Source: Ceratodon purpureus
Lineage: Eukaryota; Streptophyta; Bryopsida; Pseudoditrichales; Ditrichaceae
Reading direction: 5' to 3'
Assembly (NCBI GenBank): GCA_014871385.1
Contig: CM026427.1
Coordinates: 1,360,068-1,424,067 of the forward strand
Length of the DNA stretch: 64,000 nt
Shown here in pieces: positions 1 to 64,000 of this stretch. The notes beneath the pieces were generated by a model. It searched no databases. It was not told where the DNA came from and saw nothing but the letters and a program-made list of their open reading frames with translations. Within the stretch, counting starts at the first letter, position 1. Every line of letters starts with the position of its first letter. Made by a program: the position numbers and the translations under genes.

Positions 1-604
1 CAACCTCCTTTCCGCAAGCCATGTAAAAGGCGTCCAAAATTAAGTCGGAGAAGGCCCGTAGAGCATTGCACATACCTTGGTGCAAGAACAAGTGGGAAAT
101 GTTGATCCGCTTCCTCTCATCGTCCAATGCAGAATCCACCCGCCTCCTTTCGTCAACAATAGTTTGATTCAGCATCTTCACGGTGCTTGCAGTGCTTGCT
201 GCCAAGGCTTGTAACTCCGAAATCTTGGACTGTAAACCATTGATGACGTCCTCCTCCACCGCACTCTCTAGGTAGACACTCTGCTGTGAGGAAAAAGTAT
301 CAACACGCTCCCCAAAAGGACGCACAACAACGTCAGGGTTAGAAGCAATACTACGCACGTCCCTAGAGTCTAATTTGGTGACAATCTCCCTGCTGGACCC
401 TCTAGAAAACTCCGAACTCCTATGCTTCTTCGGGATGTCTTCACGCTTCCGCTTGGAAGAACTCCCACCGCCACCACTTCTTCCACCACCGCCACCACTT
501 CTTCCACCACTGCCACCACTTCTTCCACCACTGCCACCACTTTTGCCACCACCGCTCTTGGACTTCCACTCCATGCGGAACTTGAACGGTGGGGAAGAAT
601 CCAT
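1..604 (-). CDS. Unidentified Gly/Ser/Arg-repeat, coiled-coil protein (5' part only)
   Basis: An open frame runs without a stop from an ATG at 604-602 to the window edge, giving about 201 residues; the rest lies outside. I do not recognise the family. Residues 1-15 are a short unique start, then come about four tandem 7-residue repeats of the type GGSGGRS encoded by near-identical 21-bp units, a basic KRKR segment that could be a nuclear localisation signal, and a long hydrophilic part with heptad-like spacing (SKISELQALAAS, then DERRRVDSALDDERKR) suggesting a coiled coil. A strong splice acceptor (polypyrimidine then CAG) lies at 608, three bases before the ATG, so a 5' UTR intron is likely, and the first exon may sit near the telo-box at 1595. 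Codon use and the absence of stops support a real gene; opposite-strand frames through the repeat are shadows. Function cannot be inferred; a nuclear role is only a guess from the basic segment. Confidence 0.65.
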   Translation of the reverse strand, partial: MDSSPPFKFRMEWKSKSGGGKSGGSGGRSGGSGGRSGGGGGRSGGGGSSSKRKREDIPKKHRSSEFSRGSSREIVTKLDSRDVRSIASNPDVVVRPFGERVDTFSSQQSVYLESAVEEDVINGLQSKISELQALAASTASTVKMLNQTIVDERRRVDSALDDERKRINISHLFLHQGMCNALRAFSDLILDAFYMACGKEV

Positions 605-952
605 ACCCTGAAGAAAGAATTACACAACATCAAAACTCCATGGATTCAGACTCCTCTCACAATAACGAAACACTCTTAACTACATCTAACTCTGCCTCCA
701 AAGAATCATATTTTTATATCATTCTGGTCACCATTATCTCCAGTATCTCCTTTTTTCCCTATGGAAGACGAAATTTGAACTAAAATTGCTCAAGGAAAAA
801 AACACAAAACACCGAAATAGCAAAGAATTCGTAGGTAAAGCTGGTAATCGATTCAGAGTATTAGATTCCTTCAATACTTATTTTGAATAGCAAAGAATTC
901 GTAAGCAAAGCTCTATCTCGAATAAATACAATTTTCATGAACCTGTACTGCG

Positions 953-1460
953 GTATCACTATTAAGCAGCATCAAGGAGCCATATACTCTCCCTTCCAAA
1001 AAACACTGTAAACTACGAAAGAGCAAACTATAAAGTAAACATTGTAAACTACAAAGTTAGGTTTTCTATGAGCAAATTGTACAATCCTGCTAAGAGGTGA
1101 TTTCCCGGAACTGCGACTAACGGGAAATGACCCTCAGTTCACACTGTTCACAACTGCAGAAAAACTAATTCACAATAGAAACAAATTTCTTTGCTACAAA
1201 GCAGTACAATGTGACTTCTTGAAACATAAAAGCAGAAGTACGAGCAACCAGCAACCATCGGTGATCGGTTCGACACAGAAAGAAAAGTATCACTATTAAG
1301 CAGCATCAAGGAGCCATATACTCTCCCTTCCAAAAACACTGTAAACTACGAAAGAGCAAACTATAAAGTAAACACTGTAAACTACAAAGTTAGGTTTTCT
1401 ATGAGCATAAACGCTGTCGTATGTCGGGTAAACTACAAAGTTAGGTTTTCTACGAGCAAA
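953..1460. repeat. Direct duplication of a 122-bp segment, plus a partial third copy
   Basis: Positions 953-1074 and 1287-1407 are almost identical (one base missing in an A run and few substitutions), and a 32-bp part of the unit recurs at 1429-1460. The copies are 334 bp apart. They lie in the presumed 5' UTR intron or promoter of the minus-strand gene at 1-604. A shorter repeat of about 18 bp (AATAGCAAAGAATTCGTA) occurs at 816 and 886. The high identity points to recent local duplication. Confidence 0.85.
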
Positions 1461-1594
1461 AAACAAACACTGAAGTAAAACTCCCTAAGCTCAGAACGTT
1501 TACCTCGCTCGTCGCTGGCTGCTCGCTGGTCGCTGGCTGCTCGCTCGTCTCGGGCCTCACGCTGCGGCAACACGCGTCGCACCTCACCAACGCA

Positions 1595-1603
1595 AAACCC
1601 TAA
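1595..1603. promoter_or_regulatory. Telo-box AAACCCTAA
   Basis: AAACCCTAA stands in a GC-rich island (about 1490-1740) between AT-rich flanks. Telo-boxes are common near the transcription start of plant housekeeping genes. Here it would suit the first, noncoding exon of the minus-strand gene whose ATG is at 604. A GTGAGG donor-like site follows it on the minus strand, which fits a 5' UTR intron. This is inference from motif and position. Confidence 0.4.
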
Positions 1604-1749
1604 GCCGCCACCTTTTCGAAGCAAACGAGAAAACTAAAACCAAAAAACTTCAAGGTCTATGCGCGGGGAAGAGAGCTTGATCGGGAAACAGAAGCGCGGG
1701 GAGAGAGATGCATGCTCCCATCGTTCGGATTTCGTGTCCAAGGTATGAG

Positions 1750-4700
1750 ATAACTCCAGAATCTGCAAAAAGTTTCAAGTTCTTATGATCTATATTCAGT
1801 AAATGCGACCCTCGCAAGTTCCAAAACGTCCGTGTTTGGGCTCTTTGGTCCTTTAGTCGTTAACTTCCCTATCTAACACGGTTTCCAAACATTTGTTATA
1901 AAGTGGCCGAAGAAAAATGAAAATGAAGTTGATGTAAAAAACAAAGTTGTAAGGGAGACTCCTCAATAATGGCTAAATTTTTTGCTTTGGATATCTTTGG
2001 TGAAGTTCACATAATAAGTCATTTTCGTGCATGGGCAAAGTATTAAGCAGAAGGATAAAGAAGTGGATTCACTATTTTTGGACGCTTCTACAATTTCCTA
2101 TTATTATTTTTAAAAGTGGTATTTAAGGTGTTCTAAGAATTTTCACTTTGCCCTTAAACGTCCTTGATGTCAAAAAACGACACTTTGAATAAACGATTTA
2201 TACTTTGAACAGCCAAATTTTCTTCATCCAAACATGGAGCTTACGATCCCATGACAAGCCAATTATGTGAAATCAATAATTGTTTGTCATGAATGTTTCT
2301 TTTACAAAACCATGATCTTAGAATGAAATCAATCAATTTTCTTGTTTGAAAATTATTGATCGCAATACTTTTAGTATTGGACATGCAACAATGTTTCTCC
2401 ACTGAAAAAAGTTTTAAAAATGATGATTACTAAAAAAATATATCTCTTTCATCCACTGTTGGATTTTAGGTCTATGTTTTGAAAAGGGATTGAATACCAT
2501 GCACTGTCTATGAGATGGTATGGTTTGTGTTGCACTGTTGTAAGCTACAAGATCTTGGACACCTCACTTGCAAGATAAACAAATAGTTGCAGTGTTATTC
2601 ATAAACCTTGCAAATATCAATTTCTTTTTCCCCTTTACAAAGAAATGAAATTACAACTTTTTGTCCGCATTCAACAAAATCCTGCTTAGACTTGGCAATG
2701 CAAAGTCAAGGAGAACAAAAGATTCTATTTATAAAATCAAAGTCACGATAACACAAAAAAACAAATCTCTACAAATTATAAAAAACGTACCTACCGTGTC
2801 GGATGAATAAACTTCAAGAGAAAGCTAAACTTCCAAGCAAGCAAATTAAGCTCCGAGAGGTGTGAGCAATCAAATAAAACATGCACCGTGTTTGAGCGAG
2901 AAGAGCATCATTTAAAATCCAAACCTCTTATTTCATCCATCGTGTTGGTGTATTCCATCCATCACATTAGTAATAAAAAGGCAAGTTAGGTTTTTCATTT
3001 ATTGATATACCATTTGAATACAAATGGTATTCAACTAGCACATGAATAAATTTTAAAATAGATGGATGAAAACATCACCAGATGTGGTGAATGGAAGCAT
3101 CAAAAATCATTCGTCGTCCACATAGTGGAAGCCAGCGCGCTATAGGGTTAAGGTTCGTACTTTATTACAACCCAAAACTCTAACATCACGTGTGAAATGA
3201 TCAGATTATTCATCAAGTAGTATAATAACTTTGTGTTGGAAGGGTTTCTACAACACTTGAATGTCCGTATTTTATTGCAGGGTACTATATTGTACAATGA
3301 AAAACCCATCATCACATAACATGTAACAAAGAGTCATCATAATTTTACATTCTCAGCAGAATTTGTCATTTATTACATTGGAAGTACCGTAGTTCCCTTC
3401 TCAAGAGGAACTTTGTTCTTATCATTCCGATGTTTTCTGAAGTTGGAGGAGTGTGAGCGATGGCGCAAATCCAGTCTGAGAGTGAGAGCAAGAGCTGCAG
3501 CGTTTCTCATGTGGATGAGGAGGACGATACTTCAAGGAGCTATTGTCCTCCTCATCCTCATGTGTATGTACAATATTTCGTCTTGTCTGAAGTAATACAT
3601 CATTTGTCTTGAAAATTAAAATTGTGTCATGTTGAGGTATAAAAGATATACCATAATCACACAAATGAAATAATGTCCTCAAACATGATTCATTTGTGTG
3701 ATTATCATCAAACCACATGACAGTTCCATACCTAAAATCTGTGGAATCCACATGCTTATTTGCTCAATAATTCAAAGTTGTCTCCATGGTTGTGAACGGA
3801 GAGCTCCCAACCTCGCCAAACTTGTTCTTACGTCGATAGGAACTAGTTTTTAAAACATTGCTGTTCATGATGCCAATTTCTTTTCTGTCTCTACATAAAC
3901 CAATGACGCAAAAAAACTAGCAATCCTATCAAGTTCCTCAGGCAAAAAAGGTTTTTTTCCTTCTACAATTTCTACTCCAGGAAGTCTATTGCTTTTTCTA
4001 TAACAATAAAAAACCCCATTACAAATCCGCGACCCATGCATGAACATCAACCATCCTTTTTTCTTTTTTAATCTACCTACAATTATAGAATGCCTAGATA
4101 GATTGAAAAATGTGTCAAAATGCTTGTCGCTATCCTTATTGTCAAAAACATCCAAAATAACTAAATCCACAATGTCTCTGTTTTCAACAAGAAGACTAAT
4201 ACATTTAAGTTCTTCATACCGATTAATCAACGTCTTTTTAACACGTTGTACATATACAACGTGTTTAATAGACAGTGGTGTAAACGCACCACAAGATTAA
4301 AAAACATCGATTAAATCTTCATCAAAAGATCTAAAGACAATAGTCTCAAATGCAAGTTATCTCGCTTCATCAAGTGGTATCTTGTGGTCTAGCAAATATC
4401 GCAAGAACACCTTTGTTGTGATTGTTAGATCCCAAATGTTTAGCTTATTGAAATAAGCATTTGATGCATTTCCTACAAGGAATGTAGTCAAAATGCTTCT
4501 TCAATGTTGAAAAGCTTTTATTAGCCCTCATCATCATGCTCACACCAAACAAGGATATAATTAATAAATATCTTTAATTTTTTATTTTAATAGTACTATG
4601 GTATTAATTTTAATTACTTAATGTGATTATAGAAAAGACTATGTGGCCAAACTAGAAGATTGGATACACATAGAAGTTGGAAAAAGGAGAAACTTGCAAC

Positions 4701-7700
4701 ATAAAAGCGTTCCATCAAGGACCATCTGGTCAACCTGTGTCCCGCCTGCTTGGGTTTCAACAAAGAGAAGAAATAGGGATTTTACTGGGAAATGCCACCT
4801 AATGTCTTCTTAAGTTGTAAGCATTACCATTTGACATTTACAAGCACAACACCAGAAATTACACGTACAATCATAAACAGAGATCACAAATCAAACTCTG
4901 ACTCTCCAAGTCTGCTGTGCTTAACTTACAACACTTATGGAGTAGATTAATTAAGAAGCAAAAACTAGATGCCAAAACAGGAAGTCAATCGCAACGCTCC
5001 CAATGTTTTGTAATGTAGACTGAAGAATTTAAGTGGCTTGGGAACTGAAGTCAATGACCTTCTCTAAAATCAAAACGTGAAATAAATTCGACCTATCTTC
5101 TACACTTGATGCAGATCGCGCACAATGAACTATAGATTTTAGAGTGGGAGGAATTCAGACTAAATATGTAGAGTGTTGTTTTTATTCTTACTCTACTTGT
5201 CTAGAATCCAAGTTGTGGGATGAGATTCATAACATTCCTTATGACCTCTAGATGTCATCCTTAATCAACTATGCACAAAGCATGTTGTTTAAAATAGGTT
5301 GCGTCAAACCAATTAGAATAGATTGTAAAGTATTACCATTGTCATATGAACGAAAATAAAACCTGAGAGTCATATGAAGGCAATTGTTGTGAGACCCTTT
5401 CAAATGAGGAACGGTATACAAGATATGAAGACTACATACCGTGATTGTTCTTTTCAGTTGAAAATAGTAGATCCGTTTAGATGATAAAAATAGTGGAGCA
5501 TCCAAAGGAAGAGAGGCTGCTATTTTTGTGCATACTAAGCACAATCAACATGTCATTGTTATGAAGAGTGGTAGATTATTTCTACTTGTGCATTCATTTG
5601 TTATAACTATGTCTAGAAAAAATTGACGAGAATGATTTTGACATCTACGAAACAATGTCTCTTGCATCATGTCTTGATGTAAAGTAAATAAAAGCAATAG
5701 TTGGAGATTTGGAGCTTGTGACATACTATTTTTTCATCATAACCAAATAAGTATACTCAAGCATACTATGTGAGTAAATTGTAAGTTGTGCTCCAACTAT
5801 TCAATATTTTTTAATGATATACAAACTTATTTTGGTTGCATATTGTGAAATACTTTATGCAAAGACAATTAGAATGCTATCTAATTGGAGTTTATGAGAT
5901 TGTAAATTCAAGGGAAGGTTATTTTTTACAAACCTTATGCACTAAAGCACAAGGATGTAAAGAAACGTCGATTTCAAGAAGTCATTTAACCTTTAAACTT
6001 TATTGGTGTTTTAAGAGCCAAAATTGCCAAAAACAAACATCTATTAAGAGCAACTTCTTGATTTCTACAATTAGACATTACATAGAATTTTTAACCATAC
6101 TATCTTATATCTATTTTATATATAAAGGTCTACACCAAATTCGAGCATAATTTATAGTATAAATTGAGAGATTATAAGGTTAAGAGTCACTATAAAGTAT
6201 GTTTTGACTTTGCCTGAGCAATGTACTTGAGTTTTGATGCCCAAAAAGTATACTTTGCAAACACATTTGATGTATGAAAAGTTATTAGTTTTTATAGCTA
6301 TGGAAGTTAGCTTACATTCATCAGCTTTGAACTCCATACATGCTTCGGAAGGGCAAAAAAGCCTTACTTTGGTCATTAGAGGTGTGCTCAAAATGCCTTA
6401 GTCTCTCTTTATTTAAAACAACCAAAAGGATGATCTACACATATCCAATTGGGATCTCAGATAATAGATATATTCTTGTCAACAAGAAAAAAATTCAAAA
6501 AATTCAATAAAATCAAAGTAAAAGTCAAATTTTTGCTAATTATTGAAGTACAAACAAGATGATTTATTGTAATTTCAAAGGAGCAACTTTGGAATAGTGG
6601 GTCTTGTGGATGGAGCCATTGCCACATCACAAAAATAAGATGATACGTGTCTGCATTGGATGAAAATTGAAGGTTGGATGTTAAAACAAGTGTGGATGTA
6701 AAATATGTCTTGGATGAAAACAAACATATAGATGGTGATTGTAAGTTGGATGAAATTTTGTGGAGATGAAAACACCCCTCCAAATGTAAACCGTTAATTA
6801 GATGTATGGATGAAAAAACATTGGATCCATTATGTTGCAAGTGTCCACCCTTTGAAATTTAGTCTTGTCACTTTCTACCATTGTAAATGATTGGCGATTT
6901 GGATAGAAGATGGAAGATTGTGATTGGTTATTGTCTACCCAGATTTCTTAAAATCCATAAGAAATTCTTCTAAAATCCATAACTTTTGCATCGTAACTTG
7001 TAATGCTTTAAGTGTGCGATTGGAAAGCTACGGATGAAAGTTATGTGTGGTTAAAATACTCAAAAATTCCAAAAATCTAAGAGCTTAAAATAGTCTGCCA
7101 AGATGTGCTACGACTACAATGTGGTCTCAAAGAACTTTAGAGATTAAGATGATTGTTTGAGAGATGTTGGAAGAAGAATCTCACAAGGTAATCTTTGAGC
7201 TTTGGATTCTACTCTTAAGATTAATCAATGCAATTTGCCATTATATGTTGTAGTTGTATTAAACCAAGATTGAAAAGTAGTGCATATGTTTTACATATTG
7301 TGCACAAAATACAAAAAGCAAGTCATTAGGATATTGCATTAGAGTTGGCAATGACCGTCGTTTTTGCATCCATGGAAGTGGTAAGACCCCTTGAAATTGT
7401 CATTGACAAAGACAAAACATCATTGAATTCTATCAACACCCTCGTTGAAAGTGATGATCATTGTTGGTGCATTAAAAATGGAGAAAATATACAAATATGT
7501 AATAGAGTTTTATTTTGTCATTTAAATGTTATGAAAACTCAAAGTGAAAATCTCTTAATTCATATTCATCTACCCTATAAGAATTAGCTTTGGATAGTTT
7601 TACATGTTTTGATGCATTATCTAGTGGAAGACCATTTTGAAGACAATCTCAAAAAATTCTATGAAGACTTCCACCACATACCTATCCTGGCAAACTACCT

Positions 7701-8470
7701 GGAAGCTTGATGGGCAGATGAGATTGTTCAATAAAGAAAGCTATAGCCACAATTTAGGCAGCTATTTGTTATGGTGTCATGGATACAATCAACCATATAG
7801 ACCAGCATTGGAAGTGGATTCAGTATACTTTGATTCCTCTAATCACCTCATTATACTAAAAATGATAAATTGTGCTACACATTCTAATCAACTTATTGTG
7901 ATATTGGTGTCACCAAAATAAATAGTGTCACCTTTACATGTGAGTAAATTGTCATTTATTATTACATTGAATGCTTTAAGACACTAATTATCATTTTTAA
8001 TGTACTACATTGATATGTATAGTCTTCACGTTTAGATATTTAAAATAAACATAATAAAAAATGAAAGTCTACAATCCAATCTTCATTTTATTAAGAAAAA
8101 AAAAAATTTAAGAATTTGATGAATTAATTTGAATGGAAATAGATCTTGTAATAGGTGCTTTACATTATCATTGGAAAAAACTAAAGTAGCTTGCAAGTGC
8201 TTATCATTTTCAGACATGAGTCACATGACCATGATTTAGAAAGGAAAAAAAGGAAGAAAATGAAGTTTACTAGGCACTTCCATGATATTCACATAGGCCA
8301 TTGAACATAAATAACATTCTTGAATAACTTTAAAAACCAGATCCCACAAGACTATGTCGTTCAATCCAATTTTCAAATGCACAGCCTTTATCCTAATATG
8401 CTGAAAACCCAAATGCTTGAATTCTTCATTTAAAAAACTCCTTAAATGCTTAGATTGAACCATTTCTAGT
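1750..8470. other. AT-rich intergenic stretch, no convincing intact gene
   Basis: About 6.7 kb of AT-rich DNA with many stops in all frames. Two places keep traces of old coding sequence: 3422-4230 on the minus strand (listed separately) and, more weakly, about 7345-7921 on the plus strand, where short frames with plausible protein composition follow each other but cannot be assigned to a family. I see no RNA gene, tandem repeat array or clear terminal inverted repeats in the rest. Confidence 0.6.
3422..4230 (-). pseudogene. Decayed protein gene, possibly a 2-oxoglutarate/Fe(II) oxygenase-like fold
   Basis: Two minus-strand frames follow each other: 4230-3865 (121 residues, containing LPGVEIVEGKKPFLPEELDR) and about 3760-3422. 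Reading between them needs a frame change and passes stops, so the gene is broken. The second part starts with an HVDSTDFRYGTVMWF segment, holding an HxD like the iron ligands of 2-oxoglutarate oxygenases, then a beta-rich stretch (CDYGISFIPQHDTILIF) of the kind that precedes the distal histidine in that fold; the distal histidine is not visible. The family call is a weak inference. No inverted repeats were found to link it to a transposon. Confidence 0.3.
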
Positions 8471-8874
8471 CAATCTCCTGAACGCTAAGGCACCCAACTC
8501 CGAAATACCAACACTCCACCGTCCAACGGTAGGCCAGCTCAACACCCCAAAGCAAGCGGCGCACATAGCAACGTCCGCCGGACTGAACCGTAACACCCCA
8601 ACGACCAACGGCCGGCAGAACAGGATTGCGCCGCGCTCGTCCCATTGGACACGGATAACTCACAAGTGCGTTGCAAAGTGGGTCGCTCGGTGGCAGATTT
8701 CCAAGCTCGAATTCCAAACGCATTCCATCACTGCAACCATCAAAGTAAATCCATCAGCTCTGTCTAGATTGCTGCAAATTTTCAGCTAGCTAGAGGTCTG
8801 AACTCCGAACTGAGTCCTTCGGTATCGACACTGATCGATCTCCTCAACCTGATCGACGTCGAGCTCATCTAGCG

Positions 8875-10010
8875 ATGGCGTCGCTTGTTGCAGCGACACA
8901 TATGTCGACTGGAGCTCGCGCTCCTAGTTGCCAAGCAGTGGACCATGGGAGCGGGACAAACCTGCAGCCAACTGGGTTACCGTTTCGGAAGCGTGAGGTT
9001 GTTCATGGGGTCGCTTGTGAAACTGGCGTGTCCAGGAGGAGCCTTGACAGACGGGAGATGATGGTGATGTCGGGTGCTGCGTTGCTGAGCTTGGGAGCTG
9101 GAGTTGGTACAGCTCACGCTGCGAAAGGAGAGATTGATACTGCGGAGGAGGCTGCCACGAATCCGCTGATTCAGAGTATGGAGAATTCACTCTCTGAACT
9201 TTTTGTTGAATGTGTGTCGTAGGTCGAATGTGCAAGATTTTTATGGCTATGGATGTAATTTTTGGCACAAGCACTTGGTGTTTGTAGGTTTGATGGCTGC
9301 AGTTGGCGTCGTTGTTCAGAAAATCTCGTGGTGTGGTTCGAGTATCTCTCTCTTAGGGTTTTTCGGAGCTTCAGTTGAGATGGAGGTGGATTCAATTTGC
9401 TGAGGAAGACTTCTTCCTTGTCATCTGAAGTGGGAGGCTCCGATTGGCATTCTAACATTAGGTTTGGGATTTGTGCACAGAGCTTCTGGCGACTTCGAAA
9501 GCTAACAAAGCTGCCAACGATGCTGCGGTGTGTCTCTCCCTCTCGCTCACTAGTTTTTAAAGCTTATCTTTCTAAGTTTTTGCCTTGGCTAGCGAGGTTT
9601 GGATATATATGATATTGTATCACAGAGTGCTTTATGATGTTTTCACATCTTTTCTGCAAATTTTGATGATGCATCCGTGAATTTTCTGTTGCAGCGATTG
9701 GAAGACTATTATAGGCGCAACTTTAAGGAGTATTTCGAGTTTGTGGAGGTAATCCCTTGTTTCTCATACTTCTGTTGCCAAGTTGCTACTTAAACCAGAA
9801 ATTCTGACCTCGTTGTCTTGTTTTCTGGACATGATCCTCTGTTTTTTAGTTAAGTGCATATATGATATCCTTTCGTTCTAGAATATATCCAATGCCCATA
9901 GGGAAGATTCACGAAATAAAATCTGTGAATTTCAGGGTTCTGTGAGGAACAAGAAAGAGATGACACCGGCTGAGAAGGCTATCGTGGAGTGGCTTGCGAA
10001 GAACAAGTGA
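8875..10010 (+). CDS. PsaN-like thylakoid lumen protein with Tat-type transit signal
   Basis: Four exons joined at GT-AG sites in phase: 8875-9175, 9481-9527, 9695-9748, 9936-10010 (stop TGA), giving 158 residues. Residues 1-50 are rich in Ser, Ala, Thr and basic residues like a chloroplast transit peptide. At 59-60 a twin arginine precedes a hydrophobic stretch ending in TAHA-A, the pattern of a thylakoid twin-arginine signal with lumenal peptidase cleavage near residue 82. The mature part is only about 76 residues, charged and helical, starting KLLATSKANKAANDAARL, which resembles the start of photosystem I subunit N, then diverging into YYRRNFKEYFEFVEG and ending EWLAKNK without the Cys-rich tail of true PsaN. 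So it is probably the small conserved PsaN-related family rather than PsaN itself. The role is presumed to be in photosynthesis in the lumen and is otherwise unknown. The ATG chosen is the first in frame with a transit-like sequence. Confidence 0.8.
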
Positions 10011-11241
10011 ACTGTTCCACATGCTTGATAAATTTGTCGACGTTGCAGCAGCTGCTCTTGAGTTTATGTCCTGAAGAATTTGTCAATCACTACGTCGCCT
10101 TACTTTCATGGTGGACCCAGTTTGATTATCATTTCTACCCTACTTTCAGACATTTTGAGCTCTAAAAATCTACAGAAATCTCAATGCCGTCATTGTGTCT
10201 TGTCATTGATTGCCACCTTTCAAGAGCTGAGTCTGTTCCACGAACTCGCTACTGATTTCAGCATGCCAACTTACAGAGAATGTGCTTAATGAAGCTTCTG
10301 TATGTCTGGATGTAAAATTTCAACTATGAAACAACTTGTTGCAAATATCTCTAGTTTATTTTCAGTCATACCGTGATCCCTATATCTGTGCTTGTGTGCC
10401 GAAGAGGCGAATTTGCAGAAATAACTCCCTAATACTTTATGTGGACATTTCTAAATCAGAAGGCGATTATGCATTTATTCTGTCCCACATACCGTAGGAG
10501 GATAATTATCTTCATGGTAGTCTCACGTTCTCGAGAGGGGACACGCAAAACGATGATAGTGTGAATCCTTCAGAAATGCCCCTAGTAATATGATGTTTGT
10601 CAAGAATAAACTTCTCTTCGAAGAGGGTCTGTACTCTTTTTTCCTGCAATGAATCTCCTTTTGTTACTTCAAAAAAAGAAAAAAAAGAATAAACTTCTCT
10701 TCGAGCTTCTTCTGGCCTTACACAAGCACGCCCACAGATAATCTCCGCATAAAGTCATCCACTATTCAAGGACATTCTTCTACACACATAACTTTTCAAT
10801 GCAAAACGATTGGGTTTGGGGACATGGTAAACATGAAGCAGACAACTGCCTAAAATGTAGGTTGACAGGGTAATTCGGAGATGCTCTACGGTATACGCTA
10901 CCAATTCTACCTGACCTCTTCGATCTGATGAAACCTGGTGCCACTGCATCAAACACTTATCTTACTTCTTAAACTACCATTCGCTCTTCAACAGGATAGG
11001 TTTTCGTACTTCAGTTCTCAATTGTCATTACATAGATTGTCCAACATTACATACATTGTTGTAAGTTCAATTGTACTACATAAAAGAAACCTCCAAAAAT
11101 CCTAGAGCACCATCCTCTATCCTGTGTAATCACCACCATATATCTCAAACCACTATTTTAACAAGATTTCTGCTATGGCATCTTCCTACTAACAGCCAAA
11201 GCATTGTTCCGCACTCCAGTACAAAAAGGATGGGAAAACAA
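10011..11241. other. Intergenic space between two convergent genes
   Basis: This is the region between the stop codon of the plus-strand PsaN-like gene and the stop codon of the minus-strand PRP38 gene. It must hold both 3' UTRs. Apart from the A-tailed insert at 10602-10704 I see no gene or repeat. Confidence 0.6.
10602..10704. mobile_element. 63-bp A-tailed insert flanked by 20-bp direct repeats
   Basis: The 20-bp sequence AAGAATAAACTTCTCTTCGA occurs exactly at 10602-10621 and 10685-10704. Between them is a 63-bp segment ending in an A-rich run (10672-10684). Long exact target duplications with an A tail on one side are the mark of retroposition through LINE machinery, here of a very short, 5'-truncated RNA. 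Its source is not identified. The exactness of the repeats suggests a young insertion. It lies downstream of the PsaN-like gene. Confidence 0.6.
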
Positions 11242-14200
11242 TCAAGGACGCAGAGGTTTTAATCCCAATGCAGCTCGCAATCTATTCGCTTCAGCAATCT
11301 CGGGATCGGGGTGATCGGTGCCATCAGTTACAGGTTGTTTCTTTTCCTTTTCCTTTTCCTTCTTCTTTTCTTTCTTCTCCTTCTTCTTGTCGTCAGGATT
11401 TGCCCGATGCTCACCATCCTCCAATGGTCCATCGTCCTCAGCTCGTCCTCGCCTGGTGACAACAATGAAACAGTTAGGAATGTGAAGTGCCATACTAACA
11501 CCAGATTCGGAACGAGTCTTACAAACTCGACGACAATTATTTACCAGGATTAAAATCCTTAACTTCACATCCTAAAACCTTACATTAAGCCCTCCGACCA
11601 CCAAATCACAAAGCTGGAAGAATAACAAGTATTAGACTTCGTTCATCACCAACTACTTTCAAGACATTATCAATGTAGCAGAATAAGTGTAAACCGTGAT
11701 ACTTCAAGAGTGTGGACTGATAACAACACAGTAATGGCAGATAAATAAAAGTAGCATACCTTCTCTTACGGTCAGGGGACACCGACCGAGGCCCACGTTC
11801 TCTTTCACGGTCACGCCGCTCTCTGCTTCTGCTCCGGGATCGACTTCTCCTCCTATCACGATCACTGTATCTTTCTCGATCTCGATCACGGCCTCTGTCA
11901 CGGCGATGATAATCCCGATCCCGATCTCGGTCTCGGTCCCGATCCCGGTCCCTATCTCTATCATATAAATCACGATCTTTCTCCCTGTCCCGGTCCCTAT
12001 CACGGTGATGACGATCCCGATCCCGATCTCTATCCCTACCACGGTCATAATCACGATCATAGTCACGATCTCGACCTCTATCACGATCACCTCTATCCCG
12101 ATCACCTCTGTCTCTGTTAACATGCCACAAAATAAACACATGTCAGCTCAATTAAAAGGGCTTCTTAATCTTTAGGGCTGAGTGTATTGTTTTTTAAACA
12201 TATGAACATGGCGATATCATTGAATAACTTAACCAAATCGGACATGTGCATCTCATCTTACTTCTCATCTGTGCACTGCCAACACAGTGAAACCTGTTGG
12301 AGTTGCTTGTGGATATTCATCCGTATTCATCTAGGAAACAAACACTGGCAGCACAAGATGCGGCAAATCTCTCTAATGAAAGAGAGCTGCATGACATGCT
12401 TGATATACTGCTAATGGTTTTCAAGCTACTTAAAATGTAGCAGGAAAATAGCAGACTGCCAAAAGCTGTTGAGTTGCTCCCAATATATATATCAACAAAA
12501 ACGTATGCAAAAATTAAAGACATCAATAGTCACCAAGTCATTAACGTTTTTTTGACCGTCGCATGCCGAACTGATGAAGAAAAGGATTGAAGTAGGTGGA
12601 ATACATACCGGTAGTCTCGATGACGATCTCGATCTCGATCTCTATCTCGATCACGTTCTTTATCTCGCTCCCTCTCCTTCACTGGGCTCCTACTTCTATG
12701 CTCCTGCAAGCCATATCATGGTTTATGAACTATTACTAATACCATTTCACTCAACTGATCAAAAATGTTTAGAAAACTTTACATTTCATCGTTAAATAAT
12801 GATGAGAAAAAAGAAACATCCAGTTTACGCCCAGAAGATTTGAATGTCAAGTCCAAGAGCGAAACATTGGAAACATTGACTAGGAAAAATCAAATGTCGA
12901 TAATAATCAATGTCACAATAATCGATGAGGTTGAAGACACAATAACGACAGCCCCAAATATCCCTAGCTTCTTGATACGTAATACATGAATCCACCATAA
13001 AGTAAAGAGCAGCGGTCTAAAACCTTAATAACTTACCTTGTCGATGTCCATAGTCTCAAGACCGTTAACAGCAGCTTCCTCCTCCTCTTTCTCCTCCTCT
13101 TCTTCGAAATCATCTTCCAGAGCACTCCGACGCTGATCCAGCAATCCACCAGTCTCAAGCGTCCATCTGATACATGGCTTCCGAATCAGTTACGCGCCTT
13201 CAGCACACAGTAGACTTACAGACTTGATACTGATACCCCTGTGAGCATAATGTTCGGTTCAACTTGTGTAAAAGCAATTCACGAATTACCAGTGGTGGCG
13301 GAATGCAGAACACGGCCACTACTATAAAATAAAGTAAGACAGAGTAATTAGGGCAAAAATAATGTAATGTCTAGAAAGTGCAACATATTCGAACGACTCA
13401 TATGACTAAAAATGCTCACAACGGAAAACTGTGAAAATTTCTCCTATACATACCGCTTGGGAACTCTGGGCAAGGCAATGTCACAGCTGTATTCCGTTGT
13501 CAACAACTCGTCTATAAACTCGTCCACGTGAGCAAGAACATAACCTGTTTCATCATCAAAACAGGTGAGGTGAACACTTTGACATTACTGTGCACGTATA
13601 AACGGATGTACTTCAAGCACAATAACGGCACAAATTGTAGAAAAATACTATGTTGTCACTAATACGTTTGAAACACCAAGCAAGGGCTGAAATTGGAAAA
13701 ATGACAGCGTAACAACATGTATCCACAAGAAGGCTCCTCACCACCATCTGCATTTCTCCGCCGCAATTTTCGATAGTCGTTATATAATGGTTCAAGATAC
13801 TGATAAACATCAGTTGGCTTTCCAACCAGCCTCAAGTAGAAAGCACCGAGTATCCTCACATACCTGCAGAAATAATGATGCAGAAATTGAGTAAAGCGCT
13901 AAAATGAAAGCCAATCACTATTTAAACAAACACAAGACCTCTTGCAGCAAAGACGCTACTGCCAAAGATCCAACACTCACTACTCCAGGACCAGACCACC
14001 AGAATCGAGCACGAAAACAAACAAACAAAAATCCAAAAGGCTTCAACACAAGCCGAGGGGTCAACAATCAAAAACCAAGTACTTAATGTCAACGGCATTG
14101 ATTTGCGCTAAATCCTCTCGACGAATGCACTCGGATTAGAATTCAAATCCTTACTTGTAATCCTCGTTCTTGATGAACTCGACCACAATCTCCTTCTCTG

Positions 14201-15031
14201 GTTGAATTTGGAGCATCTTCAGCGTTAAACACATGAAGGGCGTCGCCTTACGATTCCCTCCAAATGTCCCTCCAAAGTGATCGAGCTCCATAGCTTTGTC
14301 CACCAAAGTCTCAGCTGCAACAATTACAAAACCAGCAGTACCTAATCAGACAGGTAATAAACCTGGGGCACAGATTAAAAATTCACAACATGACCAAATT
14401 CAAGACTGCCATCAGCTCACAAACACAAAATATACAAATAACGGCATTGTCTTCAGGTCCTCTACAAGCCGGTTTAGGTCTCGCGTGCATATTTTAGGTT
14501 ACACAACTCACACCCACGTAATCCAATAAAACATCAGCAAGACGAAACCAATTCCAAATTCCACTAACCTCGACCTCTAAAAAAAAAAAAACACCAAAAC
14601 TCAAACCCTACGACAGCAAAAATCCACAAAACCTCTCAAACCACGCATCAACTGCGAGAGCAAAACCTACAAGAGCTAAAAAAACTACCATCCTCACGGT
14701 CCAAACGTCTTATTCGCTAAAATCGCGTTAAGATATCTATACTCCAGAGATAAGCATCCACTCCAAACTCACGAAAAATGGCGGGAAGAAAAAATGCACT
14801 ACAAGAAAATCCGCTTCAGCACCTCCTACGACCTCACAGCTCACAAACTACACGTCCAGAATCGAAAACCAAAAAAGAAAAGCGCAGGCAAAGAGCATTA
14901 CCGGTAAGGCCGAAGCATTGCTCCTTCCAGTAAGTGTTCTGGTAGATCTTAGAGCGCAGGATCTTCTCCACGAGGTTCTGCGGGTTCGTGCCGTGCACAC
15001 TCCGCGCGGTCGGGTCCGTGCGATTTGCCAT
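11242..15031 (-). CDS. PRP38: Pre-mRNA-splicing factor PRP38 (PRP38A type)
   Basis: Eight exons, all with GT-AG junctions and consistent phase: 15031-14902, 14314-14155, 13863-13742, 13544-13454, 13166-13037, 12703-12609, 12113-11760, 11452-11242, giving 430 residues. The start MANRTDPTARSVHGTNPQNL matches the highly conserved PRP38 N terminus (HGTNPQ, YWKEQCFGLT, PFMCLTLKMLQIQPEKEI, YLEPLYNDYRKL, HVDEFIDELL). The PRP38 domain covers about residues 10-175. An acidic stretch (EDDFEEEEEKEEEE) is followed by a long RD/RS-rich region (about 212-365), a Lys/Glu-rich helix and the end EANRLRAALGLKPLRP, which resembles a Hub1-interacting (HIND) element. PRP38 acts in the nucleus in the tri-snRNP/B complex and is needed for spliceosome activation. 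Exon 3 could alternatively end three bases earlier at another GT, removing one Gly. In-frame codons upstream of the ATG exist, but homology starts at this Met. Confidence 0.95.
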
Positions 15032-15062
15032 GGTTACATCCGGAGAGAGCCACGCGCGGGCC

Positions 15063-15072
15063 AAACCCTAAC
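15063..15072. promoter_or_regulatory. Telo-box upstream of PRP38
   Basis: CCAAACCCTAACCC lies about 32-45 bp upstream of the PRP38 ATG. The AAACCCTAA core is typical for 5' regions of plant genes for translation and RNA processing. It is either in the 5' UTR or at the core promoter. The call rests on motif and position only. Confidence 0.5.
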
Positions 15073-15239
15073 CCTGGCTATGGCTGCCGAGCTCCGGCTT
15101 CCTCTGCAACAAAACTCCGCACAACTCCAACACACTCTTCCGCAACGCAGCCCTCCCTTTCCCTCCACAACACAAATGAGGAAAACAAAACTTCTCAAAC
15201 CCGTCACTGCACCTAATTCTAGATCTATCCTGATTCTAG

Positions 15240-18200
15240 ATTACCATATCTGAAATGTACATATGCTGAATATAATATTAACTAAAAATATATTGACGGT
15301 TTTGATAAACTTTCATCCATGATATTTCATCGATTGAACAAAATCGGTCTGTGAGAAAAGCGGAAAACGACGAGCACTCGGATGAATGACGGACGCATAC
15401 TCAAAACGTACACGAGTAGATTTAATTGTCGGAAATCTACTTATTTAGAAGATAAATTGTTGACTAGCAGTGACGGGTTTGGATAAGAATATATTCCTAG
15501 ATTGTGATTTTAAAATGTTCGCTTCGAATGATTTTATCTTTTTGTGGGGCTTTTTAGCCGCCGCGTTTTCATCCATCGGTCGGTATTTGACCAGTTCATC
15601 GGAGTCTGTTGAGTTTTCGTTCCGCCGTGTGGGATATTTACTAGTGAGGAGGGTAGTGACTCCTGCATGTACGTGAACTACAAGTCTACAGTGTACGCTG
15701 CTTGATGGAAATATTTTAACAAGGGAGGATGCCATTTATGAGGTGGTGGGTTCAACATTCTTTACAGCTCCAGCAGAATTTTGGAAGCTTTGGGAATCTG
15801 ATAAGGGTAGTGTCAAATAAGCGTGTGGATGTACGCGCGTATGTGTACAGTACTGTATGTTGTGATGGGTCCTTTAAAAGGTGCTTGCGATATCCGACGT
15901 GAAAGCGTGTTTGTACATATTAGATTAGGTGAATGCATATCATCCAAGTACATTTCAATACATTCTTTATTCAAAAGTTTGAATGATACATATTGGATTA
16001 GGTGAAAGCGTATCATCCAAGTACATTTCAATACATTCTTTATTCAAAAGTTTGAATGATACAAGTGTGTACTTATAATGATATACTTGTACATACATAG
16101 TTTTTGATGTATGTATAGTAAAAGAGAAGTATGGAATAATATCTATTATCATGATAACATTTACCTATCTCAATAGAAAACACTTTTTCATTTTGCACAC
16201 TATTCCACTTTGTATTCATTTCTTCTTGCTTCTTGTCTTTGACTAGCTTCTTTTTCACTTCTTTGAAGTACATATTGGACACTCTTATGATTCGTTTTTT
16301 ACACTAATTGGCAATCATTGAGATACTTAAGTAACACCATTGTGATTCTTACATGAATAATTACTTTAAAAATTTGACACTTATTTATTCCGCAAGAAAT
16401 CTTTGAATTGATTCTAAAAATCATGAGCAAAAAATAACATTACAACTTTTGTAAAAATGATTAGGGATATTTTATTAACTGAATCTTATCCTTAAAATTA
16501 TTGACTATAATTTTGATTCGGGATTTCTAAATTTTTGTGTCGAAATAAAAAGAGGTAGTTACTATGCTGGATATTTAGGTAAAATTTGAAATTCCAAAAT
16601 CCATTTATTTCTAACAATTAGAAAGGGGGGAGTAGACTTTTATTTTCATACCTTTATCCTATGGGCAATGGATTGGGAGTTGATCAAATAGACACTTAAT
16701 TCAGGTCGGTCTCCTCCGGAGACCAAAGTCTTTCTTTCTCTCTCTTTTTTTGAACAAATTTTTGCAGTCCAAAGTTAGTATTTCTTTTTCATTTGCTTCC
16801 AACGAGAATTTGTAAGCATTATATACTTGACTATACAAGAGACTAACAAAATATACACTAATATAAATTTTAGATCTTGAATAATGCTAAATTTTGACAT
16901 TGAAAGAAGTCAAAACCTTCCTATTATTTTTAAGTAGGACAAAGGAATAAAATAGTATTTAAACTTTATAATCTTTCAATATGTGAAGTAAATTTTTTTG
17001 AAAGTTCAATGCTAATTCTTTTAGCAGTCTTTGTTAAGATCCTAAAGCCAAATATACATAAAACATTTTCTTTTGTTATCTCACTCTTTGAACTAGAAAT
17101 AACAGCTTTGAAGTGTTATTGATGAAATATAAATTAGACTTATAGTGATGCTATAACCAGTACTACCGGTAAACTTAAAAAATTCATATTTCGATTGAAA
17201 ATACCCTTTTATACGAACTTCAATTTAATTTTTGAAAACCATGAAAAAATTTCATTTTCAATGGAAAAAATACAATACATTAGAAAACGTCATGTTTTTT
17301 TTTTTTTTTAAATCCACAAGAAAAAGCTGAAACATCATTTTTTAATTTTTTGAGGCAATTCAGTTCAGTAACACGAAATTGAATTCTGAACATTTAAAGA
17401 TTTCACAAATACTAGAAGCAGTACCTAAGTTTTATTGAATATTACATGATATTATTAAACTTAATTTTACAAATCACCAAATAAATCATTCGGAGGCCTG
17501 TGGAATACCGTGGTGTAGTTTAAAAGCTTCTAAGAATTGCAGGAGCGACACAGAGAAAAGAACCCTTTTCATTAATTCAATATATTTGCCGCAGACATGT
17601 GTGCATGAATCACACACGTCTTTACTGCAGTGACGTCGTACAGTAGATCAAGCCACACCGATCGATCAGGTCCTCCTCCTGATCGAGTCCTCAACACTAT
17701 TTAACTTAATTCTTATTCTTCTCCACCTGTTAATTCAGCAACATCCAACGCTCTCACCTAGCTTCGATATTGTGCTTCAGCATTCAACAGGTACTGTTGG
17801 AATTCCCAGATCCAGGCGATGTTATCGCTGTTTTCGCCAGCTGCCACAGTGTTGTAACATCCCTTCGGAAGCCTTTTAAATTGCTTATAAGTTATCTTTT
17901 CTGAGCTGGACAGCATTTGAATGAGCAAACTATATATATTACTGTAGTGGAGGGTGCTCCAGATCAACCAGATTTCTCCACTTTGATCTCTTCACAAGTT
18001 TACCGAGCTACCAGCTGACCTGCAGCGATGGTCTTTTTTCTTTGCCCGTGTTACAGTCAAGGTTGCAATATTACCGCGACATAAAGAAATTTAATCTGTG
18101 GATGATCCGTAAAACCAATGATTGAATAACAGAACTGGACGGCTCTGGGAAGGCATCTGAAGACGATATTGGCGATCTGCCACACCAACCAAATTGGAGT

Positions 18201-18655
18201 CAACCTGCGAATTAGCAAAAGAAGATGTTGGAACGAACGAGATTAAGTCAAGGTGCGTGGTGTTGACGATCCTGCAAGGACCGCTCCGTGCGAAGATATC
18301 ACTGCAACAGTGCATGGGTTCTTGTTGCTGCAACCACCACAATTGAGCTCGGCGATGTAATTGGTTAATCTGCTCCAGATCGGCTGTAGTTACGTCGAAC
18401 ACAAGCCGGTTAATCACTCAAAGTTACTGATACTGGTGTTAAGTTAATTCAAGCCTGGTGACTCACACGACGTCGGTTTTGACAGCCTGAACTATTTTCG
18501 AGGCGGACAGAAAATATATTTCGCGGGTGTTCTATTAGTTGTGATAGTGTAGGAATGTTGGATCTTCTATGATTTTATTTCTAAAAGTTGATGTCAGAAG
18601 TGGGTGATCAATTCTACCCGGTGAGTCGATCTCCAAGTTGATGGTTGTGCATCTC
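15240..18655. other. AT-rich intergenic stretch upstream of the Harbinger element
   Basis: Mostly AT-rich DNA with a poly-T run at about 17295. At 17758-17967 and 18091-18417 on the minus strand two short frames of normal base composition lie near each other (the first ends IAWIWEFQQYLLNAEAQYRS). They might be exons of a small unknown gene, but I could not find a phase-consistent joint or any family resemblance, so no CDS is claimed. Confidence 0.5.
15915..16060. repeat. Tandem duplication, 73-bp unit, two copies
   Basis: The unit at 15915-15987 is repeated directly at 15988-16060 with only about three differences. Each unit includes TTCAAAAGTTTGAA, itself a palindrome. There is no coding potential. 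The high identity suggests a recent event. Confidence 0.9.
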
Positions 18656-18678
18656 ATACCCCCTTTACACATGGAGGT
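18656..18678 (+). repeat. Left terminal inverted repeat of the Harbinger element
   Basis: These 23 bases match the right end (23768-23790) exactly in reverse complement. Confidence 0.95.
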
Positions 18679-19197
18679 GTGAAGTTGGCACCGGCAGAGT
18701 TCCGGCAGTGGTATGAACTAGGCCCTTCACACTGCGAAGGGGTGGTAGTTTCCGAGCCTAGTCACCGGCACATGTGGCATGGCTTTAGCACCACTGTAGC
18801 ACCACTCTAGCACCGGTGATAGTGCGGTGGGAGCGATGTGGTTGAACTGTGGTTTGGAGAGTCAAGAAGTTCCATGAATAGTAAAGAAATCCAGTTGCGA
18901 GCGAAGGTTTGGAGTTGGAAATTTTTACAGCAGTTTGGGGTGAGGTACATGCCTACTGAACTCCGAGATAATTTCGGGATTTACAGCGATTTCCGGATTA
19001 AATCTAGCTGCCCAGAGCGCTGCCCACTAGAGCTGCCCCGGGTTCTAAAAAAAAAAATTCGACATAAAACCCGAGAATGACAGCGGTTAAACTCCCTTCT
19101 ACTGCTACACTACTGTTCACTGCGTTGGAAGTCTGTGATCCTGCGCTCTGTGGACGGCCTGCTCCTTCAATCCCCAAGGTCGAGGTGCATTATCGTC

Positions 19198-20994
19198 ATG
19201 GCTGATCTACCGGTCAACCTGTCACAGGGAGCAGCACCTCAAGGTAAGTAGTTGCTTCTTAATTCGATGGAATTGACTGTATCGTTCTGATTGATGCATA
19301 TTCTGAGAGATACTCCATTTATTGTTTCCAAAGACAATTTCTTGAATCGCTGTCAAGTAGAGAGCATGCAAGGCATGTTAGAGTTTACCTCGCTGTGTTT
19401 CGAATGTGGATATCCATGGTAGATACTGCATCTCCTTTGTAGCTCCAATTATCACCTTCGCAGCCAGAGTGTAGATGATCAAGGTACCTGCACACCCCCC
19501 CAAACCCCCTCCGATGCTGAAGTCAGAACCATGGTCATTTGTGAGAGAAAAAAACTTGACTGAAACATGTATTTTTCTGCAGATAGCACAAGTTCGCAGT
19601 CCTCTCAACAGAGAAGGGCTCCTGCTAGGGTGCCGAGGAGGGCTAGAGGAGCAGATGAAGAGGCCGGGACCTCAGGTAAAAAAGAAAGGGATCCCAACTG
19701 GACGAAAATAGAGATTTTAGCTCTTATAGAAGCAAAAAGAAAGGAATATATCGATGAGATGACTGTAGAGGACGTGAGAGACTTGATGTGCCCTGAAATT
19801 GGCAAGTGGGGTAAAATCGCTATGACTCTGAATGCCACGAAGGGAGAGGGTGATGTAGACAGAGATAGCATGGCTTGCAAGTACAAATGGAACACTCTGC
19901 TATCTGATTTTAAGAAGATATGGGACTTTCACTGTAGAACAGGGAGGAACTCAGAGGATTATTTCAAAGAAACAACCCCGGAAGAGAAGAAAAATCAGAA
20001 GCTCCCCAAGACCTTCTACCTCTCGGCATATCGCAATATGGCTGAGTGGTTGCGTGACAAGGCCACCATGAATCCCCCGCACGCGAGGGATACAATGGAT
20101 CCCCACGATGGAAACTATGCATCACAGATGTCGCATGATAATCCCATCGGAAGTGGATTTTTAGATAGCATGCCAGAGCAAGGGTGGGCAGCAGGTGGGG
20201 GTAGGCCGGCCTCGCACATCGACTTAACAGCCGAGGACTCCCCAGCTGTGTCATCGGCACATACTGTGCACTCAATGACCGGCCATCAGGTGGGGGGACT
20301 TTACCACGACGCACCTCCCCACACTGCATCTGCCGCAGGTGTGGGTAGAGACCCTCTGCAGCCCCGTAGCCCCCGTAGAATGGTCCAAGATATGGACCTG
20401 AATGGACCCCCTGCCCCCGGAGGAACCCCGCAACAACACTCCCCAACCCCGAATCCCCCCACAGCCCCCCCTCTAGCACGGGCTGGGATGGCGAGTTCCG
20501 GGCATGCTGCCTCCATCCCTGCCGTGTCTAGGCAGGGACGTCGGAGTGTGGAGATCCACCTCCTGTCCTCGTCAACTGCCACCTCCGGAGCCGCGGACCT
20601 GAAGAGGACAATGGGCAGTACTGGCCACAGACGTAAGAGAGGAGCAGATACATCGGGCATTGCAGATGGTGTCACAAAGAGTGCGGAGAAGATGGTGAAG
20701 GTGCTCAGCGAGATTAATGAAACTCAAAGGTCATCAGAGAAGGAGAAACTTGAGGTACATTCTAAGCATTTTCAGCAGAGCCTTGAATACAAAAAGGAGA
20801 GGGATAGGGTGAATATGGAGAACGTCAGAATTTCACAAGAACATACACGGCTTGGGCTGATGAACCAGCAGATGGTTGTCACAGCCATCGCGAACTTGGC
20901 CTCCGCCATTTCACGGACCGTGGCACCATCAAAGGCACCTACACCAGACCCGACTGCTACAACGACTGAACCCCAGGAAGCCCCTCCCAACTAA
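19198..20994 (+). CDS. Harbinger Myb/trihelix-like DNA-binding protein (transposon ORF1)
   Basis: Two exons: 19198-19243 and 19583-20994, joined at GTAAGT and TTTTCTGCAG in phase (CAA-G|AT), give 485 residues starting MADLPVNLSQGAAPQ. Residues 54-165 form a trihelix/Myb-SANT-like domain (NWTKIEILALIEAKRKEY, KYKWNTLLSDFKKIWDFH, YFKET). A long Pro/Gly/Ser-rich linker follows (about 185-340), then a Lys/Arg cluster (HRRKRGAD) and a C-terminal coiled coil (about 370-460). In PIF/Harbinger elements this partner binds the element's terminal regions, helps import the transposase into the nucleus and is required together with it for movement. No stop or frameshift is visible. It is convergent with the transposase gene, with about 475 bp between the stops. 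Confidence 0.88.
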
Positions 20995-21470
20995 CAACGC
21001 CACTGTAAACCTGCACATGGAAAGGAGTTGTTAGAAACCATGGCAAATGCAACTGAATATTGCATTCTAGTTTCAATAGAAGTCACTGTAGTTTCAGTGT
21101 TTTTTTTCCCACTCACCTTTCTTTGTTTTTCTGCCCCCGAGACCTTCCGCTCCGACTGGTACCTGTTTGTTGACACTCCAACACAGCAGTACTATATCAG
21201 TTACGATTGACTGTAGTTCTTCGTTAGTACGAGCCGTGGTGGCTCAAAAAAAAAAAAACGCTATGTTCCTCATCTCTAACATTCTATGTTATGTGTCTTA
21301 AATGTAATAAAGCCATGGTGACAACCACATTACAGTGCACATGTGCACCTAAACAGTGCACTAGGAACGTACCTTGCGGCCACTGTTTCCCTTGCATTGT
21401 ATCCCGCCCTCCCACCGCTTCAGTGTCCAAGCAACGTCGCAGCCAAAAGCCCCGGACTGGCCCTTTCAGA

Positions 21471-22805
21471 TTATGCCCTCACCTGGGCAAGGAAAGCGGC
21501 CAACTGCCCCCGTTTCCGATTGCCCCCCACCTCATCGTTAGGAGGACCGTCCTCACCAGGGAGCTCCTCCTCGGGGTCCTCGTCAACGACGGGTCTCATG
21601 CCCTCCCGCTGCAGGATTTCCAACAGCCGATCGACCTCCTCGGTGCTCTGGCCGAGCAGGAGGTTGTGTAGTATGCAGCAGCATACTACCACATCCGGAA
21701 GTAGAGTAACATGAAGGTCAGACGCCGAGTGGAGCTCCCGGAAGGACATCTTTAAAATTCCGAATGCATTCTCGACGACCGACCTCGCCCGTGACAGTTT
21801 CCTGTTAAACAAAGTCTCCTGAACGGAGCGTCTTCCCCCAGGCACTTCCCGGTAGGGGGTGATGAGCCATGGGAATATGGGGTAGCCTTTATCCCCTACC
21901 AGGTAAGGGACAAAGCCATCTACCGCATCCGCAGCATTAAAAAGATTTGTTGTCGTGGCACGTTGGTACAGCATGGAACGTCTGAGCTGCCTTGCGTCAT
22001 TCGTCGAACCGGGCATTCCGACAGAGATGTCTATGAATTTTCGATCCCTGTCGACTACTGCTTGACATTGCATTGTATAACCACCTGACTTGAAATAGAA
22101 GTAGTCCTCTGGACTATCATTTGGCTTGCGGATATGGAAGTGGGTGCCATCAATGGCCCCCACTATCCCTGGCAAACCAGAAAACTCTCGAAATTGAGCC
22201 ATATTGAGGTGGAGTTTGTGACCCGTGGGCCACGAAATCTCCCCCTTCAGCTCATCGTTCACGGCCCGTACAACATCGCGAATTATCCCTGAAGCCGTGC
22301 TTGTGCCAATGGCAAAGAACTCTGAACAGAGAAGTAGACTCGCCCCCTGGCATAATTTAAATAACGTGCAAGCAACTCTCACAATGGGGGGGATCGCCAA
22401 TCTATATCTCGTGTTCTGGCGTTCAATGTGCGGCCTGAGGAGGTTGGTGAGACTAAAGACAGACGCCTTTGTCAATCGAAAGTTTTCTATCCAGCGTAGG
22501 TCATCGTACTCTTGAAGTACGAATCTAGAAAACCACGATGTGGACCGAGGCAAAACCCACCAGCTAAGCTCCTGCTCTAGTAACGTCGTTGCATGTGCGA
22601 TTCTGAAATCGTGCAAGACTGACGCGACTATGGAGTTCATGTTAACCAGGGTGGAATGAACCTCCCCGATTTGGACTGTATTGTCACCCTCATCCGGCGG
22701 GACATCCTCGGGGGGGCGGAACATATTATCAACTACATTTTGTAACAACAACACCAGCGAGGGGAGGAAAAAAGCAACATTCCCTGGGTCTAGCCGCTGG
22801 TCCAT
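21471..22805 (-). CDS. PIF/Harbinger transposase (HARBI1-like DDE nuclease)
   Basis: Single open frame of 444 residues from the first in-frame ATG at 22805-22803. The same frame is open a little further upstream with a GTG, but a TGA blocks it and ATG is the plausible start. The core matches the DDE_Tnp_4/HARBI1 family: GAIDGTHFHIRKP (first Asp, about D219), VVDRDRKFIDISVGMPGSTNDA, LVGDKGYPIFPWLITPY (second Asp, about D305) and RSVVENAFGILK (Glu, about E345), so the catalytic triad is intact. An N-terminal helical region precedes it (WFSRFVLQEYDDLRW) and a helix-turn-helix-like stretch lies near residues 110-190. The C terminus is acidic then basic. It cuts and pastes the element in the nucleus, with the Myb-like partner encoded convergently. 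Confidence 0.93.
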   Translation of the reverse strand: MDQRLDPGNVAFFLPSLVLLLQNVVDNMFRPPEDVPPDEGDNTVQIGEVHSTLVNMNSIVASVLHDFRIAHATTLLEQELSWWVLPRSTSWFSRFVLQEYDDLRWIENFRLTKASVFSLTNLLRPHIERQNTRYRLAIPPIVRVACTLFKLCQGASLLLCSEFFAIGTSTASGIIRDVVRAVNDELKGEISWPTGHKLHLNMAQFREFSGLPGIVGAIDGTHFHIRKPNDSPEDYFYFKSGGYTMQCQAVVDRDRKFIDISVGMPGSTNDARQLRRSMLYQRATTTNLFNAADAVDGFVPYLVGDKGYPIFPWLITPYREVPGGRRSVQETLFNRKLSRARSVVENAFGILKMSFRELHSASDLHVTLLPDVVVCCCILHNLLLGQSTEEVDRLLEILQREGMRPVVDEDPEEELPGEDGPPNDEVGGNRKRGQLAAFLAQVRA

Positions 22806-23767
22806 TGGAACCCTAAACACCGACGACACTCTACTGAAAACGTCGAATTCTATTCTTACGACTCAGCTGCAACAGACAGGGAGGGCTCTACTCTGGAAAT
22901 CGCCGGTACTAATTCACAAGGACCCGCCCTCTTGAAGACAGGAAGACATAGAGAACTTACCTGCTTCCCTCCGGAGAAGGAGACGATATCGGAACCCTAA
23001 TCCGAAATGAAAGCGATCGCACAATGTCGCTCACCCAGGTTGGACGCAGCATGAACCTGCTCGGTTGAAGAAACGCCCATTCAGGAGTTAGAAGAAAACA
23101 AAATTTACATTCACGTCTACTTCAAAATGAACAAAAAGAGCGCAGAGATGGGAGTGTTACCTGAATGCGCAGTTCCGAATCCAATCGCACGAAACCTAGG
23201 AGGCGGATAGCTGGGCAAAACCGCAACATAAGCCGGAATCACACTGACAATAAACAACCGATCCCCTTGACAGAGGCCGGCAACGACTCCGGCTGAGCGA
23301 AACACAAGTACAACGATGCGTGATAACAACCACGAAGCAGCCGGGAATGAGATTCCAATACAGCACCCAAATGGAGCCAGAGGAAAATGAAGAACAAAGC
23401 ACAAGGACTGCGTGAATGGCAAAAGTGTTCGTTGCGAGAGAGAAGGGACGAAGTGTTGAGGAGACGCTGCCCGGGAGTTCGACTGTGCTGCCCCAGGCCC
23501 TCCCCGAGACTGCCCAAGTGCCCGCGTCAAAAGTTTCCACACTGTCACTTCAGTGCCACCCGGTGATTTCTATTCCGTCGAATCCGGTGTCCTCATGAGT
23601 GGTACCGTCGTGGTACAGGCCCCCCATGATGTGAACACCATCCTCCATACCTCCGTCACATCGGAGGTGGCCGATCCAAAAAAACCTGAACCCCCTCAGC
23701 TCCGTGTGAACTCATTCAGGATATTACGAACCCTGTGCAGTTAGGACGTAGACAAGCAGAAATCCTT

Positions 23768-23790
23768 ACCTCCATGTGTAAAGGGGGTAT
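23768..23790 (-). repeat. Right terminal inverted repeat of the Harbinger element
   Basis: Exact reverse complement of 18656-18678, followed directly by host DNA beginning CAGCAC. Confidence 0.95.
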
Positions 23791-25690
23791 CAGCACATGT
23801 TCTATTGTAATGTAGGCTCTCATTCTACATTTCCGATGAGAACCACATATTCAAAAGTCCGTTGAGAAGTGGTCGCGCATGCCGAGCTGAGAACAATTAA
23901 TTGCAACTTTTCGGGAATTCGCTGTTAGTTGAAGCACTATTGTTGGAAAAGCGAATCTTGAAACATGCACAGAAGATCTACACAAGAATCAACACAACAA
24001 TGTAAGACATCAGATCGGACAGCAAAGTAGTATAAGTGCCGCAAGTTGCTGCGGGCCATATATTCTCCAGGAATTCACTCCGTGGTAACTTGCCATCCGA
24101 ACTCTCCATCTCGACATCTGAAATCAGGAAGTCCAACACCTGTGGCAATTCTGGATCCCCAGCTCATACACATAACGTCGGTGCATGCAAATTGTTGTGC
24201 AAGTTCACCGTCACGTTTGCATTTGCCGGAATGCACTCTAGCCTCCCAAACCATCCCAGCTGTTGATGCATGTTGCTCAGATTCTGAGTTTTTGGATAAC
24301 ATCCTTGGCAATTGTGCCGGTGCAGTGGTGAGACTCACCTACTAACCTGATCTACTAGAATATTCTGTTGAGACGAATCTATTTTTTGGTCTCTCATCTG
24401 GTTCTGATCTAATCGGTATGCTTGACGCCTGCTTCTCCTGCAATTTCTTCCGGCACAGCATGCAATGGCAAGTGGGTTCATGAGACTGAATGAACACACT
24501 TGATGCACTACAAACACTGGGCTAAGCTTACATTTCCAACCATTTAACATGGGAAGTAGAACTGCGGAGACCCAGGTCAATGAACTGTCTGTTTCTAATT
24601 TGTTCTGCCCATGGAAATGTGTTCCCATGACATAGGTTAAAGTAGTATGAAATTAACACCGTTCTTATGTGTAGTTTTTTGTATTGTGTGATTTCTTTAT
24701 GTGATATCTGATATCACAATTTCAGTGTATTCACTCTTAAAATCTTCAAAGGTTTGCTGCAGTAGGGATCGATTTTTTCATCTTTTAATCTTATGATTTC
24801 TTATGATTTGAGCTAGAATTTTATTCTTTTTTTAATATTATGGTGTAATTTTTTGCTTGGTTTAACGGTCAAGTTTCAAAATATTCTAATTTCTTTGAGT
24901 ATAGATTTTTGTTTAAACCTTACTGTGAAAAGGGTATTTTTCATTTCTTCTCATTTGAAGGTTGGATTTCAATGTCATATCTTTGGTTTCTAGGTTTCCT
25001 TTTTTTTCTTACTTTATATTGATTCTTTTCACAAATTAAAATATTCTCCATTAGATGAGGAATGCAATGGACTTGGGATTGCACTTCAATACATTTGATA
25101 AAATGGCATACAAGGCACCAATTTTGATACTTGGATGTTTGGTGACCAGACTAGTCATGCCTAATTTTTAAGAGTTAAAAGTTAAGGGCATGCATGATGC
25201 AACTGCAATACCAGTAATCCATATGAATTTTGTTTTTTTTGGTTTTGAGATTACAAACGAACACAGTAGCCACCCACATGGGGTAAGTGACCTTAGTCCA
25301 TGTGAATTCATGGATTGAGCCTCATGGCTTGATGTTGTCAGTTTTGTGGGTGACTAATATAGTCTTTATTGAACATCTTCCAACTTTAATAATTTAGTAT
25401 TGATTTTGTCCAACGCCATACACCAATAGGGTTTGCATTGGAAATTTAACTTAGACCCCATGAAATATTGGTAGGATCCTGCCCTGGCCCCAGGTACAGA
25501 TTTGTGTGTTGGCTGCTTTATCTTGAAGTGCGCTGCACATGCTCCCTTACTTTACACAACACACAACAGTCATCATTACATGTTCTAGACACCTTGTTTC
25601 AACTCCTAGCAAGTGTTTCTCATCCTTTTTTTCCCTTGCAATTTGTCTGTATTTCAAAATACCCATGCAAAACATGACACCTCCTGATGT
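23791..25690. other. Intergenic, no gene seen
   Basis: Moderately GC-rich up to about 24640, then AT-rich. Short frames here have no family resemblance and no splice-consistent partners. I see nothing else supportable. Confidence 0.5.
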
Positions 25691-25693
25691 AAG

Positions 25694-26120
25694 AGCATCT
25701 ACAGCGACGGTCCACAAGCCTGGAAACCAGAGTATATCGAGGGGCCGGAGGCTTTTGAGTCCCGCACCGGCACTCCATAGCGTGAAATGAGGGTTGCGGG
25801 CCCTCGAGATATTGGCCCGGGCTCTGGAGAATGGAGAGTTAGGTGCGGGCCCTGGAGCGCAAAATTTGGGTTTCCGAGATTCGTGGGCCCTGGCCCTGCT
25901 CTCCATCTCAATTGTTGTGCATCTTCCCCTACGTCATCTTTTCTAATTTCATCCGTTTCCCTCGTTACTGCACTCATGCAGCCCATTTTCACGGCAGCAC
26001 GTCGTCTTCGTTGGTGAGCATTGCTGCGGCACTTGCGAGGTCGCCCAGGACGACGCTCTCCCAAGGCACGTCAAACCACTTTTCCAGAGTGCGGGTTGAG
26101 GACCGCCGCTGTGGATGCTC
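25694..26120. mobile_element. Tourist-like MITE (PIF/Harbinger type), TAA duplication
   Basis: A 427-bp element with imperfect inverted ends: GAGCATCTACAGCGACGG at the left and the complement of GAGCATCCACAGCGGCGG at the right. TAA stands on both sides (25691-25693 and 26121-26123), the target duplication of the PIF/Harbinger superfamily. The inside is GC-rich and has no intact gene, so it is non-autonomous. Its ends differ from those of the Harbinger element at 18656, so that transposase is not the obvious source. Confidence 0.8.
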
Positions 26121-26646
26121 TAAGGCAGCAGCACCAAAAACCGCCACTTTCTGAGCCTCTCTGCTGGTTCAGTGGCAGAGTTTATGAGAAAAAATCACAC
26201 ATGCTAGGCAATCATACTAAATATGGACCCATCTTATAAAAAATTCTGGAGTTGTATTAAATTTGAGGTGAATTTTTCAAAGGTGTGAATCAATAGTTCT
26301 AAGGTATTGGTACCAATTTCCGACTGGATTTTGGGTTTGCATACTTAGACTTGTGAAAAATAAAATTTATAGTTTTAGATGCTCCTCCAAGCTATTGCAA
26401 AGGCATCCAAAAAAAAAAGAACATTTAATATTGAATTATGATTACAGGTGTAAAATTCCCCACAAAGAACACATATAGAAGATCGTTGTATATTTTTGAG
26501 CATATTTACAATTTTTTATGAATTTTTAAGACTCAAGGCTTAAAGTGACCAATAACCGCTCATAGCGTCATGGTGTTCATGAGAGGTTGGATTCTTTAAA
26601 TAGAGTGCTTGTGCACCAATTAGAACCAATCAACAGTTCTCAATTT

Positions 26647-26738
26647 TCCCAAGCATGGTGGGAATTAGAATAAGCTTGGACACTTTCTAAAGTCCCAAGC
26701 ATGGTGGGAATTAGAACAAGCTTGGACACTTTCTGAAG
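26647..26738. repeat. Tandem duplication, 46-bp unit
   Basis: The unit starting TCCCAAGCATGGTGGGAATT at 26647 is repeated at 26693 with about two differences. It is noncoding. Confidence 0.9.
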
Positions 26739-29700
26739 CCACGTTGGTTGGTTTCTGACACCCTTCTCCCAACCAATTGGCAATAGGGGTGTGGATCACA
26801 ACCCGCTTGGAAATCAGACCTTCTACCTTAGTACCCCATGGTATGAAGTTCTCATATTCAAAAGTAACAGACTACCCAAATCAAATAATATAGAAGTAGA
26901 ATAGTAGTAAGTGGACCAATGAAACATGTCAATATATAGCGAGATTGTTGTTGGTTTATGTACCCCTAAAACCATGCAGGAAGTAGCGATGCCGAATTTC
27001 TGGACCTCCTACCTTAGGTAGACTCTCAAATGTTCAGTTAGTTTTGGTTGCACCTTCTTGTTTGCATGCATGTATGTATTTAAGAAAAATATTGTCGCCT
27101 AAACTGGTTGTAGAAGCTCTGTTATGTACCATGGAGATTCTGTAACAAGTTGCTTTTGTCTAGCATCCACTATGTACTTTGAGTATACTGTAGAGATATG
27201 GGCTTTTTGCTGCTATGCATCATGCTTTCAACTTCATACTGTACTTTTCCAGTGTGAGTTCAATCTTTGATTTTTATTTTCCAAACTGACAACCCAGTAA
27301 TATGGAAGAAAGATGTAAAATAATCCACAGGAGAAGTAAGTGATGCTGCATCAAATGTTTTCTAGGGTGTGAGATCATGGACGTGTTTACACTGTACATT
27401 GTAAAAGGTGTCCAACCACTCCAAAAGGAGCACTTAAAAATTCTGAATTACATCAGTGATTTAAAAAATAGTTGTGCAAGGTATTTTTTGGTGTTTTCTA
27501 AAACAAATTCCCCCTTTTTTCCCCTTGTGTTGCAATTGGCAGTATTTGCTTTGACATGAGGGAGTATTTGTTTTTATTAGAGAATCTTTGTGACAGGAGC
27601 ACCTAGAAGAATGGTGTAATGGATTGCGTATTTCACCAAAAACAACAAAAAGATGTAAGTTTTGGGTTGGGTGGCCTTTTCTGAGTGAGTAAGCAATTTT
27701 TTATGCTAGTGTTTTTTTTAGTAAAGTTGCAAAACCTTCTTGCTGGTAGTAAAAATGACAAGAAACATAAATTAAAAGTAGTAAAACTTGAAAAATAATT
27801 TAGAATATTTCTTGGATTGAGTTGTGTTGAATGAATGTAACATTTAATAGCCAAGTTCTTTCATTGGTGCCCACAATCTTGCCATACATTATGTATAGAG
27901 GATGAGATATTAGCTCAAAGATGAATGCTCAAACTTAGATATGTTCATTGCATTCAAAGGCATCATCAATCTCTTCCTTCAGTTTGATTGGCTTATAATC
28001 CACTCAAAAGACATAACAACACAATAATAGTCACTTACGTGGCTTTTTCTAAAATTATAGTTTGGTTCACCAAAGCACTTATACGCATTTTATTGATAGT
28101 CAAGCCTCTTCTTATACAACTTTATTTTGGCACATTTGAAATATGGAACAATTTCCCTTTGACGTTGTACCTATGATCCAATAGTTTACATTTCTTTCCA
28201 AACTTTGCTTGTTGTAGTGATGCCAAACTATGAATGTCACTTCAACGAACACTTTGAAAAGCAAAATAATAGCAATAGATTAAAAACCTCACTTCGAAGG
28301 TTTTTGCTTATTGATTAATGCATTGATATAGATTTAATTTTTTTTTCTATTTCTTATTGTTGATTGGATATAGCTAATTGCTTCCACTGTAATTATCCAT
28401 TCTTTGTCATAGTTACAACAAAAAATAAGCTTAGAATGTAGAAAATTGATTTTTTAATTACAAATGTCATATTTTAGATGGTTTTCCATAAATGTTTATA
28501 TAATTTACAATTATTGCTACCAGTTGTAGGAGTTGAATTCTAAATCTTTGTGAGTATCTACACAAGACATGATAGTAAGTTGGAACATTACTAAAAGGCT
28601 AAAGCTCATGTGTGAATGTAATTCTTGCTTTAGAAAGTAGACTTTACAATATGCTATTGCATTTACGATGTCTATGAGGACGTTTGAGCTTTATCATAAC
28701 TTTTGTACAACTTCTCACCTTTATTATGTGTGATTTGAATTTTTTTGGATAAGACAAAAAGGTGTATTTGTGTCATTGTCAATGTCCAATGTAGTGAGTT
28801 GAGACAAACAATTTCTTATGATTAATTCATGTCAAATGCATATTTAAAGTAAATTTAAGATTTGGTTGATTGTAAGTTAATTTTATGTTGAATGTCAATT
28901 GTTTTCTTAAAGTTCTTAGTTCTTTGCACTTTGCAAAATGCTAAAAACAAAGAACTTGAAAATGTCAAAGAATGTGTAGAATACAAAATTGATAGATTGG
29001 ATCTTGACCAAAAAAATTACATCTCAAAAGCCTAATGCAAAGAATATAGCATTGGAACTAGGGGATGTTGTCGCAATAGCACTCACAAAGATGTACGTGG
29101 TGGTCTATTTTGACGAAGGAAAACGCTTAATTAGTGTATACACTTTACAACTAGAATTTTCAGCTTTTAGCTTGATATAGAGCATATTTTTTTGTCAAAA
29201 AGTTGAAAGCATGTTGATTGCCTTTATTGGTGGCAAGGATGTGGTTGCTAAGCGAAGAGTGAGCTTTAAGCCTTCTCCACCCCTACAAATAATTGTTGTT
29301 ATCGTCAATGCTTCTCCGTATCTAGAATTTCCTTCAAAGGTATGAAGAAGAAAAGAAAGAAGAAGAAAAATCTTTTGTAGGTATTTTTCTTTGCATGGTC
29401 TAACTCATCAACTCTTCTCCTTGCTACACATTTTTGATAGTATCTTGACATTGTAATTTCATATCAAATGATTGTTTTCAAATTTTTAAAATATTGTGTG
29501 AAATATGTCACAAAAAGCTATTGTGGTCTATTATAGAATTCACTATCTTTTTTGTAGATATAAATTATTTCATCATATTTCCCAAAAAAAGAACATGTCC
29601 ATACAACCTCATCATTCCAATTAATACTCATTTATTTTTTACATGAGTATCAAAATTGAATTTACTTTAAAGAATAGCTGTACCTTCAAACCATCAAGTG

Positions 29701-29918
29701 TAAGAATTCATCTAAATTTAATGGAAGATGGAGATGAAAGAAAATTTTATATCTAAAAAAATAAAAAATAAAAAATTACTTGCAAGCTTTATGAGCCGAA
29801 TCCTTTCATTGGGAAAAAAACATTATGATGAGAAGGAATGGATTGTGGTTTTGATGTTTGTTATATGTTTAAAGATTGAGGGCATGTTAGATTGATAGTA
29901 GGTCACCGTGGACATGAC
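26739..29918. other. AT-rich intergenic stretch
   Basis: About 3.2 kb without a supportable gene, RNA or inverted-repeat element. All frames are short and AT-biased. Confidence 0.55.
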
Positions 29919-29921
29919 TAA

Positions 29922-30658
29922 GGGGGGAGAGCACAATAAAGTGGACCACAAAGTGCAAAATGTGACCACTAACAAGTGAATATGAAGTGTGCTTTTTTTT
30001 AAGGCTCAAAGCTGATTTTGAACATTTTGGTGTAGTTTTTGAGCATTTTAGTCACTTTCTAGGGTCTCATAAGGTATCTTAAACGCATCTTCGCAAAAAG
30101 AACATCCTGAATTGAAACTAAATTTGACCACTAGTTCTAAATCATGAAAATGAACTTTTTCAAAGTCTTAATTTCTTCATTTGGTGCCCTCTATTGTCTT
30201 TAGAGGATGTTTTTTTCAATTTGAAAAACAATGTCCGGTGAAAAAAAAGTGACAAAAAGTATCGTGGAAAAGACCCTCCTAAAACATCCTTGCGATACTT
30301 TTGGAACCCCAAATCAAACTATGAGTATATGAATTGCCTATTTTAGAATACCTCTTAAACATATAGAGGGCAGCGTGAAATTAAAAGTGATTTCGGACAA
30401 AACCCTAAACCGTTATATTCACTTTTCCAAATGAGGCCATTCACTTTGCCCGAGTTCGACGTCTCCGTTTCCATTGTAAACTCAATGTCTTCTCCCGCAA
30501 CTTTGGGAAGTTGAAGAAGATCAAGTCTACTTTCCGTATCCCAAACTTAATTTTGCATCGACATAACGTAGATCCCACTTTCTCTAGTGTTTACGGAAGG
30601 GGCTGAAATTGGTGAAAAGATAAGCACTTTTTTGGTCCTCTTTATTGTGCTTCCCCCC
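29922..30658. mobile_element. Tourist-like inverted-repeat element, TAA duplication
   Basis: A 737-bp element. The left end starts GGGGGGAGAGCACAATAAAG and the right end is the complement of GGGGGGAAGCACAATAAAGA; similarity continues for about 40 bp (GGACC and AAAGTGC in both arms). TAA flanks both ends (29919-29921 and 30659-30661). The inside is AT-rich and noncoding. This fits a non-autonomous PIF/Harbinger element of moderate age. Confidence 0.8.
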
Positions 30659-31105
30659 TAAGATCATAGTAGTGGATAAAGAACATTGACTCGAACATGA
30701 TTAACCAAGACTTACAAAGAACTATAGAGTAGTTCTTTGTATCTATGAAAAAATCAAATACACTCAAAATATTGAACAGTCAAATTGAGAGGAGCTTGTC
30801 AGAGAAGAGATGTAGTTTATACAAGGCACTGTGATAGATTATCATGCTCATTATGATGTTTTCCTTTAACGTAAGTGCTTTTGTATCCCTTTTAAGCATT
30901 ATCGGTAGTCAATTATGAGTAGATGGTCTTAGCAAAGTATATGGATGTAGTTGTTCAGAAGTAAGTGAAGTCTATCCTTGCATATTGTGATTTTTTTTCC
31001 ATGACTTCTGACAAGGTCACTACTATTGACGATTAAACTAAGATTTCTATGAGCAAATTCATTGTCAATGAATATACTTAAGTGCATTCATTAGGAGCAG
31101 TTTGG

Positions 31106-31522
31106 GGTCTCCAACGGGCCTTTTCCATGCTTTCCGTGCCAAAGTTTTGGGCATGCCCGTGCACTTTACCTGCTGGCACCAACTGTGCCAGCAGGTCGCC
31201 AAATGCTGCCAGCAGTGACAGCAGTTGGCATTTGGGGGGTCCAGCCAATCGCTTCCCTTCCCCACCCCACCCCACCTCACCCCCCCATTGGACAATATAA
31301 GCAGTAATGACACTGTCACCGACCGTGTGCCCACTGCTATCACCCCATTGGACAGTACCGGATCCTGTTGTCAGCGGATCCTCCTGTCAGCGAATCCTGC
31401 TGTCAGCGAGGCGAATTTTGTTGTCAGCGGGCAGGATATCGACCAATGAGATTTCGAAGAGAAGTGTCAGCGGGCAGGAAGCTCACCTAATCCGGGCTGT
31501 CTTACAAGGCCCGTTGGAGACC
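31106..31522. mobile_element. GC-rich inverted-repeat element with internal repeats
   Basis: The ends GGTCTCCAACGGGCCTT (31106-31122) and its exact complement (31506-31522) bound 417 bp of GC-rich DNA in an AT-rich area. Inside are a perfect 10-bp palindrome arm pair (CCTGCTGGCA and TGCCAGCAGG, 31169-31197) and about four 16-bp units containing CTGTCAGCG (about 31366-31430). There is no gene inside and no clear target duplication. It is a MITE-like element whose superfamily is not settled. Confidence 0.6.
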
Positions 31523-31579
31523 TGATTTTTCCCCTAATGTGTTTTGAAGACTTGAGAAGGCATCTTGACAAGTTTGACC

Positions 31580-32599
31580 TAATAAATTGAAAAGGATTAC
31601 AAGGAATTACAATCAAAAGATGAAAGCAAATTTTGTGTGCACATATTGAGAGACGCCTTGGAGTTGTATAGATAGAAATTTCCCAAAGTTAAAGAATTTG
31701 CTTGTTTGTATTGTTGGTATTTGGTGAAAGACGTGCCTAGGTGGGATCAAGGGCTCAAGGACACAATTGTCCGCATAATGCCTTTGAATCGGCCATTTCT
31801 TGGATGTGAGGTGCAATCCAAATTTACGTAGATGGACACACAAGCGCTACCACCGGTCAAAGTGCAATTATCATTTGGTAGCACAAGCTATGGAAGAGGC
31901 CACAAAGCCCGGACAGAAGCTGCAAATGAGAGGATCGCAACAGCAACCAAGAGAAAGGCGGTTGATTTAGAGGACTACAATCTATTGATTTTGTTCATGT
32001 GTTTAGACACCAAGGTACCTCAGTTGATACTCAAGAATACCTTCAAATTTGGCGTGCCTTAGAGCTTTGAAAAGAGGAAAAAATTACAAGAACAAGAAAT
32101 GCTTGACGAAGTCGAAGCATATCTTAAAGCAAAAGTAGCATATGTATCAGAGTCACATGTCAATGTCAACAAAGTCGAGGAGGAAAACAAGCAGTTACTA
32201 CAACGCCAGCACTTACGAATCGTTGATCTTGAGCATTTTTATGATCTATGCGTCCACTCCCATGAGGATCCACGTGGCCACTCTGTTAATGGTCAAAACC
32301 ACCAGTGCCTTCATAGCAATGTCCAATTTGAGCAACATAGTGGTGACAAAAATGACATTATAAAGTGTCGCCAACCAACTTTTAGTAATGATGCCGACAA
32401 TTTTGCCCAAGAAAATTCACATCATGTTGCAAATTCACAACAAAAAATTGAAGCAGTAGCCAATTCGAGCTCCAATTTATGCCCAGACTGGTCACCGAAC
32501 GTGGCTTCAAGCATGTGGAGTGGCTTGCCACCACCTAGCCATCATCTATACGCTTCGTCGGCACGAGATACTAATTTTTTGCAGCTTCCAAGTGTTTGA
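31580..32599 (+). pseudogene. Decayed gene for an unknown hydrophilic protein
   Basis: One reading frame stays largely protein-like from about 31600 to 32599 but is cut by TAG stops near 31671, 31829 and 32060; the piece after the last stop is 178 codons with an inner ATG at 32099. Recognisable stretches include VPRWDQGLKDTIVRIMPLN, TEAANERIATATKRKAVDLE and a helical part (MLDEVEAYLKAKVAYVSES) followed by an Asn/His/Ser-rich tail. I cannot assign a family. The neighbourhood is transposon-rich, so it may be an accessory gene of an old element. Codon use still looks coding, which suggests loss is not ancient. Confidence 0.45.
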
Positions 32600-32747
32600 G
32601 ATGATGGAGAAAATAATCCAAGTCCCACCATTCACGCCGCACAATTTTTTCCATCTTCTCAAAATACAATTGGAAGTAATAGAAGAAGTCATAAAAATGA
32701 GCACAACCGGAATAAAAATGCACATTACTTATTTTAATATATCAAAT

Positions 32748-32818
32748 CTAGATAATATCATGACTATTATTACATCAAATTAGAACTTGACTAGATAATA
32801 TCATGACTATTATTACAT
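32748..32818. repeat. Short direct repeat, 43-bp spacing
   Basis: CTAGATAATATCATGACTAT and the following eight bases occur at 32748 and 32791 without change. Noncoding. Confidence 0.8.
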
Positions 32819-34277
32819 TAGATCAGAACTTGACTAAATATATTGATGAAATATATATGTGGGAAGAGGTGTTTTAAGACGATAATTTAGTATTTACAAC
32901 ATTGACATCTCTTGTGATATTTGATGGTGTTAAAATTACTTCTAATATATTTATTATGAATATATTTTTTTCTAGATTATTAAATGTTTATTATGAAAGT
33001 TCATTATTTATCGAACATAAAAATAGATGTTTATTATAATAGTTGACGCAAATAATTGATAAAATTTGTACAAATTCTGAAATAATAGTTAAGGTGAATG
33101 CTTGATAAAAAGTGTAGAGTATTTGAATGATTTTGTTTGGAAAAAATGTGGATATTTGTCAAGCTTTTGATTTTGAGTTAAAGATGGTAGTTGGATCATC
33201 ATCACAAGAATAATATACAAGGTAATCCCAAATTGCAGTTCATGTGATACGAAGTTCAACATCAATTTCATCTTCGATATCGTGAATTTGATAACTATAG
33301 CTAAATGAAGCAAAATTGGTGTATCTACAGCTTTGAGTCATCAACACACTGCTCTTCACAGACTTATTAACAAAATTATTTAACTCAACACACTGCTAGA
33401 ATAAGTATCTTCACAAACTGCGAAAAAATTGTTACCATGCATACCATTGTAAATTCACAACTGAACAAATTATATTAGTAAGGTATCACAACATACATTG
33501 ATGGTCAAACTTGTACTTATATTGCAAAATTGTCACAAAATTTTGGGGCCATGAAACCCTGGAAATGCAAAGTTTCAACTTTATCCAAATTTTGTATTTA
33601 TAGGTGAATCTTGAGGTCCCACATGCCTTGTTATGATTTATATTCCAAATATGTCAAGTGAAGACATATATAAATCTATTTCTAGAATATTAAATGTTTA
33701 TTATGAAAGGGCTCTTCTTTATGGAAAAAAAGTTTTAAAAAAATGTTATAAATTCACAACATGGATATTACAAAAATATTGGTAGTGGATATTCTTCAAA
33801 TGCATGGATTAATGCTACATATTAAATTGATAATGAAAATTTGGAGTTTGAACCATAATAGTACATGATTAGGCTCACGTTGAATTGTGTGATGTTCTAT
33901 ATTAATTGTCAAAAATAACATTGTATGAGAAAAAGCATTCAAGGACATTAAAAGACAAAATTGCAAGTACTATAAAGAAAACTGCAATGTTTAAATTGGT
34001 AAGGAAATTCACCATCACTTCCATTAGCAAGCAAATACTACAAGTCCAACAAATGTTTGCCAATTACATTTTAGTGAGAATTTTTTAACTAAGCCTCATG
34101 TTGATTCTTTGGATATGAAATCCTTTATAATAACATCCCTTACATGTGGAGATCTTTTGAAAAGACAATTTGCTCTTCATCAATATTTTTATAAATTTTA
34201 AGCTAACAATGGACTTGATTTGTTTGTGAAAAGTGAAAAACATGTCGATGGGATATTGCAATAAAACATTTCTTTAA

Positions 34278-35138
34278 CCCCTAAAGTTCTGAGGGTATTT
34301 TTCATCAAAACTGCCTGAAAACAGCCCCTCTTCAAATCAAGGTGGATTTTGCTAAGTTGGGGTCATAATTAGTACATCTAACCATAAGATCTTGTAGCTA
34401 CCTTCTATGTCTACGTGTCCACCAAATCTTACACACTCATTCCACACCAATTGCAAGATCATAACGTTCAAAGTTGAAAATAAAGTTTTTTTTCCCTGCG
34501 CAAAAAAGGAACAGCAGAGTTTTGAAGGCCCAAAAAACCATTTTTTTGCATTATGGATTTTGGCGGTTTTGATGCACATCAAAGAAGACTAAGTTAGCTA
34601 TTTGTATTGAAAAAATCATATTCAAAAAAGTTGTGGAAGGTTGCCAAAAAAATCATTTTTTGCTAGGGGGTATACTGAAATTCACAAACAAATGCCTTTT
34701 TTTGACAATAAAAATAGCATATGAAAACAATTTGGATTAAAAATCCGAACGGTGGGAACATGCTCTACTGCCTTCTCTATACATTGAAATTTTTATTTCT
34801 GAAAAATATCAAAATCTCAATTTTAGGTGGAATTTCAAAGTTTCATCTTTGGGCAGATTTTCGCAGATTTTCGCAATTTTGGGCAGCTTTGGGCAGTTTT
34901 GGGCAGAATTTGCTGCATTCACAGTGGTTCAGCAGCTGCCCTACAAACAGCGTTTGACACTTAAACCTTCATAACTTTTGATCCTGATGTCGGAATTGAA
35001 AAATAAAAATACCCACACGAAGATCTCCGAACGGCCCACCTTCAATAAAAATTTCAGAAAATCCCGATGTAAATTGCATTCATAGGTACATGCCCAAATT
35101 CCAAAAAAGCCCAAATGTGGATGATTGTCCTTTAGGGG
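34278..35138. mobile_element. Candidate piggyBac-like non-autonomous element (TTAA ends)
   Basis: TTAA at 34274-34277 is followed by CCCCTAAAG, and CTTTAGGGG at 35130-35138 is followed by TTAA. TTAA target duplications next to short C-rich inverted ends are the signature of piggyBac transposons. The inverted repeats are only 9 bp and the 861-bp inside has no transposase, so chance or another kind of element is possible. Inside, a run of short TTTTGGGCAG-type repeats lies at 34850-34905. Confidence 0.4.
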
Positions 35139-35659
35139 TTAAGCCATTATATATCCATTTGTGCAAAAAGAAATTTCAAATAAAAATTAAGGAGTAATAG
35201 CTAAATTTGTCATATAGTATAAATTTTTTGATAAAATACAGAATGATTTCTAATTTTTTGAATATCTTTTCATCAATTATAAATCTTTGTTTGGAAAATA
35301 TGGAGCTTTTTTAAAATGTATGCATGCTAAGTGCATAACCAAAAAAATTTACTTCATCTTATTTCTTATCTAGAAGTGATAATTCCTTTGTAAATCAAGG
35401 TTAGTGAAGACTCCACCAATTCCATATATAACATCAATAACTCTCAAAATGCAGATAAAAAATTATCATAGTTTTTTTTATAAATAATGGAGTTAGCATC
35501 CTTAATGCTATGTAGAAACCCTTCTTCACATCTTTGTCATCAAAGCATGTAGATGGGTATATGGTTATTATTGAAGAATTTGTTTGAAAACAAATCAAAC
35601 AATTATTTTCAATTACAAATGACAACAATTCCTTTACATTCTAGCTTCTTTCAAGGTCC

Positions 35660-36625
35660 AAAGATGCTCAATTAAATCGCCTTAAAGACTATAATGTGTA
35701 TCCTAATTTTTAATTTCTTGTGTTCTTAGCATCAAGTATCGGAATGTGAGATCTCTACAAAACGTTACGGGCCATTTCAAATTTAAACCATCTCAGTCTA
35801 GAGATTTTTCTTCATCTAATACTATGTCGTACAATACAACGTAGACAAACATTATGTCGATGATGGTACTTATGCTCTATTATCTACAAGGATTGGTAAT
35901 GATTGCAAACTGCCATTGCAAGACACCAAATGCCCACTCTACATTTTTTCTTGCCGCTTCTTGTACCTTAACAAAGTACTATTTTCTCTCATCATTTGGC
36001 AAGTACATGGTTTGAACAAAACAAGACCATTGAGGATAAATCCCTTCGACAAACTTAGTAGCAGTTATAGAATCTACCATTGATCTCAAAACATAAGTCA
36101 TGTCGTTCACCTCAAAACTTACGTTCTACCAAAGGTGACCTATCCAAAACGTTGACAACATTATATGATCTCGGTAAACCAAAAAAAATGTGCCATATGT
36201 GGAGCGATTGGTCAGCTATGGTTTTAAAAATGATACAGCAATTTCCATATTTATTTCCAAATCCGCCTGCCAATCAACCGCACAATTTTTCCATTGATAA
36301 TGCATGTTGTCAATTGACGCAAACATGCCAATAAAACCCCGATCAACATTGATGCGTAGTTGTTGCTCAAAATCATCTCGTGTAGGCTTCTAAAAGTAGG
36401 GTGGGCCCAAACCGCACGTACAGATGCCACATAACGCTTAATGGACTCCATGGTTGTGACATTGTTGATCATTCTCTAGTTCTAAACCTCCATGTCTCTC
36501 AACAAATTTGGGCCTTTACCAGATTGTGATCCACCGTGTGGCGGTCTAGGCAACTCATTTGGTTCTGCTAGAGACCTCGCTACCATCCTAATTGCATATT
36601 CATCGTCATCGTCATTGTCAACCAT
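35660..36625 (-). pseudogene. Relic Harbinger-related transposase ('Plant transposon protein' family)
   Basis: Read on the minus strand from an ATG at 36625 (MVDNDDDDEYAIRMVARS) the frame passes into GGSQSGKGPNLLRDMEV, a typical start for this family, then stops. Other frames carry on with family landmarks: RGFIGMFASIDNMHYQWKNC (first catalytic Asp region, frame changed near 36330), FFGLPRSYNVVNVLDRSPL and further decayed parts around 35950. Several stops and frame changes make it non-functional. The family (Pfam Plant_tran type) is a DDE transposase group related to Harbinger. It is unrelated in sequence to the intact transposase at 21471-22805. No ends of the parent element were found. Confidence 0.6.
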
Positions 36626-37206
36626 TTTTTCATGAAATGCTATCAATCCATCTCTCTAAGCATCCATGGGAGCAAAGAAGACACAAAAGAATGAGTTCAA
36701 ACCCAAACAATCCACTGGCAAGGCAAGGCAAGCTTACATAAGAGATCTACAAGATAAAGCTTTATAAATAGGAAGAAGGCGACCTACGACATGGCTGCCG
36801 CGTAAAGGATCCTAATGCCACTCGTTTCTCAAAATTCGCGATGAGGATGAAGCTGCTCCACCTATAGCGTGTGCAAATGGGAACTTGGCCTCACCAACTA
36901 TTATCACATTAGATCCGGCTCTTGAGGCACTCTCCAATGGCTAGCTGGCCCGTCCCAATGGCGCACCATGCTCTTAATAGATCATAAATTTTTAATGTAA
37001 AGAAGGTTCTAAAGATTTGGCTCTAAGCACTTTGGAGTTGAATTTGTATTTATAAGCATTTTGCAATAAAAATTGCAACCAAAAAATAATTTGAAATAAT
37101 CTTGAAGCATAAAAATTTACATTAAGAGAAAAGAATGAAAAACCATAAATGTATCCAAAAATGGAAACCCCAACCTTACAATTTCTCACTTCCGTTTACA
37201 CATGTA

Positions 37207-37839
37207 AGGTGGTTATCCCATTTCCAACTGAATAAGCTGATATTGCAAGGGAAATGAGCAAAATCGCTGGAATAAAATTTACACAAATGAGCCAAGTACT
37301 TAAAAACCCGCTGCATGTGGTTTGAGAATTTTAGGAATTACTGTGAATTAGTTATGGTTTACGATATGGAAAAAGGGGGCTGTCCCATTTCCAACTGATA
37401 GGCTACTCTATTTACGACACTTTCCAACCCACACACGAACATGCATTGCCTATTTTCAACTGAGTTTCCCTCAATTCCGTCTTCACATTCTGAGATGCAC
37501 TTTGATACAAACAGTGAACCATATCTAAAAAGTCACGTCCCAATGCTTGTGCATCTCATTTCCAACACCCCTTTACCCAAAATGTATTTTTCCTTTGAGA
37601 CCAGCTAATAATCCATTCTTCCCACTCTTAAAAATGTAGGTGAACAACCTCGTCCATACCTTAATCCCAAATCTCCCTAGCCACTAAACCATTACTCCCG
37701 CTACTATTTCTGCCCAAAACTCAACCCATTTCCAATTGCATATGTAGGTACAGTGGTTTATTTAATTTTACACCATTGGTTTTGACGCCAAACTATAGCC
37801 GTTGGAATAAGGAGCCAGTTGGGAATGGGGAAACCACCT
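37207..37839. mobile_element. Inverted-repeat element with TA at both ends
   Basis: The left end AGGTGGTTATCCCATTTCC (37207 on) matches the complement of the right end (AGGTGGTTTCCCCATTCCC, ending 37839) over about 25 bp with few differences. TA stands on both sides (37205-37206 and 37840-37841). CCCATTTCCAA motifs recur inside at 37383 and 37727. No gene inside. This could be a Tc1/mariner-type MITE, but TA alone is weak evidence. Confidence 0.5.
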
Positions 37840-38119
37840 TAGCAGTTTGAAGGACAATGATGTGTGTTTCGATTGAGAAAGAACCTGGAGCCGTTAGGGT
37901 TTAATGCAGAATCTATATGTTTGTACAGTATGTTTGTTGTTCCGCTCTAATTGAAAGCAGGAGCCTATTCTCGTCTCTTGCTCTGGAAATCATCTAAAGC
38001 GTTAAAAACTTAATCATAAGCCTGGGCTCATCACAGACTCTATCTCGAGGAGATCTTCCTTGATTTGAGACTGCAATAATATGCACTTCATACTCTATTC
38101 CTGGTATTTTAAGTGGCAG

Positions 38120-38192
38120 CAGGCCGGATCAGGTTGATTGAGCTATCTATAAGTTAGTGGAAGGGATTAAATAAGATAAACCTGATCCGGGC
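38120..38192. repeat. Small inverted repeat
   Basis: CCGGATCAGGTT at 38124-38135 pairs perfectly with AACCTGATCCGG at 38179-38190, leaving a 43-base loop. Function unknown. Confidence 0.6.
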
Positions 38193-38316
38193 TTAATAGG
38201 AGCTAATACCTATGAGAGTTCCGACCTCCAAGATGCTAATTTGAAGGATTGATTGGAGGTTGGTAAGTTGTAAGTTAACCCTTCTATGAACAGATTTGAA
38301 GTGTTGTCTTGACGAT

Positions 38317-38665
38317 GTGTACACCCCTTGCGATAAACCTCGCCCTTGTCTTAATGACGAGGGGCCCCCAACCAGGGCTGTCATTGGAGGGGGCAAAAAG
38401 CCCCCTATATTTTGCATGTTGATGAAAAAATAAAAATAAAATTTTAAAAAAAATTAAAAATATATAAACTAACTAAAATTAATCTAGTGGGTCCCCTTAG
38501 GCTAATTCGGGGTCCCCGGTTTCATTAAAAATAAAAAAATTACTAAAAAAGGGCCGCAGGGCCCCTAAAAATAGATCAGGGAGGAAAGGAGAAAGGGGAG
38601 GAGGAGGGGGAGGGCCCGCCTCGTCATTAAGACGTGGGCGAGGTTTAGAGCGAGGGTGTGTACAC
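38317..38665. mobile_element. Inverted-repeat element with arms of about 50 bp
   Basis: Arm 38317-38366 (starting GTGTACACCCC, containing CTCGCCCTTGTCTTAATGAC) pairs with arm 38612-38665, which contains GTCATTAAGACGTGGGCGAG and ends GTGTACAC in inverted orientation, at roughly 85-90% identity. The middle is AT-rich with GC-rich patches. No coding capacity and no sure target duplication. It is a foldback or MITE-type element. Confidence 0.6.
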
Positions 38666-39235
38666 TATACTGTATAGTTTTCAGGTTAATTAGGGCAGTT
38701 TTACTCTTGCCCAAAGTTCAAACACTAACTTAATTGTCAAATTTCCAGCCCAATTCTTGCCTAGGGTCTTAAAGGGGGAGTCCCTTTATATAGAGCGGAG
38801 ATAGACTCTGCTCATTTGTAATCCTAATTTTGTGCCTTCTCTCCAATTCTCTTGGAACTCTCTTCTTACCAGATTACAGTCCAACAACTTTTGACCAGTA
38901 AATGAAGTAGGCTAAGTCAAGCAACTTTTGGCCAGTGAATGGAGCAACTTACTATCTTCACCCTAGACTTTTTCTTTAAATCTTGGACTTGAAACTTTGC
39001 TGTCTAAGTGACCATTGAGTGGGGGGAGAGCGTTTTGGAGTGTGCCACTCGGAGTGTGAGTAGGCTGTCACCTGACAGGATCTAATTCAGAAAATCACCC
39101 ACAGTTAACTGTCAAGTGGGATGGAAACCAACATTCATGCAGTTTGAACAAAAAATATAGTTTTTGATCATGTGTTGTTACTGCTCCTGTTTTATGGAAA
39201 AAAATAGGAAAATGAATCAAAAAATGAAATAAAAA

Positions 39236-39505
39236 ATGAATTAGGAAAATGAATTAGTTGAATTCAGAAAATGAATGTATTGAATTAGGAAAATGAATTA
39301 ATTAAATTAGGAAAATGAATGTATTGAATTAGGAAAATGAATGTATTGAATTAGGAAAATGAATGTATTGAATTAGGAAAATGAATGTATTGAATTAGGA
39401 AAATGAATGTATTGAATTAGGAAAATGAATGTATTAAATTAGGAAAATAAATTAATTGAATCAGGAAAATGGATTAATTGAATTAAGAAAATTATTTAAT
39501 TAGGA
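39236..39505. repeat. 22-bp minisatellite
   Basis: About 12 tandem units of 22 bp with consensus GAAAATGAATGTATTGAATT plus AG. Five units at 39311-39420 are identical; the units on both sides are diverged. This centre-fresh, edge-diverged form is usual for arrays growing by slippage or unequal exchange. Confidence 0.95.
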
Positions 39506-42500
39506 GGCTTTTCAAACCCATCGAGCGGAGCGAGAAGGGTTTGAATAAGGGCAACCAGTCCGGTAGGACCCGTTGCTCGTTAAGTAATTTTAGGGTTTAC
39601 TCAAAACAACGATAGCCGAGTGGCTAGGGTTGATCTCATTTAATTTTGGGTTTTATAGCTCCTATTTATCATCCAAATAATTTTAAATATAAATAAAACT
39701 CAAAATTATCAAAATCAAAGAACTAAAATGCAAAAAACCATTTATACAAAATCACTTGACCCAATCAATCAAATTAATTTTTCATTCTTAGAAAATCCCA
39801 AATGTAATTGTTAAATTGCTAAACATTAATTTGTAAATATTTTCATTATAAATTTTATCATTAAATTATTTAATCAAAATATTCAGTGCATAAAAAAAAT
39901 TAAAAATTAAAAAATTAAAAATCAGTGAGTACTAAGGTTCTGGCTTCGCAGTGGCAGTTGGGATCAAATTTTCATTAGTGACTCAGTTTCCGTCAGATTT
40001 CTGTCCCTTACAGCTCCACCCATCTGGTCTATAATGCAGGAGAATCAGCCTATGAAATCCCTCGCCCACCCTGAATGACCCACTCCCAAAAGACTACCTC
40101 ATTGAGTGGTCACTGCAACGTTGGAAATGCAAATACAACAAAATCTGTGAACAATTGGAACTTTAGTTGTGGAGTTTAGATTTGTAAGCTCACATTACAT
40201 ACCTTGTGGAAAATTAAAATTTTAATTTAGAGTTGTGAAACTTTTGAAACACCTATAAATAAGACTAAAATATATTGTAAATACTTGAAAATGCATAAAA
40301 CACTTACAAATACAACTTATGTGCTATGCAATTTTCTGTTATGTTTGAAAATTTTAAATTTTTTAAATTTTTTTTTTTGGATTTTGTTCATTTCTTCATC
40401 TTCGGTTCATGTATGTAATCTATTTTTGACTAATGTACCTATCCTCTCAATTTTCATTGTATAAAGTTTTGTCCAAAACCATTTATAGATTACTCACTTT
40501 CACTTGTAAAGTTCACATCAATTATATATGACTCTATTCTTGATATGAAAGGTTGTGACAAAGAGGTGTTGAAAAAGGGCATTGTTGAACTTCTTTACTT
40601 CTAATTTTGAAAATTTAATCCAAATTTTGTTTAACTTTAAGGTCATACACCTCCAAAACTTTCATTTTTGAATGTATATGATATAATCCAAATTCATACT
40701 ATAATATTTCAATCCTACCATTTGATGAATTTCTAGTTTTAGCAAAATCATTAATCTCAATTTGAAAATAGAACTTCAAGGTTATTTTCTAAGTTAATCT
40801 TTTCTTATTCTAATAGTTTCAATTATGGTGAAAAAATCTGCTAAAATCCAATGCTATTAGTTAGACTTCTTCCAAGAGTAAAGAAATAAAGAACATAATC
40901 AAATATAACACTACTTCAATTACATAGTTGACTTTTGCACCTTCAAACAATATATTTATATTTTTGAAAAAAATAAGTTTTATTTTTCAAATTTCAAATT
41001 TTATTGATTTCTATGAAAAGAAAAGCCTCATATAAATTTTTAAAATAATAAAACATTAAAACTACAAAAAAAAAGTCTAATTGTTTTTTGTCGGTCCATC
41101 AATCACTAGCCAATTTCACAAAAAACTTACATAAAATAACTGTGAAATTTATTTATGTGTTGTAACCTTTTTTACAACTTGAAGGGTTATTTACAAATTG
41201 TTTGAAATCCTTCAATTATTTTTTATGTATCTTTTAACACAATTATCTAATTATATGATCATGTATATCTCCACACAATGTACATTATAAATGCATCCAA
41301 AATTTCTTTTTCCGAAATCTTAAAAATCTTGAAATTTAAAATGAGCCAAAGTTTATTGTATTTTTAAAATGCAAACTTAGAACCAAGAATCGATAATCAA
41401 TGCAAAAACATTTTGGCACATCATGTAATTTTTATGTATTTACAAGTGTATTTTAACAAAACATGTGTTTTAACATGTATTTATATATTTTTCTTCATCA
41501 TAGAAGTTTTATATCACATAAAATAATACATAAATCTTTGCTTTTCTACTATGATGCAAATTTCTTGGAATATTTAATCTTCCTGACAATGCATAAATAC
41601 CTCAACAAAACATATGTATAATTATTTTTAATTGTATTTTTTTACATTGCCTTCTAGATTGAATTTGCAAAAGTTTCTTTTAATGTTATATTTTTTATAA
41701 AATGTAAAATTGGAAGGAAATACTAATATACTCAATGCAGAATAAATTTAGCCTACTCTAACAATTTCATTTTTTATGTCTATATTTTCATGATAATTAC
41801 TCTTTAATGTGCATTCATGTTTTTTTCTTAGTCATAGCATGTTTTCAATCTACAGATAATTTTTAAAAAGAATTTTAAATAGTGCTACTATAGGTTAATG
41901 TATTGAAAGATTAACATGTGCTAAAAACTACATTGTAGGCTTATAATATTTCAAAATACCATAACCTTATAATAGGTATAATCTTAGAATGTCAATTTTG
42001 AATTTATTTATTTTTGGATTTATTTGTCTGAAACATTCAAAAAATTATTTATGGTGCCCAAAATCAATTTTTTCATTCACTTAAACCTTCCAAAAAGATT
42101 GATACATTCTTCTGCTACCTTTGAGAATTTTTATACAAGTGATTAATATGATTGCCGTTGAGATTTCTTAGAACAAAATCCTTCAAAAAGTGAACCACTC
42201 TATGACTACCATTACCCATATAGGCCATGTATAAGCAATATCTACAATCACTAAAAACACATTTATTGGCCACCAAATTCAAGGCACTAGTGACAATTAA
42301 AGTAAAAGTGATGGTTGTGGATCGAATTTTTGGTGGAATTACAATAAAATGGTGGTGGTAATTGAAAGATGAGAATATGCTTATAGTTTTTGACGGAAAT
42401 CATGAGGTGATATAATAGGTATGGTACATGGTGGTATTTGAATGGAATTAAGTTGATTTTGCACACAATGATTAGCAATGGTTGAGTGTTGATTTTGTAC

Positions 42501-44875
42501 GTAACAAACTAGTCTAGCCATCATTCGACTACCTGCTAACTTTTCATAATTAATTTATCAATTATAAAAAATTACAATTTTGAAATTTTGATATTTAGAA
42601 CTTTTTTTTTTTTCAATTAAGTATAATGAATATTTCACACAATACTTGCAAAAGGTTGCATTTTTATTGTGATAGTCATAAGCTCATTCACCTTATAGTG
42701 AAAACAAATTATTTTTAAAATGTTAAAGGTTTGCCCCACCATTTTTTTGGTTATTTTTTTGTAAACTGACAAACCTCTGCAAATTTTTAGAATAAAAATT
42801 TTCCACAATAAAAATGTTTTTTTGGCAAAATCAAAATTGTGGTGAGTAGAAATAATTGCTTTGGGCAACATAGATATGTTTTCAAATGTTTTGTTATAAA
42901 AAATATTACATTCTTGCAAAGCTCTTTGCAATTTGCTACATCTAAAAAAAATTTTCAAATTTCGCATTCAATCGGCATCGCATGAACTTGCTCAAAATTT
43001 GAATTAATTATAAAAAAACCTATGGATTATTAGGATTAAGCAACTACGGAGATATAGAGTGCAAGTAAAACCACGTTTTCCCTAGATGCACTGATTTTTG
43101 AAATAATATATTGTAATTTAAAATGATTAGATGAGCTACTAGAAAATAATATAAGTAAAATTCAATCAATGGTGGGAGAGGCATTGGTGAGTAAAGTAGT
43201 GAAAATTTCAATTGAATGTCAAAGAACTACACTTGAGAATTGTCTTTCTTGAAAATCCCCAATTGAATTTTACTCTAGGATTCAACTGATGGCCTCCTTC
43301 CATGTAGGGATGGGTTGGTTGAAAGGTACTAGAAAACAAGGAGTGAGGTCTCAAGGACCCCCCATGTTCTACCCATTTCAATACAAATGTAATTTATATT
43401 CTTGAATCTTCATGTTTTCATCCATTTCAGTAAAGCTTTCTCTTTTTGAGGACCGGACACCCACACCAGTCCCCACATGGAAGCCTGCCCTAAGTCTCTA
43501 TGTGCAACCTTCAATTAAATAAATCTCAAGAAAGAGACACCTCTTATTTCAACTAAAAAAAACATTTCAAATTTGAATTGAACGCATTATCATGTATCAT
43601 CCTCCTTTTAATATGTGATTTTTTTTAGTAAAATATACTTTAGCATGAAGAATTCAGGAGTAGTTGAAAATTAATGATTTTTAATTAGGAATTTTTTTCC
43701 TCTAATGCACATTCAAAGTTAGTAAATAGTTTATGATAAGGCTTATGGAGCATAACCATTTGTAGATGGCATGTAAATTTGTATACTTATTTGTTTAAAG
43801 ACTCACTTAATCTACATTCAAGTACATTTAAATACTTCTCCAGATGTTTGCAATGATGAAATATATTGATTATTTTTCAAATGATTGGATGTACCAATAA
43901 TGGATATTGTTGAAACATCAACAACATTCAATATTATGTATTAAACTTTTATTTTCTAATCCATGTTATATTTACCTTTTCTAGAAGTTTTAAATTAATA
44001 CATTTGAAGTTTTTTCACATGTGGAAAAGACAATTTGATTAATGTAGACACCAAGGGTTTAATTCCACATTTGTAATGTGATGCCTAATTTTTAATTTCC
44101 ATGGACAATTATTTTTTTATGGTTCATTCTATTTCTTCCTTAAAACATCTCCATTATTTCAAAATAATTTTGAAATGAATTCTAGAAAAAGAAAACACAT
44201 TTGCTCATGGATATAATAGCTTCAAACAATTAAAAACTATTCATTTTGTGATAAACACCAAGGCATGTAAAATCTATTTCTTTACTCTTAAAAGTGAGGA
44301 GTAGTTCTGTATCCATTTCCCATGGACTGAAGCTCATTGGTGAAACGACCAGGCATTTTACTCAGGCAGTCTCCTTCAGATACCGGAGTTTTGCTTCTTC
44401 TGTAAAATTCATTCTGAATCCAAGAGTGGAACTAATTGGGACTTGATTTCTTACACAAATCTCAAGCACAAACTTCAATGCCCTAGAAATGGATACCATG
44501 CACCAAAGTGGTATACGCATCGGCAAGTTTGAGGCTATCCTCTTAAATACCAGGACACCAAGACACTGTTTAGAGCCAGTAAAGTGCAATGAGACTTTGT
44601 CCATGGCTCATTGTAAATATACCAGTTGTCTGATAAACATATTGGTTTTGGGTGCATGTTACCAAGGTTATGTTAGACCTTGTTCCTCTGTTCATGCTGC
44701 AGGCTGTAACCTCAACAGCGGGGATACCACATCTCGACAATTCAGGCTTGAAATAGCTTGAAGTAATTAATCAAGCATTTGAATTGAAATTATACATGAT
44801 TTGGATTATTTTAATAATTATTATTTTTTCCTTTCTTTCTCTCTTTTTATTTATTTATTTTATTTTTATTTTTTA

Positions 44876-44908
<33 letters not shown>

Positions 44909-45036
44909 ATGTTTTCCAATTTGGAGTGGATCTACTAAAAAAGAAACTCAAATTCATTTTACCACTCTTATTAAAGATCCAATGTACTTATGTATAATTT
45001 CTATGGCGTGTATTTTGGTTGCAAAGTTTAATATTA
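39506..45036. other. AT-rich gene desert
   Basis: About 5.5 kb, among the most AT-rich parts of the window, with only short frames. An 80-residue minus-strand frame at 44362-44604 has more normal composition and could be an exon fragment (ends EEAKLRYLKETA), but no family or splice partner was found. I see no RNA gene. Confidence 0.55.
44877..44909. repeat. TA dinucleotide microsatellite
   Basis: A run of TA repeats broken once by TG, in AT-rich DNA. Confidence 0.95.
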
Positions 45037-45212
45037 CTCCATCCGTCTCACTAAAAGAGCATGGTTTGGTAAAATAATCTGTCTCAAAAAGAAAGAGTGG
45101 TTTCTAAATTTGGCCAACTTATTTCTAAAGTTGGCAACTTGTTTCTAAATTTAAAACTGCCCTTAAATATGCTATTATTAGCAAATCATACTCTTTTAGT
45201 GAGACGGAGGAG
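45037..45212. mobile_element. Stowaway-like MITE (Tc1/mariner type)
   Basis: A 176-bp element. The left end CTCCATCCGTCTCACTAAAA matches the complement of the right end (CTCCTCCGTCTCACTAAAAG) over about 27 bp. TA duplications stand at 45035-45036 and 45213-45214. Ends of the CTCC.TCCGT type, TA duplication and short AT-rich body are diagnostic of Stowaway elements, moved by mariner-like transposases that are not encoded here. Confidence 0.88.
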
Positions 45213-45559
45213 TATTAATTTTTGGTGATAGAGTATTGTAGATGATGTCCATTTAGCAAGTTTGTTTATCATGACAAACCACAACGTGACGTGCCATCAC
45301 GACGGGTCGTGTCGTGACGGACCTTTTCGTGACAACACAATAAGGTCCACTTAGGATAAACCTAAGATTGACTTTATAGGTAGGGTAATTTGATTACCCA
45401 ATGCCAACATGTACATTCAACGTGAGACAAAAATTCAACGTATTATATGCAACAACGGCCATAAATTTATCCAAACATGTCATTATAGTTTTTAAAAATA
45501 GATAAAATAAATCTTATTATGTTAACTATAGTCTAACTTCCTATGTCCATCCTTTGTTC

Positions 45560-45965
45560 TTTACCATCCGCCCCACGTTTCCTACCCTCCGCTCTTCGTT
45601 CTACATTATCCGCTCCTTGTTCCCTACCCGTCTGCCCCATGTTTCATACCCGTCCTCCCCTCGTTTCTTGTCAACTGACCTCATGTTACCACAATCCGCC
45701 TCAATTTGACTCCTTATCTTTCAAAGACTTTATCAACCTTATGTTGAATCCGAATTTGCCATTGTAAGGACATTTTTGGCATCTTCATTTCATAAGGATG
45801 CCAAAAATGTCCTCACATTCAACATTCAGATTCAAAATGAGGCTTCTAGAGCCTGCGAAAGCCGCTATTTGCCCCACGTTCCGAATTATCCGCCCCTTGT
45901 CCAGCCTATGTTCCTAAACCATTGGAGATTTGTTCCTTCCCGTCCGCCCCACATTTCCAACAATT
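45560..45965. repeat. Degenerate CCGCCCC-type repeat patch
   Basis: A word of the form CCGCCCCACGTTTC with variants (CCGCTCCTTGTTCC, CTGCCCCATGTTTC) recurs about every 25 bp at 45565-45665, and again at about 45870-45905 and 45940-45960 on either side of the hairpin at 45741-45838. It looks like a decayed minisatellite split by that hairpin. Confidence 0.5.
45741..45838. repeat. Hairpin: 42-bp arms, 13-base loop
   Basis: Arms 45741-45783 and 45797-45838 pair along their whole length; the 17 bp next to the loop (AGGACATTTTTGGCATC with its complement) are perfect, the outer part has several mismatches and one bulge. Size and shape resemble a microRNA-precursor foldback, but there is no evidence of transcription. 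A very short MITE is the other possibility. Confidence 0.75.
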
Positions 45966-46539
45966 TGGAACGTATTTCTTGTGAATTTGTTTTTGTGTTT
46001 ACTTTAATTTATTGACATGTCATCACATGTGGACGTCTTCCATCCTATGTATCCATATTAAAGTAATGTAATTACATCCAAAACTTGATTATTTTCAAGT
46101 CCGTCACAACAAAAGCAGGATTGATCATAATGTCGTGACCGATGCCATTTCTGTCATAGACAACCCTGCCACTTAGTAAGCCTTCAATGTTGAAATTTAA
46201 GTCCTAGTAGCTTTCCAGCCTTCCCCACAATCACAAATGAATTGCTATTTTGTATGAATAATGCTTGATGGGCATATAACATGGAGGACTTCATGTGATG
46301 TCCCCATTTTCACTTTGGAATAACGTTTTGAAGGGATATCTCAATAAATATATATTTGAAGGACCAAATTGCATTCGATGGGCACTCAAGGCTTCAATCT
46401 GGAATATTGCTTGGAATATACCTTGGTTGGTAAGACAAAATATAACAAAACAAAAGTTTTGGAATTTGAGGCCTCGGCCTTATGCGGTATCAGTTTACAA
46501 TGATGCTCCCTACTCCACAGTTGATGCCAAGTTATAAGT

Positions 46540-49500
46540 TAAGTCCGGGAGTCCTTCCTCCGAACCAACCCAATCCGGAGAGTCTGAAAGAATGAGTTTA
46601 AAATATGAGACAAATAATTCCATCTTGTCCGAAGAGTGGAAGTCCACAAGTGACAGGGGGTCGAGCTGGCTCTCCTCCGAGGATTGGTCATTCAAGTCCT
46701 CACCATCGCTCGTGAAGTAACCGCAAGCTAGAATCCAACACAGGATAAGAATCTCAAGTAACATAAAACTCCAACAGTACCATTCATAAACAATCATACC
46801 ATCTCCTCCTCAACAATGATAATCTAATGTCCGACCCCTCCGAGACCTCCGGAGAAAAGCAGCAATTTGCAGTACTAGTACATGACCCCCCAACACTCTG
46901 CTGCGTCCAATAAAAAAACCATTCATTTCATTTATTGTCGTTTAAATTACTAGTAGCCTGGCTCTGATAACATGACACCAGGTCCCCGCAGGGCGCAGGC
47001 CAAGGGGAAGTGAATGAACAAGAACACTGTAGCCCACTCTGATTCCTTCAATGGACGTGTTGAAGCAGGGAGGCAGCGTTGAGCACTGCTCCTGGGCTAG
47101 CTCTCGGTCGAGTTGGTCCGCTCTTTTGCTGCAACAACCGCGGTTCGCTTCACGCGTCCACAGTATCATTCCATCAGCCAAGTCGTCACAACCTGCAAGT
47201 AGTAGAAGTCTAGCATAAGTTATAGCACATAACATAAAAACCTTTATAGTCTCCCTTGCCCTGCCATGTCGGAACCATTAGACTCGATCAGCTCTAGCTC
47301 ACTCAGCCAGCTTCTCTTACGGCTAAGTTAGTAACCACCTTATCAACTTGCCACTCCCAACAGATTTCCTCAAATCTGCTAAAGGTAGAACGTTGCAGGT
47401 CTTAAGGCTCAAAGTGAACCCTACAGTTCACCGCATCTTGAGAACTCAAAAATTGAATGTGAGTGACAGAGATCATGTCAGTGGTGGCTTCTGTAGTTTA
47501 TACTTTTAACCTGTTGTGTATGTGTAGGGGACCTGTACTGACTGCCTAGCTCTGGGGTTCATGTGTACTATACCTCGGGAGGGTAGTGGTGGCTAGTTGA
47601 GAATCTTTGTGAACTTGGGGTTGAGCGCTGAGGAGGTCTGAAGAAGCTTTAGGTGCAGGTGTTGATCACGCCTTTCGTGGATGTGCAGGGGGATTTTTGG
47701 GAGGGAGAGAAGTCTCTGTCTTGGGTTCCTCGTGTAGTAGGAATGAGGCTAGATGGGGAGGGGGCGTGAGTGAGGACGACGGGTGATGGTTGCAGTACAG
47801 ACTTTTCACTTCTAGTGTTGGTTCAGTTCTGTTGGACCAGGGGGTTGTACTTCTCGTCCTGGTGGGATATGAGTGGCGTGCAAGGGCGTGCCAGGGTTGA
47901 CATAGTGCACTGAATCACTAGTAACAGAACTTGGTCCAACAATGGATCATTGCTGTTGGTGCAGCCCAGTTGGCGAGGAGGAGTTTGAGATTTGGAGGGT
48001 GAAGTGCCACCAGCTTTGGTATTGCCGTTAAATCACTGGGTGGTTGGGCTTCGCGTGGTGGTAGAAACTCACTCGTCTAGATTCAATATATCCCACGTCT
48101 CATTCACAGCGAATCCGGTGTTTGCACATTTGAAGTAGCTGAGGGAGAGCATTGAGGGGCTAGTTCCAATTCTTCTCAAAAGGTTTTCTGAATAGAGCGA
48201 TCGGAACCTGGGGTTCCCATTGCAGTAAATGACGTTGAGATTGACAGATCTATCCGCTGACAGTTTCTGGAGCACCAGCAATTGATTTGCTGCTGGATAC
48301 CAGTCTGTTCAGGCTGTTGGAACCTTTTGAGGTTTTGAAGGTAATTGCTTCTTTGCGTACCCGAACGAGTCTGAGAGCTTAAAATTTGGATAGGTATCGA
48401 GTTTTTCAGGGTGACTACTGATATGAATGCATGACTTGCAGGGTTTGATGAAACCATAGAAACACCTTTTGTTTTAGGTTTTTGTGCACCTTTTCCTGCT
48501 CTCACCAGAAACCGAAATTTGAAGCTGCCACAATGCCTACATCCTGTTACCTCTGTAATCACGTAATTCTTTTGAGTTTGTGGTCTACTGAAATAGGCGG
48601 TGACGAAATACTAACTGAGATTTTCTCCTTGGATTATAATGGGTACAGGAATGATTCTCTTGTCTTGAAGCAGACAGTCATTTCATCCTAAGTACAGAGA
48701 TTAGGGCACTTCGAGGAGACCACCGAGGCCCGGCCTTCTGCGAGAAGATCTCAGTGGAGAGCAAGTTCAGTATCCAAACCTGCCCATGCCCACAGCCAGG
48801 TCGCGTCTCCAGTGGCTGAGGAACGGGGTCCGTAGTCAGCAAGCATCGTTGAGCGCTGGGATCATTCAGCCAACCGGGCACGGTGCAAGTAGCATCTTCG
48901 AATCTTTCTAGGAAGCTTCTGCCCAGAAAGTATGGTTGATTTTCTCCTATTTGTTCATGAGTCCTGCCTTGAGTCGGAGATATCATTCAGGAGAAGTGGA
49001 AGCAGCTTCATGCAGTGTCAAGCGCAGAACAGACAAGGAAGAGCCTGGACCAGTACCACCGAATAAACTATAACTAGTAAAGCTTCACAGGACCCACCGG
49101 CAGATCATTATGAGCCTAACCTAGCAGAGATCAACTTCACTCTTGGCCTTGCCTTACCTCTGCAGGAACTTCGCATAAAAATTAAGATTGATATTTCTTA
49201 GCTACCCAGTTGTCACTCTTTGCCGCTTGACTTATCCATCATCCTTCCAGCTTCGACGCCGACCTTTGACCATCTCTCGTAGTTCTTCTCTGACTGCATT
49301 CAATTACCTCTGAAATTTCTGGCTCAGCTATCCTCCAACTTGTCACGAATTTCCAGGTTTAAGATTCTCAATTAGATGGTCTGGCATTCAACTACTAGGT
49401 CCTGGTTGGCTGTTTAGTGCAGCACTTTCCCAGCATATATACTCTTGATTCAATCTTGTCTTTGAACATGCCAAAGCTACTCTAATCTTCGATCATTCAT

Positions 49501-49703
49501 GAGAACAATATGATCGTACTCTAAGTCCTGATCAAGCTTTTCCGGGTGACCATGACTTCTGGATCATTCCATTGCCAGAGCCTGTCGGATTTAAATTATA
49601 TCTGTGGAGGAAGAATTCATCGACACCAAGGTCAAAAGTTTAGCGAAAGGTTCCTCTTGTGTGTGATTATGCAGTAAGAGGAGCCACCACCAGCCTAAGA
49701 GCT
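46540..49703. other. Upstream region of the BOP gene
   Basis: From about 46500 base composition rises to near 48% GC, and no long frame with protein character is found on either strand. It probably holds the promoter and a long 5' UTR of the BOP gene. A segment resembling the complement of a tRNA-Met primer-binding site near 46953-46972 hints at a very decayed LTR element, but nothing else confirms it. Confidence 0.4.
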
Positions 49704-52700
49704 ATGCAGGGATCTCAGCAGCAGAGCTCGATGTCATCAGCGGATGATTCGTCCTTGAAGACGCTGTCATCTGATTTTTTGGGCCTGCTGGGCGAGGGTC
49801 GTGCCTTCAGCGACGTGACGTTCGAGGTGGAGGGACGACAAGTCTTTGCCCACCGGTGCGTGCTGGCGGCCCGGAGCCCATTCTTCCGCATGATCTTCTG
49901 TGGTGATGCGCAGCTGTTGAGCAGTGCGCTGCCGAGGCCCGGCAATTACTCGCAGGTCATCCCGGTGGGGATTGTGGGCTACGATGTGTTCATGCTGTTG
50001 CTGCAGTTTCTATACAGTGGGACTTTCCTGTTGACTGCTCAGAATAGCGGGCGTGGGTGCAAGGACAAGTCCTGCCGGCACACCCATTGCAGCTCTGCTG
50101 TGGAGTTCGGTCTGGAGATGCTGAATGCAGCTGTCTTCTTCGGCGTGGAGCAGCTCTCCACCATCACCCAGGTCAGTTCTTGATTACTCTTTTCAATTAA
50201 GAATGATACAGGATCATCAAAAGAGTGTTTGAAAACATTAAGACATTTGATACAGTCCATACATGTTTCTTTCATTGCAAACGGAAGACAAAGAATCAAA
50301 ACAGGAAGTACATACAGTTTTATGTATCAAGATCATGACAACACCTTTTGTGGTTTGGCTTGGGACCTCTAGAAGCTTAGAGCAAATTTATTTTAATGTT
50401 GGACCTCTTGAAGTTGGGGCTTACGACCTCTTCATGTTCAATTGTGAAGTTGCATCTTCGCATTGTCTTCACTTGTACATGCTTCACTTTCTGACAAGTA
50501 GCTCATTCGAATTTTATAAAAGCAGGTTGATGTACTAATAAGAGCAACAAGCTGTTATTTGTTAGGCTTGAAGTTGGCCTGATTTTTTCAACGTTGGGAC
50601 TAAAGTTGAGGCTTTGAGGACTTGCATGCAATGCTTAGCTACGTCATGAGGTCAAAAAGCTCATGGCTAATTCATGATCTCTGTAATTACGTACTAATTC
50701 ATATACAACTATTCAGCTGCTCATGATTTGTGTGTTGCGACAATTGACTTGTGCAGAAGCACTTGGGGGCCATGGCAGAGAAAGCATCCATCGAGGACGT
50801 AATGCGCATGTTAGCAAGGGCAGGAAAGAAAGACGACCTGCACTTATGGCATCTGTGGAACCTCTGTTCCAAGCTGGTGGCCAAGTCTGGGCTATCTGTG
50901 GAGACTCTGCAGAAACATCTGCCCATAGAGGTGGTACTGGAGCTGGAGGCCATTCGGCACAAGGCCGGACACGGCTTTGATGGCCAGCAAGCCATGGGAA
51001 GTAACTACGCCAACTCGGAGCAGAAGACTAAGCGCATGCAGAAGGCTTTGGACTCGTCTGACGTGGAGCTCGTCAAGCTGATGGTCATGGGAGAGGGCTT
51101 GAATCTGGACAGAGCCTTTGCTCTTCACTACGCCGTCAGCAGTTGCAGCAGGTGCTCGTCCTCTCCAGTTGTTTTTCTTTTCATTTCATCTATTTTTGCA
51201 ACCTTCAAGTGTTGATTCAACTGAAAGGGTATATGTGATTGCCACTAACCTGGACTTCAAGGCTGTTTTGCACTCCTTGTCGTCAAGACTCTTATGTTTT
51301 GCTCCCTTATGAAATCGAACATTGGTTTGACCTTTCACTTATTCGTTCATGCCTCACTTGGCTCACTCACAGTATATTCAACTTTAACTGAACTTGAACT
51401 ATATAAGGTAACGTGGGGATTCTTATTGCCACTCAAAGATTGTCTAAATGAGTCACTGTAAAATATTGTGTCTAGCAAATAACCCAGCTTGATGGAAGCT
51501 CATTTAGTCTCAACACTTTGCATGGTTGGACATGATGCAGGAAAGTGGTGAAGACCTTATTGGACTTGGGAGCAGCCAATGTAAACCTGAGGGGCCCAGA
51601 TGGCCGATCACCATTACACATGGCTGCACACCTCGGAGATCCAGAGAAGATTGCTATGTTGTTGGACCACCAAGCTGATCCCCACATGCAGTCAGCTACA
51701 GGTGCAACTGCAATGGACATAGTGCAATCTGGGGCGACCGAGGTGCTCTCAACTGGACGGTACAATTCCAAGGTGGACCACAACCGGCTCCGGCTCTGCT
51801 TGGAGCTTCTGGAACGAGCCGTTGCGGCCTCAACGCCATCCTTGTCCGCAAAGAGCACAAAAGTGGAGAGTGGTAGCCCGGCATCCATCCTCACCGAACA
51901 CGGCAGCAGTACGTTAATGCCAGAGGAGAGTGACAACTTCCAGGGCTCCATCAATAGAATGATGGACGGCTCAACTAACAACCAGCTCCTGGGCAGCAGC
52001 AGTGATGATTTTTTTGCTTCTTTTTCGAATGGGCTGTCAGGGAAAGGTAAGCCAGAGATCATACATTCTGAATTCCAAAACCTCACCAAGTAAGCATGCT
52101 TCATGTGATATCCTTAAAGATATGGCAAAGAGTTGGATGTTTTAGTCATGACCTTCTAGCAATACTACGTTGTCTATTAGGAGTCGATTTGACGTTGGAA
52201 CTGAAGGAAGAGTCTGTACTGAGTTCAATTTTTCATGTGCTGCAGTGTTTTTGCAGCAAAGAGACTTTTACCAAGAATAGGCTTTTTAAACTTCATCACA
52301 AGTGATCTGGTCTAGTGGAGAATAAACTCATTTCTTCGAGAACTTATATAATATGTGTATTTATGAAAAGGTTGAGATCATTTATGAAAACCCATACATG
52401 TCTCTTCCTCACTTGACACTGTTTTGGACAGTGCATGGCAGAGAGTCAGCTGGGGGGATCAGGGACAATACCAGCGATTCCATTTCAAAGCTACTATTCT
52501 CCTCCAACTCCTTAGGAGAGTTCGACTACTCTGAGCAACAGCTGCAGGCGGAGTCTCGCAACTACAGCATGTTAGACACCATGTCAAGTTTGGAAGCCGA
52601 GCGGCCTCGAAAGTTGCCGCGCTTGTTGGCCGATCTGAAGGACCTCCCATACTTAAGAGAGGTGGTGTTGAAGGACATCACAAATGACGCCGTGGAGAAC

Positions 52701-52805
52701 TTCAAGAGTGTGTATACTCCTAGCGCTGTGGACGAGGAAGTGAGCTCAGGGTGGCAGCTTTATCTTCAAGAGCACACGGACGCTCTCGCACATGATATAA
52801 CGTGA
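49704..52805 (+). CDS. BOP: BLADE-ON-PETIOLE-type BTB-ankyrin co-regulator (NPR1 family)
   Basis: Four exons: 49704-50171, 50757-51151, 51541-52046 and 52432-52805 (TGA), phase-consistent, giving 580 residues. The BTB/POZ domain (about 33-150) has FSDVTFEVEGRQVFAHRCVL and GYDVFMLLLQFLYSG, followed by the Cys/His segment CKDKSCRHTHC. Then come the DUF3420-like EKASIEDVMRML and HLPIEVV, the invariant ALDSSDVELVKLMVMGEGLN, and ankyrin repeats (about 270-360). BOP proteins have no DNA-binding domain; they act in the nucleus with TGA bZIP factors, and BTB domains can recruit CUL3. In plants they control organ boundaries; in moss, the juvenile-to-adult gametophyte transition. The Ser-rich linker and a C-terminal block (LPYLREVVLKDITNDAVENF) extend past the usual end of angiosperm BOP. 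The start is the first ATG in frame; a second at 49731 is possible. If intron 3 is kept, a TAA at 52091-52093 ends the protein early. Exon 3 contains a miR534-like site. Confidence 0.93.
51700..51721 (+). promoter_or_regulatory. Predicted miR534 target site in BOP exon 3
   Basis: The segment TGCAACTGCAATGGACATA (51703-51721) is the exact complement of 19 of the 22 bases of moss miR534 as I remember its sequence; the three unmatched bases are at the 3' end of the microRNA, where mismatches are tolerated. miR534a is reported to cleave BOP1 and BOP2 mRNA in Physcomitrella. The site encodes ATAMDI in the ankyrin region. The match rests on memory of the microRNA and was not searched. Confidence 0.75.
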
Positions 52806-54277
52806 TAATTAGTCATGTTGTAAGGATGTTGTAAGGAATGTTGTCAGCTTAATTAGTGAAGGGGGAGAGTGTTTTGATGATCAAGGGGAGCTGACTGGTT
52901 AGTTTGTCCAGTTAGAGAGGGAAAACATATGTGCAAACTGTGGCAAATGGAATTGGTGGTCAGAGTCTGATCCATGACATTTGGTGGTGAGATGCAGACA
53001 CTATGGAAAGATCTGGTGCTAATTAAGCTATTTAGTGAGGAGATGTGTGGTAGCAGTGTTGGTAGGCTTAAGAAGGGTTGTAGATGCTATTGTGTTTAAG
53101 ATGGAAGAAGACCTCTTGCTTCTTATTTAGGCCAATGTGAATCAAGAGACTGTTTCTTCCTAAGCTTGATGGCTTGTACACACGTTAAAATGGACAAGGA
53201 AACCAAATTAGAGATTACTAGTAAATTAAGCATGATAGTAGTTTGCTGCAGCTTTGAATTGATAAAATCAGATGTGATCAATGTTATTCAATCAAGGTTA
53301 AATATGAAGCATGGTTTATTCAGTTCTTGAACCACAATGGTTTAGAAGATTTCCAATTCTTCATTGGATTAGTCCCTTAAAATCACCTTAATTACATAGC
53401 GTTACCTAGGTGGGCTCAGTGTCTAGAGCATTAAGTTAATCTTGAATTCTAGAGTATCTTATAACATGTTCATTTAAATATGTAAAATTTACAGGTAGCA
53501 ATTTTTTTTTTTTTTCCCTGTAGCCAAATGAGTCCAGTCTGGTATGAGAGTTGAGGTGCAACACAGCTCCTCACAACACTAAGGGACAAGGAGATGCTTA
53601 CTGTTTGTTGCACCAAATCTATTTAAATTACAGTTCAACACACACCAATTCAACATACATAATCACAACATAATCTAAACATCTAACTAATTAAAATTTA
53701 AGATACACTAAGGACAGTTCAACACACACCAATTCAACGTACATAATCACAACATGATCTAAACATCTAACTAATTAAAATTTAAGATAAACTAAATTAA
53801 TATACAGAATTTAAAAAAAATAACCAGGCAACAGCCGCAGGGTTTTAAATCCCTCTGTTGCTACTGATGGCCTCATTTTGATTCAACTCGTAAGGAGCTG
53901 AGTACTTTCTTCAGTACGTAGTACAAGATATATTATGGGAAAGGAGAAAGTTTTCTAAGTTTCAACGGCTGCCCGGGTCTCAGGCTGCGGACGTTCCCAG
54001 GCACCAAGCTATGCCAAGTGGCAATAATTATTGCAATTTAAGCACTGGAGCACAGAGACAGGGCCCACATTTTCGGTGAGCATAAACAAGGCCAGAGCTT
54101 CGGTTTTTCGATCCTTGTGCAGGAGACCAGAGGATCTCTCTCCAAAGTTCTAGTTTTTTGTGTAAATTTGCTGCTTTTACAAAGTTTTTGTGCTTCTGTG
54201 GGGAGTTTTTTGGGAGCTCAGAGGCATGGTTGTGGGCTGTGGATTCAGCAGTAGCTAGTAGTTGGAGAGGGATCAAA
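52806..54277. other. BOP 3' region and upstream region of the GH31 gene
   Basis: No additional gene seen. It contains the tandem duplication at 53630-53797 and a T-run at about 53500. The 5' UTR of the GH31 gene probably starts after about 54000. Confidence 0.5.
53630..53797. repeat. Tandem duplication, 84-bp unit
   Basis: The unit starting ACAGTTCAACACACACCAAT at 53630 is repeated at 53714 with about four differences. It is AT-rich and noncoding, between the BOP and GH31 genes. Confidence 0.9.
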
Positions 54278-59006
<4,729 letters not shown>

Positions 59007-59619
59007 ATTTGACTGAACATAGTTTTGCACATGGAGTGAATTTGTTGGAGCTTATTTCGCTTATTTGCATGTCTTTTTGGTGAATACATGAAAAGAATTT
59101 CATAAAACGACATGTAAAGGAGCAGAGTAGAAATGATTATTTGCTTTGAGAAGCTGGGAGCGAGAAGGATAGAATAGTAAGAGGACATGTACTGTAATGA
59201 CGTGAAGCAAATTGAGCTACTTTGTGAGGCTGAGTAGGTAGAGAACGGTGATTCACAGCATTTTTAAGAGTTAATGTTGTGTAGATTTCCAACAATCCGA
59301 GCTACCTTTTTTGTCTGTAGATTATTTAATTCTGAAAACATTCTGTGCATAGTGGGTGAGTTCGGGAGCTTTAACCCGGTTTTGCACTCATTTTATTCCT
59401 TGAAGATTTACAGTATTGATCTTGCACTCATCTTGACAGTGTAAAATGTGTATGCCTAAGAACTAGAGAATGTGAATTACTTTGTAATGGTTTTCTTAAA
59501 ATCATTCATGGAAGTAAGGGAGAGTCAGGCTTTGGCCTGGGAGGGGTTCCAAGGCATAGGGCAATGGTAGAGCTCAGCCCATGCCAAAGGCCCTCCCAGT
59601 CTCTTTTGAGGTATCTTCC

Positions 59620-59771
59620 AGTGTTGGACTGTTATGGCATCTTCTACAGTGAAATACAGTGAAATCTTGGACAGTGGTTCATTCTAAATACCCGTGGACC
59701 TCAAACGGGTATTTAGAATGAACCACTGTCCAAGATTTCACTGTAGAAAGATGCCATAACAGTCCAACACT
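59620..59771. mobile_element. Foldback MITE with 10-bp target duplication (Mutator-like)
   Basis: A 152-bp element that is nearly all inverted repeat: arm 1 from 59620 (AGTGTTGGACTGTTATGGCA) and arm 2 59706-59771 pair over about 66 bp almost without mismatch, except that arm 1 carries a 10-bp tandem repeat (ACAGTGAAAT twice). The loop is about 10 bases. The flanks are exact direct repeats, GGTATCTTCC at 59610-59619 and 59772-59781. A 9-11 bp duplication with long terminal inverted repeats points to Mutator-like origin. The near-perfect arms and exact duplication mark a very recent insertion. Transcribed, it would form a long double-stranded RNA stem. Confidence 0.88.
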
Positions 59772-59781
59772 GGTATCTTCC

Positions 59782-61400
59782 TCTGACTTTTTTGGGGGGA
59801 TTCCGAGCAAGAGGTGTTTCCACTCTCAACAAAACTAAACTAGTGGATATTATGTGGCACTAGAAGGTCTAAGTGCCTAAACTAAAATAGAAATTATGTA
59901 AGAATAATAATTATCTATATTATCGGCCAAACTATTTTTTTTCTATGGATAAGCAACACTTTACAAAGTAACACTACCAAAGTGAGAGCCCTTATGATTG
60001 TTAAATAAAATAAGAGTTGTAATAAAAATACTTAAGTGGAGATAAATTTAGAGAATATAGACAAATAATAATTTTAAATTCTTGGAGTTGTCTTGAATTA
60101 TTTGTAAATTTTCTAAGGTCCATAAACTGAAGTTTCAATAACAAACAGCAAATGCTTAATAAAACAACCACTAGTTTGCTACAAAAAAGATGAATGTGCA
60201 ACTATGGATTGACTAATGAGGAAACATTGACAATGAAGAGTCTATAATTACTGACATTAAAAATAAGGTGCCAATATAAGCTATTAATGACAGGTCTAAA
60301 ACAATACGTTGTCCGCCCTTCTTAGTTATTGACACATGTGCGTTAAATATGGAAATAGACACTTTTGTCTTCATGATTTATTTGTGCCAAAAATTTGGGC
60401 TTTAGTTAAAAATAAAATAAAATACCTTGTTCTTGAATGAGAGCATTATAAATGGAGTATCATTTCTAAAATATACCAAAATACAAGTGACTTGTACCAA
60501 TAATTTTCTAATTATAAATTTTGACCAAAAATAGAAAAATTTGGATACAATCCAAGTTGTTTTTTAGTGTAAATCCAAAAACTAGGTACCAAGGCTATGA
60601 TCTACAAATGAGACTTTCCCACCTCTCTTGGCTCTAATTCATTTAAAAATAAATAAAAATTCCCCATTTTAAAATTTTAATATTAAAAGGAAAGTTAAGA
60701 AAACATCTCCCTTATAGCAACTCCATAGTATAGTAGTTCAATGTCAAATGAGATTTATTATTTCAAGACATATTACGATAATTTAATGTCAAATGAGATT
60801 TTTTAATTCATTACATGCAATGGTCAATGTCAAAATGGTATTCATTAATTGAGGACATACTAGTTCAATGTCAAATGTCAAATAAGATTTTTTGGTTTAG
60901 AACATCTAGAAACTATTGATCGTCCTAAAACCAACCACTTAAGTAGTTCAGAGTATTTTGAGCAGTGGTAAATTCTGAAATAAAATAAAATACTAGAGGC
61001 TTCGACATAGGATTTTTGGAGAATTGAAAAAAAATACAACAAGAAATATACATTTCTCAATTCTCTACAGAATTCCAAAGTTCAAAGTAACCCGTGACCC
61101 AAAACCGTTCACATGCTCTAGTGTCCAAATGAGGTACATCTGTTTTTTCACAATCTAGGAATTAGGCCTGATTGATTTTGGAGAATCTTCTGCTCGGTTT
61201 TGGGGCAGTGTGTGGTATTAGGACAACCAACCATACTAATTTTAATCACGATGCAATATGACCTCCCTAAAAGGACAGGGCCCAACAAAGAAAAAAGAAA
61301 AAAATTACCTGCAGAGCCTCGTAGACAGTACGCAAAACAGGAGAAGATTGACTCACTCCAATAATACCACAAGACATACAGACAGAGACACATACATGTC
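59782..61400. other. Intergenic, AT-rich
   Basis: No gene seen. Between 60720 and 60900 a phrase like TTCAATGTCAAATGAGATTT recurs about four times with variation, a loose repeat of roughly 50-60 bp. The last few hundred bases should contain the LSM4 promoter. Confidence 0.5.
61278..61284. promoter_or_regulatory. Site II-like GGGCCCA upstream of LSM4
   Basis: GGGCCCA lies about 300 bp upstream of the LSM4 ATG, ahead of a pyrimidine-rich stretch (61430-61575) that is probably the 5' UTR. GGCCCA boxes are common in promoters of plant growth and RNA-processing genes. Motif and position only. Confidence 0.35.
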
Positions 61401-61579
61401 ATTTGTGTTCAACTTCGCAGTGTTGTCGCAATCCTTCCTTCGCCATCTCCATCTCCCGAGTCCATCTCCCTCGCATTGATCCCTCACTCCACCATCGCCA
61501 CCACCTCAAGCTCCTTGCCCTCGCCCTCTCCAACATCAGCTTCAAGCGCCTCTCCTCTGCTTCGTCACCAGCTGCAACC

Positions 61580-64000
61580 ATGGTAAGCATATCGCATACC
61601 TCATCACTTCTGCATATGGGTGCCTTGTTCCACACATCTCCTCTGTTTCCTCTTCTCTTGAGCTTTCGGGTCAGAGCCATCTTATGTGTGCATCTTATGT
61701 CGCTGGGGATTGAGGCGATCGCTTCTCTTCTGGCGGACTTTTCTCTCGGGTTTTGGCCTCATGGGTTGGTGTTGCTTCTCTCTATGTGGGAGTCGAGTAC
61801 TCTGCTTCTTGTAGCGAGAGTCTGGGTGAGGTTTGTGAGTTTGGAGAGATTTTTTTGAGTAGTGTGTTCTTGCGCTGTGGTTTATGATTTGTGTATCCGG
61901 TGTGGAGGCAGGTTTTAGTCGTGATTAGGGTTTGTGGGTTTAGTGTGGAGTGTGTTCGTGGATTAAACGATGGGTTGCGGAGAGTTATGGGTTAGGGTTT
62001 TGGTTATTGGTCATGTTAGGTTGTCTGTTCTGGTGGGACGTGTTGGGAGGATTTTACCGGAATTTGGATTAGGATTTGGGTATATTCAGCCTCGAAAATA
62101 TACATAGCTGGCAGTTTAAGTTTTCGAAGTAATATCGAGCAGGGTTATTGTGTAAGTGAAGGTGTTAGCTAAGTCAAGGCCTCCTCGACCGCTTCTTAAC
62201 TTTCGAACTTTGGTTTAATTTTCTTTAGATTGCACGTGTGCGCTTTGTTTTCGTGGGTTTATGTCTCGATGCATTGATGATGTAGTTCTGCTGTTGGGTT
62301 GATAAGGAGGAGCTTTTTTTACAGAGAGCCTCGTTTTTGAGCGTGGGGTTATGCAAGGAAGAAGAGGATAGTATTTAGCCTGTCTAGGTACTTGATAATT
62401 ATTAGTTATGAGAGCTCGCATTTAAACCAAGGTGATGTGCATGTGTAAAACTGAATATAGACCTTCGTTTCTACAGTCTTCTACGGCAGGTTTGTAGTGG
62501 AGCAGTGTCGAGACATGTTCTTCCTGTCACAGTTTATGGCTTTACCTGTTCTTCATCTTACTAAGTTAGTGTGTGTTGCATACAGCTTCCCCTTTCGCTT
62601 TTGAAGACAGCTCAAGGGCATCCTATGGTATTGACCACCCACTCCCTTCAGTTCTTGGATGGTTTGTTTTCCGAACGTGCTCTTTAGAAGCAGCTCAAGT
62701 GTGGATTTAGGTCAAATAATATCAGACCTACATGCCAGAACTATATTCGTGTTATGTTCTGTAATACTTTGATCCTCTTCTCTTTGCAGCTTGTTGAGCT
62801 CAAGAATGGAGAGACTTACAACGGTCATTTAGTGAATTGCGATACATGGATGAATATTCATCTTCGTGAAGTTATCTGCACATCAAAGGTGAACTCTCTA
62901 CTTTGCTACTGTTGCTAGTTGAGTGTTCGTCTTTGCATCGCAGATCAGTTGTGGGCTCATATCTCTCCTTTGGCTCTAAGATGAAGATGTGGGAGTGATA
63001 GGATGGTGATCGTTTCTGGAGAATGCCTGAATGCTATATTCGAGGCAACACTATCAAATATTTGCGGGTTCCTGATGAGGTGCGTGTTAAATATCTAAAT
63101 CTTAGTTATTATGATGTTATTCAACAGTTCCAAATAAAAACTGTCTTTTCTAGACATGCTAAATTCCTCACATTTTTCAGTTATTTCGTGAAGTCTCAGT
63201 TGAGTTCGTTGAAGCTTATATTGTTACCTTGCGTCTTTCAGGTCATTGACAAGGTTCAGGAGGAAACCGTGAAACGCTCAGGTAACGCAAAGTTCCAATT
63301 GGCTAATTTTCTTTTTAATGTTTGGTGGATTTGCATGTGTCCAGCTCCGTCAGTAATTACTAAATGCAATCCGTTGAAGCACCCTCCAAGTATTTGGATG
63401 TTTGTGTGGGATCAATACTTGTGATCTGGACCACTAACTTGTATGAAACTGGTCTATGAACTTTCTGTCAGACCGGAAACCCACGATTGGTGGACGTGGA
63501 CGTGGCCGAGGAAGAGGCGAGGAGGGAGGTGGCCGGGGTGGTGGCAGAGGCGCTGATGGGGGGAGGGGAGGAAGGAGCTACCAGGACGATGGTGGTGCTG
63601 GGGGACGAGGCAGTGCTCGTGGAGGTGGTGCCCGTGGTGGGGGGAGGTCTGGCGGAAGAGGTACACTGAATTTTTGACGTTGTCCATTAACTTTTGAAGT
63701 TATAGCTTAAAATTTTAATCTAAGCCTCATTTATAGTGATTTAGAACTGTATTTTCTCTTCCAAGTTATTTGTAAGCTTGTTACTGTAGTCTATTGGGGA
63801 TGCGAACATTGCAAGTTTCAATACTTCAGTTTCTAGTTATAGCATAAGAATCTGCAGTTAAAGAGATACCATATGTGATCATTTCTTGCTCACATCATCA
63901 GGAGTCGGACTGATAGGAGGTTCATTTATTAGGTTGCAAATTTGGATGCTTTTTCTGATATTATCCTGTAATTTCAGGTGGGGCAGGCAGGGGTCGAAGC
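61580..64000 (+). CDS. LSM4: U6 snRNA-associated Sm-like protein LSm4 (3' end outside window)
   Basis: Exons: 61580-61582 (only the ATG), 62586-62627, 62790-62888, 63002-63079, 63242-63281, 63472-63660 and 63978 to the window end, all GT-AG and in phase. The protein begins [15 protein letters not shown]. The Sm fold follows, with Sm1 motif [20 protein letters not shown] and [12 protein letters not shown], and Sm2 motif [19 protein letters not shown], nearly identical to LSm4 of other eukaryotes. From about residue 132 the chain is an RGG/RG-rich tail ([10 protein letters not shown]), expected for LSm4 and a target of arginine methylation. LSm4 is part of the LSm2-8 ring that binds the U6 snRNA 3' end in the nucleus and of the LSm1-7 ring in cytoplasmic decapping. 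The first intron follows the start codon directly, so the translation start depends on that splice event. Confidence 0.94.

Follow-up and report, generated by a model that had tools for sequence, protein, structure and literature searches.

The 64,000-nt stretch of Ceratodon purpureus DNA analysed here (the window; C7:1360068-1424067 in an assembly of 362 Mb and 151 contigs) contains a gene predicted on the plus strand with a coding span of 49704..52805 and a product of 580 amino acids. The model comprises four exons (49704-50171, 50757-51151, 51541-52046 and 52432-52805, the last including the stop codon) and is based on open reading frames, GT/AG junctions and consistent phase. Pfam detected a BTB domain (E 1e-14) and ankyrin repeats (Ank_2, E 6.3e-11) in the product. 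Part of these repeats is encoded by exon 3 (51541..52046; matches to Ank at residues 308-338 and to Ank_5 at residues 294-348). Residues 13-380 align with solved NPR1 chains, e.g. 7mk3 and 7mk2. The gene thus has the BTB and ankyrin domains in common with the NPR1/BOP family of BTB-ankyrin co-regulators, and its protein gave no match to NPR1_like_C (PF12313) at E values up to 0.001. The absence of the NPR1-like C-terminal domain is a criterion for the BOP clade. Both domain features of this clade that were tested were found in the window protein: BTB/POZ and ankyrin domains are present and the NPR1-like C-terminal domain is absent.

A protein search of the genome (E up to 0.001) yielded 12 matches, which correspond to the four exons in the window, four places on contig C2, two on C12 and two on C9. 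The C2 gene is the closest to the window gene in the genome (411 of 549 aligned residues identical), and PF12313 was not matched in its product either (E up to 0.01). The C12 and C9 genes (C12:956798-958371 and C9:14668296-14669632; loci L041 and L042) match the window protein at 30-31% in its BTB portion and at 47-49% in approximately 50 ankyrin residues. Both match PF12313, unlike the window protein, and are referred to here as NPR-type genes. The window gene is BOP-like by its domains and by comparison within the genome: we use this name because of its domain content, its closeness to the C2 gene and its distance from the C12 and C9 genes, which bear NPR1_like_C.

Several other features were observed in the window. 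A MITE, which we take to be Stowaway-like, is located at 45033-45216 (limits set by eye), with inverted-repeat arms at 45042-45072 and 45178-45208. With 40 of the 467 candidates from a genome search scored, at least 39 further near-full-length copies were recorded, 85-91% identical. Downstream of the BOP-like gene, there is a direct repeat of two near-identical copies (53636-53790, by eye) and a plus-strand gene at 54279-56430 and beyond, whose exon 54939-55622 matches PF13802, the N-terminal domain of glycosyl hydrolase family 31. Rfam gave no match at the gathering threshold in the whole window.

Predicted miR534 target site in exon 3

The first-pass annotation had proposed a miR534 target site in the ankyrin-encoding exon of a BOP gene, with 19 consecutive bases complementary to the miRNA. 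We used the published Physcomitrella miR534-1, UAUGUCCAUUGCAGUUGCAUAC, as given in a table in PMC1838911, as the pairing reference. The putative site occupies 51700-51721 on the plus strand, i.e. the sense strand of a coding exon, and reads AGGTGCAACTGCAATGGACATA. Nucleotides 1-19 of miR534-1 form Watson-Crick pairs with 51721 down to 51703 without exception, nucleotide 20 forms a G:U pair with 51702, and nucleotides 21-22 are mismatched. The published miRNA does pair over 19 nt, as had been claimed, and the placement in a BOP-like gene also held, considering the BTB and ankyrin domains, the lack of an NPR1_like_C match and the same site in the closely similar C2 paralog. The near-complete pairing typical of a miR534 target was found, with no mismatch at nucleotides 2-19. 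The Allen-type penalty of the site is 2.5 (22 nt) or 1.5 (21 nt), whereas the runner-up among 127,958 positions on both strands of the window scored 7.0.

When up to three mismatches were allowed, the 19-mer had a single match in the window, and this had 0 mismatches; the mean for shuffled sequences was 0.04, and at least one such match was present in 4 of 100 window shuffles. The genome-wide search (362 Mb) found 17 places with at most two mismatches, two of them exact: the window site on contig C7 and a place on contig C5. By our own arithmetic, about 0.003 exact 19-mers are expected in uniform random sequence of genome size. When viral contigs were scanned with an 18-mer taken from the site, one contig matched, which was judged to be due to chance.

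The C2 gene, the one other BOP-like gene found, has kept the site, with nucleotide 1 of the miRNA unpaired. Its penalty is 2.5 when scored with the miRNA encoded on C5 in the same genome. Neither NPR-type gene showed a miR534 site in the 7 kb examined around it, the best sense matches having 7 and 6 mismatches out of 19.

The site encodes the peptide GATAMDI (residues 342-348), which falls within the Ank_5 match at 294-348. Being coding, the match could be driven by the protein, i.e. the codons for GATAMDI would spell the complement of miR534 by chance and there would be no regulation. The C2 paralog has the same peptide, and the two genes agree at 201 of 394 comparable codons in any case. Nor is the 29-nt run over which they are identical around the site unusual for the coding sequence as a whole, as it was equalled somewhere in 1484 of 10,000 shuffles. 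The six core codons of the site (one of them ATG) are identical in both genes, a result that 275 of 10,000 shuffles within amino acid classes also gave; the last codon differs (ATA vs ATT). Codon conservation around the site thus lends only mild support, because the 29-nt run is not exceptional over the whole coding sequence, and whole-CDS codon conservation was rejected as too weak to prove the site. Three observations, however, argue against a protein-driven match. Given the protein, the gene's own codon usage (site included) assigns the exact seven-codon string a probability of about 0.0003. At what seems, by eye, to be the corresponding place, the NPR-type relatives have the peptide QTALDI, and 7 of the 19 bases of the C12 gene are not those of the site. 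Finally, a hairpin with the exact complement is found in the same genome. We therefore give very little credence to the protein-driven explanation and prefer to read 51700-51721 as a miRNA target site.

Candidate MIR534 locus on contig C5

The exact 19-mer on contig C5 (C5:12321795-12321813, minus strand) lies in the 3' arm of a hairpin, and the candidate mature miRNA extends over C5:12321792-12321813. The inverted repeat has 32-nt arms, which are 84% complementary and separated by 226 nt. The minus strand folds with -106 kcal/mol (shuffle mean -77.2, z -5.84) and the plus strand with -72.3 kcal/mol (z -2.98), and for neither strand was any of 100 shuffles as stable; both strands therefore fold well, the minus strand clearly better. 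In the stem, 20 of the 22 nucleotides of the candidate miRNA are paired with the star arm, while nucleotides 11-12 are unpaired and face two unpaired nucleotides, so that the stem-loop has the few mismatches characteristic of a miR/miR* duplex. The candidate is identical to the published miR534-1 at 21 of 22 nucleotides and carries U instead of C at nucleotide 22. This U would pair with window base 51700.

Opposite arms were sought at distances of up to 400 nt from 24 retrieved match loci (L009 was omitted as the same place as L001); the C5 locus (L001) was the best, with 19 of 21 nucleotides paired, and the other 23 had at most 17. A DNA search of the genome with 451 bases from around the hairpin found only the self match and no second copy. 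No miR534-2-type 19-mer was seen among the 17 genomic places with at most two mismatches. Rfam gave no match for the C5 locus at E up to 1. We read the C5 locus as a MIR534 gene, the one such locus found. The first-pass annotation had proposed to look for a MIR534 precursor elsewhere in the genome, and this hairpin with its exact 19-mer is a candidate for it. The objection that the genome has no MIR534 probably fails, because a MIR534-like hairpin is present on C5.

The alternative that the hairpin is no miRNA gene but an inverted repeat that arose by chance, or a displaced piece of BOP, deserves scarcely any credence: the long loop of 226 nt, the absent Rfam match and some BOP-like flank on one arm would fit it, but the fold z score of -5.84 with just two unpaired miRNA nucleotides, the better fold on the strand that would yield miR534, the identity of the first 21 nucleotides with Physcomitrella miR534-1 and the lack of any blastn match to BOP above 14 nt outside the miRNA and the four bases that follow it speak against it.

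Discussion

A second moss very probably has the miR534-BOP circuit known from Physcomitrella, because a near-perfect site in a BOP-like gene and a matching putative miRNA gene occur in the same genome. With high confidence, we regard 51700-51721 as a functional target of the moss's own miR534, which would be derived from C5, cut the BOP mRNA and limit the BOP protein while sparing the NPR-type genes. The MIR534 gene on C5 would be transcribed from the minus strand to give a long stem-loop, from which a 21-22-nt miRNA starting UAUGUCCAUUGCAGUUGCAUA would be diced. Plant miRNAs of 22 nt can trigger secondary siRNAs. Argonaute loaded with miR534 would cut the BOP mRNA between 51711 and 51712 (opposite miRNA nucleotides 11 and 10, respectively), and this cutting would limit the BOP protein. 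Both BOP paralogs would be targeted and the NPR-type genes spared. By analogy with Physcomitrella, the circuit may set the timing of bud formation, i.e. of the passage from the filamentous to the leafy stage. We infer miRNA expression, transcript cutting and the developmental role in C. purpureus from the DNA; the post-transcriptional control of the window BOP-like gene is strongly suggested by the same evidence.

The C5 precursor might also tell us something about the origin of the miRNA. Beyond the miRNA, its antisense arm runs GTGCTCAATCTAGTCGACC, and the BOP counterpart downstream of the target site is GTGCAATCTGGGGCGACC; the likeness to the BOP exon follows the pattern GTGC..AATCT..CGACC. 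Leaving out the 19 bases paired with the miRNA, we obtained an anchored flank score of 17 for the window gene, a value reached by 12 of 6000 window 40-mers, 1 of 6000 C5-region 40-mers and 38 of 3000 shuffles in which GTGC was kept. The C2 paralog had a score of 16, which 17 of 6000 window 40-mers also reached. An 18-nt-anchor version, which left one base of the site inside the 3' flank, gave 19 for the window gene, a score reached by 0 of 1500 shuffles and by 10 of 4000 genomic 40-mers, and 14 for the paralog (5 of 1500 shuffles). The other three flanks, one 5' of the antisense arm and two beside the star arm, showed no significant likeness to either BOP gene (shuffle fractions 0.18-0.68). 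In blastn, the C5 arm and BOP shared only a 23-base identity (19 + GTGC), which no gapped alignment extended. The flank resemblance is compatible with MIR534 having arisen from part of a BOP gene; as four combinations of flank and arm were tried, it is suggestive only. We put forward tentatively, and consider rather unlikely, that MIR534 was born from a duplicated BOP piece (inverted-duplication origin) whose trace is still seen in the C5 precursor. If this were true, a moss miRNA would still show that it descends from the gene it targets, and if the flank resemblance held in other mosses, the source of miR534 would be shown.

The link between miR534 and BOP genes in Physcomitrella is reported in PMC1838911 and PMC3565333, and the latter summarises the miR534a-PpBOP1/2 circuit described by Saleh et al. 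(2011). According to PMC1838911, an inorganic pyrophosphatase is a second predicted target of miR534 in Physcomitrella. Our search for publications on miR534 in Ceratodon or Marchantia, which was weak for subscription papers, found none, which does not imply that none exist. There are reports of miR534 from Marchantia as well.

The first 21 nucleotides of the miRNA, the target family and the sense-strand site in a BOP-like gene, as known for miR534a and PpBOP1/2 in Physcomitrella, are also encountered in Ceratodon. In contrast, nucleotide 22 is C in the Physcomitrella miR534-1 of the published table and U in the C5 candidate. Moreover, both miR534-1 and miR534-2 are listed for Physcomitrella (PMC1838911), whereas one putative MIR534 locus was found in Ceratodon. 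In the wording of PMC3565333, miR534 is moss-specific and miR534a is P. patens specific; a MIR534 gene in a second moss, as suggested by the C5 hairpin, would go beyond the latter term. The type of circuit was already known from Physcomitrella, and what is new here is a probable miRNA locus together with two predicted target genes in another moss. A second moss now has one concrete candidate MIR534 locus and two defined putative target genes. This indicates that Physcomitrella is not alone in having the miR534-BOP circuit, which becomes testable as a conserved developmental timer of mosses.
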